In this document: positions 1-64,000 of the stretch, one piece after another
Numbering within the stretch: position 1 is the first letter of the stretch
Layout of the letters: the number at the start of each line of letters is the position of its first letter
Virus record (IMG/VR): IMGVR_UViG_3300042449_000993
Coordinates: 1-64,000 of that record
Source: a virus
DNA length: 64,000 nt
Direction: 5' to 3' (one strand)
Notes under the pieces: generated by a model
Database searches by the model: none
Told to the model about the DNA's origin: nothing
The model's input: the letters and a program-made list of their open reading frames with translations, nothing else
Position numbers and translations under genes: made by a program

Positions 1-1
1 G

Positions 2-1243
2 ACAGCCAAAGTAGATTATGAAGTTGGCATGTATAAGTTTGGTGTGTTGTATGCTGATAGCGAAAGAACAACAGACGGTAGTCGTTGGAGAAATCGCAGT
101 TCAACAGCAGCACCAACAACTAATCTTACTGGATTCTTATCAACTAATGTAAGCAAGAACTATGGTTATGATCTTGGCTTCAAGTTGAATACAGAGTTAG
201 CCGATGCTTATTATGGTGCTACAAAGGCACTATCGCCACCAAGAGTGGAGCAATCATTGACAGAAGATTATAGTGTTGATGAAAAGGTTGCTGCTGCTTA
301 TGGTATGATGAAGTATAAGGCAGATAAACTCAATGTGATTGCTGGCGTTCGTGTAGAAAATACAAAGGACGTTGGTAGCGCACCAGTTTATAATACTGTA
401 ACAGGTCGTATCACTAGCCAAGTTGGTGAAAAGGATTACACAAATGTATTCCCTAATCTAACAGTTCGCTATGACTATAATGACAATCTAGTTGGTCGTT
501 TCGCATTGACTCGCAGTCTAGCAAGACCAAACTTTGATGACATTGTTCCAAGAGCAGTTGAAAGTCAAGAAGGAACACAACTAGTTGTTACAACTGGTAA
601 TCCTGACTTGAATCCAACACTATCAAACAATGTTGATATGTCAGTTGAATATTATTTCGGTGATATTGGTTTAGCCAGCGTAAGTGTGTTCTATAAAGAC
701 CTCAAAGACTATAACTATGTCTTGAGAACAAATGGAACATACATTGGCAATCCAGCAGTCCTAGTGCGTCCAGAAAACGCACCAAAGGGTGAGATCACTG
801 GCGTTGAAGTAAGTTATCAACAACAACTTGATAATGGTCTAGGTGTATTTGCGAACTACACAATCGCTGACGCAAGCATTGATGTTGGTCGTAACTATGC
901 TGGTCGTAGTAAGTTCCCACTTCCAGGACAAAGTGATTACACTGGTAACATTGCTGTGTTCTACGAAAAGGGTAAGATTAGCGCAAGACTTTCATACACG
1001 GATCGTGGTGAGTTCTTGAACGAAATCAATGCCGACGATGGCGCACTTGATCTATACTGGGACGGTCGCGGTCAGTTAGACTTTACTGGTGGTTACAAAG
1101 TCAACAAACAAACTGAACTTGTAATTGAAGCCAAGAATCTAACTAACAGTGCTGGCGTTCGTTACTATGGATCCAAATCTCGTGTCTATGAATATGAGAA
1201 GTTTGGATACAGCATCTATCTGGGTGCGAAATATAGAATGTGA
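2..1243 (+). CDS. TonB-dependent receptor, C-terminal part (5' end outside window)
   Basis: The frame is open from base 2, so this is the 3' end of a longer gene; the methionine codon at 29 is probably internal. The ~413 visible residues are alternating aromatic/polar beta-strands of a TonB-dependent outer-membrane barrel, with the conserved stretch FPNLTVRYDYNDNLVGRF, then SLARPNFDDIVPR and a GNPDLNPTLSNN segment, as in the Caulobacter/Sphingomonas-type receptor family. The last strand ends YSIYLGAKYRM; the terminal residue is Met rather than the usual Phe. Plug and TonB box would lie upstream of the window. Such receptors import siderophores or glycans and also serve as phage receptors. Finding one in a phage is unusual. 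Family call is firm; substrate unknown. Confidence 0.85.
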   Translation, partial: TAKVDYEVGMYKFGVLYADSERTTDGSRWRNRSSTAAPTTNLTGFLSTNVSKNYGYDLGFKLNTELADAYYGATKALSPPRVEQSLTEDYSVDEKVAAAYGMMKYKADKLNVIAGVRVENTKDVGSAPVYNTVTGRITSQVGEKDYTNVFPNLTVRYDYNDNLVGRFALTRSLARPNFDDIVPRAVESQEGTQLVVTTGNPDLNPTLSNNVDMSVEYYFGDIGLASVSVFYKDLKDYNYVLRTNGTYIGNPAVLVRPENAPKGEITGVEVSYQQQLDNGLGVFANYTIADASIDVGRNYAGRSKFPLPGQSDYTGNIAVFYEKGKISARLSYTDRGEFLNEINADDGALDLYWDGRGQLDFTGGYKVNKQTELVIEAKNLTNSAGVRYYGSKSRVYEYEKFGYSIYLGAKYRM

Positions 1244-1252
1244 GGTTGAGCG

Positions 1253-1279
1253 AAAAGGGGACTTCGGTCCCCTTTTTCT
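1253..1279 (+). terminator. Rho-independent terminator with TTCG tetraloop
   Basis: Ten-bp stem AAAAGGGGAC/GTCCCCTTTT around a TTCG loop, followed by more T. It ends the TonB receptor transcript. The same GGGGAC-TTCG-GTCCCC core recurs at 25612 and 37898. Confidence 0.9.
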
Positions 1280-1286
1280 TATCTGA

Positions 1287-1332
1287 CGTAAGTTATTGAT
1301 TTTATTCAGGTTTTCGTAAGTTATTGATTTTA
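1287..1332 (+). repeat. Tandem upstream promoter box, two copies
   Basis: CGTAAGTTATTGATTTTA occurs at 1287-1304 and identically at 1315-1332, 28 bp apart. Related copies occur at 1651, 4461, 4498, 7314 and 24174. The copy nearest each promoter ends about 15 bp before the -35 hexamer, with a T-rich tract between. This looks like an activator site or extended UP element; no protein can be assigned. Confidence 0.7.
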
Positions 1333-1347
1333 CAAGGTTTTTTTCTA

Positions 1348-1375
1348 TTGCGTTTTTCGAGAATTCTTGTAGAAT
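1348..1375 (+). promoter_or_regulatory. Sigma70-like promoter (TTGCGT-16-TAGAAT)
   Basis: -35 TTGCGT at 1348-1353 and -10 TAGAAT at 1370-1375. The -10 ends seven bases before the ATG at 1383, so the predicted transcript would start at or next to the start codon (leaderless). Confidence 0.75.
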
Positions 1376-1382
1376 ACACATT

Positions 1383-1598
1383 ATGAAAGCATATTACGAA
1401 GTTTACGAAAACGCCCGAGTCAACCACCCGATTACAGGAGCGCGAGTCAACGGGAACAAATTAATACTCACGACCAAGAGCCGCACGAAGGCACTAGACC
1501 TATACGCTAAAAACGAAAGGGCGAGGTGGGTAGAGGAGATCACCACCGACAGCGACGGCTGCGAGACGACCGATATTATCACGGGACCTTACGCATAA
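1383..1598 (+). CDS. Small hypothetical protein, probably leaderless
   Basis: A 71-residue soluble protein, not recognised. It is polar with aromatics near the N-terminus (MKAYYEVYENARV), has a central NGNKLILTTKSRTKALDLY segment, and an acidic C-terminus containing one Cys. There is no Shine-Dalgarno sequence: the -10 hexamer sits where it would be. Codons are richer in C and G at third positions than in the structural genes. It shares its promoter module with 1719-1952 and 4565-4942, which suggests coordinated early expression and a possible host-directed role (inference only). Confidence 0.7.
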   Translation: MKAYYEVYENARVNHPITGARVNGNKLILTTKSRTKALDLYAKNERARWVEEITTDSDGCETTDIITGPYA

Positions 1599-1611
1599 GG
1601 GTAGAAACTGC

Positions 1612-1644
1612 GCCTCTCGTCGGGCTTCTCGCTCGGCGAGAGGC
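1612..1644 (+). terminator. Strong GC hairpin, possible terminator
   Basis: GCCTCTCG/CGAGAGGC pair around a 17-base loop just after the stop at 1598. There is no T-run, so intrinsic termination is uncertain; it may protect the mRNA 3' end. Confidence 0.45.
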
Positions 1645-1650
1645 AATACC

Positions 1651-1711
1651 ATAAGTTGTTGATTTTACAAGATTTTTTACTATTGCGTTTTTAGCAAAAA
1701 GAGTACATAAT
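1651..1711 (+). promoter_or_regulatory. Promoter module: upstream box plus TTGCGT-17-CATAAT
   Basis: Upstream box ATAAGTTGTTGATTTTA at 1651-1667, T-rich tract, -35 TTGCGT at 1683-1688, 17-bp spacer, -10 CATAAT at 1706-1711. The -10 ends seven bases before the ATG at 1719, again implying a leaderless mRNA. Confidence 0.75.
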
Positions 1712-1718
1712 TGAGTTT

Positions 1719-1952
1719 ATGAAAATCGAAAACACCGACGCGCAGGTTAAGGCGCAACTCATTCAAGCAATTCAAGTTTACAAGGACGAAGCCATCAATT
1801 TAGGTTTCGACTACCCCACTCAGCCTATAGAGGAAGCGGACAGCGCCGACCTCATTTTACTTTATACGGATCTTGTGGATTTTATCGCGTATAACGCAGG
1901 ATTCAACGCCGCAATTCACGGCGAAGAATTAGAAACTTTCACGACTCATTAA
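1719..1952 (+). CDS. Small acidic hypothetical protein, probably leaderless
   Basis: A 77-residue acidic protein with predicted helical character (QLIQAIQVYKDEAINLGF and ADLILLYTDLVDFIAYNAGF). No known motif is recognised. The start directly follows a sigma70-like -10 at the spacing expected for a transcription start, and no ribosome binding site is visible. Codons are C/G-ending more often than in the tail genes, as in its upstream neighbour. A helix-rich acidic early phage protein could bind a host protein, but this is conjecture. Confidence 0.7.
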   Translation: MKIENTDAQVKAQLIQAIQVYKDEAINLGFDYPTQPIEEADSADLILLYTDLVDFIAYNAGFNAAIHGEELETFTTH

Positions 1953-1997
1953 TAAGTAAGGGTTGATTTCTTAAATTTGCGAGAGTAAGATATAGTT

Positions 1998-3101
1998 ATG
2001 GCAAAGTTCATACCAAAGGTTGTTCCCGAACCCACCTGGGAAAAGCGCACTGAACCATGCAAGCAGTATGATCTGATTCATGCTTTTCAGTGGTACAATC
2101 ACAATAAAGAGTCTCGTGATGCTCGTAAGTATCTGATCGAGTATCTTACCAAGAACAACGAGATCACTGCTTTGCAAAAGCAAGCAGCAGATTCTCTCAA
2201 TCTGTCTTGGAACATCGTCGATGGCTGGTTGGCGCGATGCCTCAGTCGTGGTGCATGGATTCCTGATACTGTATATGCAAACTTCAAGGAGCGCATGAAT
2301 GTCTTCCGAGAACGATTGGACAAGATTGTCGTCGAGAAAGGTCTTGCCACGACAGTCGTTGCCGATACTAGCAATGTCATCTCGATTCAAGAGCGAGTCC
2401 AAGGAAAAGTTGACTATTTCATTATGGAACTCGAAGGTAAGTTCGACGACGTTTGGCATGAGCAAAGCGGAGAAGAATTTGTACCATACACCTGGATGGT
2501 CGAGAACGAAGTAAAGCCGATGCATGCTTCGAAGATTGCAGAATACTTCAAGCAACGCACAGCCGAGTGGATTGCGATTATCGAGTCCAAGGATGAGTAC
2601 GTGAAGGAATCATATCCTCGTCCTCGCAAAGAGATGATTGAGGCTGCGAAATTCTTCGGTCTCGTTGCGACCGACGCTGAGAAACTCGCCTCCAACAAGG
2701 CTGCTGCTCGTAAGCCACGCAAGAAGAAGCCAGTGTCCTTCGACAAGAAGGTCAAGAACCTCAAGTTCAAGAAAGACGATATCGACAACAAGTTGGTCTC
2801 GATCGATCCTGTAAAGATCGTTGGAGCCGAAAAGTTATGGATCTATAACGTTAAGACGCGCAAACTGGGAGTCTATGTGGCTCTGGACGGTGCTGGTTTG
2901 GACGTTAAGGGTTCAGCGATTCAAAACTATAAATATGGTGAGTCGGTGAGTAAAACTCTCCGAAAGCCGAAGGACGTTCTATCTCGGGTTCTCGATGGTG
3001 GAAAGGTTGTATTGCGTAAGGTGATGGGCGAGATTAATTCGAAGCCACAAGAACTGAACGGTCGAATCAACAAGGATACAATCCTACTTCGAGTGGAGTA
3101 A
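1998..3101 (+). CDS. Conserved phage protein of unknown function
   Basis: A 367-residue protein not assigned to a family. The N-terminal half is charged and helical (to about residue 235), followed by a basic Lys/Arg/Ala linker (about 230-265, including RKPRKKKP). A compact C-terminal beta-rich domain contains LWIYNVKTRKLGVYVALDG and SVSKTLRKPKDVLSRVLDGG. The basic linker suggests nucleic-acid contact. It is followed one base later by the metallopeptidase gene, so the two are likely co-transcribed. Start ATG is preceded by GAGAG. Confidence 0.7.
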   Translation: MAKFIPKVVPEPTWEKRTEPCKQYDLIHAFQWYNHNKESRDARKYLIEYLTKNNEITALQKQAADSLNLSWNIVDGWLARCLSRGAWIPDTVYANFKERMNVFRERLDKIVVEKGLATTVVADTSNVISIQERVQGKVDYFIMELEGKFDDVWHEQSGEEFVPYTWMVENEVKPMHASKIAEYFKQRTAEWIAIIESKDEYVKESYPRPRKEMIEAAKFFGLVATDAEKLASNKAAARKPRKKKPVSFDKKVKNLKFKKDDIDNKLVSIDPVKIVGAEKLWIYNVKTRKLGVYVALDGAGLDVKGSAIQNYKYGESVSKTLRKPKDVLSRVLDGGKVVLRKVMGEINSKPQELNGRINKDTILLRVE

Positions 3102-3102
3102 A

Positions 3103-3636
3103 ATGATTGCCATTACTAGCAATTATCTAAAGCGTTCCGATTCTGCCATGATTCGGAAGTATTCTAAATTTGTCCTCAATCGCATGGTTCGTCCATGTGT
3201 GCAAAAGAAATCCAAAATCACAATCAAGGTTCTTGGTGAGCAAGAAATTAAAGATGCTGCTGATCTTCTTGATCTGAAGAAGTATAAGGCATGGTGCACT
3301 TATGATGGTCTTGATGATGAAGGCAACAAGAAGTTTACTGTTGTTCTGAATTACAAACGTATCAATACACTCGGCAAAAAACCAATCACTCGCCTGAAAC
3401 AATTGCTCATTGATTTGGGTCATGAGTTGACTCACGTGAAGCAATATCTCAACAATGAAATGTTTGACTACAAGAGTGGTGAAGTGCGATATAAAGGTTT
3501 GGTGTTCGATGCCTCACATTACATGGATGAAGAAAAGTATTTTGAAAGTCCATGGGAAATTGAGGCATATGGGCGAGAGTTAGGTCTGTATAAGATCTTT
3601 TGTAATAAACTTAAAGAGGAGCGTTTGAGTAAGTAA
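3103..3636 (+). CDS. HExxH zinc metallopeptidase-like protein
   Basis: A 177-residue protein with a zincin motif GHELTHVKQ (His107, Glu108, His111) and a downstream candidate third ligand in SPWEIEAYGRE (Glu152 or Glu154). This arrangement resembles SprT/WSS1-like and other minimal phage metallopeptidases. The preceding region is basic and beta-strand rich. No signal peptide, so it should act in the cytoplasm, for example on host or phage proteins. It starts one base after the previous stop and is followed by an acidic small gene. Zinc binding is inferred from the motif; substrate unknown. Confidence 0.7.
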   Translation: MIAITSNYLKRSDSAMIRKYSKFVLNRMVRPCVQKKSKITIKVLGEQEIKDAADLLDLKKYKAWCTYDGLDDEGNKKFTVVLNYKRINTLGKKPITRLKQLLIDLGHELTHVKQYLNNEMFDYKSGEVRYKGLVFDASHYMDEEKYFESPWEIEAYGRELGLYKIFCNKLKEERLSK

Positions 3637-3638
3637 TC

Positions 3639-3830
3639 ATGGTCAAGAAGAAGCAGAATGAGTTCCACGAAAAACAATACAATCGGAACAGTGAAGGATT
3701 GAAGCAACGTCGTTTGAAAGATGAGTCACGTTGGAAGTTCAATCCGAATGATTCATATGAGTCTGACGAAGACGATCTCATGGAAGATGAAGATTGGTCT
3801 TATGATCGAGATTACGAAGAACGCAGATAA
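3639..3830 (+). CDS. Small highly charged hypothetical protein
   Basis: 63 residues. A basic N-terminal half (KKKQNEF, KQRRLKDESR) is followed by a strongly acidic tail (DEDDLMEDEDW), likely disordered. It lies between the metallopeptidase (2-base gap) and the sulfotransferase (3-base gap), so it belongs to the same operon. Function unknown; a partner or substrate of the metallopeptidase is possible but unsupported. Confidence 0.6.
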   Translation: MVKKKQNEFHEKQYNRNSEGLKQRRLKDESRWKFNPNDSYESDEDDLMEDEDWSYDRDYEERR

Positions 3831-3833
3831 GAA

Positions 3834-4457
3834 ATGATTATTTCTCGAAGCAGGGGATTTATCTTCTTGAAGATCCCCAAGACTGCATCAACCAGTTTAG
3901 GTCAGTTCATAATCAATAGCATACCGCATAGCGATGTTGATGCATTCTCTGGCACATATATGCCTTGTTATGATTTGCGAGGAAAGTTTAAAGAAATGAA
4001 TCCTCATGTGACTTTAGATGAATTGATTGTCAAAGATTTAATTAACAACAACGACATTGAAAATCTTAAGATTGTTGCGATGATGAGAAATCCAATTGAT
4101 CGATTTCTAAGTGCTGCTCATCATAAGTTTGTACTTGACACAAAAAGTCAATTCAGCACCTCATCAGATAATGAAGTTGCTCGAAAATATATTTTTGGGC
4201 AGAGAAATATTAAAAACGATTCTTTCTTTGCACCTCAAACCAAATGGATGTATCATAATGGTCGCAAGATTGTCAAGTTGTTCAAGTATCCTCAATTCTC
4301 AGAATTGTTCGCTGAATTGAAAATCGAAGAGACAGATCTTGGGTACAAGCACAACAGCGAGTTTCGAAAAAACAAAGAAGTCTCTTTGGATCAAGACCTT
4401 GAGAATCTACTCTCTGATTATTATAGAGAAGACATGGAAATATGGAATTCCCTGTGA
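3834..4457 (+). CDS. Sulfotransferase family protein
   Basis: A 207-residue protein of the PAPS-dependent sulfotransferase fold. The 5'-phosphosulfate loop is GFIFLKIPKTASTSL (residues 8-22) and the 3'-phosphate motif is IVAMMRNPIDRFLSA (80-94), spaced as in carbohydrate sulfotransferases. The protein would transfer sulfate from PAPS to a hydroxyl, usually on a sugar. It is cytoplasmic, with no membrane anchor. Last gene of the 1998-4457 operon. It could act with the glycosyltransferases of the 10867-24078 island; the acceptor is unknown. Confidence 0.8.
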   Translation: MIISRSRGFIFLKIPKTASTSLGQFIINSIPHSDVDAFSGTYMPCYDLRGKFKEMNPHVTLDELIVKDLINNNDIENLKIVAMMRNPIDRFLSAAHHKFVLDTKSQFSTSSDNEVARKYIFGQRNIKNDSFFAPQTKWMYHNGRKIVKLFKYPQFSELFAELKIEETDLGYKHNSEFRKNKEVSLDQDLENLLSDYYREDMEIWNSL

Positions 4458-4460
4458 TTC

Positions 4461-4558
4461 GTAAGTTATTGATTTTACTCACTTTTTTACCCCTGCCGTA
4501 AGTTGTTGATTCTATTAGAGTTTTTCCTATTGTGTTTTTAGGCTATCCGAGGCACAAT
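4461..4558 (+). promoter_or_regulatory. Promoter module with two upstream boxes and TTGTGT-17-CACAAT
   Basis: Upstream boxes GTAAGTTATTGATTTTA (4461-4477) and GTAAGTTGTTGATTCTA (4498-4514), then a T-rich stretch, -35 TTGTGT (4530-4535), 17-bp spacer and -10 CACAAT (4553-4558). The -10 ends six bases before the ATG at 4565. Confidence 0.7.
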
Positions 4559-4564
4559 AACAAT

Positions 4565-4942
4565 ATGGAAAGCAAATATACATACGACGAACGAATCGTC
4601 TCGGACCTCTACAAAGAGGCTTATGGGTCACGTCCTCGCGCAGACTTCTGGGCGAAGTGGGATAAAGGAACTGCTGACGAAAAGCAGATGGTTTGGGACT
4701 TTCTTATCGCCGAAGCCGAGTCTGAGGCTGAACGTGAGCGGCAAGAGCAACTCGCTGTTGAGAGGCATCTTGAGAGGATTGTGATTCCCAACATTCAGTC
4801 GTATCTGAATGATTGCAGTCGCGAGGATGCGATTCGCCATCTCCATGATACTTATGACACCAACGGTGACACCGAGTATCTCGAGTATCATCTCGGCGTG
4901 CGGTATGGTTATCTCTCTGGTTCTGTGAAGGTGGGTTACTAA
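4565..4942 (+). CDS. Hypothetical protein, probably leaderless
   Basis: 125 residues starting MESKYTYDERIVSDLYKEAY. The frame is open further upstream, but that sequence is the promoter itself, so the ATG at 4565 is chosen. The middle is a charged helix (AEAESEAERERQEQLAVERH) likely to form a coiled coil; the C-terminus is Tyr/Gly-rich. Its stop overlaps the next ATG (TAATG), starting a chain of overlapping small genes running to 7174. Function unknown. Confidence 0.65.
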   Translation: MESKYTYDERIVSDLYKEAYGSRPRADFWAKWDKGTADEKQMVWDFLIAEAESEAERERQEQLAVERHLERIVIPNIQSYLNDCSREDAIRHLHDTYDTNGDTEYLEYHLGVRYGYLSGSVKVGY

Positions 4943-5364
4943 TGGACGCTCAATTGATTCAAGAAATCAAGAACGAAATTCTCGGTCTTCAAGCAAAGTT
5001 GGATGAGATCACTGCTCGCAACACACCGAAGGTCATGCCTGAGTATGATCTGGATATTGCGCTGACAATGTATGCTGATCATTTGGTCAGAGACTATTAT
5101 CGTTTTGACAAGAGTGGTGTCGACCTCAGAGCAGAAAGTAAGTTTGAAATTGACTACAATCGTGGTCGCAAGTTTCTGAAGGTTGTTTCCAAGCATTATG
5201 GTTCTCGATCTGTTCATGGCTTCATTTGTGTTAAGGCGCATGACCAGTGGAAGGTTGGTGACATTCTGAAGGCTGCATCATGGGCTCAACCTGCGAAGAA
5301 TTTTGCTCGTGGCAATGTTCTGAATCCGAGTTCTTATGTCAATCATCGATGGACGGGTGCCTAA
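4942..5364 (+). CDS. Hypothetical protein with N-terminal helix
   Basis: 140 residues. An N-terminal amphipathic helix (LIQEIKNEILGLQAKLDEIT) is followed by a mixed alpha/beta region containing FEIDYNRGRKFLKVVSKHYGSRSVHGFICV. Not recognised. The stop TAA overlaps the ATG of the SWIM-finger gene, consistent with translational coupling. Confidence 0.65.
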   Translation: MDAQLIQEIKNEILGLQAKLDEITARNTPKVMPEYDLDIALTMYADHLVRDYYRFDKSGVDLRAESKFEIDYNRGRKFLKVVSKHYGSRSVHGFICVKAHDQWKVGDILKAASWAQPAKNFARGNVLNPSSYVNHRWTGA

Positions 5365-5774
5365 TGTCAGTGAATGTTCCTAAAATTGGTTCGCGTGTTC
5401 GTGTCACGACGATGTATCCGAACACAGTGGTATATCGCAATAGTGACAATGGCTATGTGACATACACTCGTGAGGGTGTGGTTGTTCCGTCAATCTTCCG
5501 CGATCCGTTCATGTTCGCTGTTGAGACTGGTGCGCCTGATCATCCTGTGAGTGAGTTCAATGCGAAGTCACAGCATGTTGTGAAGATTGAGTACATTGTT
5601 GGTGGTGCGCAGCAAGTTGCGACTGACAACAAGGCATGGAAGGTCAAGAGCACAGACGGCAAGAAAATCTATCTTGTTCAGCGTGTGAATGGTAAGTTTA
5701 GTTGCACCTGTACTGGCTTTGAGTTCCGCAAGGACTGTAAGCATATTGGTGCTGTGGCGAAAAAGGTTGCGTGA
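5364..5774 (+). CDS. SWIM zinc-finger protein
   Basis: 136 residues; the start MSVNVPKIG overlaps the previous stop (TAATG) and is preferred over an upstream in-frame codon. The C-terminus carries CTC-x8-CKH (Cys114, Cys116, Cys125, His127), the CxCxnCxH pattern of SWIM fingers that bind DNA or proteins. The N-terminal ~100 residues are beta-rich and resemble small phage proteins of unknown role. Likely a nucleic-acid-associated early protein. Confidence 0.75.
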   Translation: MSVNVPKIGSRVRVTTMYPNTVVYRNSDNGYVTYTREGVVVPSIFRDPFMFAVETGAPDHPVSEFNAKSQHVVKIEYIVGGAQQVATDNKAWKVKSTDGKKIYLVQRVNGKFSCTCTGFEFRKDCKHIGAVAKKVA

Positions 5775-6133
5775 TGTCATATCAATCTGCATTGACGGCT
5801 GCTGGCGCAAACGTGATTGCGTTTGAACACTTTGGTGATTGGCAAGGCTCATGGGTTGCTCTTGTTGAGTATCGTGGTGAGCGTGGTTGGGTGCAAGGTT
5901 CATTTGGCTCTTGCGATCACTGCGATGCATTTGAAGCAGAGTTTGGTTGGGATGCTGCAGAGGAAGCCGACTACCAAACACGTCTTGCTTCTTTCGGCGA
6001 ATCGTATTTGGGTGGACTTCAAACAACTGAATCGATTCTTGCAGAACATGCGCCGAATGCGCATTGGGATGAAGATGCAGACAACATTGTGTTTTGGGTT
6101 CGTGAGACCGCACAGACTTATCGGGTGGTATGA
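5774..6133 (+). CDS. Hypothetical protein
   Basis: 119 residues; ATG overlaps the stop of the SWIM gene (TGATG). It has a CDHCDAFEAEFGWD segment (one CxxC pair only, so a full zinc site is not evident) and an aromatic-rich N-terminal half (FGDWQGSWVALVEYRGERGW). Function unknown. Part of the coupled small-gene chain. Confidence 0.65.
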   Translation: MSYQSALTAAGANVIAFEHFGDWQGSWVALVEYRGERGWVQGSFGSCDHCDAFEAEFGWDAAEEADYQTRLASFGESYLGGLQTTESILAEHAPNAHWDEDADNIVFWVRETAQTYRVV

Positions 6134-6348
6134 TGAACGAACGAATCAAACAACTTGCTGAACAGGCTGGAATCACGACCAATTTGGATACTGATTATTT
6201 TGAAAAAGACAGTAACAAATGGGTTGACTATTATTCAGACAAGTTTGCCGAGTTGATTGTTCGGGAATGTATTGATGTTGTATCTCAATGCAATCTCGTA
6301 GGTGTTGATCCTATAGCACATATCAAAGTTCATTTTGGAGTAAAATAA
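6133..6348 (+). CDS. Small conserved phage protein
   Basis: 71 residues, MNERIKQLAEQAG followed by FAELIVRECIDVV. This pattern is common in small proteins of many tailed phages, with no known function. ATG at 6133 is chosen because this family normally starts MNERIK; an ATG at 6130 is also possible. The stop overlaps the next start (TAATG). Confidence 0.7.
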   Translation: MNERIKQLAEQAGITTNLDTDYFEKDSNKWVDYYSDKFAELIVRECIDVVSQCNLVGVDPIAHIKVHFGVK

Positions 6349-6584
6349 TGAGCGAACACGGTCATTGTCCAAACTGCAATGCTGATCTTGATGGTGGTTC
6401 TATTTGGGAACACTTCTTCAAGGAAACTGGAGATGAGCGAGAAGCAACAAGAATTGCTGACATGTATGGTGCAACTCGTGAACGTGGAAGGTTTGGTCGC
6501 GCAATTGGACTATACGATCGCGATCAAGACCGAACTGTTGCTTGGAAGTGTCCTGATTGTGAACATGTATGGGAGAGAACATGA
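6348..6584 (+). CDS. Zinc-ribbon hypothetical protein
   Basis: 78 residues with CPNC near the N-terminus (residues 7-10) and CPDC near the C-terminus, a two-knuckle zinc-ribbon arrangement separated by a charged helix and RERGRFGRAIGLYDRD. Likely binds one zinc; may contact nucleic acid or protein. ATGA overlap with the next gene. Confidence 0.65.
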   Translation: MSEHGHCPNCNADLDGGSIWEHFFKETGDEREATRIADMYGATRERGRFGRAIGLYDRDQDRTVAWKCPDCEHVWERT

Positions 6585-6844
6585 CAGAAGCATATGTAGA
6601 TGAGAATGGTCGAATTCGAATAAAGTTTGATCGATTAGAAATGGAAACGCAGATCATGTCTTGCTGGAACGTTACATCAGATCTTAAAGATCTGACTGAA
6701 GGTGTTTTAGAATATGACATGAGTCCAGATCAAATAGCGAATGCATTGATGGGAATGCAAGAACTATATGAAATTCGATTTGACAAACTTTTTAGAATAT
6801 TTGAACAACTGGTGAATCAACATGGCAAAACTCTCGATCAGTAA
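6581..6844 (+). CDS. Hypothetical acidic protein
   Basis: 87 residues from the ATG that overlaps the previous stop (ATGA), preferred over an in-frame ATG upstream. Beta-rich start (YVDENGRIRIKFDRLEM), then two helices. No motif recognised. It overlaps the start of the following gene by 23 bases. Confidence 0.6.
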   Translation: MTEAYVDENGRIRIKFDRLEMETQIMSCWNVTSDLKDLTEGVLEYDMSPDQIANALMGMQELYEIRFDKLFRIFEQLVNQHGKTLDQ

Positions 6845-7025
6845 ACCGCAATGCTTCACTGAGTATCAGTGGAAGTTGTATCAAGTGGAATTACAAACAG
6901 TCAAGAATAGTAAAGTGCTTGATATTTGTTTCGATTGTACGGTAGAATATCAAAGCAAGATGCGTAAGGAAGGCAAGTGTCAATTTCCAATGAAGCGTCT
7001 AGACAAAGTGACTGAATACGCATGA
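6822..7025 (+). CDS. Small Cys-containing hypothetical protein
   Basis: 67 residues; contains CFDCTVEYQSKMRKEGKC, a CxxC with a following Cys that could be a metal or redox site. This short CxDCxxxYQ...G.C pattern occurs in many phage small proteins. Starts inside the previous gene and its stop overlaps the next ATG. Confidence 0.65.
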   Translation: MAKLSISKPQCFTEYQWKLYQVELQTVKNSKVLDICFDCTVEYQSKMRKEGKCQFPMKRLDKVTEYA

Positions 7026-7174
7026 TGCTCATTCCTATTGTTGATCTGGTGTTTCTTGCTGGAACAAGTTTTGCTGCCTTTGTCAATCGTGGAACATTGA
7101 TTGGTTGGATGTGCACATTCTTGGTTCTTTGGCAAGTTTGGAATTTGGTGAAATTTTATAGGCAACATCCTTGA
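7022..7174 (+). CDS. Small inner-membrane protein
   Basis: 50 residues (or 49 from the ATG at 7025). Two hydrophobic stretches, IPIVDLVFLAGTSFAAFV and LIGWMCTFLVLWQVW, suggest a two-pass membrane hairpin with a basic C-terminal end. The ATG overlaps the previous stop (ATGA). Last gene of the coupled chain before the tRNA island. The 170 bases after it hold only a small CCTCA/TGAGG hairpin at 7236-7251 before the next promoter. Confidence 0.55.
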   Translation: MMLIPIVDLVFLAGTSFAAFVNRGTLIGWMCTFLVLWQVWNLVKFYRQHP

Positions 7175-7313
7175 TTTATTTTGAATTGTACTATATACTA
7201 CACTGACAAAATATTTCCTGCGTGATTCGCGACGCCCTCATCTTCTTGAGGTAGGACAAGAGTCCCAAGGTGCTTATGAATTTCCCCTCCCGCACCGAAA
7301 ACTGCGAACTTTT

Positions 7314-7373
7314 TAAGGTGTTGATTTATAAAAGTTTTTAGTTGTTGTCTTTTGCAGCCTTGTACAGTAGAAT
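7314..7373 (+). promoter_or_regulatory. Promoter for the tRNA island (TTGTCT-17-TAGAAT)
   Basis: A degenerate upstream box (TAAGGTGTTGATTTA, 7314-7328), a T-rich tract, -35 TTGTCT (7345-7350), 17-bp spacer, -10 TAGAAT (7368-7373). It reads into the tRNA cluster starting 60 bases downstream. Confidence 0.7.
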
Positions 7374-7432
7374 ATATGTATAAGGTTGATGAGCGTCCTT
7401 CGCGATTGCTCTTGCTGTTTAAAAATATTATT

Positions 7433-7508
7433 GCCCACATAGCACAACTGGCAGTGCAGCGGTTTTGTAAACCGCAGGTTGGGAGTTCAAATCTCTCTGT
7501 GGGCACCA
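7433..7508 (+). tRNA. tRNA-Thr (TGT)
   Basis: Acceptor GCCCACA/TGTGGGC, anticodon loop TTTGTAA, T-loop TTCAAAT, encoded CCA. Confidence 0.95.
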
Positions 7509-7514
7509 AATTTT

Positions 7515-7590
7515 GTTCCCATCGTCTAGTCGGTTAGGACACTAGCCTTTCACGCTGGTAACAGGGGTTCGAGTCCCCTTGGGAACGCCA
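7515..7590 (+). tRNA. tRNA-Glu (TTC)
   Basis: Acceptor GTTCCCA/TGGGAAC, anticodon loop CTTTCAC, T-loop TTCGAGT, encoded CCA. Confidence 0.95.
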
Positions 7591-7612
7591 TATTTTTGTT
7601 ATGAATTTTTTT

Positions 7613-7686
7613 GGGACTGAAACATTAAAGTGATGTAACGGACTTTTAATCCGTAAAAGAGGGAGCGTTACCCTCCAGTCCTACCA
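7613..7686 (+). tRNA. tRNA-Lys (TTT) with non-canonical T-loop
   Basis: Acceptor GGGACTG/CAGTCCT with a G1-U72 wobble, D-stem ACAT/ATGT, anticodon loop CTTTTAA. The T-arm is GAGGG-AGCGTTA-CCCTC, so the usual TTC of the T-loop is missing. CCA encoded. May be divergent or impaired. Confidence 0.85.
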
Positions 7687-7701
7687 ATTGTGAAAAGGTT
7701 T

Positions 7702-7776
7702 TGGCGAGTAGATCAGAGGTAGATCAGCTGACTGTTAATCAGCCTGTCGATGGTTCGATCCCATCCTCGCCAGCCA
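7702..7776 (+). tRNA. tRNA-Asn (GTT)
   Basis: Acceptor TGGCGAG/CTCGCCA, anticodon loop CTGTTAA, T-loop TTCGATC, encoded CCA. Confidence 0.95.
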
Positions 7777-7951
7777 TCTTGGTGCTTGCAGGGAATTCAC
7801 TGTAAGTCATCCGTCGGTGCAAAGACTTTTCCGTTTGAATAGCACCAACGATATATGAGATTGAACGGAATGCATTCTATGTTGCGTGGGGGCATAGATA
7901 AGAATAATCTAGTAGCGTGAGAATTCGCGAACGATAGCCCACGCCATTTTT
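7777..7951 (+). other. Gap in tRNA island with unassigned RNA-like hairpins
   Basis: No complete cloverleaf found. Visible pairings: TTGGTGCT (7779-7786) with AGCACCAA (7841-7848); CTTGCAG (7785-7791) with CTGTAAG (7800-7806), which competes at its edge; and GCGTGGG (7884-7890) with CCCACGC (7938-7944), followed by CA and a T-run like the ends of neighbouring tRNAs. It could hold decayed tRNAs or a small structured RNA. Confidence 0.4.
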
Positions 7952-8025
7952 GGGCTGTTGGTATAATGAGATTACGTCGCCCTTGCACGGCGAAGATCGG
8001 AGTTTGATTCTCCGACGGTCCACCA
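7952..8025 (+). tRNA. tRNA-Ala (TGC)
   Basis: Acceptor GGGCTGT/ACGGTCC carrying the G3-U70 alanine identity wobble, anticodon loop CTTGCAC, encoded CCA. Confidence 0.93.
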
Positions 8026-8031
8026 AAACGT

Positions 8032-8294
8032 GCCATCTAATCAATGGCTAGTCTACCCAGACGATGAGAAGTGGCTTGATCGCCACAGGGTGGTTCCAGT
8101 CTAACCGAACTGGCGCTGGCAATGCGAGAATCCTCTTTGGTCGGGATGCGGATACCACATAAGTGTTTGTGGTGGGATGACAAAAACCGCCGCAAAGAGG
8201 AAGCAACTAATTTAGGATCGCTGGATGTGGCGAGCAGTAATGTGTCGCCTTCATCGGATGCCCAGAACGAGCAAACCCAGTTGTCTCATCCAGC
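8032..8294 (+). ncRNA. Candidate structured non-coding RNA inside tRNA island
   Basis: 263 bases with no tRNA and dense complementary segments. Hairpins: GCCAT/ATGGC (8032-8048), GTGGC/GCCAC (8071-8086), CCAGT/ACTGG (8096-8113). Nested set: CCTCTTTG/CAAAGAGG (8132-8139 with 8193-8200), enclosing GCGG/CCGC (8148-8151 with 8187-8190), enclosing CCACA/TGTGG (8155-8159 with 8168-8172). Second domain: GCTGGATG/CATCCAGC (8220-8227 with 8287-8294) enclosing GGCGA/TCGCC (8229-8249). It lies between tRNA-Ala and tRNA-Gln in the same transcript direction. Large structured RNAs of unknown role (GOLLD, ROOL) sit near phage tRNAs, but this one is shorter and not recognised as either. Confidence 0.6.
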
Positions 8295-8302
8295 ACTTAT
8301 TT

Positions 8303-8376
8303 TGAGGAGTCGTCTAACGGCAGGACAGCAGGTTTTGATCCTGCTTATCGTGGTTCGAATCCATGCTCCTCAGCCA
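8303..8376 (+). tRNA. tRNA-Gln (TTG)
   Basis: Acceptor TGAGGAG/CTCCTCA, anticodon loop TTTTGAT, T-loop TTCGAAT, encoded CCA. Confidence 0.95.
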
Positions 8377-8380
8377 TATT

Positions 8381-8466
8381 GGGTGAACGGCGAAGTTGGA
8401 GAGTCGCGTCGGACTGTAAATCCGCTGCCATTGGCTGAGTAGGTTCGAATCCTACTTCACCCACCA
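8381..8466 (+). tRNA. tRNA-Tyr (GTA)
   Basis: Type II tRNA with long variable arm; acceptor GGGTGAA/TTCACCC, anticodon loop CTGTAAA, T-loop TTCGAAT, encoded CCA. Confidence 0.95.
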
Positions 8467-8470
8467 TTTT

Positions 8471-8545
8471 GTTGCGGTGGCAGAAAAGTTATGCAAGAGT
8501 CTGCAAAACTCTTTTATGCTGGTGCGAGTCCAGTCCGCAACTCCA
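8471..8545 (+). tRNA. tRNA-Cys (GCA)
   Basis: Acceptor GTTGCGG/CCGCAAC with discriminator T (typical for Cys), anticodon loop CTGCAAA, T-loop TGCGAGT, encoded CCA. Confidence 0.93.
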
Positions 8546-8551
8546 GTTTAT

Positions 8552-8626
8552 GCGCGATTAACTCAGTGGTAGAGTAGTGCCTTTACACGGCAAATGTCGG
8601 GAGTTCGACCCTCTCATCGCGCACCA
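8552..8626 (+). tRNA. tRNA-Val (TAC)
   Basis: Acceptor GCGCGAT/ATCGCGC, anticodon loop TTTACAC with a mismatch at the top of its stem, T-loop TTCGACC, encoded CCA. Confidence 0.93.
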
Positions 8627-8631
8627 GTTTT

Positions 8632-8708
8632 GGCTCGGTAGAACAGTTGGTTAGTTCACATGCCTGTCACGCATGAGGTCGTGGGTTCGAGCCCCATCCG
8701 AGTCGCCA
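8632..8708 (+). tRNA. tRNA-Asp (GTC)
   Basis: Acceptor GGCTCGG/CCGAGTC, discriminator G, anticodon loop CTGTCAC, T-loop TTCGAGC, encoded CCA. Confidence 0.95.
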
Positions 8709-8712
8709 TTTT

Positions 8713-8799
8713 GGAAGGTAAAGCAGAGAGGATCTGTCGCTGTTTGCTAAACAGATGGTTCCCTTTGGGAATGTGTTTCGAATACACTGCCTTCCACCA
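8713..8799 (+). tRNA. tRNA-Ser (GCT)
   Basis: Type II tRNA; acceptor GGAAGGT closing with GCCTTCC, anticodon loop TTGCTAA, long variable arm, T-loop TTCGAAT, encoded CCA. Confidence 0.95.
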
Positions 8800-8839
8800 A
8801 CATTTAATATAATCTTAACGGTAATTCTTAAATCTTCAG

Positions 8840-8847
8840 GATAAATA
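8840..8847 (+). promoter_or_regulatory. Possible T4-type late promoter (GATAAATA)
   Basis: One mismatch to the T4 late consensus TATAAATA, 39 bases before the ATG at 8887, whose ribosome binding site AGGAGA is clear. Confidence 0.5.
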
Positions 8848-8886
8848 GGTTTGTATTCGAACTAACACCCTCCAGGAGACCGACAA

Positions 8887-9531
8887 ATGAGACTACACGA
8901 TCTTGCCGTAAGACTCGCTGCTGTTGAATCCAAGTTAGCAACACTAACTGGCACAGTTGCAAATACAGATATTATCGATGATGTTGCTGAATTCGATCAA
9001 AGACTCTCAGTAGTTGAAGTTCAAGTTGATCAATTGATTGCTCTTAAGACACAAGAACAAGTTGCTGCACTCGTTGCTGCTCCAGCAGCTGCTGCAACTA
9101 TCGCTGTTGAAGAAGTTGTTCTTCTCTCACCAAGTGCTGAAGATTCAGATGCAGTTCTTGTTGTTGAAGATGTTCTTCATGCTCAACATGAAGCTGCTGC
9201 AATTGAGAATCCAGAAGTTGCAGTTGTTGTTGCTGCTGCCGTTGCTGCAGTTGTTGCTGCTGATCCAGAAGTTGTGAAGGATCCAGAAGCAGTTGCTGTG
9301 CTCATCAAGGAAGCAGTTGCCGAAGCACCAGTTCCATCTGCTGAAGCAGTTGCTGCCACAACAGAAGCTGTTGCTGCAGTTGTTGCTGCCGCCACAGGTG
9401 CCGAAGTTGCTCCAGAAGTCAAGGAAGAACTTGCAGTTGCAGTTGCTGCTCCTGCAGATCCAGTTCTTGATGGTCTAGAAGCACGTTTGGCAGTTGCGGA
9501 AGCAAAGGTCGATAGTCTATTGGGAAAATAG
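8887..9531 (+). CDS. Ala/Val-rich low-complexity protein
   Basis: 214 residues. The N-terminal ~55 residues (RLHDLAVRLAAVESKLATL and FDQRLSVVEVQVDQLI) and the last ~25 (LEARLAVAEAKVDSLLGK) are amphipathic coiled-coil segments. The middle 130 residues are dominated by Ala, Val and Glu, with repeats of VAAVVAA and PEAV types. The two ends resemble each other. No signal peptide. A possible late promoter and tandem terminators make it a one-gene unit between tRNA clusters. An oligomeric virion or scaffold protein is plausible but unproven. Confidence 0.7.
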   Translation: MRLHDLAVRLAAVESKLATLTGTVANTDIIDDVAEFDQRLSVVEVQVDQLIALKTQEQVAALVAAPAAAATIAVEEVVLLSPSAEDSDAVLVVEDVLHAQHEAAAIENPEVAVVVAAAVAAVVAADPEVVKDPEAVAVLIKEAVAEAPVPSAEAVAATTEAVAAVVAAATGAEVAPEVKEELAVAVAAPADPVLDGLEARLAVAEAKVDSLLGK

Positions 9532-9534
9532 TAA

Positions 9535-9567
9535 CGGGTGTTCGAAGTTTGTTTCGACGCCTGTTTT
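9535..9567 (+). terminator. Rho-independent terminator
   Basis: Imperfect stem CGGGTGTTCGAA with TTTCGACGCCTG (one mismatch, some G-U) followed by TTTT. It ends the 8887-9531 gene. Confidence 0.65.
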
Positions 9568-9579
9568 AATATATGATAG

Positions 9580-9608
9580 AGAGGGAGCCAAGTGCTCCCT
9601 CTTTTTTT
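9580..9608 (+). terminator. Strong rho-independent terminator
   Basis: Nine-bp perfect stem AGAGGGAGC/GCTCCCTCT, five-base loop, T-run. Second of a tandem pair. Confidence 0.85.
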
Positions 9609-9617
9609 GGAGTGATG

Positions 9618-9845
9618 ATGAAAAAATATATTCATGTCAATCAGCACGTCATTCGTGCAAATAAAAAGAACAACGAAAACAATCCTGTGCTTACCATCAA
9701 GGAAGGCAGGAAGAATACTTATTGTCACCGTGTGAAGATTCATGGACCAAGTGAAGTCGTATATTCTGGAAATGAGAAAACACTCTTGCCTTGTGGTGCA
9801 AGAGTTGCTGTAGTTACAGAAAGTGAGATTGAAATTGTAGAGTAA
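9618..9845 (+). CDS. Small conserved phage protein (KKYIHVNQH family)
   Basis: 75 residues beginning MKKYIHVNQHVIRANKKNN, then TIKEGRKNTYCHRVKIHGPS and a CGARVAV segment. I recognise this as a short family widespread in tailed phages, of unknown function. The start at 9618 is chosen from GGAG at 9609-9612; upstream in-frame codons lie in the terminator. Beta-rich and cytoplasmic. Confidence 0.75.
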   Translation: MKKYIHVNQHVIRANKKNNENNPVLTIKEGRKNTYCHRVKIHGPSEVVYSGNEKTLLPCGARVAVVTESEIEIVE

Positions 9846-9848
9846 CAC

Positions 9849-9877
9849 TTTACTTTTGATGTTTGTTATAGTAGAAT
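9849..9877 (+). promoter_or_regulatory. Promoter TTTACT-17-TAGAAT before tRNA-Pro
   Basis: -35 TTTACT (9849-9854), 17-bp spacer, -10 TAGAAT (9872-9877), 12 bases before tRNA-Pro. Same hexamer pair as at 25109 and 36872. Confidence 0.75.
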
Positions 9878-9889
9878 ATATAAACAATT

Positions 9890-9966
9890 CGGATATTAGC
9901 ACAGTCTGGTAGTGCACCTGCTTTGGGAGCAGGGGGTCGCAAGTTCGAATCTTGCATATCCGACCA
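9890..9966 (+). tRNA. tRNA-Pro (TGG)
   Basis: Acceptor CGGATAT/ATATCCG with C1-G72, anticodon loop TTTGGGA, T-loop TTCGAAT, encoded CCA. Confidence 0.95.
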
Positions 9967-9987
9967 ATTTTATGACTGGAGATTGTT

Positions 9988-10560
9988 ATGGCTAATCATG
10001 TGAATACTCATGTTCGTTTCGAGAAACTCAATGATGCAGGTAAAGCATATCTAAACGAATTTTACTCTCGCATTCGTCCAGAAGATAAAGGATATGAATG
10101 GTTCAGTGACATCTTCGGTCTTGACAAAGAAATCACAGATCAATACGACTGGAATATTGAAAACGTTGGTCCGAAGTGGTGCTACTTCGAAGATCGCGGA
10201 GAAGATTATTTCAACACAACTTCTGCTTGGAGTTTTCCACAAAAAGGCATAGAGTGGCTTTTTGAACAGATTGCCAAAGTTGATCCTGATTTCATCGCTT
10301 CTGTTTTTTATGAAGATGAGATGCCCAACTTCTTTGGTGTATATGTTTACAACAAAGATGGTATGATTGATGGTTGTGAATGGGGCGAAGAAGGTGAGAT
10401 TGAGGAAATGATGAAAGAAGCCGTTCCTGAACTTGCTGAACTCAATGAAGAAACTGACAGTGATCGATATTGGGATCTCTGGTCTGATAATATTTGGGAT
10501 CTTGTTTCTGATAAGCAGGGTCAAGTTTTCAATGATATTATGCAGTCGCTAAAAGAATAA
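9988..10560 (+). CDS. Api92/YubB-like hypothetical protein
   Basis: 190 residues, acidic, Trp-rich. MANHVNTHVRFEKLNDAGK and WNIENVGPKWCYFEDRGEDYFNTTSAWSFP resemble the ferredoxin-like Api92/YubB (DUF1281) family on phages and plasmids, whose function is unknown. No metal-binding motif is visible. Ribosome binding site GGAG lies before the ATG; transcription probably continues from the tRNA-Pro promoter. Confidence 0.6.
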   Translation: MANHVNTHVRFEKLNDAGKAYLNEFYSRIRPEDKGYEWFSDIFGLDKEITDQYDWNIENVGPKWCYFEDRGEDYFNTTSAWSFPQKGIEWLFEQIAKVDPDFIASVFYEDEMPNFFGVYVYNKDGMIDGCEWGEEGEIEEMMKEAVPELAELNEETDSDRYWDLWSDNIWDLVSDKQGQVFNDIMQSLKE

Positions 10561-10566
10561 TGATTT

Positions 10567-10651
10567 GCGACTGTGGAGAAATCGGTAAACTCAACAGACT
10601 TAAAATCTGTCGGCATTAGCCTTGTCGGTTCGAGTCCGACCAGTCGCACCA
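10567..10651 (+). tRNA. tRNA-Leu (TAA)
   Basis: Type II; acceptor GCGACTG/CAGTCGC, anticodon loop CTTAAAA, T-loop TTCGAGT, encoded CCA. Confidence 0.95.
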
Positions 10652-10654
10652 GAT

Positions 10655-10728
10655 GCGGGATTAGTTTAATGGTAAAACAGCAGATTTCCAATCTTCGGTC
10701 GAGAGTTCGATTCTCTCATCCCGCTCCA
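10655..10728 (+). tRNA. tRNA-Gly (TCC)
   Basis: Acceptor GCGGGAT/ATCCCGC, discriminator T, anticodon loop TTTCCAA with one mismatch in the stem, T-loop TTCGATT, encoded CCA. Confidence 0.93.
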
Positions 10729-10732
10729 TTTT

Positions 10733-10808
10733 GCGCTCGTAGTTCAGGGGATAGAACAACTGCCTTCTAAGCAGTAGGTCGCAGGTTCGATTCCTGCCGA
10801 GCGTGCCA
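10733..10808 (+). tRNA. tRNA-Arg (TCT)
   Basis: Acceptor GCGCTCG/CGAGCGT, discriminator G, anticodon loop CTTCTAA, T-loop TTCGATT, encoded CCA. Confidence 0.95.
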
Positions 10809-10866
10809 TTATTAAAGGACTATATAGAGTTGTTGTGAGTTGTTTCTCACAAAAAAGGAAACATAT

Positions 10867-11859
10867 ATGCTCTCTGATGTCCTCGCCAAAACCAAAATCA
10901 AATTTCTACAATTAGATCCATTCGGATATTGTAACGCAAAATGTTGGTTTTGTCCAGTTAAATATTTTCCCCAACCCGAAGAAGGTTCTGGGGTCATGCC
11001 AATCGAACTAGTAGATAAAATTCTGTCAGAAATCTACGAAGAAAAGAATAAACCAGATGGCATTGTTCATTCATTATTCAATCTGGTGACACTCTCTCAC
11101 TATAACGAAATTCTTTTGTACAAGCATTTTGATGAATTGCTCGCGCTATTGAGAAAGTATTCATTCAAATGTTATGTTTTAAGTAATGGAATTCCACTAT
11201 CAAAGCAAAAAGTTGATCTCATAAAAGAATATAAAGATGTGGTCATTCATGTTGGTTTAAATGTTCCTGCATTCGAAAAATCTCTCTGGGCAAAACGAAC
11301 AGGATTCACAGAAGATCATTTTGATCGTCTGATGGAAAATTTAAATTATGCTCAAGAGCAATTACAACATCTAGGAGACGAACTTCAAATTGGTGTGAAT
11401 GGAATCGACCAAGAACCAATTTCTGGTGGATACATTGCAACAGGAGAGCAGTTTGAATCGCACCAATATGATTTAAACTCAAAACATGGCGAGCATGAAA
11501 CTCAATTTAATCTTGGCAAAAAGATGTTTCCTAAAACCAACGTTCATAAGAATTATCTTTATGATCGTGCTGGAACAATTGATCATATCGTTACAAATAA
11601 GCCATGGATCAAACAATTGAGAAAAACTCAACGAGTTACTGGTTGCAATAATGGTGGCGATCGTTCTAAAGAATGGCTCAATGTGAATTCTGCAGGACAT
11701 ACTTTCTTATGCTGTAACGATTATCACTTCGATTATAAATTTGGTGATTTAAAAACACAATCAATTAGAGAGGTTTGGTTGGGTGAGAAACGAGCAAAGA
11801 CGGTTCTTCAGGCATACAGCGAGATATGTAAAAATTGTCACCTCGCCACATTCAATTAA
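10867..11859 (+). CDS. Radical SAM/SPASM-domain protein
   Basis: 330 residues. The radical-SAM cluster motif is GYCNAKCWFCP (Cys22, Cys26, Cys29), followed by a TIM-barrel-like core. A C-terminal SPASM-type region has GHTFLCCNDYHFDYKFGDL and a final CKNCH, giving ligands for an auxiliary Fe-S cluster. Such enzymes modify peptides, proteins or sugars by radical chemistry. The start at 10867 follows AAGGAA; the upstream in-frame codon lies in a GTGAG/CTCAC hairpin. First gene of the modification island; the substrate is not evident. Confidence 0.85.
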   Translation: MLSDVLAKTKIKFLQLDPFGYCNAKCWFCPVKYFPQPEEGSGVMPIELVDKILSEIYEEKNKPDGIVHSLFNLVTLSHYNEILLYKHFDELLALLRKYSFKCYVLSNGIPLSKQKVDLIKEYKDVVIHVGLNVPAFEKSLWAKRTGFTEDHFDRLMENLNYAQEQLQHLGDELQIGVNGIDQEPISGGYIATGEQFESHQYDLNSKHGEHETQFNLGKKMFPKTNVHKNYLYDRAGTIDHIVTNKPWIKQLRKTQRVTGCNNGGDRSKEWLNVNSAGHTFLCCNDYHFDYKFGDLKTQSIREVWLGEKRAKTVLQAYSEICKNCHLATFN

Positions 11860-11886
11860 CTATATAAGTTTTTTAGGAGCATTTAA

Positions 11887-12216
11887 ATGCCAACATTTAC
11901 TTGGAAAATTATAGAAATGATTACAGCCCCATCTGAGGGTGAGTTGAGTGATGTCATAAAGACAGTTCGTGCAAAATATACAATTCACGATGATGCTGGA
12001 AAAGAATTTTCTAGACTTTATGTTTTTGATTTGCCATCTGCAGATCCATCTAACTTTGTTGCCTATAACGATTTAACTGAGTCTAATGTCTTGACTTGGA
12101 TCACATCAACTTTAAATCTAGAAGAAGAGCAACTATTATTGCAAAACCTTCTCCAAGAAACTCTTGAAGGAAGATTGATTGACGGCACTTCTCGAAAACC
12201 GCTTCCGTGGACATAA
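11887..12216 (+). CDS. DUF7936-like phage protein
   Basis: 109 residues. Starts with TWKIIEMITAP and contains NFVAYNDLTESNVLTWI and a C-terminal helix ending KPLPWT, the pattern of a small family in T4-like aquatic phages (I associate it with DUF7936). The family is thought to be virion-related, but its role is unknown. Preceded by TTTTTTAGGAGC, a good ribosome binding site. Located between the radical SAM and methyltransferase genes. Confidence 0.6.
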   Translation: MPTFTWKIIEMITAPSEGELSDVIKTVRAKYTIHDDAGKEFSRLYVFDLPSADPSNFVAYNDLTESNVLTWITSTLNLEEEQLLLQNLLQETLEGRLIDGTSRKPLPWT

Positions 12217-12233
12217 AAAGTAATTAATTTGTT

Positions 12234-12980
12234 ATGAAATATAATGGAATACTTGCAAAGTATGACACATACGATAAAATTGCAGGATTGCTTGGTGATG
12301 ATTTAAATATTTCTTTCATGAATCATGGATATTACCCAATTCATGAGAAAGCGTCGCATCTATTTCTAGATTCTTCAGGAAGTCTATATTGTCATTTCTT
12401 AGATCGAATTTCAAATCCTGAAAGCAAAAAAATTTTAGAAGTTGGTTGTGGTCGTGGTGGTGGCGCTAATCTAATAAAAACTGCTTATAATTTCGCAGAA
12501 GTTCATGCCTGTGATTTAGAAGAGAAGGCAATTGATTTTTGCCGCAAGTCGCATTCAAGTATTCATTTTGAAGTTGATGATGCTCAAACATTATCGAAAT
12601 ATGAATCGAATTCTTTCGATTGTGTTATAAATGTTGAATCATCTCATTGCTACAGAAATATAGAGGGATTCTTTTCCTCTGTTCATCGAGTTTTAAAATC
12701 AGAAGGAACGTTTCTGTACATCGATGCATACAGACCTGAGTTGATTAAACCTTACGAGAAACATGCTCTGAAATATTTTAGAGTAGTTGAAAAGATTGAT
12801 ATTGTGCAGAATGTTTATGATTCCTGCATACACTCAATGCGAAAGATTCATCAACATATACGAGAGAATAAAATTCCTCCTGAAAGCGCATATCATTTTT
12901 TAACAGTAATGCTTTTAAATAAAGCCAAGCATTACAAGAGTCGTGCGCATTTATACTATGCTTATGTGTTGATAAAATAA
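12234..12980 (+). CDS. SAM-dependent methyltransferase (type 11)
   Basis: 248 residues of class I Rossmann methyltransferase. Motif I is ILEVGCGRGGG (67-77), the acidic residue after strand 2 is in VHACDLEEKAI, and motif IV is FDCVINVESSHCY, followed by VHRVLKSEGTFLYID. The ESSHCY element resembles small-molecule and lipid O-methyltransferases rather than DNA methylases. No target-recognition domain. Likely modifies a sugar or small molecule made by the surrounding island. Confidence 0.8.
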   Translation: MKYNGILAKYDTYDKIAGLLGDDLNISFMNHGYYPIHEKASHLFLDSSGSLYCHFLDRISNPESKKILEVGCGRGGGANLIKTAYNFAEVHACDLEEKAIDFCRKSHSSIHFEVDDAQTLSKYESNSFDCVINVESSHCYRNIEGFFSSVHRVLKSEGTFLYIDAYRPELIKPYEKHALKYFRVVEKIDIVQNVYDSCIHSMRKIHQHIRENKIPPESAYHFLTVMLLNKAKHYKSRAHLYYAYVLIK

Positions 12981-12981
12981 T

Positions 12982-13329
12982 ATGTCAAGTTCAGGAAAAC
13001 AATTACGATTTGAAGATCTGCAGCCGCATGTGGATATGCTTTGTGATGCTCTAGAAAATAAAGGCGCATCATCTTCTGGCATTCCTCACGATAAACAAGT
13101 GATTCAGAATGCTTACATATATCGCGAAATCTTGCGACGTGTGCGAAATAATGAAACAACTGTTGAGAATCTTTTGTTTGATTTAGCATATCTAAATAAT
13201 CACACGCGAGAAGCAGCCAAGAACAATCAATTTTATAGAATTGACAAGATCGTAGAGGCACTTGATATTTTCATACAGAAAGAGTATAATAAGGTGACAA
13301 ATGAGATTTCTAACAAGGAAGTTGGTTAA
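12982..13329 (+). CDS. Hypothetical helical protein
   Basis: 115 residues, mostly helical and charged (QPHVDMLCDALENKG, IYREILRRVRNNETTVENLLFDLAYLNNHTREAAK). Not recognised. Its 3' end overlaps the thioesterase gene by 29 bases, so the two are translationally linked. Confidence 0.65.
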   Translation: MSSSGKQLRFEDLQPHVDMLCDALENKGASSSGIPHDKQVIQNAYIYREILRRVRNNETTVENLLFDLAYLNNHTREAAKNNQFYRIDKIVEALDIFIQKEYNKVTNEISNKEVG

Positions 13330-13660
13330 GCCTGAAGATCTGAACGCGAATGATACGTTGTTCGGTGGAAGATGCTTGGAGTGGATTGACGAAGAAGCCG
13401 CTATATATGCTGCAATCGAAACTCGTCATAAACGTGTTGTGACCAAGAGTATTTCAGAGATCAACTTTGTTGCTCCTGCTCGTCAGGGTGATGTTGTTGA
13501 AATTGGAGTTGCGTTGAAGAAAGTTGGAAGCACTAGTATCACTCTAGAAGTGCAAGTGCGCGACTTGACTTCACAACGAATTATAGTTAATATAGAAGAA
13601 ATGGTTTTTGTTTGTGTCGATGAAAATGGGAGACCAACTCGACACAGTTTGAGGAAATAA
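13301..13660 (+). CDS. YciA-like acyl-CoA thioesterase (hotdog fold)
   Basis: 119 residues. The N-terminal VKPEDLNANDTLFGGRCLEWIDEEAAIYA matches the hotdog acyl-CoA thioesterase signature, with an active-site region NDTLFGG and the Asp/Glu-rich helix. Downstream TKSISEINFVAPARQGDVVEIG is also typical. It would hydrolyse acyl-CoA to acid and CoA. Preceded by AAGGTGAC. Phage copies are known; here it may supply or remove acyl groups for the island. Full length. Confidence 0.85.
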   Translation: MRFLTRKLVKPEDLNANDTLFGGRCLEWIDEEAAIYAAIETRHKRVVTKSISEINFVAPARQGDVVEIGVALKKVGSTSITLEVQVRDLTSQRIIVNIEEMVFVCVDENGRPTRHSLRK

Positions 13661-13663
13661 TTC

Positions 13664-13753
13664 GGAAGGGTAGCCAAGCGGTTTACGGCACCTGACTTGA
13701 AATCAGACGTGGGGGCAACCTCACCGTGAGTTCGAATCTCACCCCTTCCGCCA
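13664..13753 (+). tRNA. tRNA-Ser (TGA)
   Basis: Type II, 90 bases; acceptor GGAAGGG/CCCTTCC, discriminator G, anticodon loop CTTGAAA, long variable arm, T-loop TTCGAAT, encoded CCA. Confidence 0.95.
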
Positions 13754-13759
13754 AAAATT

Positions 13760-14305
13760 ATGGAATTCATACAAAAAATTAAACAATACAAAGATGTTTT
13801 AGATACCGAGACGTTTGATATTCTCGATCGTTATCTCAGACAACCCAAATGGGCGTTGAGCGTTAGTGATCCCAAATATAGTCCTCATAAAGTATTTTGG
13901 GGGATGCGTTTAGATGATGAACCTTTCTTCAATAAGAAAGTGTTTTCCGTTGTTGAGGAGTTAACAGGAAAAAAATTTATCACAACAAGCATACTTGCCA
14001 ACGCTCAATCAACATTACAAGATGGTGCTCCTCATGTTGATAGTGAATCAACAGATACTTACACTTTTATTCTTTACGCGAATAAAACATGGGACTATCA
14101 ATGGGGCGGTCAAACAATCTTTTTTGATAGATATAGGTACGAAGATTCAGAAGAAGTGATGAATAGCGATAGTGTTTACAGTGTATATCCGATACCGAAC
14201 ACTGCAGTATTTTTTCCGTCAAATATGGTCCACTTTGGAAGTTCTCCAAGTAGAGATTTTTATGAGATGAGGTACACAATCGCATATCATTTGAAAGAAA
14301 TATAA
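13760..14305 (+). CDS. 2OG-Fe(II) oxygenase (prolyl hydroxylase-like), paralogue 1
   Basis: 181 residues. Iron ligands fit HxD in GAPHVDSES (His92, Asp94) and a distal His158 in FFPSNMVHFG. Arg171 in DFYEMRYTIAYHL is the expected 2-oxoglutarate-binding basic residue. Between them lies NKTWDYQWGGQTIFFDR, the GG-Q strand shared with the genes at 16742 and 19497. The fold is the double-stranded beta-helix of P4H-like dioxygenases. Flanked by tRNA-Ser (6 bases upstream) and tRNA-Leu (1 base downstream). Substrate unknown. Confidence 0.85.
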   Translation: MEFIQKIKQYKDVLDTETFDILDRYLRQPKWALSVSDPKYSPHKVFWGMRLDDEPFFNKKVFSVVEELTGKKFITTSILANAQSTLQDGAPHVDSESTDTYTFILYANKTWDYQWGGQTIFFDRYRYEDSEEVMNSDSVYSVYPIPNTAVFFPSNMVHFGSSPSRDFYEMRYTIAYHLKEI

Positions 14306-14306
14306 T

Positions 14307-14390
14307 GCCCACATGGTGGAATTGGTAGACACCCTGGTCTTAGAAGCCAGTGCCAAAAGCGTGGGGGTTCGAGTCCCTCTGTGGGCACCA
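14307..14390 (+). tRNA. tRNA-Leu (TAG)
   Basis: Acceptor GCCCACA/TGTGGGC, anticodon loop CTTAGAA, variable arm, T-loop TTCGAGT, encoded CCA. Confidence 0.95.
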
Positions 14391-14403
14391 ATTTGGTGCT
14401 GAT

Positions 14404-14925
14404 ATGTTTGATTTTTTACAACATTCGGATTATTTGAATGCCAGAAATAACGAAGATTATTATCACTTCGGAAAACTTTCTGTTCCAACTCCAGATTGGG
14501 TAGATATATTACAAGAGTTTGATCGCGAATACAAAATTCATTTATATAATAACGATAAAGAAATCTTCAAGTATCAAGACAGATTAGGATTTGTACTGCA
14601 TCAATCGCAACAGATTCCTATTGTTGGTAAGTTTTTAGAAGCAGTGAGTAAATCTCATCACAGAGATCGCCAACACTTCACGGCACTCACATATATAAGT
14701 TTAAGCACAGAATCTGCCACTTATGGACGTCATAGTGATGTAATGGATGTATGGTGTTGGCAGATGACTGGTTATACTTTATGGAAAATAGAAGGAAGAT
14801 ATCGTAATTTTGAAAAGGTGCTAGAACCTGGAGAACTTGTTTATGTTCCTCGAGGTATGTGGCATGATACAAAACCAATGACGCCAAGAGCAGGATTGTC
14901 GTTTGGATCTGAAAACATATGGTGA
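14404..14925 (+). CDS. Cupin/JmjC-like oxygenase
   Basis: 173 residues starting at MFDFLQHSDY, after the tRNA; no strong ribosome binding site is visible. Metal ligands fit TYGRHSDVMDVWCW (His110, Asp112) and PRGMWHDTKPM (His154). GYTLWKIEGR and LEPGELVYVPRGMWH are the strands of a cupin_4/JmjC-type beta-helix, as in protein hydroxylases of the ribosomal-oxygenase class. It differs in sequence from the HVDSE-type neighbours. Probably a hydroxylase; substrate unknown. Confidence 0.75.
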   Translation: MFDFLQHSDYLNARNNEDYYHFGKLSVPTPDWVDILQEFDREYKIHLYNNDKEIFKYQDRLGFVLHQSQQIPIVGKFLEAVSKSHHRDRQHFTALTYISLSTESATYGRHSDVMDVWCWQMTGYTLWKIEGRYRNFEKVLEPGELVYVPRGMWHDTKPMTPRAGLSFGSENIW

Positions 14926-14928
14926 TTT

Positions 14929-15603
14929 ATGAAAGAATATGTTCGTGGATTGTATACTGATCATACAAATTTAAACATTCCTGAATTGAAACAAACATGT
15001 CATGCAATGTATGAAATCATACTTTCCAACTTCAATGACGGCGATCAATACAATGGGAACATTGGTCTTCATGAAAGTATTTTTCAGAAATATAACTTTT
15101 TAATGTATCCATTTCCTGAGATTCGAAGTTTATATTTCGAAATTCAGAAAATGTTCTATAACTCATTAAATTTGTATTCTGATCCTCCTGAAAATCATAA
15201 CTGGTTCATTCAGTGTTGGTTGAATTTTTATTTCAAAGACGATTTTATTGATTGGCACAATCATGATTGGAATATGAATCGACCTGAGCATTTTCCAAAA
15301 GCGTGGCATGGTTTTGTTTGCGTTGATACTGAACCAAATTCTAAAACATCATACAAATGGAAAGGTGTTGAGAATATCATTGACGTAGAAAGTAAAGATG
15401 GATTGATTGTTATGGGTATTAGTGATGGCGATGCGCATAGAAGTTCCGCATGGTCCTTTTCGCATCCAAGAATCACGATTGCCTTTGATATCGTTCCAGA
15501 ACAAAACATTGTTTTAAATGGTCCTCAAAAATTAGCAGAGGCTTTGTGTAATGATCCCCAAAATCAGTTGGTTGGTTATAAAAACCACTGGATTCCGATT
15601 TAA
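14929..15603 (+). CDS. 2OG-Fe(II) oxygenase-like protein
   Basis: 224 residues. IDWHNHDWNMN (His110 to Asp113) offers the proximal iron ligands, SDGDAHRSSAW the distal His170 and HPRITIAFDIV the 2-oxoglutarate Arg181. The intervening AWHGFVCVDTEPNSKTSYKW is a typical beta-helix strand pair. It starts 3 bases after the cupin-like gene and its stop touches the next gene's region. Enzyme class inferred from ligand spacing only. Confidence 0.7.
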   Translation: MKEYVRGLYTDHTNLNIPELKQTCHAMYEIILSNFNDGDQYNGNIGLHESIFQKYNFLMYPFPEIRSLYFEIQKMFYNSLNLYSDPPENHNWFIQCWLNFYFKDDFIDWHNHDWNMNRPEHFPKAWHGFVCVDTEPNSKTSYKWKGVENIIDVESKDGLIVMGISDGDAHRSSAWSFSHPRITIAFDIVPEQNIVLNGPQKLAEALCNDPQNQLVGYKNHWIPI

Positions 15604-15614
15604 TGGAGTATAAA

Positions 15615-16142
15615 ATGAACGAATACAACTATCCTTATGTTTTTAATCCTGGAATGATTTCTGGGAAAATTCCAGAAACTCTTTTCAGAGAATTAATGAG
15701 TTTCTACACACTCCCAACTGCCAAAGAGACGCCACTAGAAAATACCTCATTTAAGTATCACTTACCATTTAATGATGGTTTAAATGACTATTTGCAAGAC
15801 ATGTATTCAAATTGGTGCAAAGCATTCGAAGTTGAATACACTGTAATGGATTTGCAGGTTTGGTCTCAGATTCTGAATAAGAATGACTATGTTTCTTTAG
15901 AATCACATAAAGGTTCAGCAGTATCATTTATTCTTTGGATTCAGATTCCAGATAAAGGAGAAAAACTTGTATTGACTTATTCTCAATACAATGGATCAAT
16001 CTGTAATAATCCAATTGAAATTGATAAATCATATCAAGGAACCATGATCATGTTTCCTGCAGGAATCTCATATTCTGTTTTCCCTAGAGTCGAAGAACGA
16101 GAAGAGCGAATCGCAATTTGCGGATATATTGCAACAGCATAA
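15615..16142 (+). CDS. Degenerate 2OG-oxygenase-like paralogue
   Basis: 175 residues; ATG at 15615 with GGAG at 15606 is preferred to the ATG at 15603. Similar along its length to the following gene (NPGMISGKIPETLF versus NPGILLGKLPQPLY; ILWIQIP versus VVWMQIP; GTMIMFPAG versus GTIMMFPST). The first iron-ligand His is Glu96 (LESHKG) and the distal His is Tyr153 (GISYSVFP). It is therefore probably not a normal Fe(II) enzyme: a pseudoenzyme or a partner subunit. Confidence 0.7.
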   Translation: MNEYNYPYVFNPGMISGKIPETLFRELMSFYTLPTAKETPLENTSFKYHLPFNDGLNDYLQDMYSNWCKAFEVEYTVMDLQVWSQILNKNDYVSLESHKGSAVSFILWIQIPDKGEKLVLTYSQYNGSICNNPIEIDKSYQGTMIMFPAGISYSVFPRVEEREERIAICGYIATA

Positions 16143-16145
16143 TAA

Positions 16146-16745
16146 ATGAGTAAATTCACGATACCAAAACTCTATAATCCAGGAATTCTTCTTGGTAAAC
16201 TTCCTCAGCCGTTATATGAAACGATGCTGAGAGTTGTGCATAGTGAAGAAGCCAGATCAAACTCATTAAGTCATGATCTTGTTGGCAGTATTGATGATGA
16301 GTTTGCAACACCTTATGTGCCAGAATTTATACAATATATTTCAGAAATGTATGAAGAATGGAGAACAACATACTGCACAGAGGTTGCAGAATATTCAATT
16401 GGTCCTGTTTGGACTAATTACATGAAGAAAGGCGAGTTCAATCCAAATCACTCTCACCCTGGAGCACTTGCTGTGTTTGTTGTTTGGATGCAAATTCCAT
16501 ATGATATTGAAGAAGAAATGAATTATTCTTCTTATAACAATCCAAACTATTCTTCGAAAAATTCGTGTTTTGACTTCACTTATGCAACACTTGACGGTAC
16601 AATAAGAAATGAGGCTATATTCGTAGATAAGAATCATGAAGGCACTATTATGATGTTTCCATCCACACTTATTCATTGCGTTTATCCATTTAGAACAAGT
16701 GATGGTGAGAGGATTTCTATTGCGGGAAACATTTATAAAAAATGA
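16146..16745 (+). CDS. 2OG-Fe(II) oxygenase (TIGR02466-like)
   Basis: 199 residues. NPNHSHPGALAVFVVWMQIP supplies HxH-type ligands (His102, His104). GTIMMFPSTLIHCVYPF supplies His177, and GERISIAGNI Arg189. This is the TIGR02466-type putative oxygenase pattern frequent in T4-like aquatic phages. A probable intact partner of the degenerate copy 3 bases upstream. Its stop overlaps the next ATG (ATGA). Confidence 0.8.
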   Translation: MSKFTIPKLYNPGILLGKLPQPLYETMLRVVHSEEARSNSLSHDLVGSIDDEFATPYVPEFIQYISEMYEEWRTTYCTEVAEYSIGPVWTNYMKKGEFNPNHSHPGALAVFVVWMQIPYDIEEEMNYSSYNNPNYSSKNSCFDFTYATLDGTIRNEAIFVDKNHEGTIMMFPSTLIHCVYPFRTSDGERISIAGNIYKK

Positions 16746-17365
16746 AGACAGTATTAGATCAAGTTAAAATTTACGAAAACGCATTTTCTCAAGAAGAATT
16801 TAATGAGGGGATGTCTTGGGTTTCAAAGGCGAGATGGAAATCTAATCAAAGCAATCAAAAAGATGGCATTGATAATGATTGGGTTTCTCCAAATATTGAA
16901 TCATACTCACCCACTATCCGTCGATTTTGGGGTGCAGGTAGAATGTGGCACAAAGAAGAATTTTTCAATACGGTATGTTTAAATCGTATCAGAGAAATTA
17001 CAGGCGAACCAACTTTAGAATTAAATCATTTATTGCTGAACGGACAAACTGCGTGTCAAGATGGAGATCCGCATTTCGATAGTGAAATTGAAAATGCATA
17101 CACATTCATTTGGTTTCTAAACCCATATTGGGATTTTAGATGGGGCGGGCAGTTCGTTGCATTCGATCGCTACATTGATCCTGATACAAATGAAACCATA
17201 GTGCTGGATAAAAGTAAACATGTAACAGTGTTTCCAATGCCAAATTTGTGCGTATTCTTTCCAGCAAACATAATTCACTTTGCATTTGGTCCAACTAAAG
17301 ATTTTAGCGGAATGCGAATTTCAATGGCTTTTAAATTATATAAAAAAACTGAGGAATCAACATGA
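16742..17365 (+). CDS. 2OG-Fe(II) oxygenase (prolyl hydroxylase-like), paralogue 2
   Basis: 207 residues. GDPHFDSEI (His111, Asp113), NPYWDFRWGGQFVAFDR, FFPANIIHFAFGPTKDFSG and MRISMAFKLY reproduce every block of the 13760 protein, so the two are paralogues. The ATG overlaps the preceding stop and the stop overlaps the dehydrogenase start (ATGA both), so it is tightly coupled within the operon. Confidence 0.85.
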   Translation: MKTVLDQVKIYENAFSQEEFNEGMSWVSKARWKSNQSNQKDGIDNDWVSPNIESYSPTIRRFWGAGRMWHKEEFFNTVCLNRIREITGEPTLELNHLLLNGQTACQDGDPHFDSEIENAYTFIWFLNPYWDFRWGGQFVAFDRYIDPDTNETIVLDKSKHVTVFPMPNLCVFFPANIIHFAFGPTKDFSGMRISMAFKLYKKTEEST

Positions 17366-18207
17366 GTTACACTGTGGGAATTATTGGTAAAGGATTTGTT
17401 GGTGGTGCCATGTATGAAAATTTTAAAGATGTTTTCAATACACTGGTTTGGGATACGGATGAAACAAAACGCACTGTTGCAACATTTCGAGAATTTGTTG
17501 ATAAATCCGACATTATTTTTGTTTGCGTTCCAACACCAAGTAGACAAGATGGTTCATGCGACATCAGCATTGTTGGTTCTGTGATTGACGACATTGCTCA
17601 AGTTGATCGCCGCAAGTATGTTGTCATTAAGTCAACTGTAACTCCAGGAACAACTGAACGTCTTGCATCTGATTTTCAGATGACGATCGGATTTAATCCA
17701 GAGTTTTTGACAGAAGCAAAGGCATATAATGATTTTCGAACTCAACCACTCATTGTGATTGGAGCAGATGATCCAGGTATCGCAACAGTCATGACTCAGC
17801 TTTATTATGAATTTAATAGCAAAGTTGATAATGTTGCGCATGTGATTCAAAGAACGACAAAAGAAGCAGAACTCTTTAAATATCTTGCAAACTGTTTCTT
17901 GGCAACTAAAGTCACCTTTGCAAACGAATTTAAAACTTTGTGTGATTCAATTGATGTTGATTATAACAAGATCTCTGAACTCGCTGTTCTGGATAAACGT
18001 TTGGGTCACACTCACTGGAGAGTTCCAGGACCTGATGGTAAACTTGGATTTGGTGGATCTTGCTTTCCGAAAGATACCGCAGCACTATTAAATTATTGCG
18101 AAGAAAATGGTATTCAGTTATGGCTTCTAACAGAAGCAGTTTATATCAACGATGATCTTCGCGATGGAAATATGTTTAAGTCTTTTGAGATTGTTGAAAA
18201 TAAATGA
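17362..18207 (+). CDS. Nucleotide-sugar (UDP-glucose/GDP-mannose) dehydrogenase, short form
   Basis: 281 residues. NAD-binding GIIGKGFVGGAM (6-17), VCVPTPSRQDGSCD, STVTPGTTE, NPEFLTEAKA, the catalytic Lys/Asn helix LFKYLANCFLATKVTFANEF, and GFGGSCFPKDTAAL with catalytic Cys234. The family normally has ~430 residues; the C-terminal sugar-nucleotide-binding domain is absent, as in some phage versions. It would oxidise a UDP- or GDP-sugar to the uronic acid. The end overlaps the glycosyltransferase start. Confidence 0.85.
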   Translation: MSYTVGIIGKGFVGGAMYENFKDVFNTLVWDTDETKRTVATFREFVDKSDIIFVCVPTPSRQDGSCDISIVGSVIDDIAQVDRRKYVVIKSTVTPGTTERLASDFQMTIGFNPEFLTEAKAYNDFRTQPLIVIGADDPGIATVMTQLYYEFNSKVDNVAHVIQRTTKEAELFKYLANCFLATKVTFANEFKTLCDSIDVDYNKISELAVLDKRLGHTHWRVPGPDGKLGFGGSCFPKDTAALLNYCEENGIQLWLLTEAVYINDDLRDGNMFKSFEIVENK

Positions 18208-18905
18208 TTTCTGTTATTGTTCCCACAATGTGGAAACATCCACCATTCTTGGAATTTTTCAAGAGTTTGGTTCACATCGGATGCATTGGTGAACTCATCA
18301 TCATCAATAACAATAAACAAGAAACTCCCAACGACTTGATTTTTTCTCATCCGAAGGTTAGAATACATAACTCAGAATCAAATTTATATGTTGCTCCCTC
18401 TTGGAATTTGGGAGCAAATCTTGCACAATTTGAGCATCTGGCTTTTTTGGGAGATGATGTGTTTGTAAACATCAACATCTTTCGAAAGGTTGATGATTTT
18501 TTATCGCAAGATGTTGAAGACAACGTTGGTATTGTGGGAACTGTCTTTCGATATGAAGGTGACGACACATACCAACGCTTTTACAGAGATGGAAATATTG
18601 ATATAATTTATATCCATGAAGGCGAGGTCGGAAAACGACCTAGTGCAGCGGGAATGGGGAATTTGTTTTTCATCAAGAAAAAGCATTGGAAAGAAATACC
18701 ATTCGTTAAGATATTTCACGGCGAAATACTACAATGGAATCGATTGGATCCGATTAAAAAAAATTATGTTGTGGTGAATTGTGATACGGATACACCATGG
18801 CATACTACTTGGAAAAATTTAGCAGAAGGAGTTGATCCGAATTTTAACCGAATTCAGTTACAAGATCAAGAATATTGTGAAAGTGTTAAATTCTATTTTG
18901 AGTGA
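18204..18905 (+). CDS. GT-A type glycosyltransferase
   Basis: 233 residues. MISVIVPTMW, LIIINNNKQ, ESNLYVAPSWNLGANLA and LAFLGDDVFVN form the family 2-like GT-A fold; GDDV is the metal/nucleotide-sugar DXD. The stretch AAGMGNLFFIKKKHW is a typical acceptor-side segment. No transmembrane segment. Overlaps the dehydrogenase by four bases, so it may use the uronic-acid donor that enzyme makes (inference). Confidence 0.8.
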   Translation: MISVIVPTMWKHPPFLEFFKSLVHIGCIGELIIINNNKQETPNDLIFSHPKVRIHNSESNLYVAPSWNLGANLAQFEHLAFLGDDVFVNINIFRKVDDFLSQDVEDNVGIVGTVFRYEGDDTYQRFYRDGNIDIIYIHEGEVGKRPSAAGMGNLFFIKKKHWKEIPFVKIFHGEILQWNRLDPIKKNYVVVNCDTDTPWHTTWKNLAEGVDPNFNRIQLQDQEYCESVKFYFE

Positions 18906-18911
18906 TAAATA
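18904..18911 (+). promoter_or_regulatory. Possible late promoter (GATAAATA)
   Basis: GATAAATA overlaps the stop of the glycosyltransferase gene and lies 19 bases before the HNH gene ATG. One mismatch from TATAAATA. Weak evidence. Confidence 0.35.
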
Positions 18912-18930
18912 ATTAAAACTAGAGATTAAT

Positions 18931-19497
18931 ATGAGTTTAGTATTAGTTGTAGACAAAGGTGGAATGCCGAAAGACTGGGTGAACTTTGAAATGGCGGCAT
19001 GTTACTATGCCAAAAAGAAAGTTATCTGGGAATTAGGCGAAAAGATGAAAACCATGCTCGGTGGTCACAATGAGCATGGCGAACAATCACGCATTGATAT
19101 TTCTTGCATCATTGGCGTAAGTGGTCCATTGCTAGGTGACAAATTCTACAATCAACAAACTAAATTTGCTGATCGAATGACATTATATGCTCGAGATTGG
19201 CATATCTGCGCTTATTGTGGAGATGAGTTTAGCACTAGCCAATTAACTATTGACCATGTTATGCCTAAATCTCGCGGTGGTGGGAATCAATGGAACAATT
19301 GCGTTACATCATGTCGGGCGTGTAACCATAAGAAAGGTGACAAAACGCCAGAAGAAGCGAAGATGCATCTGCTTTATGTTCCCTATGCACCAACTGTACA
19401 TGAGCGCATTCTTTTAAAGAATCGTAGAGTGCTTGCTGATCAAATGGAATATTTAAAAGCAAGCATCCCAAAGAACAGTCGTGTTTGGAGAAATTAG
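18931..19497 (+). CDS. HNH endonuclease
   Basis: 188 residues. C-terminal HNH domain: CAYCG (Cys93, Cys96), LTIDHVMPKSRGGGNQWNNCVTSCRACNHKKG in pieces, giving DH (109-110), Asn122 and a second Cys pair (128, 131) for the structural zinc. The N-terminal ~80 residues are not recognised. It could be a homing-type or packaging-associated nuclease. Located between modification genes, which fits a mobile HNH, but no intron or interrupted gene is seen. Confidence 0.85.
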   Translation: MSLVLVVDKGGMPKDWVNFEMAACYYAKKKVIWELGEKMKTMLGGHNEHGEQSRIDISCIIGVSGPLLGDKFYNQQTKFADRMTLYARDWHICAYCGDEFSTSQLTIDHVMPKSRGGGNQWNNCVTSCRACNHKKGDKTPEEAKMHLLYVPYAPTVHERILLKNRRVLADQMEYLKASIPKNSRVWRN

Positions 19498-20036
19498 TGG
19501 ATTTTCTCTCACAAATTAAAGAATTTGAAAACGTTTTTAATCAGGAAGAATTAGAACTCATTGACAACATGTCTTGCCGTCCAAAATGGGAAATGGCTAT
19601 CAGTGGATCCTCTCCAAAAAGACCATTTTGGCGAATGAATCTAATGAATGATGAGTTGTTCACTCAAACTCTCTTTCAGAAAGTTTTACAGACGACTCAA
19701 TTAAATGCAACGTTGAATGACGTATACTTTAACGCTACAACGACTTCAATGTCTTCAAGCGTTCATGTTGATGCTCATGATGAGGATGTAAATGTTTTCC
19801 TTGTTTATATGAACAAAGAATGGAATATTGAATGGGGCGGTCAGACAGTATTCATAAATAGACATTACAGTAAACAACAAGATGGTCTCGTTGGAAATAA
19901 CGCAACAAAGATATTTTATCCTAGATATAATTCTGCGTTGCTGTTTAAAGGATATATCGCGCATTTTGCCGAAGCACCAACGAGATACTTCGAAGGATTT
20001 AGAATAACATTAGCATATAGGTTTAAAGTTTTATGA
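19497..20036 (+). CDS. 2OG-Fe(II) oxygenase (prolyl hydroxylase-like), paralogue 3
   Basis: 179 residues from the GTG at 19497, which overlaps the HNH stop and has GGAG seven bases upstream. A TTG at 19485 is the alternative. SSVHVDAHDED (His90, Asp92), NKEWNIEWGGQTVFINR, GYIAHFAEAPTRYFEG and FRITLAYRF match the 13760 and 16742 paralogues. Its stop overlaps the next small gene. Confidence 0.82.
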   Translation: MDFLSQIKEFENVFNQEELELIDNMSCRPKWEMAISGSSPKRPFWRMNLMNDELFTQTLFQKVLQTTQLNATLNDVYFNATTTSMSSSVHVDAHDEDVNVFLVYMNKEWNIEWGGQTVFINRHYSKQQDGLVGNNATKIFYPRYNSALLFKGYIAHFAEAPTRYFEGFRITLAYRFKVL

Positions 20037-20155
20037 GCACTGGTGGAAAAGGAAGTAAACCACGCCCATTGAGCGTGCCAAGAAAACAATTTGATGAAAA
20101 CTGGGAACGCATCTTCGGTCAGAAGAAGCAACCGAAACAAAAAACTGCGGGGTAG
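20033..20155 (+). CDS. Small basic conserved phage protein overlapping a tRNA
   Basis: 40 residues, MSTGGKGSKPRPLSVPRKQF then DENWERIFGQKK. The GGKGSKPRP...F..NWDRIFG pattern is a short family seen in many phages, function unknown. ATG overlaps the oxygenase stop (ATGA). The last ten bases, including the stop codon, lie inside the downstream tRNA gene. Confidence 0.75.
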   Translation: MSTGGKGSKPRPLSVPRKQFDENWERIFGQKKQPKQKTAG

Positions 20156-20221
20156 ACTAGAGGTCAAGTCACTGGACTCATAATCCAGTTTCCGTTGGTT
20201 CGAATCCAACCCCCGCTACCA
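20146..20221 (+). tRNA. tRNA-Met (CAT), initiator-like
   Basis: Anticodon loop CTCATAA. The acceptor begins T1 opposite T72, unpaired, followed by GCGGGG/CCCCGC. The D-stem GACT/AGTC has A11-U24, and the anticodon stem has G29-C41 and G30-C40 but A31-U39. An unpaired 1-72 and A11-U24 are hallmarks of bacterial initiator tRNA; the third GC pair is missing. Elongator Met, or Ile with a modified C34, remain possible. Confidence 0.9.
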
Positions 20222-20234
20222 TTTTGGAGTTATT

Positions 20235-20474
20235 ATGAAAGCAATCGTATGGTCGAAAACAAATTGCCCCTACTGCGTAAGAGCAGTCAATCTTTTAAAT
20301 TTAAAGGGGTACTTCATTGAAGAACGAAAGTTGGAATTTGGGTGGACTAAAGAGCAACTTCTTGAGTCAGTTCCAAATGCAAGAACAGTTCCTCAGATTT
20401 TTCTTGACGATGAGTATATTGGCGGTTATGATGACCTTGTGAAACACTTTGAGGTGAAAAATGGAACAACTTGA
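20235..20474 (+). CDS. Glutaredoxin
   Basis: 79 residues. Active site CPYC (Cys11, Cys14), ARTVPQIF cis-Pro segment and YIGGYDDLVKHF glutathione-binding end, all in standard order; full length. It would reduce disulfides, for example in a ribonucleotide reductase outside this window, or serve the redox cassette at 30933-32801. GGAG precedes the ATG; overlaps the next gene by 14 bases. Confidence 0.92.
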   Translation: MKAIVWSKTNCPYCVRAVNLLNLKGYFIEERKLEFGWTKEQLLESVPNARTVPQIFLDDEYIGGYDDLVKHFEVKNGTT

Positions 20475-20622
20475 TATGTTTGAAGAATTAAAGCCAAAGA
20501 TCTACGAAAGCCCAGACAAAGGCAAAACTGTTTACGAAAGAGATTTTGGCGCAGAACCATCAACTCGTCGAGTTGTAAAGACTTCTGTGCAACAGCAGTG
20601 GGAAATTGTAACTAAAGAGTGA
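20461..20622 (+). CDS. Small hypothetical protein
   Basis: 53 residues, MEQLDMFEELKPKIYES then KGKTVYERDFGAEPSTRRV. It resembles short phage proteins with a QLDMFE N-terminus, unknown function. Starts within the glutaredoxin gene; ends 7 bases before the glycosyltransferase start. Confidence 0.65.
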   Translation: MEQLDMFEELKPKIYESPDKGKTVYERDFGAEPSTRRVVKTSVQQQWEIVTKE

Positions 20623-20629
20623 TAAATTT

Positions 20630-21637
20630 GTGAAAATTCTATTTCATGCTGAGCAGTTAAATTATCGCGGAACAACTAACTCCATTCTAGAGTATGCTCA
20701 CTACAATCAAGAAATTTTGGGAAATGAGAGCGTCATCGTATATTCTCAAGAAAATCCTGAAGGTTTAGATGTTGGAAGTGTTCCTGCAGTCATCGATGAT
20801 GTGAGTAAAAAATTTAAACTCCTCACATACAATGACAACAATCATTTAAACGAAATTGCTTCAGGATACGATCTTTTCTACAGTCAACGTGCTGGTGAAC
20901 GAGTTGACTCTCACACAAAAAGAGAAAATGCAGTAATCACATCAACAAAGATGGGTGTGCATTGTGTGTTTCAATGGTACGACCCTCATGGTGATGTGTA
21001 TGCGTATATCTCTGAGTGGATGTCGCATAACGTTTCTAAAATGTACAATGCCCCTGTTCATCCATGGGTTCCATATATTGTAGATTTACCAGAGCCAGAT
21101 TACGATACAAGAACTGCTCTTGGTATTCCAAAAGATAAATTTGTCATTGGAAGATTTGGTGGTTACAAAACATTTGACTTACAATTTGTTCGGAACGTTG
21201 TAATCAGAGTTGCGCAAGAAAGAGATGATATTGTTTTCTTATTTGCAAACACGGAACCTTTTTGCGATCTACCAAATGTTATTTTCTTGGGACCATTCTT
21301 GGGAAATCAACAAAAGTCTAACTACATCAACGCATGTGATGCATTTATACACGCTAGATGGTTAGGTGAATCATTTGGATTAGCAATTGCGGAATCTCTT
21401 TTCTTCAACAGACCAGTTCTTGCATGTGATGTTGGATTTGATCGCAATCACGTTGAAACACTAAAGCCATTTGATCTCATTTATAGAGAGAATGATGAAG
21501 AAGATCTTTATAAAAAGATTACAACTTTGCGCAGTAAGATTGGAGTCAACTATAGAGAGTTGGCTGTAGAGAAATATAATCCCAAAAATGTGATGGCAAA
21601 GTTCAAAGAGGTTTTCATTGATGAGAAAGTTGATTAA
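20630..21637 (+). CDS. GT-B glycosyltransferase (group 1-like)
   Basis: 335 residues from a GTG. Two Rossmann-like halves: MKILFHAEQLNYRGTTNSIL at the start, then FVIGRFGGYKTFDL (~170) and the donor-binding ACDAFIHARWLGESFGLAIA and ESLFFNRPVLACDV of family 4/group 1 enzymes. Expected to transfer a sugar from a nucleotide donor. It overlaps the carbamoyltransferase C-part gene by 17 bases, so sugar transfer and carbamoylation are probably coupled steps. Confidence 0.82.
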   Translation: MKILFHAEQLNYRGTTNSILEYAHYNQEILGNESVIVYSQENPEGLDVGSVPAVIDDVSKKFKLLTYNDNNHLNEIASGYDLFYSQRAGERVDSHTKRENAVITSTKMGVHCVFQWYDPHGDVYAYISEWMSHNVSKMYNAPVHPWVPYIVDLPEPDYDTRTALGIPKDKFVIGRFGGYKTFDLQFVRNVVIRVAQERDDIVFLFANTEPFCDLPNVIFLGPFLGNQQKSNYINACDAFIHARWLGESFGLAIAESLFFNRPVLACDVGFDRNHVETLKPFDLIYRENDEEDLYKKITTLRSKIGVNYRELAVEKYNPKNVMAKFKEVFIDEKVD

Positions 21638-22178
21638 TGTTAAACCGATTGAAGTTGCTCAACTCTTAGCGCAAAAGAAAATAGTTGCAATCTTCCAAGG
21701 AAGGTCAGAGGCAGGACCAAGAGCATTAGGAAATAGATCAATGCTCTATACTCCTGTTGATCCTGATGGCAGAGATCGCATTAACAAAATGAAGGGTAGA
21801 GAATTATTTCGCCCACTTGCCGCTTCAATACTTTACGAATATGCTGCTGATTGGTTTGATATGTCTCAAATTCCAGAAGCACCATATATGACGTATTCCT
21901 TTGCGGCGAAGGCAGATAAGACTGACGAGATTCCCTCAGTTATTCACGTTGATGGTTCGTGTAGAATTCAAACTGTTCGCAAAGAACAAAACGAACATTA
22001 CTATAATTTAATCTCTGCATTCAATGATCTAACTGGAGTTCCTCTTCTTCTAAACACATCATTTAATCTTGCTGGCGAGCCGATTGTAGAAACTCCATTT
22101 GATGCTCTTAAGACTTTTCATAATTCAGATATTGACGTTATTTACTTCCCAGAATTAAAAACGATTCTAGCAAAATGA
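21621..22178 (+). CDS. Carbamoyltransferase, C-terminal (YrdC-like) domain as a separate gene
   Basis: 185 residues from ATG 21621. FQGRSEAGPRALGNRS (26-41), HVDGSCRIQTV and GVPLLLNTSFNLAGEPIVET are the hallmarks of the C-terminal domain of CmcH/NodU/TobZ O-carbamoyltransferases (PF16861). Normally this domain follows the Kae1-like domain in one ~550-residue chain. Here it is a separate gene placed before the N-terminal-domain gene, overlapping it by four bases. In TobZ this domain makes carbamoyl-AMP. Confidence 0.9.
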   Translation: MRKLINVKPIEVAQLLAQKKIVAIFQGRSEAGPRALGNRSMLYTPVDPDGRDRINKMKGRELFRPLAASILYEYAADWFDMSQIPEAPYMTYSFAAKADKTDEIPSVIHVDGSCRIQTVRKEQNEHYYNLISAFNDLTGVPLLLNTSFNLAGEPIVETPFDALKTFHNSDIDVIYFPELKTILAK

Positions 22179-23431
22179 GTTACTACACACTAGCAATTCA
22201 AACACTTGGACATGATGCCTCTGTAGCATTATTTGAAGATGAAAAACTCATTTTCTTTTTGCAAGCAGAAAGAGCGACTCGTAAAAAGAATGATGTGCTA
22301 TTTAATTTAAAACCATTTGAATACATTCGCAATAAGATCACCAAAAAAATAGATTTATTGGTTGCTCATGGATTTAAAACCATGAATACTCTTTTACCAG
22401 AAGAAAAGAGTTGTATGCAGATCTATGATAAAATTACTCAGATGTTTGAGTTTGGTAAAATAATTGAAACAAGCGAGCGTCGTGGAACAATCAATCTTAA
22501 AAATGATTTCACCAAATACTCTCATCATTGTAGTCATGCGATATCTGCATTTTATATGTCTCCATTTGACGAAGCAGTTTGCTTAATTGTTGATGCGCTA
22601 GGTTCTGGATATGTGATTCAAAACCCTAAAAACAATTTAGGGGTTGGTGGATCTGAGAACACTTCTATCTTAGAAATTGATTCAAGATATCGAAGAAATT
22701 ATCTCTATAAGAAATCTCAGTGCGGTCCTGTCTATGTGAAAGATTCAATCCCTGTTTATAGTTCGAATGGTGGAATAAGTGAGTTGATCGATCCTAAAAT
22801 TGGATTTGATAAAATTCCATATAAGTTTGATGCTTCGGCTCATATGGATATTGGTAACATGTATGAAACGATTACACGCCATCTTAAGATGGGAGCGAAT
22901 GGATATGGAAAGGTCATGGGATTATCAGCATATGGAAAGGCAGACAATAACTTGCCACCATTTCTTGTTGGTGATACCATCTACTCAAACAACAATCTAT
23001 TTGGTTGCGGAAGAGAATTGAATTACAATTTGTATCCTGAACTTTTTGACGAATTAACGTTTCAACAAAAGGCAGATCTGGCATATGAAGTTCAAAGAGC
23101 ATTGGAAAAAGTCTTTCTTCATCATGCACAATTTATCAAAGAGAATTCTAAAATTAGAAACTTGATTGTTGGTGGTGGCTGCGCTTTAAATATTCTGGGA
23201 GTTTCTATAATTAAAGAGAAGCATCCAGAATTTAACATTTTCGTTGATCCGATTGCAAATGATGCGACGCATTCAATCGGATTAGGCATTCATCACTATA
23301 ACGTAGAAAGAATGCAAGGAACATTGATTAAAAAACCACAAGGGCTGGAAACAATATATCTTGGTCCTGAATATGATTTAAACGAATTGGAACAAACTAT
23401 AGAACACTTTATGAACGAGGCAATTGTATGA
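22175..23431 (+). CDS. Carbamoyltransferase, N-terminal (Kae1-like) domain
   Basis: 418 residues. TLGHDASVALFEDEKLIFFL, FLQAERATRKKND, YSHHCSHAISAFYMSPFDEA, VMGLSAYGK and NLIVGGGCALNILGVS match the N-terminal domain of the NodU/CmcH/TobZ family (PF02543). The HH/H residues of SHHCSHA fit the iron site and the GGGCALN loop the nucleotide site. No C-terminal carbamoyltransferase domain is present; it is the product of the preceding gene. Acts on a hydroxyl of a sugar, antibiotic or modified base. Confidence 0.9.
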   Translation: MSYYTLAIQTLGHDASVALFEDEKLIFFLQAERATRKKNDVLFNLKPFEYIRNKITKKIDLLVAHGFKTMNTLLPEEKSCMQIYDKITQMFEFGKIIETSERRGTINLKNDFTKYSHHCSHAISAFYMSPFDEAVCLIVDALGSGYVIQNPKNNLGVGGSENTSILEIDSRYRRNYLYKKSQCGPVYVKDSIPVYSSNGGISELIDPKIGFDKIPYKFDASAHMDIGNMYETITRHLKMGANGYGKVMGLSAYGKADNNLPPFLVGDTIYSNNNLFGCGRELNYNLYPELFDELTFQQKADLAYEVQRALEKVFLHHAQFIKENSKIRNLIVGGGCALNILGVSIIKEKHPEFNIFVDPIANDATHSIGLGIHHYNVERMQGTLIKKPQGLETIYLGPEYDLNELEQTIEHFMNEAIV

Positions 23432-24078
23432 TTGAGTTTATAAAACATTTAAAGTCAAGAGGAATGCAATTTCCTATATGCTATGATGTGGGTGCATGCA
23501 ACGGTTCATGGAGTAATAAAGCGAAACGTGAGGTATTGCCTGAATCATCATTTTATCTTTTTGAAGCAAACGCTCACTATTTGTCTGATTTAATTGTTAC
23601 AGGACATTCATTCTTCTTGAATGTTCTTTCCAATGAAGGTCGTGAGTTTGTTGAATTCTATCCTGGATGCAATACTGGTGATTCATATTATAAAGAGACA
23701 ACAACTTGGTATGATGGCAAAACTCCAGTGAAGATGTCATGCACAACTTTAGACAAAATGATCGAAAATAAAGATCTTCCAGTTCCCAATTTGTTGAAAA
23801 TTGATACACAAGGTTCAGAATTGGATATTCTTTCTGCCGCAAAAAAAGTCATGGGAAAGACAGAATTGATTTTTTGTGAAACACCATTGATTGAATACAA
23901 TCAAGGTGCGCCGAACATTTCTGAGTATCTCACATTTTTTCGAGATTATGATTACATTCCTGTTGAATTGCTCGAAGTTCATCAGGCTGAGGGAATTATC
24001 TTTCAACTAGATTTTGCGTTCATGCTCCGATCGGCGAAGAATGAATTTCTGGGGGAATGTAAGACGATCAGAGTCTGA
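23428..24078 (+). CDS. FkbM-family methyltransferase
   Basis: 216 residues. YDVGACNGSWSNKA (motif I, 19-32), FYLFEANAHY, MSCTTLDKMIENK and LLKIDTQGSELDILSAA are the FkbM family blocks. These are O-methyltransferases of sugars and polyketides. Overlaps the carbamoyltransferase gene by four bases and closes the operon 20630-24078 (sugar transfer, carbamoylation, methylation). Confidence 0.85.
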   Translation: MIEFIKHLKSRGMQFPICYDVGACNGSWSNKAKREVLPESSFYLFEANAHYLSDLIVTGHSFFLNVLSNEGREFVEFYPGCNTGDSYYKETTTWYDGKTPVKMSCTTLDKMIENKDLPVPNLLKIDTQGSELDILSAAKKVMGKTELIFCETPLIEYNQGAPNISEYLTFFRDYDYIPVELLEVHQAEGIIFQLDFAFMLRSAKNEFLGECKTIRV

Positions 24079-24131
24079 GCCCGAATGGGGAGCTCTATCG
24101 CCCCTCCCCTCCCCTTTCCCTAGCCTAAAAC

Positions 24132-24149
24132 AGCCCCTCTCTCGGGGCT
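24132..24149 (+). terminator. Probable terminator
   Basis: AGCCCC/GGGGCT stem with a six-base loop followed by TCTCCTT. The T-run is poor. It sits between the island and the next promoter, in an otherwise gene-free stretch with a C-rich tract. Confidence 0.5.
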
Positions 24150-24173
24150 TCTCCTTCGGTTTTACGGGGATCT

Positions 24174-24235
24174 CGTAAGTTATTGATTTTATTCGGTTTT
24201 TTACTATTGCTTTTGCAGTAGGTCTGGGGCATAAT
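24174..24235 (+). promoter_or_regulatory. Promoter module: upstream box plus TTGCTT-17-CATAAT
   Basis: CGTAAGTTATTGATTTTA (24174-24191), T-rich tract, -35 TTGCTT (24207-24212), 17-bp spacer, -10 CATAAT (24230-24235). The box is identical to those at 1287 and 1315. Unlike those genes, this one has a ~45-base leader with a small GGGGA/TCCCC hairpin. Confidence 0.75.
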
Positions 24236-24284
24236 TGTCTTATCGGATGGGGAAACGGTCCCCGAAACTGAAGGAAAGAAAATT

Positions 24285-24659
24285 ATGGGTCTTACACTAA
24301 ATCAAATGAAGGCGAATCTGGCTCGTGAGCGTCAGGTTGTGAAGGATATGATCGGCGCCATGAAGGCGACGCGAGAAGCGATTAAAGCATCGCGTGCGAT
24401 GCAGAGTGCTCTGCGCGCTGAGATTCGTCGCGAGACGCAGATTAATCGCGTCGTGAAGGAAGATCATCGTCGCGCTGTGAAGGAAGCACGTGCGGCGAAG
24501 CGAGCCCAGCGAGTGGCTGATCGGATCGCGAAAGCGGAGGCGCGTCTTGCTGAGTTGCGCCTGAAGGCGACTGCCCCCAAGACGATTCGCAAGAATCAGC
24601 GAAAAGCCAGCCCTGTGAAGGTTTGGTCGGCTGATGAGATTGCTGCGCTGAATTCGTAA
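24285..24659 (+). CDS. Basic coiled-coil protein
   Basis: 124 residues, strongly basic and almost entirely helical: Arg/Lys/Ala/Glu repeats (MKATREAIKASRAMQSALRA, HRRAVKEARAAKRAQRVADR). Not recognised; it could bind nucleic acid or a host protein. GAAGGAAAG precedes the ATG. Codons are rich in GCG, CGC and CGT, unlike the A/T-ending codons of the tail genes. Single-gene unit between its promoter and a strong terminator. Confidence 0.7.
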   Translation: MGLTLNQMKANLARERQVVKDMIGAMKATREAIKASRAMQSALRAEIRRETQINRVVKEDHRRAVKEARAAKRAQRVADRIAKAEARLAELRLKATAPKTIRKNQRKASPVKVWSADEIAALNS

Positions 24660-24669
24660 GTGATTGAAT

Positions 24670-24700
24670 GGCAAGGGGTTTTTCCCCTTGCCTTTTCTCT
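24670..24700 (+). terminator. Rho-independent terminator overlapping next promoter
   Basis: GGCAAGGGG/CCCCTTGCC, nine perfect pairs, T-loop, then TTTTCTCTT. The 3' arm contains the -35 hexamer of the next promoter. Confidence 0.85.
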
Positions 24701-24716
24701 TGCTGTGCGTTAGAAT
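24688..24716 (+). promoter_or_regulatory. Promoter TTGCCT-17-TAGAAT
   Basis: -35 TTGCCT (24688-24693) lies in the terminator stem; -10 TAGAAT at 24711-24716; spacer 17. Confidence 0.7.
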
Positions 24717-24748
24717 TGTTGTACAAGGTTGATGAAGGAACTTTTTTT

Positions 24749-24958
24749 ATGAGTAATGTGAATCCTCTTTTGTTGGCGAGCGTCAGCGATATCAAGACTC
24801 TGGTCTCCACTGGTGTGGTCAAACATGCTGATGCGATCGTTCGTGTGGATTTGGTTCTGGCTCGCAAGAGTTTGACCGATGGCAAGAAAGCACGATGGAC
24901 TCGTCTCCGCGAGTGGCTCGTGCGAGAGCAAGCCCAGACTGAAGCAGTGGTTGCTTAA
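24749..24958 (+). CDS. Small hypothetical protein
   Basis: 69 residues from the ATG preceded by GAAGGA. Helical, MSNVNPLLLASVSDIKTLV ... RKSLTDGKKARWTRLREWLV. Not recognised. The stop overlaps the next ATG (TAATG), indicating coupling. Confidence 0.65.
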   Translation: MSNVNPLLLASVSDIKTLVSTGVVKHADAIVRVDLVLARKSLTDGKKARWTRLREWLVREQAQTEAVVA

Positions 24959-25098
24959 TGAAAGTCGTATTCAATAAGTTGTTAGGTGGTTGGTACATCG
25001 TCCGTGGTCGGCATCAGACTCCGATCAGTGGCAAGTTTGGCAGCAAGCAAGAAGCACTCGCATTCTTGCGGCAACGAAATCCGTTGCATAGCCTGTAA
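24958..25098 (+). CDS. Small basic hypothetical protein
   Basis: 46 residues, MKVVFNKLLGGWYIVRGRHQ followed by GKFGSKQEALAFLRQRN, a beta-strand plus helix pattern. Not recognised. Coupled to the preceding gene. Confidence 0.6.
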   Translation: MKVVFNKLLGGWYIVRGRHQTPISGKFGSKQEALAFLRQRNPLHSL

Positions 25099-25108
25099 TT
25101 CTTGCTGG

Positions 25109-25137
25109 TTTACTTTTGCTTTGATTTGTTTTATACT
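25109..25137 (+). promoter_or_regulatory. Promoter TTTACT-17-TATACT
   Basis: -35 TTTACT (25109-25114), 17-bp spacer, -10 TATACT (25132-25137), upstream of the gene at 25176. Confidence 0.7.
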
Positions 25138-25175
25138 ATTGTTGTCCGTTATTAATTTGTTATGGAGTTTTGAAA

Positions 25176-25598
25176 ATGGCTAATCCTACTCGAAAGATGA
25201 TTGAAGTGTATGAGATGTTGAAGGACGGCAAGCCGCTGAAGTTCGATACTCTTGTTTCGCGACTCGGCTGCAAGCCTGTGACCGCGATGGTCTTGATTTG
25301 TGCATTGAAGCGTGACTGCGATGCTGAAATTGAGACGATCCGCGATGGTCGTAAGGTTGACTCGTATCAGTTGCATAATGCTGCTGCTATTGCGAGCAAG
25401 ATGGTCGGTAAGAGCAAGGCAACCAAGGCACCGAAGGCTGCGAAGGTCGCTGTGCTGAAGACCAAGACCACCGTCGGTCGTAAGCCGAAGGCTGTTGTGA
25501 CCGATGAGGTTCCGACGGTCGAGGTTGAAGAGGTTGGGTTCGATGAACTTGCCTCGCTGAAGGCTGAGTTGGGTCTGGGCGATTCTTATTCGGAGTAA
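25176..25598 (+). CDS. Winged-helix-like DNA-binding protein with basic linker
   Basis: 140 residues. Residues 1-70 (KMIEVYEMLKDGKPLKFDTL, VSRLGCKPVTAMVLICALKR, GRKVDSYQL) fit a helix-turn-helix or winged-helix domain. A Lys/Ala/Pro linker (about 78-110) leads to a short acidic tail. Likely an early DNA-binding regulator. GGAG sits eight bases before ATG 25176. Between its own promoter and a TTCG terminator it forms a single-gene unit. Confidence 0.65.
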   Translation: MANPTRKMIEVYEMLKDGKPLKFDTLVSRLGCKPVTAMVLICALKRDCDAEIETIRDGRKVDSYQLHNAAAIASKMVGKSKATKAPKAAKVAVLKTKTTVGRKPKAVVTDEVPTVEVEEVGFDELASLKAELGLGDSYSE

Positions 25599-25611
25599 GA
25601 ATTGTTCTAGC

Positions 25612-25641
25612 AAAGTGGGGACTTCGGTCCCCACTTTTTTC
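25612..25641 (+). terminator. Rho-independent terminator with TTCG tetraloop
   Basis: Eleven-bp stem AAAGTGGGGAC/GTCCCCACTTT, TTCG loop, T-run. Same core as at 1253 and 37898. Confidence 0.92.
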
Positions 25642-25653
25642 TACAGGTGAAAA

Positions 25654-25905
25654 ATGACCACAATTAATACAAATGATGATGAGTTGCTTGCAATTGAAGT
25701 TGCTTATGGCGAACTCACTCGCAAGTTTGCAGAAGAAGGCATCAATCCATTTGCCTGCGCTGCAGTAATGACCAAGTTGGCATTCATGATATACAAGACT
25801 TCATTGAATGCTGAAGACTACAATTCAATGATCAATGCTATCTCAGACAGCCGAGATGAAATCAAATCATTTGAAGAATATGGAACTGCAGGAAGATTGA
25901 ACTGA
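25654..25905 (+). CDS. Conserved small phage protein
   Basis: 83 residues: ELLAIEVAYGELTRKFAEEG, AAVMTKLAFMIYKTSLN, YNSMINAISDSRDEIKSF. I recognise this helical pattern from many T4-like phages; function unknown. Its stop overlaps the next ATG (TGATG). Ribosome binding site ACAGGTG. Confidence 0.7.
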   Translation: MTTINTNDDELLAIEVAYGELTRKFAEEGINPFACAAVMTKLAFMIYKTSLNAEDYNSMINAISDSRDEIKSFEEYGTAGRLN

Positions 25906-26432
25906 TGATTATTTTTATCATTACAATCACTCTTGCCTGGTGGTTGACTAAAATGTTCTGGGGTGACAAAGTCGGAAAGTATAGTTTGTTTCTATATGTT
26001 CCAATTGGATTGTTTGGTGCATTTTTAAGTCTTGCCGATGAGAGTGGTAGTGAGTTATTCAGTCTTGGATTTGCACTATCATTAATCTTTGCATTCTGTT
26101 TTGTTGCGATTAATGTTCTTGCAATAATCATTGTTGCATTTCGTAAGATGGACTGGTCTAATCCCGAACATCAACGAGCATTTTTGCAAGGATTATTCGG
26201 CGCATTTTCTAAAGGTGGTGGCTCTTTCTCGCATTCCAGTGATGATTATGGTTCATATGTGATTCAATATCGTCGTCATGGAAGTTGGATTGATGGTCCA
26301 GGATCAAACGATGAGCGCATTGCTGAATCGATGTTCGATAACTTCATTGCGAATGATCCACGTGGCGAAAATCGATGCCGTTTGGTTTATAAAGTCAATG
26401 GTCGTGTTGATCAAGTTTTGAGTGTGAATTGA
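25905..26432 (+). CDS. Membrane protein, unknown function
   Basis: 175 residues. Three hydrophobic segments: IIFIITITLAWWLTKMF (2-18), YSLFLYVPIGLFGAFLSL (~26-43) and LGFALSLIFAFCFVAINVLA (~54-73). A soluble C-terminal half has a Ser/Gly stretch and a basic YVIQYRRHGSWIDG segment. An inner-membrane protein, topology uncertain. It may act in takeover or superinfection exclusion, without evidence. Confidence 0.65.
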   Translation: MIIFIITITLAWWLTKMFWGDKVGKYSLFLYVPIGLFGAFLSLADESGSELFSLGFALSLIFAFCFVAINVLAIIIVAFRKMDWSNPEHQRAFLQGLFGAFSKGGGSFSHSSDDYGSYVIQYRRHGSWIDGPGSNDERIAESMFDNFIANDPRGENRCRLVYKVNGRVDQVLSVN

Positions 26433-26635
26433 TGAATATCACAAAGATCATAATGTCGTTAGAACCAAAACAACAAACGTTCATCAATCGAAAATCTAAC
26501 TTAACATTACAAAATCATTTGAGTACGATTCGCTCTATCGCGCATCACATGAGCAATAGAAAATTTAGAATCAACAAAATCTCACCAAGCATCTACACAA
26601 ATAAGTGTGGTGCATTAATCACTCGAGTCAAATAA
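26432..26635 (+). CDS. Small basic hypothetical protein
   Basis: 67 residues, MNITKIIMSLEPKQQTFINR ... LTLQNHLSTIRSIAHHMSNR; basic and helical. ATG overlaps the membrane protein stop, its own stop overlaps the next ATG. Unknown. Confidence 0.55.
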   Translation: MNITKIIMSLEPKQQTFINRKSNLTLQNHLSTIRSIAHHMSNRKFRINKISPSIYTNKCGALITRVK

Positions 26636-26892
26636 TGAATCGTCAATGGCGTCTTGCTGATAAAAACAATCATTACTATCATCAGTCTCACAATGGATTG
26701 ATTGTAGGTCATGCATACAACGTTGTTCATACGATTGTTTGGGGTGCAAAGATTCCAATCAATGCTGCTGAGGAATTGATCCTCGGTCAGTATGTTGAAT
26801 TAGAATATGCTAAACGAGCAATTGAAGAGTATTGGGAAGAGAAAGATCGAACATTAGAGGTTCCGCATGAATATCTTTTATCTAAATCGTGA
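26635..26892 (+). CDS. Small hypothetical protein
   Basis: 85 residues beginning MNRQWRLADKNNHYYHQSHN, with KIPINAAEELILGQYVELEYAK and an acidic helix. Not recognised. Overlaps both neighbours; the 3' end overlaps the next gene by 26 bases. Confidence 0.6.
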   Translation: MNRQWRLADKNNHYYHQSHNGLIVGHAYNVVHTIVWGAKIPINAAEELILGQYVELEYAKRAIEEYWEEKDRTLEVPHEYLLSKS

Positions 26893-27415
26893 TACAAAAG
26901 TCTGCGCTCAAGAGCATTGCGACAAACATGTCGTAAAGATGATCGTTGAGTATGCGCAATTGATGTCAACTGCTCATCGCATTCTAGATGGCAATCACTA
27001 TTTCGACAAAAGCAAAAATAATCGAAAGATTCATCGCTGGAAGTTAGATCAGTATCGTGAAGGTACGATGTATCATGCAGTGAGTTGGAATCATCCCTCG
27101 GCTATTTGGGTTCGCGAGTCTTTCGATCACTATCAATGGCTCTGGAATATGGCTTCTGAACTCTGTCAGGAATATCGTCATCGTTATGGTGGCGCAAATG
27201 ATAAGCAGCACAAGTCCTCGCTAGTCATTCAGAAACTCAGTTTTGCTCCTGATAACATTCCTCGAACTGGAATCTTTTCCGAGCCACCACAAGCCATGCC
27301 AGAGGATGTAAAGGTTCCTGGAGACTCGATCACTGCATATAAAAACTATTATCGAGTCTACAAGAAACGTTTTGCTAAATGGACCAATCGCGAGGTTCCT
27401 TCGTGGTATAAATAA
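26867..27415 (+). CDS. Conserved phage protein (MNIFYLNRD family)
   Basis: 182 residues. MNIFYLNRDTKVCAQEHCDK, HVVKMIVEYAQLMSTAHRIL and NHPSAIWVRESFDHYQWLW form a pattern conserved in many phages and some bacteria. It is rich in His, Trp and Tyr. A relation to pyrimidine-dimer glycosylase-type (His/Glu) repair folds has been suggested by annotations I recall, but I cannot confirm it. Intact length; start overlaps the preceding gene. Confidence 0.65.
   Translation: MNIFYLNRDTKVCAQEHCDKHVVKMIVEYAQLMSTAHRILDGNHYFDKSKNNRKIHRWKLDQYREGTMYHAVSWNHPSAIWVRESFDHYQWLWNMASELCQEYRHRYGGANDKQHKSSLVIQKLSFAPDNIPRTGIFSEPPQAMPEDVKVPGDSITAYKNYYRVYKKRFAKWTNREVPSWYK
27407..27414 (+). promoter_or_regulatory. TATAAATA at gene junction, late-promoter candidate
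   Basis: Exact T4 late -10 consensus, but it also encodes the last residues Tyr-Lys and stop of the upstream gene, so it may be coincidental. Six bases before the next ATG. Confidence 0.35.
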
Positions 27416-27419
27416 GAGG

Positions 27420-28037
27420 ATGAAGAAATTCCTCGATTATCTACAAGAAGAAACCGCGAAAGCCCATGGGCTCCATGTATTCGACGTGGACGATACTCTT
27501 TTTCACACGACTGCCAAGATCCGTGTGATGAAGGGAAAGAAACAAGTCGCTTCTCTTTCTAATTCAGAATACAATACGCACAAACTTCCAGATGGTCATC
27601 ACTATGACTTCTCGGAGTTTCGTTCTTCAGAAAAGTTCGATACTGAATCAAAACCAAATCAGCGTATGATTCAGAAGATGAAGCAATTGCACGACAAAAC
27701 AAAGAAGGCTGGCGGCAAAGTCATTATCAATACCGCTCGCGCTGACTTCGACGATAAAGATCGTTTTCTAGATGCTTTCCGCAAGCACAAAGTCGACATT
27801 GATAATATTCATGTTCACCGTGCAGGTAATATGAAAACTTCAGGCACTGTTGCTGATAAGAAAGCATCAATCATTCGCAATCAAATTCAAAAGGGAAATT
27901 ATAAACATGTTTCTCTTTATGACGACAGCGAACAAAATCTCAAGTCATTTTTAGATTTGAAGAAAGAATTTCCGCACATTAATTTTAATGCGCATCACGT
28001 GAAGCCAGATGGAAAGTCCAAACGTTACACTGGGTGA
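27420..28037 (+). CDS. HAD-superfamily phosphatase-like protein
   Basis: 205 residues; start MKKFLDYLQEET preceded by AGAGG. HAD motif I HVFDVDDTLFHT, motif II KVIINTARADF and a late acidic motif YDDSEQNLKSF. Such proteins in T4-like phages are predicted polynucleotide or nucleotide phosphatases. The first residues resemble the FLDYL/FLQY starts of several phage-encoded proteins. Substrate unknown. Confidence 0.75.
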   Translation: MKKFLDYLQEETAKAHGLHVFDVDDTLFHTTAKIRVMKGKKQVASLSNSEYNTHKLPDGHHYDFSEFRSSEKFDTESKPNQRMIQKMKQLHDKTKKAGGKVIINTARADFDDKDRFLDAFRKHKVDIDNIHVHRAGNMKTSGTVADKKASIIRNQIQKGNYKHVSLYDDSEQNLKSFLDLKKEFPHINFNAHHVKPDGKSKRYTG

Positions 28038-28040
28038 TAT

Positions 28041-28370
28041 ATGCCAATTTATGAGTTTGTGAATACAAAGACAAAGAAACTTGAAGAACATTCAATGTCT
28101 ATTTCTGCCTACGATCAGTTCAAGGCAGATAATCCGCATCTAGAAAGATATTACAGCGAACCACCATTGTATAGTTACAGTGGCACTGGTGATTTTGCAG
28201 GAAAGAAAACCGATAACACTTGGAAAGAAGTCATGAGCAAGATTGCTGAACAGAATCCTCGCTCGCCTCTTGCTGATAAAGTTTTGCGCAAGGACACCAA
28301 GCGCATTAAGACTGATCAAGTGTTAGAAAAGCATCGTAAAAAGCAAGCCGCTGCTCGAGCAGGGAAGTGA
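28041..28370 (+). CDS. FmdB-like small protein without zinc cysteines
   Basis: 109 residues. The start MPIYEFVNTKTKKLEEHSMS follows FmdB-type proteins (MPxYEF...), but the CxxC pairs of the zinc ribbon are absent; the C-terminus is a basic helix (KDTKRIKTDQVLEKHRKKQA). Common small gene in T4-like aquatic phages, next to the HAD gene. Unknown function. Confidence 0.65.
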   Translation: MPIYEFVNTKTKKLEEHSMSISAYDQFKADNPHLERYYSEPPLYSYSGTGDFAGKKTDNTWKEVMSKIAEQNPRSPLADKVLRKDTKRIKTDQVLEKHRKKQAAARAGK

Positions 28371-28377
28371 GGGGGTT

Positions 28378-29133
28378 TTGAGCAAGAAGAAAAATGGAAA
28401 CACTAACACTTACATCGAAATAACGTCGGAAACTACGGAGAAAAAGCCACCGCGAATCAAAGCAGCGGAATTGAAAAAGTTCGAACCACTCACACCAAAT
28501 CAGGCAAAATTCTTTGAAGCCTATGCTCGTGGAGATTACTTCACGATGCTCTGTGGTTCAGCAGGTACTGGTAAATCATTCATTGCATGTTACAAAGCAA
28601 TTGAAGAAGTTCTTGATCGCTCATCACCATTTCATCGCATCGTGATTGTTCGCTCTGCTGTTCAGTCTCGTGATCTTGGATTCACTCCAGGATCCGTAGA
28701 AGAAAAGATGAGTTTGTATGAACAACCATATATGCAAATCTGTCATACGCTGTTTGGTCGTCGTGATGCATATGACGCAATGAAGGAATGCGGTCGTATT
28801 GAGTTTATCTCTACTAGTTTCATTCGTGGTATGAGTTTCGATGATGCTGTGATCATCGTCGACGAATGTCAGAATATGACTTGGGAAGAATTGACAACAA
28901 TTATGACTCGTGTTGGTCATCGTTCTAAGATCATCTTCTGTGGCGATTACAAACAGACAGATTTATATCGCAATACCAAGGACAAGAGTGGACTTCGAAA
29001 GTTCCACGAAGTTGCCAAGACTATGAAGTCGTTCACCAATATCGAGTTTACGACAGAGGATATCGTCCGCAGTAGTCTTGTCAAGGACTTCTTGATTGCT
29101 GTTGAGAAATACGAAAGACAAGAAAATACTTGA
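28378..29133 (+). CDS. phoH: PhoH-like ATPase
   Basis: 251 residues from a TTG preceded by AGGGGG. Walker A CGSAGTGKS (59-67), VRSAVQSRDLGFTPG, and Walker B VIIVDECQNM with NMTWEELTTIMTR define the PhoH family, a RecA-like P-loop ATPase. Phage homologues are very common; the role is debated (phosphate-stress related, RNA helicase-like). The basic N-terminal ~35 residues are an extension. A promoter for the exonuclease begins at its last codons. Confidence 0.9.
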   Translation: MSKKKNGNTNTYIEITSETTEKKPPRIKAAELKKFEPLTPNQAKFFEAYARGDYFTMLCGSAGTGKSFIACYKAIEEVLDRSSPFHRIVIVRSAVQSRDLGFTPGSVEEKMSLYEQPYMQICHTLFGRRDAYDAMKECGRIEFISTSFIRGMSFDDAVIIVDECQNMTWEELTTIMTRVGHRSKIIFCGDYKQTDLYRNTKDKSGLRKFHEVAKTMKSFTNIEFTTEDIVRSSLVKDFLIAVEKYERQENT

Positions 29134-29158
29134 CTTTTACTTGACTTTGTTATACAAT
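29130..29158 (+). promoter_or_regulatory. Promoter TTGACT-17-TACAAT
   Basis: -35 TTGACT (29130-29135), 17-bp spacer, -10 TACAAT (29153-29158). It precedes the exonuclease gene and overlaps the end of phoH. Confidence 0.75.
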
Positions 29159-29191
29159 AGACTATGTCGGTTTTGATAGAGATACTTTATA

Positions 29192-29878
29192 ATGTTTAAC
29201 CATATACACCATGATTTCCCCAAACTCTTGCAAGAGAACGTCGACGGCACTCGCTGTTATGTAACACCAACAGGGGAAAAGTATCCTTCTGTCACGACAG
29301 TTCTTTCTGATTATGGGAAAGAAGCAATTCTAGAATGGCGCAAGAGAGTCGGTGAAGCCAAAGCAAACGAAGTCTCTCGCAAAGCCACCACTCGAGGGAC
29401 TAGCGTCCACAAAGCACTCGAGATGTATCTTAAGAATGAGGACATCTCCTCTCTCGAAATGTTGCCGAACGTCAAGTCTCTTTTCGTTCGAATGAAGCAA
29501 GAAATAGATGCAAAGGTCAATAACATCCATTGCTTGGAAGATCGTTTGTTCTCTCACGAACTCAAACTTGCTGGAACCGTAGACTGTATTGCGGAACATA
29601 ACGGCATTCTTTCTGTGATCGACTTTAAGACTTCCGTTCGCCTCAAGAAGAAAGAAAACATCGGCAACTACTTTATGCAAGCCGCTGCCTATCGCCAGAT
29701 GTTCTACGAGATGACTGGTCTAGATGCCAAGCAAGTCATTATTCTGATTGGTGTTGATACGGCGAACTTTTGCCAAACTCTTGTCGTAAAAGAGGATGAG
29801 TTAGAACTCCACAAGCAAGAATTACTGAAATACATCGAGGCATATCGAACCAAGAATAATTTGCCCTTGCTTGCGTAA
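29192..29878 (+). CDS. MGME1/RecB-like exonuclease (PD-(D/E)XK)
   Basis: 228 residues. TTRGTSVHKALEMYL (motif I His), ELKLAGTVDCIAEHNG (catalytic Asp), VIDFKTSV (Asp-x-Lys) and NYFMQAAAYRQMFYEM (Gln motif) give the RecB/Cas4-type nuclease core in correct order. Homologues in T4-like cyanophages are annotated as MGME1-like exonuclease. Probably acts in host DNA degradation, recombination or replication fork processing. Confidence 0.88.
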   Translation: MFNHIHHDFPKLLQENVDGTRCYVTPTGEKYPSVTTVLSDYGKEAILEWRKRVGEAKANEVSRKATTRGTSVHKALEMYLKNEDISSLEMLPNVKSLFVRMKQEIDAKVNNIHCLEDRLFSHELKLAGTVDCIAEHNGILSVIDFKTSVRLKKKENIGNYFMQAAAYRQMFYEMTGLDAKQVIILIGVDTANFCQTLVVKEDELELHKQELLKYIEAYRTKNNLPLLA

Positions 29879-29889
29879 TGTAGTACAAT
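29861..29889 (+). promoter_or_regulatory. Promoter TTGCCC-17-TACAAT
   Basis: -35 TTGCCC (29861-29866) lies within the end of the exonuclease gene; -10 TACAAT (29884-29889); spacer 17. Precedes the exported protein at 29913. Confidence 0.65.
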
Positions 29890-29912
29890 ATATCTGTCTT
29901 TTGGAGAATTAA

Positions 29913-30314
29913 ATGAAATGTATTCCTGTTATAATTGCAAGCCTTCTTCTTGGCTTCTCAAGCACCGTCGCAAACACCCAAAGTACGGAACAAGTGTTGG
30001 GTGCAATTGCTGGCGGCGCACTTGGCAGCACTATTGGAGACGGTGATGGGCAAAAGGCTGCTACAGTCATTGGAGCCATTATCGGTTATCGTATGGGTGA
30101 GCGTGTATTGCGTTCTGATGAACATCGTGATTTTATGAGATTGGATCAAAATGATTTTCGTCGCTGGTGTCGTTCTGAAGTTCCGCATCGCTATGAGCAA
30201 TATTCAAATCTTCGTGATCGATGGATTGCTGGATGCGTAACTCGTTTACAACGTCAACAACGCGAACTTGAAAGACAAGCATTTGAGGATGGATTAAATG
30301 GATCTGCCAATTAA
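29913..30314 (+). CDS. Exported glycine-zipper protein
   Basis: 133 residues. N-terminal signal peptide (MKCIPVIIASLLLGFSSTVA), then a glycine-zipper region GAIAGGALGSTIGDGDGQKA and ATVIGAIIGYRMGERV resembling the 17-kDa antigen/YMGG zipper family that sits in or spans the periplasmic side of membranes. The C-terminal half is basic/polar with two Cys. It may disturb or cap the envelope. TTTTGGAG is a good ribosome binding site. Confidence 0.75.
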   Translation: MKCIPVIIASLLLGFSSTVANTQSTEQVLGAIAGGALGSTIGDGDGQKAATVIGAIIGYRMGERVLRSDEHRDFMRLDQNDFRRWCRSEVPHRYEQYSNLRDRWIAGCVTRLQRQQRELERQAFEDGLNGSAN

Positions 30315-30462
30315 TATTGATGAATTGCGTGATGTTGTAATTGCTCTTCAAAAAGACAATCAACTTGAACTTGCTGATCGCCTCAAACTTGTTGAGCAAT
30401 TAATTATCGAAGGCAAGCCATACAAGAAAATTCTTCGCGAAGAGTATGGGATTGTGGCGTGA
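30298..30462 (+). CDS. Small helical hypothetical protein
   Basis: 54 residues, MDLPINIDELRDVVIALQKD, then LADRLKLVEQLIIEGKPYKK, an all-helical pattern. Starts inside the 3' end of the glycine-zipper gene and its stop overlaps the next GTG. Function unknown. Confidence 0.65.
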   Translation: MDLPINIDELRDVVIALQKDNQLELADRLKLVEQLIIEGKPYKKILREEYGIVA

Positions 30463-30812
30463 CTTTTGATCAAATCATTTGGACGTTTTCCCTTTGGGCT
30501 TTTTTAATCGGAACTGTCTACGCTCTCACAGGATGGCAAAAAATTATTGATTGTTACCACATGTGGTTCACTCGAGAATATTGGAAGCCATATAATATTG
30601 TTGAGGCTGCAAGTTGGTTCGCAAAAGCAATCATTATTATTCCTGGGCTCGTATTTGGAATACAAATCTGGTGGCTCTATTTTTTTGCTTTGCTAACTAG
30701 TTTGACATTGATTTGGGCATCAAATGAAAAACTTCTCCCAACATTGGTTGGATTTAACACTCTTTGGGTTTGGTTGGCAGTTGCAGTTATCGTACAAAAT
30801 TTAATCAATTAA
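30459..30812 (+). CDS. Multi-pass membrane protein
   Basis: 117 residues from a GTG that overlaps the previous stop. About four hydrophobic segments (IIWTFSLWAFLIGTVYALTG, AKAIIIIPGLVFGIQIWWLY, FFALLTSLTLIW, LWVWLAVAVIVQNLI) with many Trp. An integral inner-membrane protein of unknown function. Co-transcribed with the exported protein, so both may act on the envelope. Confidence 0.65.
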   Translation: MTFDQIIWTFSLWAFLIGTVYALTGWQKIIDCYHMWFTREYWKPYNIVEAASWFAKAIIIIPGLVFGIQIWWLYFFALLTSLTLIWASNEKLLPTLVGFNTLWVWLAVAVIVQNLIN

Positions 30813-30890
30813 TTTTACCTATCATTTCGATTAAATTAATTTATCGCAAAAACGATGAATTGTAGTAGCATTTTGCATATATACGTTTGT

Positions 30891-30912
30891 GTATAGGTTT
30901 CGTATAGGTTTT
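30891..30912 (+). repeat. Direct repeat GTATAGGTTT in leader of peroxiredoxin operon
   Basis: GTATAGGTTT at 30891-30900 and GTATAGGTTTT at 30902-30912, one helical turn apart, just before the ribosome binding site of the peroxiredoxin gene. A possible operator; no clear promoter hexamers with correct spacing are seen here. Confidence 0.4.
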
Positions 30913-30932
30913 CATTATACAGGAGTTTGAAA

Positions 30933-31517
30933 ATGAATAGAATGAAGACAGTTGGAGATAAGGTAAAGAATTTCGCAGTTACTGGTGTCAAGCCAGGAGC
31001 ATTGACGCCAGATAATGCTTTTGAAACGATTACAGATCTTTCTTTTGAAGGTAAGTGGAAGGTCGTTGTGTTTTATCCAAAGGACTTCACCTTTGTTTGC
31101 CCAACAGAAATCGTTGCCTATGATAAGTTGAATTCAGACTTTGCTGACCGCGATGCGGTTCTTTTGATCGGTTCAACAGACAACGAGTTCTGTAAGTTGG
31201 CATGGAAGAATGCTCACGAAGATCTAAAGAAAACCACTTGCTGGTTCTTTGCTGATACAGCACGCGACCTTGAAGATGTTTGGGACGAAGATACACAAAG
31301 TCTGGTTCAACAACTTGGTGTATTCTACAAGCCAGCAGGTGCTGCTCTTCGTGCAACATTCATTGTCGATCCTGACAATATCATTCAGCATGTGACTGTG
31401 AATAATCTAAACGTCGGACGCAATCCAGAGGAAACACTTCGTATCCTCGATGCTTTGCAGACGGGTGAACTTTGCCAGTGCAATCGTCAGGTTGGTGAAG
31501 CAACTCTCTCAAAATAA
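30933..31517 (+). CDS. ahpC: AhpC-type 2-Cys peroxiredoxin
   Basis: 194 residues; ATG 30933 with AGGAG seven bases upstream. The peroxidatic site is YPKDFTFVCPTEI (Cys56). The C-terminal GELCQCNRQVGEATL carries the resolving cysteine, with CxC as in actinobacterial and alphaproteobacterial AhpC that work with AhpD. Full length. Reduces H2O2, alkyl peroxides and peroxynitrite. First gene of a redox cassette that includes its likely reductase AhpD. Confidence 0.93.
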   Translation: MNRMKTVGDKVKNFAVTGVKPGALTPDNAFETITDLSFEGKWKVVVFYPKDFTFVCPTEIVAYDKLNSDFADRDAVLLIGSTDNEFCKLAWKNAHEDLKKTTCWFFADTARDLEDVWDEDTQSLVQQLGVFYKPAGAALRATFIVDPDNIIQHVTVNNLNVGRNPEETLRILDALQTGELCQCNRQVGEATLSK

Positions 31518-31532
31518 AGGAAAGAAACTTAA

Positions 31533-31781
31533 ATGAAAAAACTAATCATTGGATTGATGATGTTATCTGCGCCAGCGATGGCTCAAGATCGTGTGGCTCA
31601 GTATGACTTTGACAAGGACGGCAAAGTTTCATTTGAAGATGTAAATCGTTATTGCACAGTATCAAAGGGTCTCTTTGATCGTGCTGATAAGGATGGTGAT
31701 GGCTTTTTAACAAATGCAGAAATGCGTCAAGCAAGACGTTATTTGTTTGATCGCTGCATGGAAGTACCAAAGGACGCTTAA
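31533..31781 (+). CDS. Exported EF-hand protein
   Basis: 82 residues. Signal peptide MKKLIIGLMMLSAPAMAQ with a likely AMA-QD cleavage. Two EF-hand loops: DFDKDGKVSFED and DKDGDGFLTNAE; the second is canonical at positions 1, 3, 5, 6, 8 and 12, the first ends in Asp. Predicted periplasmic calcium-binding protein. Its place between peroxiredoxin and rubredoxin-like genes is odd, since those act in the cytoplasm. Confidence 0.8.
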   Translation: MKKLIIGLMMLSAPAMAQDRVAQYDFDKDGKVSFEDVNRYCTVSKGLFDRADKDGDGFLTNAEMRQARRYLFDRCMEVPKDA

Positions 31782-31784
31782 TTT

Positions 31785-31937
31785 ATGTCTAACAAACAAG
31801 TCGATCATGTTTGCATTATTTGCGGATGGAAGTATGACGGTAGATATGGAGATTGGGAAAGTTTAACTGATGACTTTGAATGTCCAGAATGTCGCTCAGA
31901 GAAAGACTTGTTTGAAGAGAAGGAGATAAAAGAATGA
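31785..31937 (+). CDS. Rubredoxin-like (short) protein
   Basis: 50 residues. CIICGWKYDGRYGDW (Cys10, Cys13) and LTDDFECPECRSEKDLFE (Cys33, Cys36) follow the rubredoxin pattern CxxCGxxYD...DxFxCPxC...KxxFE. The inter-knuckle distance is about ten residues shorter than in classical rubredoxin. It may bind iron and carry electrons, or be a zinc ribbon. Its stop overlaps the AhpD start (ATGA). Confidence 0.65.
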   Translation: MSNKQVDHVCIICGWKYDGRYGDWESLTDDFECPECRSEKDLFEEKEIKE

Positions 31938-32446
31938 ATTGGGTCAATGTAGTTAAAGAAGGTCTACCAGATTACGCAAAAGATACAAAGTTGAATCTTG
32001 ATGCAGTGTTACTTCGCAGTTCCCTTGACCCATTGGTTGCGCAAGGATGCGCACTTGCAGCAGCATTTGCCGCAGGTAATTCTCGATTAGCAACAGCAAT
32101 CGACGCAGAGTTCGAGGACCGTAAGGAAGCGGACGCTGCGTTGACTGCTGCTGCAATTATGGCTCAAAATAATGTTTGGTATCCATACGTTGAAATGGCT
32201 GATGATCCTGCGCTTAAAGGATTGCCTGCATTACTTCGTATGAATGGAATTATTAATCACGGTGGCACTTCAAAGGTCAATTTTGAAGCATATTCTCTCG
32301 CTGCCTCAATCGTAGGCAAATGCCACTTCTGTGTAAAGGCGCACTATGATACTCTCAAGAAAGAGGGTATGACAGTTGAGCAACTCCGCGACGTCGGTCG
32401 TATTGCTGCAGTTGTCAATTCAGTCGCAAAAGTTCTTGCTGGCTAA
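31934..32446 (+). CDS. ahpD: AhpD-like alkylhydroperoxidase / AhpC reductase
   Basis: 170 residues, the full length of AhpD. The CMD-domain active site is SIVGKCHFCVKAHYDTLKKE, with CxxC (Cys130, Cys133) and His137, followed by EQLRDVGRIAAVVNSVAKVL. AhpD reduces oxidised AhpC through a lipoyl adaptor in mycobacteria. Four-base overlap with the rubredoxin-like gene suggests stoichiometric co-translation. Encoding both AhpC and AhpD in a phage is unusual. Confidence 0.88.
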   Translation: MNWVNVVKEGLPDYAKDTKLNLDAVLLRSSLDPLVAQGCALAAAFAAGNSRLATAIDAEFEDRKEADAALTAAAIMAQNNVWYPYVEMADDPALKGLPALLRMNGIINHGGTSKVNFEAYSLAASIVGKCHFCVKAHYDTLKKEGMTVEQLRDVGRIAAVVNSVAKVLAG

Positions 32447-32481
32447 ATAATACTACCTTTTTCTATTATTGGGAGTATAAT

Positions 32482-32640
32482 ATGTCTGAAGTGAAACAAT
32501 ATCCATGCGCATGCGGACGCAGTCCAACTGGCTATTGCGTTGGCTTGCATGCAATGACAACTGAGCAGTACAAGAGATATCTTGAGGAGCAGCAGAAGTC
32601 GTTGAATGAGCAAACCAAACCACAGTTTCTAATTGACTAA
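32482..32640 (+). CDS. CDGSH-like small iron-sulfur protein
   Basis: 52 residues. YPCACGRSPTGYCVGLH fits the CxCxxS...CxGxH ligand set of CDGSH 2Fe-2S domains (ligands Cys9, Cys11, Cys19, His23), with one residue fewer between Ser and the third Cys. The rest is a charged helix. GGGAG precedes the ATG. Similar short proteins occur in other phages. Probably part of the redox cassette; cluster binding is inferred. Confidence 0.6.
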   Translation: MSEVKQYPCACGRSPTGYCVGLHAMTTEQYKRYLEEQQKSLNEQTKPQFLID

Positions 32641-32651
32641 AGAATAATATT

Positions 32652-32801
32652 ATGAAGATTGAAGTGAATGAAAATACCGTTGAAGTGCATGTTGACAAAG
32701 AAGTCAGGAAAGAATTGACTGAACTCGGCATCGATGTTGACAAAGAAATTCAACAAGGTATTGAGCGGGGTTTGTCTGGACAAGTAATAGATCAAAAATA
32801 A
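32652..32801 (+). CDS. Small acidic hypothetical protein
   Basis: 49 residues, MKIEVNENTVEVHVDKEVRK, then a helix ending in QQGIERGLSGQ. One strand pair and a helix; unknown. It ends immediately before the tmRNA acceptor piece. Confidence 0.6.
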   Translation: MKIEVNENTVEVHVDKEVRKELTELGIDVDKEIQQGIERGLSGQVIDQK

Positions 32802-32802
32802 T

Positions 32803-33085
32803 GGTTGTAAACTGACAACTAAAGGTGTTCTGGACTCGGGTTCGACCCCCGACATCTCCACCAAATGCCCATCACCTCTGCAGTAATGTACGTGATGGCT
32901 ATCTGACGGGGATGAATTTGGCTTCGACAGGGCAAGTAATAACCTGACAGCAACCAGTGAGGCGACTGACTCAATCAGCGCAAAAAACGTAAATGCAAAC
33001 GATGATTCATTTACACCTATGGCTCTCGCTGCCTAATAAGCACATTGAGTACAAAGAGTTGACCGCTCGGTAACAGAAAGGTCTG
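32803..33085 (+). ncRNA. ssrA: Circularly permuted two-piece tmRNA (tag ANDDSFTPMALAA)
   Basis: The acceptor piece ends at 32863: T-arm TCGGG-TTCGACC-CCCGA (32836-32852), acceptor 3' strand CATCTCC, then ACCA. After a ~44-base spacer with a CCATCAC/GTGATGG hairpin, the coding piece starts at 32908 with GGGGATG, which pairs fully with CATCTCC and includes the G3-U70 alanine wobble. The D-loop-like GAATTTGGCTTCGACAGGG is conserved. CAGGGCA (32928-32934) pairs with TGTTCTG (32826-32832) as helix P2. The tag frame runs 32995-33033 and ends TAATAA: ANDDSFTPMALAA. The 3' half precedes the 5' half, as in alphaproteobacterial permuted ssrA. Exact outer ends are uncertain. Confidence 0.93.
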
Positions 33086-33115
33086 GGGTGGTGGTGCGAA
33101 CCACCACCCTTTTCT
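33086..33115 (+). terminator. Terminator of the tmRNA gene
   Basis: Perfect ten-bp stem GGGTGGTGGT/ACCACCACCC with GCGA loop (33086-33109) followed by TTTTC. Confidence 0.9.
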
Positions 33116-33143
33116 TTCCACTGCAATAATGGAGACTCGAAAC

Positions 33144-33782
33144 ATGAATGCAGTAGATATATTACATAATGTTGAAAAATATTTTGATCGCAATCACAAT
33201 TTGTTCTGTATGTGGGGTGGATTATTCTGCCTAATATTTTTCGGAATCTTTATACCATACAGAATGTTAGCAATACAAGAAGCATCCCTGACTGCTCAAC
33301 TGTCAGCATATCAAACTCAGAATACATATCTTGCTACCCAAGTCAATGATATGTCTCGCGAGATGAAATTCTTGCAACTCAGTTATGACGAAAAGCAAAA
33401 AGTCATGCGAGAGGTCGATTGCCTTGCGAAGAACATTTACTTCGAAGCAAAGGGCGAACCACGGGCTGGTAAAATTGCAGTTGCTGAAGTGACGATGAAT
33501 CGCGTCAAGAGCAAGCAATTCCCTCGTTCTGTTTGTGGTGTCGTCTATCAAAAGACTAAAGGTACTTGCCAATTTTCTTGGGTGTGTGAAGGCAAGAAAG
33601 CAATTATCAATCGTGCGGCATGGAAAGAGTCCTTGCAAATTGCAGAGACTATATTGATTTTAGACAGGAAGTATGGTATAATTGGATCTGCAAAGTATTT
33701 TCACGCAGATTATGTTGATCCTTCTTGGGCAGAAAAGAAGAAATTGATTCGCAAGATTGGCAATCATATATTTTATCATTGA
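33144..33782 (+). CDS. Membrane-anchored SleB/CwlJ-type cell-wall hydrolase
   Basis: 212 residues from ATG 33144, with GGAG nine bases upstream; ATG 33129 lacks one. N-terminal transmembrane helix (WGGLFCLIFFGIFIPYRML), a coiled-coil stalk, then the Hydrolase_2 (SleB) domain LAKNIYFEAKGEPRAGKIAV, VTMNRVKSKQFP, CQFSWVCEG. It cleaves peptidoglycan. The uncleaved anchor resembles signal-anchor-release endolysins, so it may be the lysis enzyme or an infection-time wall remodeller. Confidence 0.85.
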   Translation: MNAVDILHNVEKYFDRNHNLFCMWGGLFCLIFFGIFIPYRMLAIQEASLTAQLSAYQTQNTYLATQVNDMSREMKFLQLSYDEKQKVMREVDCLAKNIYFEAKGEPRAGKIAVAEVTMNRVKSKQFPRSVCGVVYQKTKGTCQFSWVCEGKKAIINRAAWKESLQIAETILILDRKYGIIGSAKYFHADYVDPSWAEKKKLIRKIGNHIFYH

Positions 33783-33788
33783 GGTTCT

Positions 33789-34811
33789 ATGAGAATCATT
33801 GAAGACGTTAAGTTGGACTATAAAGATGTCCTCATCACTCCGAAACGATCTAGTCTTTCTTCAAGAAGCGAAGTAAATCTAGAAAGAACATTTACTTTCA
33901 GAAGTGGCAATAGTTGGAAAGGTGTTCCAATTATTGCTGCCAACATGGATGGTGTTGGTACTTTCGAAATGGATTTAGAGTTCGCCAAACATAATTGTTT
34001 GGTTGCTTTGACTAAACATTATGGTGCGCCTGAATTAATTAGTCACTTTACGCGAAGATTAGATAGCACCATTTATTCTCTTGGCACTTCCAGTGAAGAT
34101 TTAAAGAAATTCGATGATGTATACAATACCGTTGGAAATCGATACATGAGAGTTTGTATTGATGTTGCGAATGGTTACACACAAGCCTTTGTAAATTTCG
34201 TTCGCCATTTCCGCGACCGTTATCCTTATGTTGTATTGATGGCAGGTAATGTCGTCACACCAGAAATGACAGAAGAACTAATTCTCGCAGGTGTTGACAT
34301 CGTGAAGGTTGGTATTGGTCCTGGTTCTGTTTGCACTACACGCAAAAAGACAGGCGTCGGCTACCCGCAGTTGAGTGCGGTTATCGAGTGTGCTGATGCT
34401 GCTCATGGTCTCAAGGGTCACATCATAGCGGATGGAGGGTGTTCCGTTCCTGGAGACGTAGTGAAAGCATTTGCTGCGGGAGCCGATTTCGTGATGCTTG
34501 GTGGAATGTTGGCAGGTCACAAGGAAGGTGGTGCATCACCACTTGGTGGAAATAAATTCTACGGCATGAGTTCTGATACTGCAATGGATTTACATAATGG
34601 TGGTGTTGCTAATTACAGAGCATCTGAAGGCAAGACCGTAGAGATTCCATATCGTGGCGAGGTGAAACTTACGATGCAAGATATTTTGGGTGGACTTCGT
34701 TCGGCATGTACTTATGTGGGGGCAAGTGAATTGAAAGAACTGAGCAAGCGAACTACTTTTGTTCGTGTGACTCAGCAATTGAACAATTCCTTGAGTGCAT
34801 ATGAGGTCTAA
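33789..34811 (+). CDS. guaC: GMP reductase (IMPDH/GMPR family)
   Basis: 340 residues, no CBS domains. [54 protein letters not shown] (catalytic Cys182) and [20 protein letters not shown] match GMP reductase rather than IMP dehydrogenase. Converts GMP to IMP with NADPH, shifting purines toward A. An apparently complete host-like enzyme in the replication region of the phage. Starts 6 bases after the hydrolase stop. Confidence 0.88.
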
Positions 34812-34815
34812 TAGA

Positions 34816-35037
34816 ATGGCAAGCCGCGAAGAAAAGAATAACTTCTCTATGATGATTATGAACTTGGCAATTTCAGAAAAGATTGATCATATGGATGCAA
34901 TCACTTCATATTGTGAAAGAAATAATCTAGAAATTGAAGTTGCTGCTACACTAATTAATGATTCTCTTAAAAGCATCATTCAAGGTGAAGCAATGGAGTT
35001 ACGATTCTTACCGAGATCAAGTAAGTTGCCTTTGTGA
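34816..35037 (+). CDS. gp33-like late transcription factor
   Basis: 73 residues. NFSMMIMNLAISEKIDHMDA, ITSYCERNNLEIEVAATLIN and a KLPL end match the short T4-like gp33 family, which bridges RNA polymerase and the sliding clamp at late promoters. It agrees with TATAAATA boxes seen before gp25 and gp4. No gp55 or gp45 lies in this window. The stop overlaps the next GTG. Confidence 0.7.
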   Translation: MASREEKNNFSMMIMNLAISEKIDHMDAITSYCERNNLEIEVAATLINDSLKSIIQGEAMELRFLPRSSKLPL

Positions 35038-35627
35038 GTAATGTGAAGATAGAAAATTTTTTCCCCACATCAGTGTATGTGGCGGAAGATGTAGAACTGG
35101 CAGATATGATGCTGCCACTTGCGAAAAAATATCTCAGCGACGAAAGGTACGCAGCATCTACTATCTTCAAATACAAAAGCACATTCAACTATGACCCAAG
35201 TAAAAGTATTGGGAATTTAGAAGAATTTGGTTTATATAATTCTTTTATATGCGATCATGTTCAAAACTTTAACAGAATTAAGGGTTATGATCTGATGAAT
35301 ATAAAATCAATCACAACCTTTGCGAGCGAAATGGTAAAAGATGACGAGCATCTGCCTCACTTCCACCCAAACTGTTCATACTCAAGTGTATTTTATTTGC
35401 AAACGCCCGAAGGATCTTCACCAATATGCTTTGATGATTCTAGACCACATCATAGATTTATTAACAAACCAATCATAAGACATACCATGCATAATGCAAA
35501 GATATTCTCGATTCCTCCTAAAAAGGGAATGTTATTAATATTCGATGCATGGATTGAGCACTTTGTGCCGAAGAATAATTGCGCAGAAGGTAGAATTACT
35601 CTAGTCTCAAACATTTCAGATATTTAA
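35034..35627 (+). CDS. 2OG-Fe(II) oxygenase (TIGR02466-like)
   Basis: 197 residues from a GTG overlapping the gp33 stop. FFPTSVYVAE at the N-terminus, HLPHFHPNCSYSSVFYLQTP (HxH ligands), MLLIFDAWIEHFVPKNN (distal His) and GRITLVSNIS (Arg) complete a typical member. Located between gp33 and gp59, away from the main oxygenase group. Substrate unknown. Confidence 0.82.
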   Translation: MSNVKIENFFPTSVYVAEDVELADMMLPLAKKYLSDERYAASTIFKYKSTFNYDPSKSIGNLEEFGLYNSFICDHVQNFNRIKGYDLMNIKSITTFASEMVKDDEHLPHFHPNCSYSSVFYLQTPEGSSPICFDDSRPHHRFINKPIIRHTMHNAKIFSIPPKKGMLLIFDAWIEHFVPKNNCAEGRITLVSNISDI

Positions 35628-35630
35628 ATC

Positions 35631-36233
35631 ATGAACGGTTACGATTTGTATTGCATCTATCAAGCCATCAAGCTGCACTTCACGTCAGAGAGTTATAACT
35701 TCTTTCAATATGATGGCAAAACTCGAGTATCAGTAGATGCATTTCAAAAACGTCGTGACAAGTTTCTATTCCACCGCCTTGCGCGGAAGTATCGCGACGA
35801 TGAAATGGTTCCATTTCTGGTTGCTAATTTTGTACACAGTGATGATAATTGGACCAAGTCATTGCTTGAAGACCAGGCTGAAGAAACTTATAGGGATTGG
35901 AAACGAACCACCGATTCCATGAGCAAAATCTATATTGAAGATTTACAAAAGATTTGCCCTGATCCGAAAGAGTTTAACAATCTATTTAAAGTTGAAGATG
36001 GACAATTTCCAAAATTGTTAGTGGCATTTCTCCAAAAAGATGTAACGATTGAGACTCTTGTGATTCTGAATAACATCTTCAACTTTATCCAAATTTGGGA
36101 CAAGAAGATTTCAGATGATATCATCTATCCCAAAGTGTCAAGAAAGGTGCGCAAGTATGGTGCCTTCTTGAATGTGAACGTTGATAAGTATAAAACACTA
36201 ACTAAAGATTATTTGGTGAATCATGCGCCTTAA
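35631..36233 (+). CDS. gp59-like replicative helicase loader
   Basis: 200 residues. GYDLYCIYQAIKLHFTSESY, NFFQYDGKTRVSVDAFQKRR and KFLFHRLARKY reproduce the N-terminal signature of T4 gp59, which loads gp41 helicase on gp32-coated DNA. All-helical, about the T4 length (217). Close to the gp32 gene, as expected. Confidence 0.85.
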   Translation: MNGYDLYCIYQAIKLHFTSESYNFFQYDGKTRVSVDAFQKRRDKFLFHRLARKYRDDEMVPFLVANFVHSDDNWTKSLLEDQAEETYRDWKRTTDSMSKIYIEDLQKICPDPKEFNNLFKVEDGQFPKLLVAFLQKDVTIETLVILNNIFNFIQIWDKKISDDIIYPKVSRKVRKYGAFLNVNVDKYKTLTKDYLVNHAP

Positions 36234-36870
36234 GATCTATCAATCTTTCTTCATGGGACAGCAGTTCGCTTCTCTAGATAAAATGTTCATTCCATATAAC
36301 AATATGGCTAATGATAAACCAGAACTTCGAGAATATCCAATCATACTTGATCTTTATTCTAAGAATAGACATTTTGATGGATATTGGGGGATGCTGAGTT
36401 GGAGATTTGCAGAAAAAACAAAAATTTCTGGCAAGCAACTCTATGATTCAATTTTAAATAATCCAGATTATGACGTTTATCATGTTAATCCATTTTTTGA
36501 TGAGGTGACTAAATTTTCTAATCCCTTTACTCAAGGCGACTGTCATCATCCTGGAATGATTGATTTCACAAACCGTCTTTTAAACAAAATGGGATATGAT
36601 ATTGATATAAACAAAGAACATTTTGAAAAAGATAATTTCATATATTGTTCTTACTACATTGGTAACAACAAATTTTGGGATCAATGGATTGTATTCTTAG
36701 AAACAGCAATCACAATAGCAAATAATGATCTTGAGTTAAATGCTTATTTGTATAATACAGGCACTAACTATAGAGAACGAATAACAATAAATTTTCCATT
36801 TGTTATCGAAAGATTGGTAAATTTATTTTTGTTCATATATAAAAGTGAATACAAAATTAAAAGATTGTGA
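36223..36870 (+). CDS. Conserved protein of unknown function
   Basis: 215 residues, overlapping gp59 by 11 bases. YQSFFMGQQFASLDKMFIPY, then GYWGMLSWRFAEKTKISG, YDVYHVNPFFDE and GDCHHPGMIDFTNRLL. This set of Tyr/Trp/His motifs resembles proteins found beside glycosyltransferases in bacterial polysaccharide clusters, but I cannot name a family. Intact and soluble apart from a hydrophobic C-terminal helix. Confidence 0.6.
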   Translation: MRLKIYQSFFMGQQFASLDKMFIPYNNMANDKPELREYPIILDLYSKNRHFDGYWGMLSWRFAEKTKISGKQLYDSILNNPDYDVYHVNPFFDEVTKFSNPFTQGDCHHPGMIDFTNRLLNKMGYDIDINKEHFEKDNFIYCSYYIGNNKFWDQWIVFLETAITIANNDLELNAYLYNTGTNYRERITINFPFVIERLVNLFLFIYKSEYKIKRL

Positions 36871-36871
36871 T

Positions 36872-36900
36872 TTTACTTTTGAGAAAAAATGATATATAAT
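36872..36900 (+). promoter_or_regulatory. Promoter TTTACT-17-TATAAT for gp32
   Basis: -35 TTTACT (36872-36877), 17-bp spacer, consensus -10 TATAAT (36895-36900). The best match of the set, ~60 bases before the gp32 ribosome binding site. Confidence 0.85.
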
Positions 36901-36909
36901 AGTATGGTA

Positions 36910-36972
36910 ATGATGAAAAAGTGGACAAGTCGATATACATTTAATACAACGCTATACGGAGAATACATATGA
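36910..36972 (+). CDS. Possible leader peptide upstream of gp32
   Basis: A 20-codon frame, MMKKWTSRYTFNTTLYGEYI, whose TGA overlaps the gp32 ATG (ATGA). It starts just after the expected transcription start. It could couple or tune gp32 translation; chance is also possible because it is so short. Confidence 0.3.
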   Translation: MMKKWTSRYTFNTTLYGEYI

Positions 36973-37868
36973 GTCTATCAAGTCTAAAGAACAAGAGTTC
37001 ATCTCTTGACAAGTTGAAGAAAGCAGTTGAGCAATCTTCAGCAGGTAATGGTGGTGGCAAGAACGTCGATGAACGTTTCTGGCAACCTGAAGTTGATGCT
37101 GCTGGCAACGGATACGCAGTTGTCCGTTTTCTCGATACGCCAGCCGTCGACGGTGAGGATGGTCTTCCGTGGGTCCAGATCTGGTCACATGGTTTCCAAG
37201 GTCCAGGTGGTTGGTATATTGAGAATTCTCTCACAACTCTTGGCAAGACCGATCCTGTTTCTGAGTACAACACTGTTCTGTGGAACTCAGGTATTGAAGC
37301 AAACAAAGAAATTGCTCGCAAGCAAAAGCGCAAGTTGACGTACATTGCAAACGTTCTTGTGATCTCTGACGCCAAGCGTCCGCAAAATGAAGGCAAGGTT
37401 TTCTTGTTCAAGTTCGGAAAGAAGATTTTCGACAAGATCAAGGAGCAACTCGAGCCACAGTTTGCTGATGAGACTCCAATGAATCCGTTTGACTTCTGGA
37501 AGGGTGCAGACTTCAAGATCAAGATTCGCAACGTTGAAGGCTATCGTAACTATGACAAGTCGGAGTTTGCTGCTCCTGCTGCATTGTACAATGGTGAAGA
37601 TGCGAAGATTGAGCAGGTTTGGAAGTCGGCTCATTCACTCAAGGATTTCTTGAAGCCTGAAAACTTCAAGTCCTATGATGAACTCAAGGCGAAGTTGGAT
37701 AAGGTTCTTGGTGCTGGTGGTGTTGCTGGTGCAACTGCCAAGCGAGTTGATGATGAGGAAGCAGCCGCTCCTGTCATTCGCTCTGCTCCAGCCAAGAAAG
37801 TAACTGCTGAAAATGTCAGCGTCGATGACGACGATATGGCGTTTTTCGAGAAGTTAGCAGCAGAGTAA
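36969..37868 (+). CDS. gp32-like single-stranded DNA-binding protein
   Basis: 299 residues. The N-terminal basic segment includes MSLSSLKNKSSSLDKLKKAV; the core has DERFWQPEVDAAGNGYAVVR, WSHGFQGPGGWYIENSLTT, KRKLTYIANVLVI and NPFDFWKGADFKIKI. An Ala/Lys hinge leads to an acidic tail (SVDDDDMAFFEKLAAE), used by T4 gp32 for partner binding. The T4 zinc-site cysteines are replaced, as in cyanophage relatives. Coats ssDNA in replication and recombination. GGAG lies seven bases upstream. Confidence 0.9.
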   Translation: MSLSSLKNKSSSLDKLKKAVEQSSAGNGGGKNVDERFWQPEVDAAGNGYAVVRFLDTPAVDGEDGLPWVQIWSHGFQGPGGWYIENSLTTLGKTDPVSEYNTVLWNSGIEANKEIARKQKRKLTYIANVLVISDAKRPQNEGKVFLFKFGKKIFDKIKEQLEPQFADETPMNPFDFWKGADFKIKIRNVEGYRNYDKSEFAAPAALYNGEDAKIEQVWKSAHSLKDFLKPENFKSYDELKAKLDKVLGAGGVAGATAKRVDDEEAAAPVIRSAPAKKVTAENVSVDDDDMAFFEKLAAE

Positions 37869-37897
37869 TTTCAATTAGAAAACCGTAGATGTTTTCA

Positions 37898-37922
37898 GGG
37901 GGACTTCGGTCCCCCTTTTTTT
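37898..37922 (+). terminator. Rho-independent terminator with TTCG tetraloop
   Basis: GGGGGAC/GTCCCCC stem, TTCG loop and seven T. It ends gp32 transcription where the minus-strand tail operon converges; there is no T-run on the minus side. Confidence 0.9.
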
Positions 37923-39660
37923 ATCCCATATTCATATTAGCATATGTTGCTGGATGATCGAACTCTTGAGCCAATAAACGATTGAATGTGTTCTCTTGAT
38001 TATGCACTTCAATATTCTTTTTAGTAGAAGGCACAGGAATGACTTGCGTATTGTTGATTTGATTTACTGTCTGAGAAGGAATCTCAACTCTATCAGCCGA
38101 TTGAATTTCAATTCTCTTTTGATTCATGTCAACAATTTGCTGACCTTCTGCTGGCTTTGGTGGAGAAAGATTTAAATCCGTTTTTGAGATTGGTTTCAGT
38201 CCAGCAATCTCTTTTGCTTTATCAAGTTTTATCTTAAGAGAAGGATCATCAACAGCCATTCTCTCTAATTCTTGAAGAGTATATGCACCATACTTTGGAA
38301 CTTGAATTGCTGTTGCGATGTCTTGAACAGACCCCTTTGATATATTCTGAATGGCTTTATTTCCAGATTCTTTTAAACTAAAATCAAGAGAGTCAAATAT
38401 ACCCATAGTTGGAATTGTTGCTAATCCTAATAAACCTGCAGCACCCAATAATCTTCCACGAAGCGGTAAAGGAATTTTTTGAAAAACATCTTTTATCTTT
38501 TCTGGGATTTTCTTTTTTCCACCATCTGGTGTAGGTGGTGTTGGTACTGGAGGAGTTGGAGTTGGGACTCTGTTGTTTCTTCCTGGAAGAAAAGTTGGGA
38601 AATCAAATCCATTATTTGACAATAAATCAGGATTATCTCTAAACACTCTCTTCAAAGCATCATATAAAGTTGCATCAAGTGCTTTTTCCATGGCTCTTTG
38701 GAGAATGGCTTGCTGCTCATCAGCCTCTAAATCGAAGACGCTGTTTGGTTGTTTTTTAATGAGCGATTCTTTTAAATCCTTGACGAGCAATTCCATATCT
38801 TTTTTACGAAACATACTTTCTTCTTCAAGTAAAACTTTAATTTGTTCTACAATTGAATCAACTTCTGGATCTCCTCCAGTGAAGCGAACTGGCTTTAAGT
38901 TAGTCTCGCGAGATAGACGTTTGATTTCTGCGTCTAATTTTCTTTGAATCTTTTTACTTGCAATTTTACCAGCAGTGCCTGTCTTACTTTTCTCATATAA
39001 TTGTCTGCCTGTAGGAGCATCTGGATAATAGAGATATTCCTTCCCTTCTTCATCAGCAACAGACAAAGGCTTCATTTGTTCTGGAATCTTTTCAAGGGAT
39101 CCTCTACCTTTTGCTAGTGCTGTCAATGCATCATTTATTGTTCCGACTAAATTATCAGCAATAGATTTAACACGACGATTTGTTGATGAGACTTCTTGAC
39201 TTACCTTATCAACAGCAACTGATAAACCCATGATTGAGGATTTAATTGGCTCAAGTGCATCATTAAGTTCTTTCTTTAATCTTTGCGGTGAGAGAGTCTT
39301 TTTCTCTTTTTGTTTCTTTACACCAAACTCCTCTTCAAGAGTTTTCTTTGCTTGTTCGATTTCTTCTTTTGTATATCTTGTTTGAAATCTTTCTCTAACA
39401 ATTGCAGTTAGATCTTTATTCCCAAAAACTGCTGCGGCAACAAAACGTAGAGTTTGAGATGTTGCAGTATCTTTTTTACCTGAAGCAATTTCACGGAGTT
39501 TCTTTTCTCTGCGAAATTCTTCTCGAGATCCAGTGTATTCACTAAATGACTTCTGTGCCTCTGGACTGTAGATGTCTGATTCTACAGTCTTGACCTTCTT
39601 TTTAAGTTGATCAACTGTTTCTTTTAGTTCTTCAATTTCTGGATCTGTTTTCTTTGCCAT
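37921..39660 (-). CDS. Probable tail tape-measure / hub protein (T4 gp29 analogue)
   Basis: 579 residues. Long charged coiled-coil N-terminal two thirds, a Pro/Thr linker (RVPTPTPPVPTPPTPDGG), and a hydrophobic stretch LLGAAGLLGLATIPTMGIFD near residue 410. The end, NQENTFNRLLAQEFDHPATY, resembles C-termini of tail-length proteins. It directly follows gp51-like and gp26-like genes, the T4 order for hub genes. Sequence similarity is not decisive, so the role rests on context and architecture. Confidence 0.6.
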   Translation of the reverse strand: MAKKTDPEIEELKETVDQLKKKVKTVESDIYSPEAQKSFSEYTGSREEFRREKKLREIASGKKDTATSQTLRFVAAAVFGNKDLTAIVRERFQTRYTKEEIEQAKKTLEEEFGVKKQKEKKTLSPQRLKKELNDALEPIKSSIMGLSVAVDKVSQEVSSTNRRVKSIADNLVGTINDALTALAKGRGSLEKIPEQMKPLSVADEEGKEYLYYPDAPTGRQLYEKSKTGTAGKIASKKIQRKLDAEIKRLSRETNLKPVRFTGGDPEVDSIVEQIKVLLEEESMFRKKDMELLVKDLKESLIKKQPNSVFDLEADEQQAILQRAMEKALDATLYDALKRVFRDNPDLLSNNGFDFPTFLPGRNNRVPTPTPPVPTPPTPDGGKKKIPEKIKDVFQKIPLPLRGRLLGAAGLLGLATIPTMGIFDSLDFSLKESGNKAIQNISKGSVQDIATAIQVPKYGAYTLQELERMAVDDPSLKIKLDKAKEIAGLKPISKTDLNLSPPKPAEGQQIVDMNQKRIEIQSADRVEIPSQTVNQINNTQVIPVPSTKKNIEVHNQENTFNRLLAQEFDHPATYANMNMG

Positions 39661-39661
39661 T

Positions 39662-39880
39662 TTATCTCATACGTTTCTTTATTGCTCTATCAGAGGAAGA
39701 TTTTTCTTTTTGCTGTCGTATTCTTTCGTTTTCTTCTTCAACGTGCTTCGCGACTAGAGAAATATAAGTCTTTCTTTCCCATGGCAGCATCGATTCTAAT
39801 TCATGTAAAGAATAATTATGATACTGCATCAACGAGAAGTTGTTGAGGAAGTAACTCCTCAAACTCTCTTCACGAAGCAT
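39662..39880 (-). CDS. Small baseplate-hub assembly protein (gp51-like?)
   Basis: 72 residues; MQYHNYSLHELESMLPWERK followed by a basic helix. The YxLxELExxxPWER pattern is common in short tail-assembly proteins that overlap the gp26 gene in T4-like aquatic phages. The ATG overlaps the upstream gene's stop. Basic, helical, probably a chaperone rather than a virion part. Confidence 0.55.
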   Translation of the reverse strand: MLREESLRSYFLNNFSLMQYHNYSLHELESMLPWERKTYISLVAKHVEEENERIRQQKEKSSSDRAIKKRMR

Positions 39881-40596
39881 TATTCGAAAAAATCTAGAAT
39901 ACCCTCCAGAACAACATCATGTTCTTTCTTACATCTTGGACATTCAACCTTTCCTGTATAACTCAATTTTGGAATGTTATCAAAAAAGTTCTTAATTCTT
40001 CCAAATTGTTCTTGACTCAAACTGTTAATGAAATCGTCAAATTCTTTTTCATCAACATCACTCACAGGATAAGTTTGCTCTTTATCAAAAATAAATTCCG
40101 TGCACTCACGAATGATCTTAATTACCAAATCTAAATCTCTTTCTAACTGAATCTTCTTAGCAGTTTCGAAAGTAGGATATTTCATCTTAATGCCAATATT
40201 GTCAGTCAACTGCACTACTGGATTCACATTTCCCATCTTCGTTGTAACTTGAAGAAGGTCCACCTCCAAATCCATTTCAGCACCACACTTTCTTTCATCA
40301 ACAACGTTTTGACAGACATAGGTGATTTCTACCTTTTCACCCATTGATCTTGCTCGAAGATTTAAAAAAATATTCTCAACTTCGAACATTGGCAATCTAT
40401 CAAGATCAATTTCTTCCACTAAACAATTATTGATGACTTGTTTAATCGTATCAATAATCATCTTATGTTCGTTAGATTCTAATGCCATAATAAGAAGTTT
40501 TTCTTCTTTTACAACAAAAGGTCTGAAGCGTACATCTTTGTTTTCTGATTTAAGGTGCACACTATAAATTGGCAAATCAATTTTTGGTAAAGCCAT
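39880..40596 (-). CDS. gp26-like baseplate hub assembly protein
   Basis: 238 residues. LPIYSVHLKSENKDVRFRPF and VKEEKLLIMALES are the signature of the T4_baseplate family (PF12322, gp26). The C-terminal CPRCKKEHDVVLEGILDFF adds a CxxC knuckle paired with the CQNVVDERKC region, suggesting a zinc site. Needed for hub assembly in T4. Confidence 0.8.
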   Translation of the reverse strand: MALPKIDLPIYSVHLKSENKDVRFRPFVVKEEKLLIMALESNEHKMIIDTIKQVINNCLVEEIDLDRLPMFEVENIFLNLRARSMGEKVEITYVCQNVVDERKCGAEMDLEVDLLQVTTKMGNVNPVVQLTDNIGIKMKYPTFETAKKIQLERDLDLVIKIIRECTEFIFDKEQTYPVSDVDEKEFDDFINSLSQEQFGRIKNFFDNIPKLSYTGKVECPRCKKEHDVVLEGILDFFE

Positions 40597-40609
40597 AACT
40601 ATTCCTCAA

Positions 40610-41524
40610 TTATATACCTTCATTTGCAATCATTATTTCGTCTACAATCGCTCTAAAATTATTTCTACTTTCTTCGTTTGCTCTAGTGATCTTTCTTTGA
40701 TGTTCTCTATTTTCTACAGAAAAGAGATCGCCAGTGCTAATCAAATTAAATCTTGGCTGCTGAAGATTGATCGTATGCTGTTGCTGCAGATCTAGATATT
40801 CAGCCTCATCATTTGTTTTAAGAATTTCAGATTTCCAATAACGATAGGTTAATGTCACCTGCAATCTGTTTACTGCATCATCACCCCAGTTAGTTTGAAG
40901 CGGAGCAACTGAAACAGGATATGCTTCTAAGAGATGGCACATGAACATTGCTTGATTCAATTCGTTATACTGAGTAATCTGAACTGTACAAACATAATCT
41001 TCTCTATACTTAAAGTCAAAAGAGTATGGAGTATTGATAATACTCATCCAAGTTTCAAAGATTTGTTTTTGAATTAGATTGTTATCGCACAATAATGTTA
41101 ACGTCACATCTCCATAAGCACTCATATATGGACTTTTATAACTTGGTCCGTAAATTCTGGCGTCTGAAGTGATCAACTCTCTTCCTGGAAACTCTGCCTG
41201 CTCGCATTTAAAACTGAGAAGATTTGAGAAATCTTGTTGATTTAATTCTGAGAATAGTTTTTGTAGTTGAAAGTCAACGATAAATCTATTGCTTCGAGAA
41301 AATCCAGTAACACGATTTCTAGCCAGAAAACCTGAGATACTAGAGAAATTTTCGTTTCTGCCTTGAGTAGTAAATTCTTCTAATCCATCAGATGTTACTG
41401 GAACATCTTGAACAACATCAGCGGCTAATGCAGCAGAATCGCTTTGTTGTTCTACGCTACCAACCGTTGTGCCATTTGTTGAATTGATGGCTGATTGAGA
41501 AATTGGTCTTACTGGATCTTCCAT
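40610..41524 (-). CDS. Tail-tube fold baseplate protein (gp54-like)
   Basis: 304 residues. A disordered Ser/Thr/Asp-rich N-terminal ~75 residues, then a tube-protein domain: RSNRFIVDFQLQKLFSELNQ, KCEQAEFPGRELITSDARIY, YMSAYGDVTLTLLCDNNLIQ, SFDFKYREDYVCTVQITQYN and LLEAYPVSVAPLQTNWGDDA. This is the fold of gp54/gp19. The single copy next to hub genes, with extended termini, fits the tube initiator gp54. Confidence 0.7.
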   Translation of the reverse strand: MEDPVRPISQSAINSTNGTTVGSVEQQSDSAALAADVVQDVPVTSDGLEEFTTQGRNENFSSISGFLARNRVTGFSRSNRFIVDFQLQKLFSELNQQDFSNLLSFKCEQAEFPGRELITSDARIYGPSYKSPYMSAYGDVTLTLLCDNNLIQKQIFETWMSIINTPYSFDFKYREDYVCTVQITQYNELNQAMFMCHLLEAYPVSVAPLQTNWGDDAVNRLQVTLTYRYWKSEILKTNDEAEYLDLQQQHTINLQQPRFNLISTGDLFSVENREHQRKITRANEESRNNFRAIVDEIMIANEGI

Positions 41525-42072
41525 TACGTTTTATACACCATCTTTTCGGTTGGCAAAAATATTGCAGTTTCCCACTGACTAGGCTCAATATAAATTAATG
41601 ACGAACGAATATGAGAATAAAGATATCGCTTCACGCATGGCTCAATCATATTAAATCTTCTTGATTTAGACAATAAATCATAAGATAATCTAAATCTTGT
41701 AGTATCGTCGTATTTATCGTTGTTTATAAAATCCTGCAGACGATCTAATAATAGCAGACGAGTGTATGGATCAATAAAGTGTAGATTCAATCCGAGGAAT
41801 CCATCTGAATACATTTCCATCGGAAGAACGAGTGGGAATTTATCCCAAACTGGAAGTTTATCTTTATATTTCGGATCGTAATGGAAGAAATACATTCTTC
41901 CCACGAATGCACGAGGGGAAATTCTGTTTGCATCGTTTAGAATGTTCGAACGATTTGATGGAATTTTAAGTTGAGATATCTTACCGAACAACCATGCTCG
42001 AGCATTTTGAGATCGAGGCGGGAATCCCGCTGCGGTCATTTCAGATTTTAATTTATCAAGTAGTGATGGCAT
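41524..42072 (-). CDS. Conserved T4-like structural or assembly protein
   Basis: 182 residues. FVGRMYFFHYDPKYKDKLPV, WDKFPLVLPMEMYSDGFLGL and NLHFIDPYTRLLLLDRLQDF form a pattern conserved in T4-like aquatic phages, which I cannot tie to a specific T4 gene. Basic N-terminus. One-base overlaps with gp54-like (downstream) and gp4 (upstream) genes show a single operon. Confidence 0.6.
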   Translation of the reverse strand: MPSLLDKLKSEMTAAGFPPRSQNARAWLFGKISQLKIPSNRSNILNDANRISPRAFVGRMYFFHYDPKYKDKLPVWDKFPLVLPMEMYSDGFLGLNLHFIDPYTRLLLLDRLQDFINNDKYDDTTRFRLSYDLLSKSRRFNMIEPCVKRYLYSHIRSSLIYIEPSQWETAIFLPTEKMVYKT

Positions 42073-42506
42073 CAGATACCTATTTCTTGTTCCGTGATTA
42101 ATTTAAAGGTCCAGTTACGATCTTTACAATACTCTGATGCAGCCTTCCATTTTGCTTCGTTTACACCCCAAGTCATAACTTCGGTGATATATCTTCGTGT
42201 GATCTTAGATTTCTTTACTGGTGGTTTAGTCTGACTTTTAGGTTTTACTTCTAAAATCATTGACTCCACAACTCCAGTTCGATTTTTTATCTTAACAAAG
42301 AAGTCTGGAAAGTATCTATGCCAGCGATTATCAACAGGCGATAAATACGGAATAACGATTTCTTCATTTGACCATTCGATCACACTTGGATTTGTGTCCA
42401 AATGCACCATGACTCGGCGTTCCCAGAGACTTCTGTACCAGATGTTCGTAGGATCACCTAAATATTTATTGGTATTTTTCGGACTAAATTTTCCACTGTA
42501 AGCCAT
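42072..42506 (-). CDS. gp4-like head-completion protein
   Basis: 144 residues; ATG at 42506 (a TTG at 42509 is less likely). MAYSGKFSPKNTNKYLGDPT, NIWYRSLWERRVMVHLDTNP, VIEWSNEEIVIPY and RWHRYFPDFFV match T4 gp4 (gp50/65 region), a TnsA/VSR-like nuclease-fold head completion protein. The motifs E, D-F and E-x-K (LEVKPKSQTKP) look intact. First gene of the minus-strand operon. Confidence 0.88.
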   Translation of the reverse strand: MAYSGKFSPKNTNKYLGDPTNIWYRSLWERRVMVHLDTNPSVIEWSNEEIVIPYLSPVDNRWHRYFPDFFVKIKNRTGVVESMILEVKPKSQTKPPVKKSKITRRYITEVMTWGVNEAKWKAASEYCKDRNWTFKLITEQEIGI

Positions 42507-42510
42507 CAAC

Positions 42511-42518
42511 TATTTATA
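42511..42518 (-). promoter_or_regulatory. Late promoter TATAAATA (minus strand)
   Basis: Exact T4 late consensus on the minus strand, four bases before the gp4 ATG; the transcript would be leaderless or nearly so. It would drive 42506-37921. Confidence 0.6.
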
Positions 42519-42528
42519 GGACATTTTA

Positions 42529-43725
42529 ATGGCAGGACCACTCACTCGAAGCAGTACAGGACCAGCAAAAAAAGAACGAGAGTTAGTTTTAGCTGAGCGA
42601 CCAAAACAATTCGATGGTCCATTAAAGGCATTGGAAACGTTTGAAGAAGGCGCAGAAGTTCTGACATATCCTCAAGATTTAGGTAACAACAATCAATTTA
42701 AGTATGTGATGAGATTGTTGATTTTTCGTCAAATACGAGATGTGAATGCTGTACCAATTATAACTCCGAATACACTAGATTTTTCTAGAAAAGCATCCCA
42801 AGAAGGGAGGCTTAGAACAGATATTGTAAATCCTACAACAGTCACTGCAGTACTTGCAGGAGCTGCAGGTGCAGTAGTTGGAAGAGTTGTTGAAGAATTT
42901 GCCTCAAAAGGTTCTCGAGCTTCTGGTGCTTTAAACGCTGTGGGGGATGCTGCTGTCTCTGCAGCGCAACTTACAGGTGCATTTGCGGTCGCAAATGCAT
43001 TTGATTCTGGATTTTCTGGAAGTCAAAACGTAGTTACTGATCCACTCTCATATATTAATCTTTATATGCCAGATGGTCTCAATTTCGTTGATCGTCATGA
43101 TTACGATGCTGTTTCTGTCACAGATGCTCTTGGTAATTTGGGAGTTTTAGGGACAGGTTCTGTTACAGAAATTGGAGCTCGTTTGGGTGAGAATGCTCGA
43201 ATTGCTGGTGTGCAATTGTTGGGGCAAAACATTACTGACTTGGCTCTTTATAACTCTGGATATGCATTAAATCCTCAACTTCAAGTATTGTTTAAGGGAA
43301 GTAAGAATAGAGAGTTTGTCTTTACCTTCAAATTTGTTCCAAGAAATGCGAATGAAGCGGAAACAATTGAAGGCATAATTCGCACGCTTCGCTATCATGC
43401 CGCTCCAAATTATCAAAGATCAGGTGAAGATGGATTGGCAGGAACTTTTTTTGGTGTTGGCGTAGGTGCAACAGACAATTCAAGATACTTTATTCCACCA
43501 TCTCAATTTGAGATTGAATTTTTAGTAATGACGAATGGCGCAGCGATACCGAATACAAAAATGCCAAGAATCGCTCAGTGCGTGCTTACAAATATTGACG
43601 TCAATTATGCTCCAAGCGGTCAATTTTCTGCGTATGAAGATTTTCAGCCAGTTGAAACCCAAGTCCAATTGACGTTTACTGAAACAATCATCCTCACCAA
43701 AGAAGATATTCAGGCTGGATACTAA
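42529..43725 (+). CDS. gp48-like baseplate tail-tube cap
   Basis: 398 residues. The C-terminal half, LYNSGYALNPQLQVLFKGSK, REFVFTFKFVPRNANEAETI, RTLRYHAAPNY and CVLTNIDVNYAPSGQFSAYE, matches T4 gp48. An inserted Ala/Gly-rich hydrophobic stretch (AVLAGAAGAVVGRVVEEF) lies around residues 108-150. gp48 sits on the hub and starts the tube with gp54. One-base overlap with the gp53 gene. Confidence 0.88.
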   Translation: MAGPLTRSSTGPAKKERELVLAERPKQFDGPLKALETFEEGAEVLTYPQDLGNNNQFKYVMRLLIFRQIRDVNAVPIITPNTLDFSRKASQEGRLRTDIVNPTTVTAVLAGAAGAVVGRVVEEFASKGSRASGALNAVGDAAVSAAQLTGAFAVANAFDSGFSGSQNVVTDPLSYINLYMPDGLNFVDRHDYDAVSVTDALGNLGVLGTGSVTEIGARLGENARIAGVQLLGQNITDLALYNSGYALNPQLQVLFKGSKNREFVFTFKFVPRNANEAETIEGIIRTLRYHAAPNYQRSGEDGLAGTFFGVGVGATDNSRYFIPPSQFEIEFLVMTNGAAIPNTKMPRIAQCVLTNIDVNYAPSGQFSAYEDFQPVETQVQLTFTETIILTKEDIQAGY

Positions 43726-44609
43726 TGTCATATTTTTCCAATTTTCCCAAAATGTTATATTCAACATCTTTGGGTGTTGCAAATCCGAAAGCAGTCACAA
43801 ATATAATTGCAAAGGTTAATTTTCTTTCTGAGAGTATTAACAATACGAGCATCTTTTACAATTATTCTGTAAAAGACGGAGAGCGACCAGAAGATATTGC
43901 ATATAAAATGTATAAAGATCCAAAAAAGCATTGGATCATTTTACTGTCGAATAATATTTTAGATCCTCAATATGATTGGGTCTTAAGCACAAATCAATTA
44001 GAAGATTATATTAATAAAAAATATAGTTCAATAACATTTAATCTGGATCCATCTGAATCATATACCTCAAGTTACACGGTCGGCGAAACAGTATATCAGG
44101 GAAGTTCTTTAGATAAGGCAGATTGCGTTGGAACAGTTGTTGCTTATAGCAGCGGAAATAAAACACTACAAATTAAATTTGCAGACCAAGTTTTCGCAAA
44201 TAACGCAAATGTAACTGGCGCAACTTCAAATGTGACTCATAAAGTTGTAGGAATGACTTATAATAATGATGGATATAATTGGGCTTCAAATACAACTTAT
44301 TATTCTTTATTGACAGAAGTTGCATCAAATAATTACGATGGTAAAAAGACAACAACCAAATATCAAGTAACTGCAAAAGATTATAATTGGGAAACTGATT
44401 CTGTAATTGATAAAAATGTGAACATATCGTATTCAAATACCTATAATCTAGTTGATGGATCAACTTTAACAGTCGACACTACTATTGCTCCTGTAACTTA
44501 TTATGATTATGAATTAAATCTAAATGAAGAAAAACGAAGCATCATTATTATTAAACCAACATTTGTTCCATCAATAGAGAACGAGTTGCGCAGATTGATG
44601 AGATCATAA
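43725..44609 (+). CDS. gp53-like baseplate wedge protein
   Basis: 294 residues, longer than T4 gp53 (196). YSVKDGERPEDIAYKMYKDP and KKHWIILLSNNILDPQYDWV form the LysM-like gp53 core near residues 45-80. An extra beta-rich Ser/Thr/Asn-rich insert follows (about 110-260), and the end, LNEEKRSIIIIKPTFVPSIE, is typical. It links wedges to the hub. Confidence 0.85.
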   Translation: MSYFSNFPKMLYSTSLGVANPKAVTNIIAKVNFLSESINNTSIFYNYSVKDGERPEDIAYKMYKDPKKHWIILLSNNILDPQYDWVLSTNQLEDYINKKYSSITFNLDPSESYTSSYTVGETVYQGSSLDKADCVGTVVAYSSGNKTLQIKFADQVFANNANVTGATSNVTHKVVGMTYNNDGYNWASNTTYYSLLTEVASNNYDGKKTTTKYQVTAKDYNWETDSVIDKNVNISYSNTYNLVDGSTLTVDTTIAPVTYYDYELNLNEEKRSIIIIKPTFVPSIENELRRLMRS

Positions 44610-44610
44610 T

Positions 44611-45903
44611 ATGGCGACTAATATTGAAACAACAATATTTGATATTACTTCGATATCAATCGTAAGTCCATCAATTGGAACTGTTGATCTAAAAGACTTT
44701 AAGTTTACTGTAGAGGATTTTAGTATCTACGAAAGCATTTATAACAGCGTTGTTTCTGGACACTTACTAATTAAAGATGCATCTAATCAATTGTCTAAAT
44801 TGTGTTTATCAGGCACTGAGTTTCTTTATATCAATTTTATGAAAGCAGAAGGTTTGGCGCCATACGAAAAGGTGTTTCGAATCTATAAAATTTCTGATGT
44901 AACTCTAAAGAATAATACAACAACATTGACCTATAGAATTGACTTTTGCTCAGAAGAGTTTTTACTTGATCATCAAATTAGAATTTCAAAGTCATACAAA
45001 GGGTTTTATAATTTTCAAATTGCTGCAGATATTTTAGTTAATTATCTTGGAGTTTCTCCAGAAAGAGTGACTTTAGAACCAACTGTTCTTCCTCATGATG
45101 AGTTTATTATTCCAAATTTAAAACCATTTGAAGCATTGAATATGCTCACAGCATTTTCACTCAACAACAATTTAACCTCAGCGTTTGTATTTTTCGAGAC
45201 CGTTTCTGGTTATAAATTTGTAAGTTTGGAGTCTTTGATACAGGCTGATGATGCTCGAACCATTTATCTTCGTCCCCAAAATGTAAGTAATGAAACTGAT
45301 TCTTTAGCAGGAATAGACTACATCAGCGATTTTAATATTTCTCAGTTATTCAATGTGTTGCAAACAATGTCAACTGGTGGTTATGCATCATCAATGTTAA
45401 AAATGGATCTAATCAAGCAAGATGTGCAAACAGCATTCTCAGATCCAGCATCTTCAACACCTGTCACAACGTTGAATGCATTTTTACCAATGAATGACGC
45501 GAAAAATAGATTTAATGATAGAATAATTGATGCTTCAGCATATCAAAGATTCTTCACTAACGTAAAAGGTGGATTAATTGACAAGATTATGTTGCAAAGA
45601 GCGCATCAATTTTCTCTTTTAAATAACTATACAATGCAAGTTACAATGGCTGGCGATACAAGTTACGAAGCAGGTCAAGTGATCAGCGTTGACTTTCCAT
45701 ATCTGCAACCAATTAATGAAGCAGAAGAAACTCAAGTAGATCCATACAAGGCAGGTCGCTATCTTCTTACTGCCGTTCGCCATCGAATTCTTAACAATAA
45801 ATACATCTGCTATCTTGAATTATGCAAAGATTCAGTTCTACAGCCATTCCCTTCTGCTGTTGCTGATGATTCTCAACTCTTAACATCTGCTAGATTATCA
45901 TGA
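44611..45903 (+). CDS. gp27-like baseplate hub protein
   Basis: 430 residues. FTVEDFSIYESIYNSVVSGH, LLIKDASNQLSKLCLSGTEF, and later HDEFIIPNLKPFEALNMLTA and AGDTSYEAGQVISVDFPYLQ match the hub tube-like domains of gp27. Forms the trimeric torus that carries the gp5 spike. The stop overlaps the gp5 ATG (ATGA). Confidence 0.85.
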   Translation: MATNIETTIFDITSISIVSPSIGTVDLKDFKFTVEDFSIYESIYNSVVSGHLLIKDASNQLSKLCLSGTEFLYINFMKAEGLAPYEKVFRIYKISDVTLKNNTTTLTYRIDFCSEEFLLDHQIRISKSYKGFYNFQIAADILVNYLGVSPERVTLEPTVLPHDEFIIPNLKPFEALNMLTAFSLNNNLTSAFVFFETVSGYKFVSLESLIQADDARTIYLRPQNVSNETDSLAGIDYISDFNISQLFNVLQTMSTGGYASSMLKMDLIKQDVQTAFSDPASSTPVTTLNAFLPMNDAKNRFNDRIIDASAYQRFFTNVKGGLIDKIMLQRAHQFSLLNNYTMQVTMAGDTSYEAGQVISVDFPYLQPINEAEETQVDPYKAGRYLLTAVRHRILNNKYICYLELCKDSVLQPFPSAVADDSQLLTSARLS

Positions 45904-48125
45904 GTAAATTTCGAAAAGACTTTATCGGATTAGATGGATTTCAGTGGTGGTTCGGTGTGGTTGAAAACCGAAACGATCCATTATTGCTTGGAAGATGTCA
46001 AGTTCGCATTTATGGAATACATTCTCCAAATTTAACTGATATTCCATCAGCAGACCTTCCTTGGGCTTTGCCAGTCCATTCACTAAACAATCAAACCTTC
46101 TCAACACCAAAAGAAGGTGATTATGTTTTTGGATTCTTTATTGATGGATCATATGCGCAACAACCAGTAATGATGGGTATTGTTCCTGGAATTCCTGAGT
46201 CAATGACTGATCCAAATTCTGGATTTGCTGATCTTAGAACCCCAGAAGAAATTGCAAATTCACCAAAAAGAACAAGATCAGTTGAGTATGCTACAGATGG
46301 TACTGGCGCAACTCTTGAAGAATATACTGATGAAGAAGAATTGTCGGCATTAAGAAATCCATCTGCATTTCAAATTGGTTTTCCAACAAATAGCCCACTC
46401 GCAAGAAACGAGCAGGTAGACGAAACAATTCTTTCTGCCAAGAAAGCATCAGTTGTCACTGTTCCAATTTCAGAAGAAAACCAATGGAAAGAACCAGATC
46501 CTGCATATGATGCAGAGTATCCATTCAATAAAGTTTGGGAAACAGAATCTGGTCACATTATGGAGTTTGATGATACTCCAGGATCAGAGCGTGTTCATAT
46601 TGCACACAGATCTGGAACATTCCAAGAAATTTATCCTTCTGGAACTAAAGTCGAAAAGATTGTAAAAAACAATTATAAAATTGTTTTCTCTGATCATCAT
46701 GTTTACATTAAGGGGCGTGTAAATCTTACCGTTGAATCAAATGTAAACATGAAGGTCTATGGACATGTTAATCTTGAAGCCCACAATGACATCAATGCTA
46801 ATGTTGCTGGAAGTGTGAACTATACTGTCGGCGGTGACTTTAATGTGAAGGCTGAGAATATTAATCTTGAAGCCAACAGTTATATCAATCAACTTGCAAA
46901 TACTGGCGTGTTTATTACTGGCAATGGAGATGACGACGACGGCGGTGTGTTCATAGTTGGAGAAGGTTCAGTTGGACTTCAGGGTGGAGAAGTTTCAGTT
47001 CTTTCTACAGTTGGAACTACGATAACTGCAGGTATTGACATTTCATTGACTGCTGGTGGATTTATCGCTGCTCAAGCTGGCGGTGCAGTTAGCATTCAAG
47101 CAGGGGCGCAATTTAATGTTCTTGCTGCTGGTACTGCGGCAATGACAGCAGCCACAGTCGGATTGAATGGAGCGGTTATCTCTCTCACCTCTGCTGGTCT
47201 TGTGAATTTGCAGGGTACAGTTGTTGGTGTTGGTGCAAGTCTCGTTGCTCCATTACAAACGTTCACAACATTCCCACCATCTCCTATAATTGGTGTTCCA
47301 ATCCCAGGAATTCCAGCTGGGGAAGTAATTCCTGCCTCACCAACAGGATTAGGCGATCCACTTGAATTGCTCGAATATAACGATCCTCCTGTGTTCTTTG
47401 AGAAGAGCCCAAGCGTTCGACTTCCTCCAGATCGAGCTGCAGATATTGAACAACAGATTCTAGAATACGTTAAGAATCCAAACTCCTTCTATAATGAAGA
47501 CGCAGATCGTGGTGATGTGAAGTCGAATTATCAAGGAACACCAGATACAAGCGGATTTGGTGATTCGTTAATTAATCCAAATAATCCAAACATCGATGAT
47601 GCTTCAGATTTGGCTGCTTGGCTAGAAGAACAATTATCAAAGACCAGTTCAGGCGGCTTCTGGTTAGAAACTGGAATGAGTGGAGGAGATTCAAATCCAA
47701 ACATTATAAACATCTGGAAAGATCTAGGATTTGGAAACAGAGCTCCATGGAACACCGACCAAACCGCATGGTGTATGGGCTTCATCAACTATGGTCTCAA
47801 ACAAAATGGATACCGTTTCGTCCAAACTGCAAGAGCGTTTGACATTCGAGATCGTTTGTCAGATTTCGGCGCAACTCAGGTCATAAATCCAAGCGAGGCA
47901 AGACCTGGAGATATCGCTCTTTGGAAATATAGTCACGTCAGCTTTGTCTATAAAAACAATAATGGTGCCCTTTCGTTTGTGGGTGGAAATCAAAAGAGTC
48001 GCAGCAGCGTTGGTGGCTCTAAGAATAATCCTTCGCAGGGTGATGTAAGTATCTCTTGGCAAAATGGTTATTCGTCTCCAGGAGATGGAACTTTGCTCGG
48101 AATCTTTAGACCTGTAAAAGTCTAA
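45900..48125 (+). CDS. gp5-like hub spike with C-terminal CHAP/NlpC-like domain
   Basis: 741 residues. N-terminal OB-fold (GRCQVRIYGIHSPNLTDIPS, DYVFGFFIDGSYAQQPVMMG), a linker, then a beta-helix of short repeats (VNLTVESNVNMKVYGHVNLE, ~275-450). The T4 lysozyme domain between them is absent. A C-terminal domain (about 580-741) has DQTAWCMGFINYGL with Cys625 and IALWKYSHVSFVY with His679, the layout of CHAP/TIGR02594 amidase-peptidases. It probably cuts peptidoglycan during entry. Confidence 0.85.
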   Translation: MSKFRKDFIGLDGFQWWFGVVENRNDPLLLGRCQVRIYGIHSPNLTDIPSADLPWALPVHSLNNQTFSTPKEGDYVFGFFIDGSYAQQPVMMGIVPGIPESMTDPNSGFADLRTPEEIANSPKRTRSVEYATDGTGATLEEYTDEEELSALRNPSAFQIGFPTNSPLARNEQVDETILSAKKASVVTVPISEENQWKEPDPAYDAEYPFNKVWETESGHIMEFDDTPGSERVHIAHRSGTFQEIYPSGTKVEKIVKNNYKIVFSDHHVYIKGRVNLTVESNVNMKVYGHVNLEAHNDINANVAGSVNYTVGGDFNVKAENINLEANSYINQLANTGVFITGNGDDDDGGVFIVGEGSVGLQGGEVSVLSTVGTTITAGIDISLTAGGFIAAQAGGAVSIQAGAQFNVLAAGTAAMTAATVGLNGAVISLTSAGLVNLQGTVVGVGASLVAPLQTFTTFPPSPIIGVPIPGIPAGEVIPASPTGLGDPLELLEYNDPPVFFEKSPSVRLPPDRAADIEQQILEYVKNPNSFYNEDADRGDVKSNYQGTPDTSGFGDSLINPNNPNIDDASDLAAWLEEQLSKTSSGGFWLETGMSGGDSNPNIINIWKDLGFGNRAPWNTDQTAWCMGFINYGLKQNGYRFVQTARAFDIRDRLSDFGATQVINPSEARPGDIALWKYSHVSFVYKNNNGALSFVGGNQKSRSSVGGSKNNPSQGDVSISWQNGYSSPGDGTLLGIFRPVKV

Positions 48126-48133
48126 TATAAATA
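48126..48133 (+). promoter_or_regulatory. Late promoter TATAAATA before gp25
   Basis: Exact T4 late consensus, 24 bases before the gp25 ATG, directly after the gp5 stop. The best late promoter candidate in the window. Confidence 0.75.
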
Positions 48134-48157
48134 TAAAAACAAATTTTAGAGTAAAAA

Positions 48158-48550
48158 ATGGCAGCAGAAGAAAGAGCATTTTCTGATCTAGATTTAAATT
48201 TTACGAAACATCCGATTACAAAAGATGTTGCTCGTAAAACTGGGTATAATGCGATTATCGCTTCTTTAAAGAATTTAATTAATACTAATTTCTACGAAAG
48301 ACCATTTAATCCAAAATTGGGAAGCAATATTCGCGGTTTACTGTTCGAACCATTAGATCCGTTAACAGGAACTGTTCTACAAAAAGAATTGAAAATTCTT
48401 ATTGATAACTATGAACCAAGAGTTTCTGTGAGAGATATACAAGTAGTGGCTGATTATGATAGAAATGCATATCAAGTTACTTTAACATTTTTTACGGTTA
48501 ATTCTACTGAACCACTCAGAACAGTATTATTTTTAAATAGGTTGAGATAA
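48158..48550 (+). CDS. gp25-like baseplate wedge protein
   Basis: 130 residues, T4 size (132). AFSDLDLNFTKHPITKDVAR and YERPFNPKLGSNIRGLLFEP are the GPW/gp25 signature; the conserved EPR triad is IDNYEPRVSVRDI. Sheath initiator and wedge component. One-base overlap with gp6. Confidence 0.93.
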   Translation: MAAEERAFSDLDLNFTKHPITKDVARKTGYNAIIASLKNLINTNFYERPFNPKLGSNIRGLLFEPLDPLTGTVLQKELKILIDNYEPRVSVRDIQVVADYDRNAYQVTLTFFTVNSTEPLRTVLFLNRLR

Positions 48551-50634
48551 TGTCAGCAAACTTAGAAAGTAAATTGATTGTTTCAAATCCAGACTTTAAT
48601 GCGATTCGAAGCAACTTAAAAGATTTTTTGCGAGCTCAAACCACTTTTTCGGATTATGATTTCGAAGGTTCTGGTCTTTCTAATTTGATCGATCTGTTAG
48701 CGTATAACACTCACTATATGGCTTTCTATGCAAACATGATTGCAAACGAAGCCTTCTTGGATACAGCCTCACTTCGTGATGCAGTAGTTTCTCACGCCAA
48801 GATGCTTGGATATACTCCAACTTCTGTAACAAGTGCACGTGCAAATGTGAATCTAACCTTCACACAAGCAAATAATGCGGCTGTGGCAAATTTAACATCT
48901 CTCACGATTCCAAGATTTACAAAATTTGCTGGAATTTCTTTAAACGGAGTCAACTATACATTCACGACTCTTGAAGAAAAAACTGTAACAAAAGCCAATT
49001 CAGCATTTACATTCTCCAATCTCGAGATTACTGAAGGCAAACCAATAAACATTGTCTTCACTTATAGTGCGCAAAATAACCCACTACAACAATTTACAAT
49101 TCCTGATCCAGATGTTGATACGTCAACACTAGAAGTTATTGTTCAAAACTCTGCTGCCGACTTAACTCAAAAAACATATACGCTTGCTCTAGATGCAACT
49201 GAAGTTTCAGCAAATAGCGCAGTTTATTATCTTGATGAAATTAATGATGGAAAATATCAAGTATACTTCGGTGATGGTATTTTAGGTAAACAACTTTCAG
49301 ATAGCAACATTGTGATTTTGAGTTATTTGAGAAGTAAGGGTGCTGATTCGAATAAGACAAATCAATTCACACTAATTGATTCAGTTGGAACATTAACAAG
49401 CGGAACAGTTGTGGTCAACGATGCTGCTCAAGGTGGCACATCTGCAGAATCTATTAATAAAATTAAATTTACTGCGCCAAAAGCATTTGCTGCAAGAAAT
49501 AGAGCAGTCACAAAAACAGATTATATTTCTCTAATTCAACGCGACTATCCTTCTCTTGAAGCAGTCAACGTTTGGGGTGGTGAAGAAAATGATCCACCAG
49601 TTTACGGCAAAGTCTTTATTTCTGCAAAACCTGCTTCTGGCTACGAATTAACAACAACAGAAAAACAATATATTTTAAATGAGGTTGTTGCCCCGTTAAG
49701 CATGGTAACTGTAACACCAGAATTTGTTGACCCAGATTATAATTATTTGAATCTAAGTGTTAAAGTTACTTACGATCCAACTGCAACAACGAAAACTCCA
49801 GGTCAGATTGTAAGCTCTGTAAAATCAGCTGTGTACAACTTTGCAAATACAAACCTTGACAATTTCAATTCATACTTCAAAGTTTCTCGTTTGACAAGAG
49901 AAATTGATAATATCGAAACTGCAATTTTAAGTAACGAAATTGACGTTACAATTGAGAAAAGACTTGAACCAATTCTTGGCGCAACACCAAGAAACTATAC
50001 TTTGAAATATTATACGCCACTAAAGAAATCAACTAGCGGAAATAGAATTCGCTCAACTCCAGCATTTACTGCATATGACAGCGAAGATGTTGTTCGTCAG
50101 GTATTCTTCGAAGAAGTGCCCCAGTCAACAACAGGCATCTCATCAATAACCATTAAAGCAGGTGGTTCAGGATTTACTGTTGCTCCAGAGATAAGAATCA
50201 CAGGCGATGGCTATGGAGCAGCCGCAACAGCAGTAATTACAAACGGCAAAATCACCTCTGTAAATATTACAAATGCTGGCTCAGAATATACAACAGCAGT
50301 TGTGAAAGCATATGACTCTGATGGAAACGAATTGACAAGCGTTTTACTTGAAGCAGTTATTCAGAATAGCGTCGGTAAACTTCGAACATACTATTTCGAT
50401 GACAATCAAATTAAAACCATTCTTTCTGAAGATGCTGCAACAGTAGATTATGCTGCTGGAACAATCACACTTCAAAACTTCTCACCACTTGATATTAGAA
50501 ATACTTTAAAAGTTCTTAAGTTCTATGCAATGCCTGAGAATAATTTGTTCAGTTCAACAAGAAGTTCAATTATAACAGTTGATCAAGAAGATGCAGCTGC
50601 AATCACTGTCGACGCTATACCTGTAACAATCTAA
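48550..50634 (+). CDS. gp6-like baseplate wedge protein
   Basis: 694 residues, similar to T4 gp6 (660). Opening SNPDFNAIRSNLKDFLRAQT, FSDYDFEGSGLSNLIDLLAY and NTHYMAFYANMIANEAFLDT, then a Baseplate_J-like core containing YQVYFGDGILGKQLSDSNIV and PKAFAARNRAVTKTDYISLI. Forms the inner ring of the baseplate. The C-terminal 150 residues are Gly/Ala/Thr-rich and repetitive (ITIKAGGSGFTVAPEIRITG). Confidence 0.92.
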   Translation: MSANLESKLIVSNPDFNAIRSNLKDFLRAQTTFSDYDFEGSGLSNLIDLLAYNTHYMAFYANMIANEAFLDTASLRDAVVSHAKMLGYTPTSVTSARANVNLTFTQANNAAVANLTSLTIPRFTKFAGISLNGVNYTFTTLEEKTVTKANSAFTFSNLEITEGKPINIVFTYSAQNNPLQQFTIPDPDVDTSTLEVIVQNSAADLTQKTYTLALDATEVSANSAVYYLDEINDGKYQVYFGDGILGKQLSDSNIVILSYLRSKGADSNKTNQFTLIDSVGTLTSGTVVVNDAAQGGTSAESINKIKFTAPKAFAARNRAVTKTDYISLIQRDYPSLEAVNVWGGEENDPPVYGKVFISAKPASGYELTTTEKQYILNEVVAPLSMVTVTPEFVDPDYNYLNLSVKVTYDPTATTKTPGQIVSSVKSAVYNFANTNLDNFNSYFKVSRLTREIDNIETAILSNEIDVTIEKRLEPILGATPRNYTLKYYTPLKKSTSGNRIRSTPAFTAYDSEDVVRQVFFEEVPQSTTGISSITIKAGGSGFTVAPEIRITGDGYGAAATAVITNGKITSVNITNAGSEYTTAVVKAYDSDGNELTSVLLEAVIQNSVGKLRTYYFDDNQIKTILSEDAATVDYAAGTITLQNFSPLDIRNTLKVLKFYAMPENNLFSSTRSSIITVDQEDAAAITVDAIPVTI

Positions 50635-50635
50635 T

Positions 50636-53482
50636 ATGTCATCACAGAATAGACTTTCAACACTCGTAGAATGGCAACTTCCTGACTTTATTCGTCGGGA
50701 TCATCCATTGTTCGTAGAATTTTTGCAAAAGTATTACGAATATCTTGAAACGCCAAATTCTCCTGTTTACGAATTAAAGAGATTCTCTGATAACTATGAT
50801 GTAGATAAAGCCAGAGAAGCATTTTTACAATATTTTAAAAATAAAATCATACCTTCTTTTCCTGATTCTACAGAGTTGTCAACAGAAAGAATTATTAAGG
50901 CTGCGCGCGATTTTTATGCAAAGAAAGGTACTCCTGACTCATTTAAATTTCTTTTCAGTGCTTTATATGGTGCAGAATTAGAAGTATTTTTCCCAAAATT
51001 ACAAATTTTAAAAGCATCTGATGGTAAATGGATTCTACCTCAAGCATTTCGTTTAACGCTTACTGGTGCAAATCTTTCTCTTGATTTAAATTTAATTGAA
51101 AAGCGAAAAGCATATGGCAGCATTTCCAGAGCGAGCTGTATTGTTGAAAGCGCAATAAGAACAATTGATAAAAGCACCAACAATGAAATTGTTGAAATTT
51201 ATGTTTCAAATGTAAATCGTGCATTTCAAAATGGTGAAGATCTAGAAATAGAGTATCTTGACATTAATGGCGCGACTCAAACATTCTCAGAAAAGATTAT
51301 TGGTGCACTTTCAAATATTCAAATTACTCAAAATCGTCGCGGCACAAGATATCTAACAGGTGACCCAGTTGTGATTAATGGTGGTTTGGATACCACATCA
51401 ACTACAAAAGTAAAGGCTGTTGCAACTGTTGGGAATGTAACCACAGGTTCAATTGATTCTGTCACCGTATTAAATCGCGGATATGGATTTAGAACATTTC
51501 CAAATTCTTTAGTTGATATTGTAACAGCAAATGGCGTTGGTGCAAACGTAATTGTTGCTTCGGTAGACACAGCAAACAATATTGAAATTCCTTATAACAT
51601 TGATGCAATTTTATACAAAAAAGATACTTTATTAAATGCTGCAGACTATGATTTTGATAATGTTGCTTCAGCAGACATTAATACAACCATTATTGATGCA
51701 TTAACATTTGAAAAAATAAACGTTTATCCAATACTTACAATGAGTGTTGTAAATGGCGGATCTTTCTTCAGTGAAGAGCCAACTTTAGATGTTGTTTCTC
51801 TATTCGAGAGTGATTATTCAGAAACAAATGGCAACCTATTGTTAAGTCCAGGCTCATTTAGTACATACAATGCATCAAATTCTTCCATTAAATTTGTTGG
51901 TGGTGGGTTTTCTAGTGTGAATGATTATTACAATGGATGGAGAATTTTACTTGAAAAACAATATAGAACAATCATAGATTATGATGGTGCAACTAAAACT
52001 GCATTTTTAGATAGATCGTTCGAAGTAAATATAAATTTAACCAATATTCTCACTAAAAATCTTTATCTTGATTCCCGCCCATCAACTAAATCTATGGGCT
52101 ATATTGCTCACGTTGAAGTATTAAATGGTGGAAGTGGATATGATAGTGGCGATACTCTTTCACTAGCTGGAACAGGTTATGGTGCTGTCCTCAGCCCAAC
52201 GATAACAGGTGGTTCATTTACTGCAGTTTCAGTATCAAATCGTGGTGAGGGATATGTTGAACCGCCAACAGTAATCGTAAATACATCAACTGGTAGTGGG
52301 GCATTATTTAAAGTTTATGTTCTTGGAAATGGTGAGGAATTTGATGTTGTAACTGGAGACATTGGTCAAGTCAGAGACATTATTCTCTCAAATCGTGGAT
52401 CAGATTATGTTTCAGCACCAAATGTATCACTAAAAGTATATGACATTTTAATTTCTCCTCTTGGTGGATCTGAAGTAATTCTCGAGAATGATATTGTATA
52501 TCAAGGTGTAAATGTAAATACAACTACATTTAGAGCCATCGTTGATGAATATTATCCATCTAATAATATTATCAGAGTTTTCAATTATTCTGGTTCTATA
52601 AACGTAGCACAAAATCTTGTTGTTTATAAGACTGAGACAGCAGCACAAACAAACACCTTCATTCAAACTTCAACGATTGGAGGTAAAACGTATCCATACA
52701 AATATGGTGACGGCAGAGCCAGAGCAACAGCAGAATTTTTAAATGGTCTTATTCGCTATAACGGATATTATCTAAACACCGATGGACAATTAAGTTCTGA
52801 TAAGAGATTACAAGACGCTAAGAGATATCACAATTATTCTTATGAATTAATCTCTGATCGCTCTTACACTGAGTATAGTAAAACTGTTCTTGAGAGTTTA
52901 CATCCTGCAGGCGCATCACTACTTGCTGCGCATATGATCAAAACAGATTTGCAGGTCTCGCAGCTTTCTAATATAAATGTTCATACACTCTATACAAATA
53001 GTAATAGTTTAATCACGAACTGTAACGTTGGATTTAATGCAGCTATTGTTTCTGGAAACACAGGCAGTGACTTTGATTTGCTTGCAAATATTGGTGATAT
53101 TATCATAATTAATTCTGGTAATGTGTATCGCTCTTTTGCAAAGGTGATCACTTCGTTTACCAGCAACACTCAACTAAATATAGAGAGCCCTTGCGTTATT
53201 GTTGGTGAAGGTCGCGGTAAAGTTACAGCAAACCTCAATACACTTACAATTAGCGGCAATTCAAACTCTATTGTACAATTCATCACAGTAGACGACGAAC
53301 TTAGAATAAACGTAAATAATTCTATCTTGGTTAAAACGATTAATAGTATTTCTGGCAATGTAATTACTCTCAACAGCAATGTGGGTATTACAACGACCAA
53401 TACAAATCTTGTTTACTTCGTTTATCCGAAGTTAAACGCAGTAAGTTACAAAATAGTCAGTACGACTGACGAATTCTCTTAA
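50636..53482 (+). CDS. gp7-like baseplate wedge protein
   Basis: 948 residues, close to T4 gp7 (1032). The N-terminus, DHPLFVEFLQKYYEYLETPN, AARDFYAKKGTPDSFKFLFS and YGAELEVFFPKLQILKASDG, is the conserved wedge signature of T4-like aquatic phages. The centre contains Gly-rich repeats of the type VLNGGSGYDSGDTLSLAGTG that also occur in gp6 and gp8 here. Starts one base after gp6. Confidence 0.78.
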   Translation: MSSQNRLSTLVEWQLPDFIRRDHPLFVEFLQKYYEYLETPNSPVYELKRFSDNYDVDKAREAFLQYFKNKIIPSFPDSTELSTERIIKAARDFYAKKGTPDSFKFLFSALYGAELEVFFPKLQILKASDGKWILPQAFRLTLTGANLSLDLNLIEKRKAYGSISRASCIVESAIRTIDKSTNNEIVEIYVSNVNRAFQNGEDLEIEYLDINGATQTFSEKIIGALSNIQITQNRRGTRYLTGDPVVINGGLDTTSTTKVKAVATVGNVTTGSIDSVTVLNRGYGFRTFPNSLVDIVTANGVGANVIVASVDTANNIEIPYNIDAILYKKDTLLNAADYDFDNVASADINTTIIDALTFEKINVYPILTMSVVNGGSFFSEEPTLDVVSLFESDYSETNGNLLLSPGSFSTYNASNSSIKFVGGGFSSVNDYYNGWRILLEKQYRTIIDYDGATKTAFLDRSFEVNINLTNILTKNLYLDSRPSTKSMGYIAHVEVLNGGSGYDSGDTLSLAGTGYGAVLSPTITGGSFTAVSVSNRGEGYVEPPTVIVNTSTGSGALFKVYVLGNGEEFDVVTGDIGQVRDIILSNRGSDYVSAPNVSLKVYDILISPLGGSEVILENDIVYQGVNVNTTTFRAIVDEYYPSNNIIRVFNYSGSINVAQNLVVYKTETAAQTNTFIQTSTIGGKTYPYKYGDGRARATAEFLNGLIRYNGYYLNTDGQLSSDKRLQDAKRYHNYSYELISDRSYTEYSKTVLESLHPAGASLLAAHMIKTDLQVSQLSNINVHTLYTNSNSLITNCNVGFNAAIVSGNTGSDFDLLANIGDIIIINSGNVYRSFAKVITSFTSNTQLNIESPCVIVGEGRGKVTANLNTLTISGNSNSIVQFITVDDELRINVNNSILVKTINSISGNVITLNSNVGITTTNTNLVYFVYPKLNAVSYKIVSTTDEFS

Positions 53483-53499
53483 CGGAGAGATAATATAAA

Positions 53500-54879
53500 A
53501 TGGCGAGTTATGCAATCTTAACTAAAAATTTCGGTGTTTTAAACGCCCAGAACTTCGAGCGTTTAACAACTGGGGCATTTGCAAATTGCTACGTCGCGAT
53601 TGGTCGTCAAAGCGACTGGTCGGGTGGTGATGTTGCTGCTGCTCCTGTAGACACTTCAAACAGTTTCTATCGATTCTGGGACACCATGATCGGTATGAAG
53701 AAAATCACTGCTGCTGACATGAATTTAGTTGTTCCACGTGTTGATTGGGAAACAGGAACAACGTATATTGAATATAATCAAGATACTCAAATGTTTGCAA
53801 AAGCCAATACTGCAAATGTTGCGTATGATAACAAATTTTATGTGAGAAATACGCGAGATCAAATCTTTAAATGTTTGTTCAATAACAACAGTGGATCATC
53901 TACTGTGATGCCAGAAATTAATTTAGATGGCCAACTTCCAGAAAATGCATTTGTTGAAACATCAGATGGATACAAATGGAAGTATTTGTATACAATTCCA
54001 CCTGGACTTAAAGAAAAGTTTTTCACAAATCAATATATGCCTGTTGTGACAGAGGCTATTGTCACAAATAATGCTGTTGATGGTCGTCTTGACATCATTA
54101 AGATTACTGCAAATGGTGCTGGTTTTTATGCGAATGCAAATTCAAATAGTTATAGCATCGTTTCTATTAGTGGTGATGGATCTAATGCAAATGTGACTGT
54201 GAAGGTTACAACTACTGCCCTTCTTGGTGGTAATTTGAGCGGATATAATATTATTTCTGCAGGTAACAATTATACCAGAGCCACGCTCAGTTTGACCGAC
54301 CCTATCAAAGTTCCTGGAACTGCAAATGGCACATTAACCGCAGTTATAGGTCCTCCAGGAGGACATGGCTCAGATGTAGCGCAAGAATTGGGTGCATCTA
54401 ATTTGATGCTTTGCGTTCAAATTGAGGGTGATGAGGGTGGAAAACTTCCAATTAATGGATTAAACACATTTAGACAGATTGGCATTCTAAAAGATCCTCT
54501 ATTAGCCAACTCTGCTTTTGCGTCAAATAACGTATACAGAACGACAACAGCTCTCGGCATTTCAGCTGCAGTCACTCCAGCATTTAGTTTGAAAGAAACA
54601 ATCTATGTTGGAACTTCTCTTGCAACCGCGACATTTACTGCAGTGGTTGAAAACTATGATAGCGCAAATCTTGTATTATATGTAAACAATACAACTGGAT
54701 CCCTCACAACTCCAGCAACGATTGTGGGGAATACTTCTGGAGCAATTACTAGCGTTTTAAGTCAAACTGCTCCAGAAATAAAGAAGTTCTCAGGGGATCT
54801 ACTATATATTGAAAACAGCGCAAATATTTCTCGATCAACTGTTGAAACTCAACAAGTTAAACTTACGCTCAGATTTTAA
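53500..54879 (+). CDS. gp8-like baseplate wedge protein
   Basis: 459 residues (T4 gp8 is 334). RQSDWSGGDVAAAPVDTSNS, VETSDGYKWKYLYTIPPGLK, PPGGHGSDVAQELGASNLML and GDLLYIENSANISRSTVETQ match gp8. The extra length lies in Gly/Thr/Asn-rich inserts (about 190-270 and 340-430). CGGAGAG precedes the ATG. Confidence 0.9.
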   Translation: MASYAILTKNFGVLNAQNFERLTTGAFANCYVAIGRQSDWSGGDVAAAPVDTSNSFYRFWDTMIGMKKITAADMNLVVPRVDWETGTTYIEYNQDTQMFAKANTANVAYDNKFYVRNTRDQIFKCLFNNNSGSSTVMPEINLDGQLPENAFVETSDGYKWKYLYTIPPGLKEKFFTNQYMPVVTEAIVTNNAVDGRLDIIKITANGAGFYANANSNSYSIVSISGDGSNANVTVKVTTTALLGGNLSGYNIISAGNNYTRATLSLTDPIKVPGTANGTLTAVIGPPGGHGSDVAQELGASNLMLCVQIEGDEGGKLPINGLNTFRQIGILKDPLLANSAFASNNVYRTTTALGISAAVTPAFSLKETIYVGTSLATATFTAVVENYDSANLVLYVNNTTGSLTTPATIVGNTSGAITSVLSQTAPEIKKFSGDLLYIENSANISRSTVETQQVKLTLRF

Positions 54880-54889
54880 GGTGTAACAG

Positions 54890-57800
54890 ATGGATTTTAA
54901 TGTAGAACCGTTTTATGACGATTTTGAGGCTTCCAACGGAGCCAAAGATCAGAATTATATGAGAGTATTATTCCGTCCTGGATATGCAGTTCAGGCACGT
55001 GAACTTACTCAAATTCAGTCCATCGTTCAAAATCAAATTAAGAGTTTTGGTGACCATATCTTTAAAGACGGTTCTCCAGTTTACGGTGGGCAAATTACTC
55101 TTGATACAAACGCAAACTATCTTAAACTTCAAACAACCTATAACGGAATTGACGTCGAAGCTGCAGATTTCGCAAATACCGTAATCTCAAATAGTTCTGG
55201 CACTTCGAAAATTCGAGCAAGAGTTGTTTCAGTAGATGAAACTCAAACACAGCCAACATTGATGGTTCGCTATCTTCGCGGAAATCAATTTGCGAATGGC
55301 GACGTCATTCAAGCAACAACCACGCAAGGAACAACGTTTGCTCAATTATCTGCTGATAGTGCTTCTGGTAAAGGCTCAGTTGCCTCTATTGACGAAGGTA
55401 TCTTTTATGTTGATGGATATTTCGTTAAAGTTAGTCCGCAAACTATCGTTTTAGATCCATATGGTAACACACCAACATATAAAATTGGTCTTGAGATCGA
55501 CGATAATATTATTGATGAGTCTGAAGATACAAATCTTTTAGACCCTGCGCAAAATTCATTCAACTATCAGGCTCCAGGTGCATGGCGTTATCAATTTAGA
55601 TTAAATCTAGCAAAACGAGAACTCACATCTGTTGACGATGAGAAGTTTTTTGAACTAGTTCGTGTTGAAAACGGACTCATCACAAAACAAGTTCGTTATC
55701 CAATTTACTCAGAACTAGAAAATACTCTTGCTCGCCGCACTTATGACGAATCTGGCGACTATACAGTTCGCCCATTTGGTGTTTCTCTTTCCGCAAACAC
55801 AGCATGTAATGATACATTTATTATTAATGTTGAACCAGGAAAGGCATACGTTAAAGGGTTTGAATATGAGTTTGCTGGAACGCAAAAAATTGAAGTAAAC
55901 AAAGCCAGAACAACAAATACATCAACAGATTACGATCTTTCAGTTGAGTATGGCAAGTATGTTTATGCGAATACGATCACTGGATCTTCTTCAGGATTGT
56001 TTAATATCGCTAAACTCGATGTGATTGATCTTCACTGCGTCCCTCAAGTAAACGTATCAGTTTCAACTATTGATGCATATAATACAACTTATATGGGTTA
56101 TGCGAGAATTCGCAACTTTAGAAGAGACAGTTCAACAGAATATCTTGTGTATCTAACTGATATTAATCTTGTATCAAATACCGTAACTGCAGCAGCAACT
56201 GCTGTAAATGCAAACTCTATTGTGTTCCCTGCAGGATACTCTGATCTAAATGATGCATACGCTAATGTAAGCGTAAGAGTGTTGAGTGGTGGTGCAAGTA
56301 ACGTATCTGCTGGCGATGTTCGTAAGATCGTAAGATATGATGGTGCTACAAAGACTGCATTTACAGATTTAAACTTTACTGCACTCATCGGTAGCGGTAA
56401 CACAGTTTCTCTCTTGTATAGCACAAAAGATATTGATTCATTGGTTGAAGCACCTGCTGCAAAGACATCTTATAATGTTAAGATGAATATCTCGAATAGC
56501 AGTAAAGATATTACAAATGCAACAATCATCTCTGATGAAAATAGAGATTCATTGTTGTTCATGCTACCAGATAATTATGTTTCTTATGGATCAATCACCA
56601 ATGCTGACTTTAATAGCATGAAGGTGTTTGAAGATAAGTCATTCACTTCAAATGGTCAGTTAGCACTAACTCTTGCTGGCAATGAGACATATGGTTATGG
56701 TTCAGATGGAAGTTTCTTATCTGCAACCTCAGCAAATGCTAACATTATTGTAATGGTCAAATCTCTTGGAACTGCATCAAACGTTGTAGTTGGTCAAATA
56801 TTGAATTTAACTGCTGCGGTGGGTCCAGGTGGTGGCGGTCGTGGAGTTGCTGTTCGTAGAGATTCATCAACACAATTGACAATTTTCAGTGGTGAATTGG
56901 GAACATTTACTGCAGACATTTATGCTGTAGTGAAGGTCAATGATTCAGAATCAGCCACAAATAATCGTAGAACAAAAACGATTCGTGGAAACGCTGCAAA
57001 CACTACGCTTTTAGCAACCGATAGTTATCTAAATGCTACACAAGTTACAGGTTGCACATCAGTAAGAATTGACACGACAAATGGTCATGTTTGGTTTACA
57101 AATACCAGCTTTATTAATAAAACTCCTGGTGGCAATAACTCACTATTCATTCCAGACGTTTATAAGATCATAAAGATCTATGATTCTGGAAGCGGAACTC
57201 AAGAACCAACAGCAACAAATGCAATTGATATTACGAGTCGTTTCTATCTAGATTCTGGTCAAACTCTTGGAATGTATGATCATTCTAAGATTGTATTGAA
57301 ACCAGGTGCCTCTGCCCCACGAGGACAGACTGTTGTGATGTTGCAATATTATGAACATTCATCAGCAATTAATGGATACTTTGATGCAGATTCTTACCCA
57401 TCGGCTCAATATGCAAATGGAACAATTCCAACGTTCATAACTTCTGATGGAACAACATATAATCTTCGTGATGCGATTGACTTCCGCCCTACGAGAGATA
57501 TTGGAACAAGTTCGAGCGTTGCTTCATATACCTTTGTTGGTATGAAAAATCCAATGCCAGATGATCCAATGGAATTGACATATTCATATTATGTTCCACG
57601 TGTTGATAAACTTATTTTGACAACAGAAGGCGAATTTAAAACTCTCACTGGTGTTGCGGGTAAGTATCCAATTCCTCCTGTGGATACAGAAGATGGAATG
57701 ACATTGTTTAGAGTTGACATTCCTGCATATACTGCAAATGTTAACAGCATCAAACTTACAAAGGTAGACAATAAGCGTTATACAATGCGTGACATTGGAA

Positions 57801-58438
57801 CGCTAGAAAATCGTATTCGCAATATTGAATACTACACCTCATTGAGTATCGCTGAGAAAAAAGCAACTGATGCTCCAATTTTGTACGAAGATAATGCTAC
57901 AGAAAAGGAAAAGTATGGTATTGTTGCAGATAATTTCACAGGATTTAATGTTGCTGATACGTTAAATGCAGACTTCAAGTGCTCTTTAGAAAAGGGTAAA
58001 CTTTCTGCTTATAATAATTTGAAACATATTCCTCTCGAAGTTAGCACAATTGGTGCAAATACTAAGAGAAATTCAAAAACTGTTTCGCTTGATTATACAG
58101 AAGAAGTTATTGTTCAACAAACAACAGCGACTGCAAATGTGACTGTTCAGCCATATTTGTATGGAACATTTATTGGGCAATTAACTCTTTCGCCACAAAG
58201 CGACAGCTGGTTCTCTGAGAATCAAGCACCAATTCCTGTATCTCCAACATCGCCAGTTCCAACAATTGATGCGCCTGTTCCAGTTGTCGGTCCGCAAAAT
58301 ACAATTACCACAAATCCACGTAATCCATTTGGATTTGCACCAATTGTCTTGACTCAAGAGGATTGGTTCCGCAGAGGTGGCGGTATGGCAAATGCGTTAA
58401 ATAGAGCGCAGGAACGAGTAGAAGAATTAGCACCGTAG
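54890..58438 (+). CDS. DUF4815-type virion protein
   Basis: 1182 residues. FNVEPFYDDFEASNGAKDQN, YMRVLFRPGYAVQARELTQI and QSIVQNQIKSFGDHIFKDGS are the start of the DUF4815 family, a large baseplate-peripheral protein of T4-like aquatic phages. Long beta-rich central region, then ENRIRNIEYYTSLSIAEKKA and a Pro-rich C-terminus. It probably takes the place of T4 gp10, linking wedge to fibres (inference from position). Confidence 0.82.
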   Translation: MDFNVEPFYDDFEASNGAKDQNYMRVLFRPGYAVQARELTQIQSIVQNQIKSFGDHIFKDGSPVYGGQITLDTNANYLKLQTTYNGIDVEAADFANTVISNSSGTSKIRARVVSVDETQTQPTLMVRYLRGNQFANGDVIQATTTQGTTFAQLSADSASGKGSVASIDEGIFYVDGYFVKVSPQTIVLDPYGNTPTYKIGLEIDDNIIDESEDTNLLDPAQNSFNYQAPGAWRYQFRLNLAKRELTSVDDEKFFELVRVENGLITKQVRYPIYSELENTLARRTYDESGDYTVRPFGVSLSANTACNDTFIINVEPGKAYVKGFEYEFAGTQKIEVNKARTTNTSTDYDLSVEYGKYVYANTITGSSSGLFNIAKLDVIDLHCVPQVNVSVSTIDAYNTTYMGYARIRNFRRDSSTEYLVYLTDINLVSNTVTAAATAVNANSIVFPAGYSDLNDAYANVSVRVLSGGASNVSAGDVRKIVRYDGATKTAFTDLNFTALIGSGNTVSLLYSTKDIDSLVEAPAAKTSYNVKMNISNSSKDITNATIISDENRDSLLFMLPDNYVSYGSITNADFNSMKVFEDKSFTSNGQLALTLAGNETYGYGSDGSFLSATSANANIIVMVKSLGTASNVVVGQILNLTAAVGPGGGGRGVAVRRDSSTQLTIFSGELGTFTADIYAVVKVNDSESATNNRRTKTIRGNAANTTLLATDSYLNATQVTGCTSVRIDTTNGHVWFTNTSFINKTPGGNNSLFIPDVYKIIKIYDSGSGTQEPTATNAIDITSRFYLDSGQTLGMYDHSKIVLKPGASAPRGQTVVMLQYYEHSSAINGYFDADSYPSAQYANGTIPTFITSDGTTYNLRDAIDFRPTRDIGTSSSVASYTFVGMKNPMPDDPMELTYSYYVPRVDKLILTTEGEFKTLTGVAGKYPIPPVDTEDGMTLFRVDIPAYTANVNSIKLTKVDNKRYTMRDIGTLENRIRNIEYYTSLSIAEKKATDAPILYEDNATEKEKYGIVADNFTGFNVADTLNADFKCSLEKGKLSAYNNLKHIPLEVSTIGANTKRNSKTVSLDYTEEVIVQQTTATANVTVQPYLYGTFIGQLTLSPQSDSWFSENQAPIPVSPTSPVPTIDAPVPVVGPQNTITTNPRNPFGFAPIVLTQEDWFRRGGGMANALNRAQERVEELAP

Positions 58439-58450
58439 TAGGTTTAAAAC

Positions 58451-61156
58451 ATGTTCGACGAATTTCCATTTAATTTTATATTCAATCCAAACCTAATCAA
58501 TGGTTTGGATCCAAATGCGTTTTCGCCAGTTGAGCAATCTAACGATCCAAATATCGTTACTCGATTTATTCGCGCAAACGAAGTTGTGTTTGTTGGCACA
58601 TCGTTAACACCAGATAAAGTTCCTAACTTTTTCTTAGATGATGCAGTTGTCAATAATTTTGTACAGAAGTCAAATAGACTAGAATTAAATGCTGCAAATA
58701 ACGCAAGCATCTTCGTTCAAGGTGAGGGCATTGTTGATATTACAACAAATGCATATGCTCGTGTTCTTGCAAGCTCGAATAATATTCTATATTTGAATCA
58801 AAACTTTTTAACTGTGAATATCGCTGCTTATGGTGCCAACTCACTAAATGACAATGATTATGCTGTAAATGATATTGTTATTCAGAGAGCCAGTGGAACA
58901 AGTGGTGTAACAACTTTCCGTGGTCGCGTTCAATACTATGATCGTGCAAATGGTGTTCTTGCCATCTCTCCTTCTGATGGTGCTATGAATGCATATGGTG
59001 CTGTGGCAAATAGTGTTATTTCAAAATTGAACAGTGCAGTTCTTACAAATGCTGCATCATTCATTCGCGGAAACACGTTTAGAGCTGGCAACAGAGTTCG
59101 TGGTGCTGCGAATGTGTCAAATACTGGATTGATTGTTTCTCTTGATCATGCTTCTGGTGTTTATACTGCAGCAAATGGCACCAACACTCTATCAATTCTT
59201 GTTCAAGCCAACTCAATTAATTCTGTTGGAAACACTCTTATCATCACTTCTGGAACTGGACAAAACACTGTAAGAGAAATTCTTGCAGTTCATGGTACGA
59301 ATCATAATGAACTTCGTCTCAATGCTACAGTTACATTGAGTTCAAATTCTAAGTATACATTTGGCACTCACGTGGTTGATGAATTTGGTCGCATCACTGG
59401 TATCTTTAATATTCCAGAAACTGAAAGTGCTCGATTCCCAGCAGGTGAGCGTATCTTCACAATCACTGATACGGAAGGTGCTCAAAATAACTTCTTCTCA
59501 ATGCGTGCAACTGCGACATATAATGCAGTTGGTGCGCCACCAGTTATTCCACCACCTGTATTTGTCCCACCACCTGTTCCACAAAGAAGAAGAGATCCTC
59601 TTGCTCAAACATTCTTTACGCCAGAAGTTGATGTGCAAGTAAATGGCGCGCCTAAATTTAATTATGGCATTTATGTGTCATCTGTCGACTTGTTCTTTGC
59701 TGGTAAGCCAATTCTAGCAGATCTTCAACTTCCTATTACAGTTGAACTTGTAACTGTGGTGAATGGAATTCCAACACAAAATGTGATTGCTGCTAAATCA
59801 GTAGAATGTCGTGATGTTAAAACGTCATTGATTCCAGATGCATCAAATACCAGCACAATTACCAACTTTAAGTTTGATGATCCAGTATATTTGGAACCAG
59901 AAACAGAATACGCTATTGTTGTGAAGTCTGATTCTCCAGATTACTATGTGTTCATCTCTGAACTCGGCGGAAGTGTTCTTGGTGCAAATCCACCACGTCG
60001 TGTTTCTCAGCAGCCATATCTTGGCTCATTGTTTAAATCACAAAACTCATCAACGTGGACACCAATTCAAAATCAAGATTTGATGTTCCGCATTAAGAAG
60101 TGTGTCTTTACGCCAAATACTGGTGGCACGGTATTGTTTAAACCACAAAATCAATTTGCCAATGTGAATATTGATTCTATTTTGATGCACACAACACTGT
60201 TAACAAAGAAACCAACAGTTGCAAACTTTAAGTTTAAATCGAACAACGTTTCTAACGTACAAGATGCTCAGTTCACCTATATTCCTGTCAATTCACGATA
60301 TAGTTTTGGTGCTGATTTGTTGACATCAACCGCAACATCAAATCGCCGTCGTCGAATTATAGAGGGTGATACAGGATCATTTATTGCTGGTGTTGATTTA
60401 AATACGACAGACGCAGACGTATCGCCAATTGTAAACATTGAGCGCATCAGTGCTGTTGCTTATGAAAACGATATCAATGATGGAAGTATTTCAAATACTG
60501 ATATTAGCATTACTTCTGTTGGAACGCATACTGACGCTGGTGACATTACAGTTACAATTTCTGCTCCAGATTTAGCAGATGGCATTCAAGCAAATGCATA
60601 TGTTTCTGCTCTATCTAGCAATGGTGTTAGCACAATTATTGTTGACAATTCAGGTTCTGGATATATTACAACTCCAACGATTACTTTCTCAGAGGCTGTA
60701 GCATCATCAAATGCAACCGCTGTGATTGCTGGTGAAACAGGATCTTCTGGCGGTAATATGAAGGCTCGCTATATCACGAAACAGATTAGTCTTGCTGACG
60801 GATTTGATGCAGGTGATCTTCGTGTTTATATTGACGTCAATCGTCCACGTGGAACTAATGTTCACGTCTATTACAAAGTTAAATCAGCATCAGATCCTGA
60901 AAACTTCGAGTTGAAGAAGTGGAAGTTGATGAATAAGGTTCTTGATACCTATTCTGCAGATCAGAGCGAGGTTATTGAACTCGAATTTAGACCAAATCTT
61001 GAGAAAAACGTTCTTTCATATGTTGAGAATGGCGTTGTATATCCTCTTGGTGGTACGTTTAAATACTATGCTATTAAGATTGTGATGTCCGCTGCAGATC
61101 CAACTGTTGTTCCAACAGTTCTAAACTTTAGAGCAATTGCAACACCATCAGGATAA
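58451..61156 (+). CDS. Large virion protein, baseplate/fibre-associated
   Basis: 901 residues. Beta-rich N-terminal 370 residues, a Pro-rich hinge (PPVIPPPVFVPPPVPQRRR), then DPLAQTFFTPEVDVQVNGAP, SSVDLFFAGKPILADLQLPI, PVYLEPETEYAIVVKSDSPD and QPYLGSLFKSQNSSTWTPIQ, a block conserved next to DUF4815 proteins in related phages. Gly-rich repeats near 700 recall gp6/gp7. Exact role unknown. Confidence 0.75.
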   Translation: MFDEFPFNFIFNPNLINGLDPNAFSPVEQSNDPNIVTRFIRANEVVFVGTSLTPDKVPNFFLDDAVVNNFVQKSNRLELNAANNASIFVQGEGIVDITTNAYARVLASSNNILYLNQNFLTVNIAAYGANSLNDNDYAVNDIVIQRASGTSGVTTFRGRVQYYDRANGVLAISPSDGAMNAYGAVANSVISKLNSAVLTNAASFIRGNTFRAGNRVRGAANVSNTGLIVSLDHASGVYTAANGTNTLSILVQANSINSVGNTLIITSGTGQNTVREILAVHGTNHNELRLNATVTLSSNSKYTFGTHVVDEFGRITGIFNIPETESARFPAGERIFTITDTEGAQNNFFSMRATATYNAVGAPPVIPPPVFVPPPVPQRRRDPLAQTFFTPEVDVQVNGAPKFNYGIYVSSVDLFFAGKPILADLQLPITVELVTVVNGIPTQNVIAAKSVECRDVKTSLIPDASNTSTITNFKFDDPVYLEPETEYAIVVKSDSPDYYVFISELGGSVLGANPPRRVSQQPYLGSLFKSQNSSTWTPIQNQDLMFRIKKCVFTPNTGGTVLFKPQNQFANVNIDSILMHTTLLTKKPTVANFKFKSNNVSNVQDAQFTYIPVNSRYSFGADLLTSTATSNRRRRIIEGDTGSFIAGVDLNTTDADVSPIVNIERISAVAYENDINDGSISNTDISITSVGTHTDAGDITVTISAPDLADGIQANAYVSALSSNGVSTIIVDNSGSGYITTPTITFSEAVASSNATAVIAGETGSSGGNMKARYITKQISLADGFDAGDLRVYIDVNRPRGTNVHVYYKVKSASDPENFELKKWKLMNKVLDTYSADQSEVIELEFRPNLEKNVLSYVENGVVYPLGGTFKYYAIKIVMSAADPTVVPTVLNFRAIATPSG

Positions 61157-61157
61157 T

Positions 61158-61382
61158 ATGAAAATTAAAGTTAAAGATAGAAGTGATCTTGTTCGAGATT
61201 CGCAAACAATGGCAATCTTGAATGTTGACAAAAATGTATTAAATAAAGATCTTCTATATAAACAAAAAATGCGTCGAGAAAAACAAGTCGACGAGGCGAT
61301 AAATAAACTAGAAAATGATGTAAACGAAATAAAAGGTAATCTGAATAAAATACTTCAGATACTTGAGACTAGAGGTCCGTAA
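61158..61382 (+). CDS. Small coiled-coil protein
   Basis: 74 residues from ATG 61158 next to the previous stop. Basic first half, then a heptad-rich helix (QVDEAINKLENDVNEIKGNL). Likely a coiled-coil tail or fibre connector or chaperone. One-base overlap with the next fibre gene. Confidence 0.65.
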   Translation: MKIKVKDRSDLVRDSQTMAILNVDKNVLNKDLLYKQKMRREKQVDEAINKLENDVNEIKGNLNKILQILETRGP

Positions 61383-62806
61383 TGGCTAATGCAAATATTT
61401 CAACAGTTGTCGTAACCAACACCTTTGATGAGTGGCGAGTCGCTACAAATGATTTGATTGCAGATCGTAACACTTTACGAAATACAAATTATGTCAAAGA
61501 TGGCGGTAATTATGCGATCGCAAATGGCGTTTTAAGTGTTCAAAAAGACGGTGGTGGTACTGTTTTTTCTGTTGCGAATGACGCTTCAATTAGCGGTAAT
61601 GCGACCATCAACAGATTAACTGTTACAACAGGTATTAATGCTGCAGTGATAAATGCAACAACTGCAGTAAATTCAACATCATTCATCACAACAGCTGGAT
61701 TAAATGTAACGAATCAGGCTAACCTTGCGCGAAATCAGGCAAACGCTGCATATGATATTGCAAATACTGCCAGAGATCAAGCGAACACTGCGCGTGATAC
61801 CGCAAATACTGCCTCTGAAACTGCTAGTATTTCTGCAAATAGTGGTTCTACTTTAACCAGTAAAAAATTAAATTTCATCAACACTTCAAGTATTCTTGTG
61901 AGTGTCACTGATGCATTAGACGGAAATGCAAATATTTCTCTTCAAACGAGTTTTGCAAGTCCTAGTGATGCGTATGATCAAGCAAACACTGCTCGTAATA
62001 CTGCGAACGCTGCCTATGAAGCCGCAAATACTGCTGGTGGCGGTGCTCCATATGATCAAGCAAACACCGCCCGAGATCAAGCAAATACGGCACGTACACA
62101 AGCAAACACGGCACGCGATCAAGCGAATACTGCACGTGATACAGCGAATATTGCATATGGACAAGCCAACAGTTCATATGATCGAGCAAATGGTGCCTAT
62201 GGTCAGGCTAACGGCGCATACGCTCATGCGAACATTGTTTATGCTCAAGCCAACACTTCCTATGACCAAGCGAATACTGCATATAATCAAGCCAATACTG
62301 CTCGCACTACTGCAAACGATTCTTACAGTCAAGCCAACACAGCGCGTGATCAAGCCAATACTGCTCGAACCACAGCCAATGATGCTTATGGTCAAGCAAA
62401 TACTGGAAGCACTCAAGCAACTGCTGCTAGAGATCAAGCCAATACTGCTAGAGATCAGGCAAATACTGCTCGCAATACAGCCAATGGTGCATATGGACAA
62501 GCCAATGGTGCATATGCTCAAGCAAACACATCAGCAAATACAGTTCGTGTTTCCGCAAATCTTGGATCCACATTATCAGCAAAACAACTTAACTTTAATA
62601 ATACATCAACAATTCAAGTGAATGTATTAGACGGTGGTGGTGATGCTGCTGGAAATGCAAATGTAACATTCTCAGTAATTGGTGGTCTCTTAAGTGCAAA
62701 TGCATGGAAACATGCAACAGCAACTTATGATAGCGCCAACGTATACATCTCTGCCACTGCACCTGCCTCTGGAAATCAAAAGGGTGACATCTGGATTCAA
62801 TTTTAA
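61382..62806 (+). CDS. Tail-fibre-like protein with ANTARDQ heptad repeats
   Basis: 474 residues. The N-terminal ~105 residues hold a virion attachment-like region (FDEWRVATNDLIADRNTLRN). Two blocks follow of strict seven-residue repeats, ANTARDQ, ANTARDT, ANTAYNQ and similar (about 110-145 and 195-385). A short C-terminal domain (SANAWKHATATYDSANVYIS) follows. Strict Ala-Asn heptads imply a trimeric coiled-coil shaft. Homologous repeats occur in fibres of T4-like aquatic phages. Confidence 0.78.
   Translation: MANANISTVVVTNTFDEWRVATNDLIADRNTLRNTNYVKDGGNYAIANGVLSVQKDGGGTVFSVANDASISGNATINRLTVTTGINAAVINATTAVNSTSFITTAGLNVTNQANLARNQANAAYDIANTARDQANTARDTANTASETASISANSGSTLTSKKLNFINTSSILVSVTDALDGNANISLQTSFASPSDAYDQANTARNTANAAYEAANTAGGGAPYDQANTARDQANTARTQANTARDQANTARDTANIAYGQANSSYDRANGAYGQANGAYAHANIVYAQANTSYDQANTAYNQANTARTTANDSYSQANTARDQANTARTTANDAYGQANTGSTQATAARDQANTARDQANTARNTANGAYGQANGAYAQANTSANTVRVSANLGSTLSAKQLNFNNTSTIQVNVLDGGGDAAGNANVTFSVIGGLLSANAWKHATATYDSANVYISATAPASGNQKGDIWIQF
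61966..62540 (+). repeat. 21-bp coding repeats (heptad array)
   Basis: Tandem ~21-bp units encoding A-N-T-A-x-x-Q/T, about 27 units with drift; a shorter block lies at 61709-61830. Such arrays can change length by recombination. Confidence 0.75.
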
Positions 62807-62818
62807 TTAAGGTGCAAA

Positions 62819-63382
62819 ATGGCTCTTAAAATCTGGGACAGCACAGAATGGAAAATGGCGTCTCAAATCAAAGTTTGGGATGGCACCACTTGGCAAAATG
62901 GCTCTCAGGCTAATGTCCATGTTTGGACTGGCACAGCATGGCAAAAAGTTCATCCTGGCGTAGAATTAGATGCAACAATTGGATATTCAGTTTTCACCAC
63001 TGATCCTACAGATGCTGGGAGTGGTGGTAATGCTCAAGCCAGAGTTAATATTTTTGCAAACGGAAAAATTCAAACCTTTGAATCAACATCAATATCAGGA
63101 ACTGTAAGAACATCAAGTGCTGATTGGTTGCTAACAGGAACAAATTCTGATTATGATGTTTATGTTGCAAATTTTGGCGGAGATAATTTAGAAAGTGGCA
63201 GCGGACCAGTTGATGGTACTCGCACAAGATTAAGTTCAGGTGTTGAATATTCTTTATTTATAAATTCGAATGGAACTAAAAGTTCTTCATTTGATATAAT
63301 CATTTGCGCGAATAATTCAGCGACAGGCACCACAATTCAAACAGCTCCAGTTTTTCTACAAGTTGATGTCGGTGGATTGTAA
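62819..63382 (+). CDS. Virion-associated protein with W-repeat N-terminus
   Basis: 187 residues. Three N-terminal repeats, KIWDSTEWKMASQ, KVWDGTTWQNGSQ and HVWTGTAWQKVHP, resemble short W-x-GT-x-W attachment motifs in phage structural proteins. The rest is a beta-sandwich-like domain (FANGKIQTFESTSISGTVRT). Between two fibre genes, so possibly a fibre tip or adhesin. Confidence 0.65.
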   Translation: MALKIWDSTEWKMASQIKVWDGTTWQNGSQANVHVWTGTAWQKVHPGVELDATIGYSVFTTDPTDAGSGGNAQARVNIFANGKIQTFESTSISGTVRTSSADWLLTGTNSDYDVYVANFGGDNLESGSGPVDGTRTRLSSGVEYSLFINSNGTKSSSFDIIICANNSATGTTIQTAPVFLQVDVGGL

Positions 63383-63395
63383 TTTAGAGTAATCA

Positions 63396-64000
63396 ATGTC
63401 TAATCTACTTACAATTAATACAAAAGGAATTTTATTTCCTGATGGAAGTTTTCTAGATACTGCGCAAGTTGGATCAAATCTCAACGTTGCAGCAAATGGC
63501 TCATCTATTGAGTTTACGAAATTTCTCAATTTTATTAATACTGATACAGTCACCGTTTCAGTAACTCCAAACACAGGTAATCCTGGATATACAAACGTTG
63601 CATTCACATCAACTGGTGGGGGTGGCGGTGGAGTGAGTGGTCCATCAGGTCCATCAGGTCCATCTGGACCAAGTGGTCCATCTGGAGCAGCATCAACAGT
63701 TTCTGGTCCGCAAGGCGCACAAGGTCCGTCTGGTCCATCTGGCGCACAAGGTGCCGCATCTACTGTTTCTGGACCACAGGGTGCACAAGGTCCATCTGGA
63801 CCATCGGGTGCTCAGGGGGCAGCATCTACAGTTTCTGGTCCTTCTGGTCCGCAAGGAACATCAGGTCCATCTGGTGCTGCCTCTAATGTTTCAGGTCCAC
63901 AAGGTTCACAAGGTGTTTCTGGTCCCAGTGGTCCATCGGGTCCATCTGGCGCTGCCTCTACAGTTTCTGGACCATCTGGACCAAGAGGTATAACTGGTCC
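63396..64000 (+). CDS. Collagen-like tail-fibre protein (3' end outside window)
   Basis: The frame from ATG 63396 is open to the window edge (201 codons). The N-terminus MSNLLTINTKGILFPDGSFL and an Asn/Thr-rich part lead to GGGGGGVSGPSGPSGPSGPS, then Gly-X-Y triplets (GPS, GPQ, GAQ) interrupted by AASTVS about every 20-30 residues. A collagen-like triple-helical shaft is expected. Proline is at X and serine mostly at Y. Incomplete, so the tip domain is unseen. Confidence 0.85.
   Translation, partial: MSNLLTINTKGILFPDGSFLDTAQVGSNLNVAANGSSIEFTKFLNFINTDTVTVSVTPNTGNPGYTNVAFTSTGGGGGGVSGPSGPSGPSGPSGPSGAASTVSGPQGAQGPSGPSGAQGAASTVSGPQGAQGPSGPSGAQGAASTVSGPSGPQGTSGPSGAASNVSGPQGSQGVSGPSGPSGPSGAASTVSGPSGPRGITG

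Follow-up and report, generated by a model that had tools for sequence, protein, structure and literature searches.

A gp5-like spike protein of an uncultivated phage with a predicted NlpC/P60-CHAP-type hydrolase domain at its C terminus

Introduction

Entry by contractile-tailed phages is described in textbooks with a single arrangement, in which lysozyme domains lie behind a PAAR-sharpened tip. The gp5-like central spike protein encoded in the 64,000-nucleotide stretch of viral DNA analysed here (IMG/VR record IMGVR_UViG_3300042449_000993; hereafter, the window) raises the question of where, and of what kind, the entry enzyme is when the T4-type lysozyme is missing from the middle of the spike. 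A sequence-only reading of the window had described the enzyme as 'relocated and replaced', i.e. as a Cys/His domain at the C terminus, with no lysozyme between the OB-fold and the beta-helix.

Results

Layout and genomic context of the spike protein

The gp5-like ORF is located in a hub/wedge gene order as in the T4 neighbourhood: tail cap, gp53, PHROG 350 protein, gp5 and gp25 (Table 1). Residues 47-111 match Gp5_OB (Pfam, 28.8 bits vs a cut-off of 25), and phmmer comparison with T4 gp5 (1k28) gives a match over residues 13-112, corresponding to the OB domain (i-E 4e-9), with two further matches in the helix, at 178-278 (i-E 1.7e-18) and 243-321; the lysozyme part of T4 gp5 is unmatched. The gp5C-like helix matches PHROG 430, 'hub subunit and tail lysozyme', with E 1.4e-81; PF22178 scores 17, below its cut-off of 30.9, and DUF2345 reaches only E 0.62 on the repeats. 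A hidden lysozyme, for which there was no match in Pfam, the PHROG stretches, NCBIfam or PDB sequences, is rejected because the ~65 residues from the OB domain to the helix are too few for a GH24 domain and no lysozyme match was obtained. The claim of a lysozyme-free middle thus holds, and the protein is therefore better termed a gp5 homologue than a T4-type tail lysozyme. An identical protein is encoded in six IMG/VR contigs, and six further contigs encode homologues with 69-84% identity across the full length that retain the triad residues described below; the identical proteins and full-length homologues together rule out that the layout arose by chance or artefact.

Table 1. Features of the spike gene and its neighbourhood, in window positions; residues are those of the gp5-like protein
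Feature	Positions	Strand	Basis
Tail tube cap (gp48/54-like), same operon	42529..43725	+	PHROG 230, Pfam T4_tail_cap
gp53-like baseplate wedge protein	43725..44609	+	Pfam Phage_gp53, PHROG 232
Tail protein, directly upstream of gp5	44611..45903	+	PHROG 350
gp5-like central spike protein, 741 aa	45900..48125	+	ATG start; Pfam, PHROG, T4 gp5 matches
gp5 N-terminal OB domain	46038..46232	+	Residues 47-111 matched (Gp5_OB); whole N-terminal part 1-112
Linker in place of the T4 lysozyme	46236..46430	+	Residues 113-177; T4 gp5 matches stop at 112, restart at 178
T4 gp5C-like helix start	46431..46889	+	Residues 178-330, ESGH...DDTPG motif; PHROG 430; PF22178 below cut-off
Further VgrG/gp5-like repeats	46890..47264	+	Residues ~331-455; PHROG 430 match extends to 432; end 455 estimated
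Pro-rich linker	47265..47405	+	Residues 456-502, from sequence
Conserved adaptor segment	47406..47573	+	Residues 503-558; common to gp5-fused and PAAR-fused relatives (22-sequence alignment)
C-terminal NlpC/P60-CHAP-like domain	47592..48122	+	Residues 565-741; profile, hhalign, predicted model
Putative catalytic Cys625	47772..47774	+	Inferred
Putative catalytic His679	47934..47936	+	Inferred
Putative third triad residue Asn697	47988..47990	+	Inferred, GGNQ motif
gp25-like wedge protein, next gene after gp5 with no intervening PAAR gene	48158..48550	+	Pfam GPW_gp25; spacing in relatives

PAAR searches (PF05488, phrog_281) found none in the window genome (G000) or in seven records of the clade, which may be fragments; both controls, the T4-like RB6 and KVP40, were recovered. 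The C-terminal domain is the sole TIGR02594 copy in the 173-kb record, in which a GH24 (PF00959) profile search found nothing and which encodes a separate GH19+M15 endolysin that can serve lysis. The genome record may itself be a fragment, and other virion hydrolases are therefore possible. PADLOC gave zero matches, as did a megablast search of 50,697 phages with 24 kb of the window.

Family, fold and putative triad of the C-terminal domain

TIGR02594 matches residues 594-701 with E 2.8e-9 and 37.4 bits (41 bits in a second search, of the 173-kb record), both scores falling short of the curated 70.55; the NLPC_P60 match is weak (E 0.014, under the Pfam cut-off), and Pfam CHAP (PF05257, gathering score 26 bits) is unmatched, relatives of the domain reaching it at 26.2-36.5 bits, with one (L071) just under at 25.0. 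By hhalign against nine phage TIGR02594-type domains, one of which, that of phiMAM1, itself scores 134.7 bits to TIGR02594, the probability is 99.2% (E 7.4e-20), with the Cys, the His and the GGNQ motif aligned. Judged on these profiles, the domain is a divergent TIGR02594 relative outside formal membership; the earlier label 'CHAP/TIGR02594-like' is apt as a statement of relationship but does not extend to the strict family thresholds.

The predicted model of the domain (pLDDT 86, pTM 0.85) points to an NlpC/P60-CHAP (papain-like) fold, with VIA Z scores of 11.2 to 9 against NlpC/P60 and CHAP hydrolases vs only 3.5 against papain. The best named viral structural match is gp5 of Serratia phage 3M, and the best Foldseek E-value against the PDB is only 0.023. 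The Cys/His dyad that had been proposed is present in the model in the expected order: a long helix (H60-71) has the Cys near its beginning (model residue 61), and a strand (E115-123) begins with the His (model residue 115). Cys625, His679 and Asn697 follow the canonical order of a Cys-His pair with a polar third residue. Among 59 unique domain-bearing ORFs, the His is present in 59 and the Cys and Asn in 49; in the clade of the window protein, which is under purifying selection (dN 0.12-0.26 vs dS 0.8 to saturated), the triad is intact in all sequences. With the profile match, the model bears out the presence of a Cys/His domain past the spike helix.

The papain-like fold also covers proteases and toxins, which appear in the structural comparison at lower Z, and T4 gp5 is itself cleaved during maturation in assembly. 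A cysteine hydrolase with another target, i.e. a host envelope or surface protein or peptide, or gp5 itself in self-processing, is nevertheless improbable: peptidoglycan hydrolases and phage lysins lead the fold and profile comparisons, and TIGR02594-type relatives also include stand-alone proteins whose PHROG matches are endolysin-like.

A tip cassette in spike and PAAR proteins

A scan of viral contigs returned 216 relatives of the C-terminal region, the best 80 of which were examined. The tip cassette comprises a conserved adaptor of ~55 residues and the enzyme. Among these 80, it is carried on the tip of gp5 proteins, some of which also have a middle domain, or on PAAR cap proteins; PF05488 is over its cut-off in eight of nine PAAR-fused cassettes, plus L091. 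One 353-kb record (G025) encodes a separate spike-like protein whose sequence has no C-terminal enzyme.

The ~135 residues between the estimated end of the helix (455) and the domain (590) are partly Pro-rich and could let the domain fold back along the shaft; the enzyme would then act around the spike, like T4 lysozyme, and not ahead of it. A homologous domain does occupy the middle slot in Ackermannviridae. We consider such an arrangement unlikely, however, since the adaptor precedes the enzyme in all 22 aligned sequences, in every architecture, including the PAAR fusions, in which the anchor is the tip itself. As in the sequence-only reading, there is good reason to infer an amidase or peptidase at the spike tip or close to it, the more so since relatives have this cassette fused to PAAR cap proteins.

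Close relatives of the window protein carry a middle domain and a tip domain together; the middle and the tip are two separate slots, filled independently of each other. 'Relocated' is too strong a term, and 'relocated and replaced', which assumes an ancestral middle lysozyme, is not supported in view of cultured T4-like phages, which have no enzyme, a middle one or a C-terminal one.

A sister clade without the putative catalytic Cys

One sister clade has Ala, Ser or Thr in place of the Cys in 17/17 proteins and has lost the Asn too. Purifying selection still acts on its tip domain (pairwise omega ~0.05-0.19). Because this clade retains the domain without the Cys, part of the role of the domain may be non-catalytic. 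The middle domain of the clade is modelled with a GH24 fold (pLDDT 85.5; Z 15.8); a PDB sequence search with it gave no relevant match. None of the T4 lysozyme triad residues (E, D and T) is conserved in the A3 or A5 middle domains, and the middle domain is probably inactive as a lysozyme, short of proof because the alignment is gapped near the Glu. The tree needs a single change for the Cys loss and gives no independent losses, such that any link between that loss and the GH24-like middle domain rests on one event.

These observations bear on whether the window phage, too, uses the domain chiefly as a structural cap or peptidoglycan-binding head, with weak or absent catalysis. The maintenance of a Cys-less domain in the sister clade, and the lack of a PAAR match (PF05488 or phrog_281) there as well as in the window clade, are consistent with this proposal. 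Against it, the window protein and its whole clade have a complete triad, the clade that lost the Cys lost the Asn as well, and the keeping of precisely the triad residues is hard to account for without catalysis; we regard a mainly structural role in the window phage as quite unlikely.

Discussion

Our results are probably best explained by a T4-like contractile-phage spike with an enzyme-free middle that carries a distal Cys-His-Asn hydrolase of the NlpC/P60-CHAP type on a ~55-residue adaptor. Exposure of the domain at the tip, its catalysis, its bond specificity and its role in entry are what we infer from this layout. The spike, presumably a trimer by homology with gp5, would on tail contraction take up to three copies of the enzyme across the outer membrane at its front, where they would cleave peptidoglycan at peptide (or amide) bonds in advance of the tube; as a further step, the tip domain may also stand in for the missing PAAR cap.

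In evolved VgrG and evolved PAAR proteins of the T6SS, the spike end or the PAAR cap carries a fused effector domain. By analogy, we read the cassette as a possible T6SS-like 'loaded tip' in phages; the window enzyme differs in that it would be a phage entry enzyme in the virion, and membership of the T6SS is not claimed. More tentatively, T4-like phages might carry a swappable tip warhead, with the cassette moving between the gp5 end and the PAAR cap and replacing the PAAR cap in the gp5 lineage of the window; such a replacement could then explain why the sister clade keeps a conserved pseudoenzyme after catalysis was lost. A large uncultivated group appears to place a different enzyme chemistry at the spike front, and other phages have this cassette on the cap protein; should this be so, the spikes of phages and of the T6SS would follow a common loading logic. 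The pseudoenzyme clade makes the role of the tip domain, as cutter or as cap, a testable question.

The new element looks to be the tip cassette, unseen at the gp5 C termini of the cultured phages inspected. tblastn against 50,697 records gave 8 matches for the window tip, 272 for the L091 tip and 134 for the L103 tip. Of 12 cultured phages carrying a relative of the domain and inspected individually (RYC, phiMAM1, aagejoakim, ICP1, Atu_ph04, RL38J1, RHph_N34, phiM9, SH-Ab 15599, phiW-14, RcapNL and Gekk3-15, the last judged from its annotation only), none has it at the gp5 C terminus. Among genome contigs from 84,980 species, 117 pattern matches included no relative of the domain. PHROG 1259, which matches the window protein at its own C-terminal end, was considered as prior art and set aside: phiMAM1, ICP1, RYC and RL38J1 show OB-then-enzyme, i.e. 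middle-slot, order or stand-alone proteins. In the open-licence PMC literature, we recognised no report of a Cys/His enzyme at a gp5 C terminus or of a phage PAAR-peptidase fusion.

Comparison with known spikes places the window protein among several variants. It is like T4 gp5 (1k28) in its OB domain, its helix with the ETESGH/DDTPG start and the synteny of the hub operon, but T4 has a GH24 lysozyme in mid-protein and a PAAR cap, gp5.4, neither of which was found in the window phage, whose Cys/His domain comes after the helix. The gp5 proteins of KVP40 type likewise have no lysozyme between OB and helix (~36% identity over both; the KVP40 record notes that gp5 'lacks lysozyme domain'), but KVP40 gp5 is without a C-terminal enzyme and is followed, two genes downstream, by a PAAR gene. 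Ackermannviridae gp5 (phiMAM1, aagejoakim, CBA120) has the same hydrolase superfamily and triad, with the TIGR02594/CHAP enzyme in the middle slot (phiMAM1 149-281) and not at the C terminus, an arrangement published for CBA120 (PMC3184105). The large gp5-like protein of RaK2/CBB does have a C-terminal enzyme, located past the helix in RaK2 according to two reports (PMC3622015, PMC5259590), but it is a lysozyme and not a Cys/His hydrolase. The hub protein of Pootjesviridae (phiM9, RL38J1) and that of phiW-14 combine an OB domain with a TIGR02594-type enzyme, but there the enzyme follows the OB domain immediately and is the last part of the protein. In phiW-14 and SH-Ab 15599, the next ORF encodes a protein with a GH19-like part and a helix. 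GH19 similarity in relatives is weak, being seen by Pfam in four of eight long gp5 proteins, all below the cut-off (best 24.8 vs 25.5); GH19-type relatives elsewhere were sorted by short motifs.

Domain Order of the Spike Protein

The central spike protein homologue (gp5) encoded in the window has an OB domain at residues 47-111 (Gp5_OB 28.8 bits, cut-off 25). Past its helix it continues with a linker rich in Pro, then with an adaptor (503-558), and it ends in a C-terminal domain (565-741, the tip domain). The sequence-only reading had held that the lysozyme of T4 gp5 is missing between OB-fold and β-helix, and this is borne out: T4 gp5 matches residues 13-112, then 178-278 and 243-321, the match being broken over 113-177, where about 65 linker residues occupy the lysozyme position. 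The CHAP/TIGR02594-like C-terminal domain which it had proposed is likewise recovered, as a TIGR02594 match at residues 594-701 (E 2.8e-9), though at 37.4 bits this lies below the family's cut-off of 70.55, for which reason the tip domain is not classed as TIGR02594. A 579-aa ORF beside the tail genes (37921-39660, minus strand) has no convincing family match.

Features of the window and of related loci (L-numbers)
Feature	Position	Strand	Description
Tail cap gene	42529-43725		Hub operon
gp53-like gene	43725-44609		Hub operon
PHROG 350 tail protein gene	44611-45903		Hub operon, directly before gp5
gp5-like spike gene	45900-48125	+	ORF, 741 aa, in T4-like hub operon
gp25-like gene	48158-48550		Hub operon, after gp5
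PAAR + adaptor + NlpC/P60-CHAP-like enzyme	L091:4512-5504; also L084, L087, L093, L094, L105, L113, L114, L121, L124		
Cys-less sister-clade gp5	L019, L023, L033, L133, L138, L142 and relatives		GH24-fold middle
Candidate lysis cassette	L129:150-1956		Window's genome record, outside window; short lipoprotein-like ORF, 115-aa membrane protein, 405-aa GH19 + M15 endolysin

Fold and Family of the Tip Domain

Structure prediction had been proposed as the check for a catalytic dyad, and the predicted model of residues 565-741 (pLDDT 86, pTM 0.85; from a 37-sequence alignment, A2) has C625 (model residue 61) in helix 60-71 and H679 (model residue 115) opening strand 115-123, with N697 (model residue 133) at the end of the strand after it. 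NlpC/P60 and CHAP enzymes, which are papain-like, have their catalytic residues in this order. VIA-align gave Z 11.2 to 9 versus NlpC/P60 and CHAP hydrolases, including MepS, PlyGRCS and LysK CHAP, and 3.5 versus papain; Foldseek matches were weak on the PDB (best E 0.023, MepS), and among viral models the best named match was gp5 of Serratia phage 3M (E 1.9e-5). Together with hhalign against nine TIGR02594-type phage domains (99.2%, E 7.4e-20; Cys, His and GGNQ in register), the modelled fold identifies the tip domain as a divergent NlpC/P60-CHAP relative.

An Adaptor-Enzyme Cassette

The tip domain occurs in 103 ORFs of the collected loci, or 59 after contained duplicates were dropped. When 57 distinct tip domains (identical ones and those <140 aa left out) were sorted by motif, 20 fell on gp5 with a GH19-like middle domain, 13 on gp5 with a GH24-like one, nine on gp5 without a middle domain, nine on the spike cap protein PAAR and six on gp5 cut at a contig start. 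CHAP exceeds its Pfam cut-off in all nine PAAR fusions and PF05488 in eight (exception L113, 24.9 versus 27); besides these nine, the L091 fusion has both. PAAR-fused tips form one branch (SH-aLRT 99) amid gp5-fused tips. The 22 sequences aligned, which include both kinds, share a conserved adaptor ahead of the enzyme, with the approximate pattern Y-x(3)-P ... VK ... P ... G-x-SLI. Since the adaptor is common to both, adaptor plus enzyme form a cassette, which, because PAAR is the tip, would be tied to the spike tip. One PAAR-fusion record (G025, 353 kb) encodes a separate spike-like protein without a C-terminal enzyme. The L091 fusion lies near ribonucleotide-reductase-like genes, away from the hub operon.

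Probable Tip Exchange and Loss of the Putative Catalytic Cys

Outside its own clade, the window's helix core is closest (59-63%) to those of L016-L018 and L031, whose C termini are M15-like (Pfam matches weak, L031 judged by eye; L016 matches PHROG 894 endolysin, E 1e-12), whereas its tip is closest (51-57%) to proteins with cores only 35-40% identical. The GH24-like clade shows the reverse, with core at 56-60% and tip at 43-46%. Core and tip thus tell different histories, tip exchange being the simplest reading, although the low tip identity of the GH24-like clade could instead reflect faster change after loss of catalysis.

In that clade the Cys is replaced in all 17 unique gp5 ORFs having a GH24-like middle and the tip (Ala 12, Ser 4, Thr 1; near-copies included, an 18th ORF ending before the tip), while the His is retained in 59/59 unique ORFs with the tip domain; a single Cys loss suffices on the tree. 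Pairwise omega of the Cys-less tips is about 0.05-0.19 where computable, synonymous sites being near saturation in many pairs, and the domain has therefore been kept, under purifying selection. The middle domain has a predicted GH24 fold (pLDDT 85.5, Z 15.8), but T4's catalytic residues are all absent from its alignment. Both domains on the spike of these phages may thus be inactive.

The PAAR Cap and the Proposed Mechanism

Searches with PF05488 and phrog_281, which detected PAAR in the controls KVP40 and RB6, found none in the 173-kb record to which the window belongs, in seven records from the window's clade or in the M15-tip (G008-G010) and GH24-like (G011-G015) records, which share its gp5 lineage, all possibly fragments; nor was PAAR found in the L064 and L071 records, possibly also fragments, where the tip enzyme is present. 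Wherever both genes were seen in loci of the window's clade or of the GH24-like clade, gp25 starts 3-33 nt after gp5. In many GH19-like loci the distance is about 270-840 nt, and several of these loci have PAAR; in the M15-tip locus L026 the gap measures 1.2 kb. The tip domain, we infer, can substitute for the PAAR cap.

Most likely, the spike would be pushed across the outer membrane as the tail contracts, so that its tip hydrolase would be first to meet the wall and would cut peptide bonds there, and the tube would then enter. The separate GH19 + M15 protein, part of a likely lysis cassette, can serve lysis; its gene sits behind small membrane or lipoprotein-like ORFs.

Distribution and Known Systems

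A scan with the tip domain found 216 relatives in 2.9 million viral contigs, the best 80 of which were taken further, and none in 84,980 bacterial and archaeal genomes. The window's tip matches eight of 50,697 phage records; other tips match more (L091, 272; L103, 134). Among 12 cultured phages inspected that carry a relative of the domain, it follows OB in Ackermannviridae, Pootjesviridae, phiW-14 and SH-Ab 15599, is a stand-alone or lysis-cassette protein in RYC, ICP1, RcapNL and Gekk3-15, and follows the gp5 helix in none. The ICP1 (L158:3213-3929) and RYC (L039:5761-6492) proteins are short and stand-alone, without OB or helix, yet are annotated as gp5 hub/tail lysozyme, a label that probably spread via enzyme-domain matches. 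In Delftia phage phiW-14 an unannotated ORF (L165:3862-4848; OB plus TIGR02594-type enzyme) directly precedes an 'endolysin' of GH19-like domain plus spike helix; we regard the pair as a split two-enzyme gp5.

A gp5 without lysozyme was already known from KVP40 (KVP40 record note), and published reports place TIGR02594/CHAP in the middle of CBA120 gp5 (PMC3184105) and a C-terminal lysozyme on the gp5-like proteins of RaK2 (PMC3622015) and CBB (PMC5259590). In the open-licence literature we found no report of a gp5 bearing a Cys/His enzyme at its tip, of a PAAR-fused form of that enzyme or of the pseudoenzyme clade, which, as far as that literature shows, are new. The gp5 of cultured Sinorhizobium phage phiN3 (L048:3492-5105) is extended at its C terminus by a segment that matches endolysin PHROG 90 (E 5e-13); a separate M15 peptidase gene directly follows. 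In Methylophilales phage Melnitz-3 (L041:5986-9029) gp5 is split into two genes: one encodes an OB protein whose C-terminal part resembles M15 on visual inspection, the other a helix protein that matches M15/VanY weakly at its C terminus. Ochrobactrum phage vB_OspM_OC gp5 (L049:3477-5903) has two enzymes between OB domain and helix, Peptidase_M15_3 and Phage_lysozyme2, both above the Pfam cut-off.
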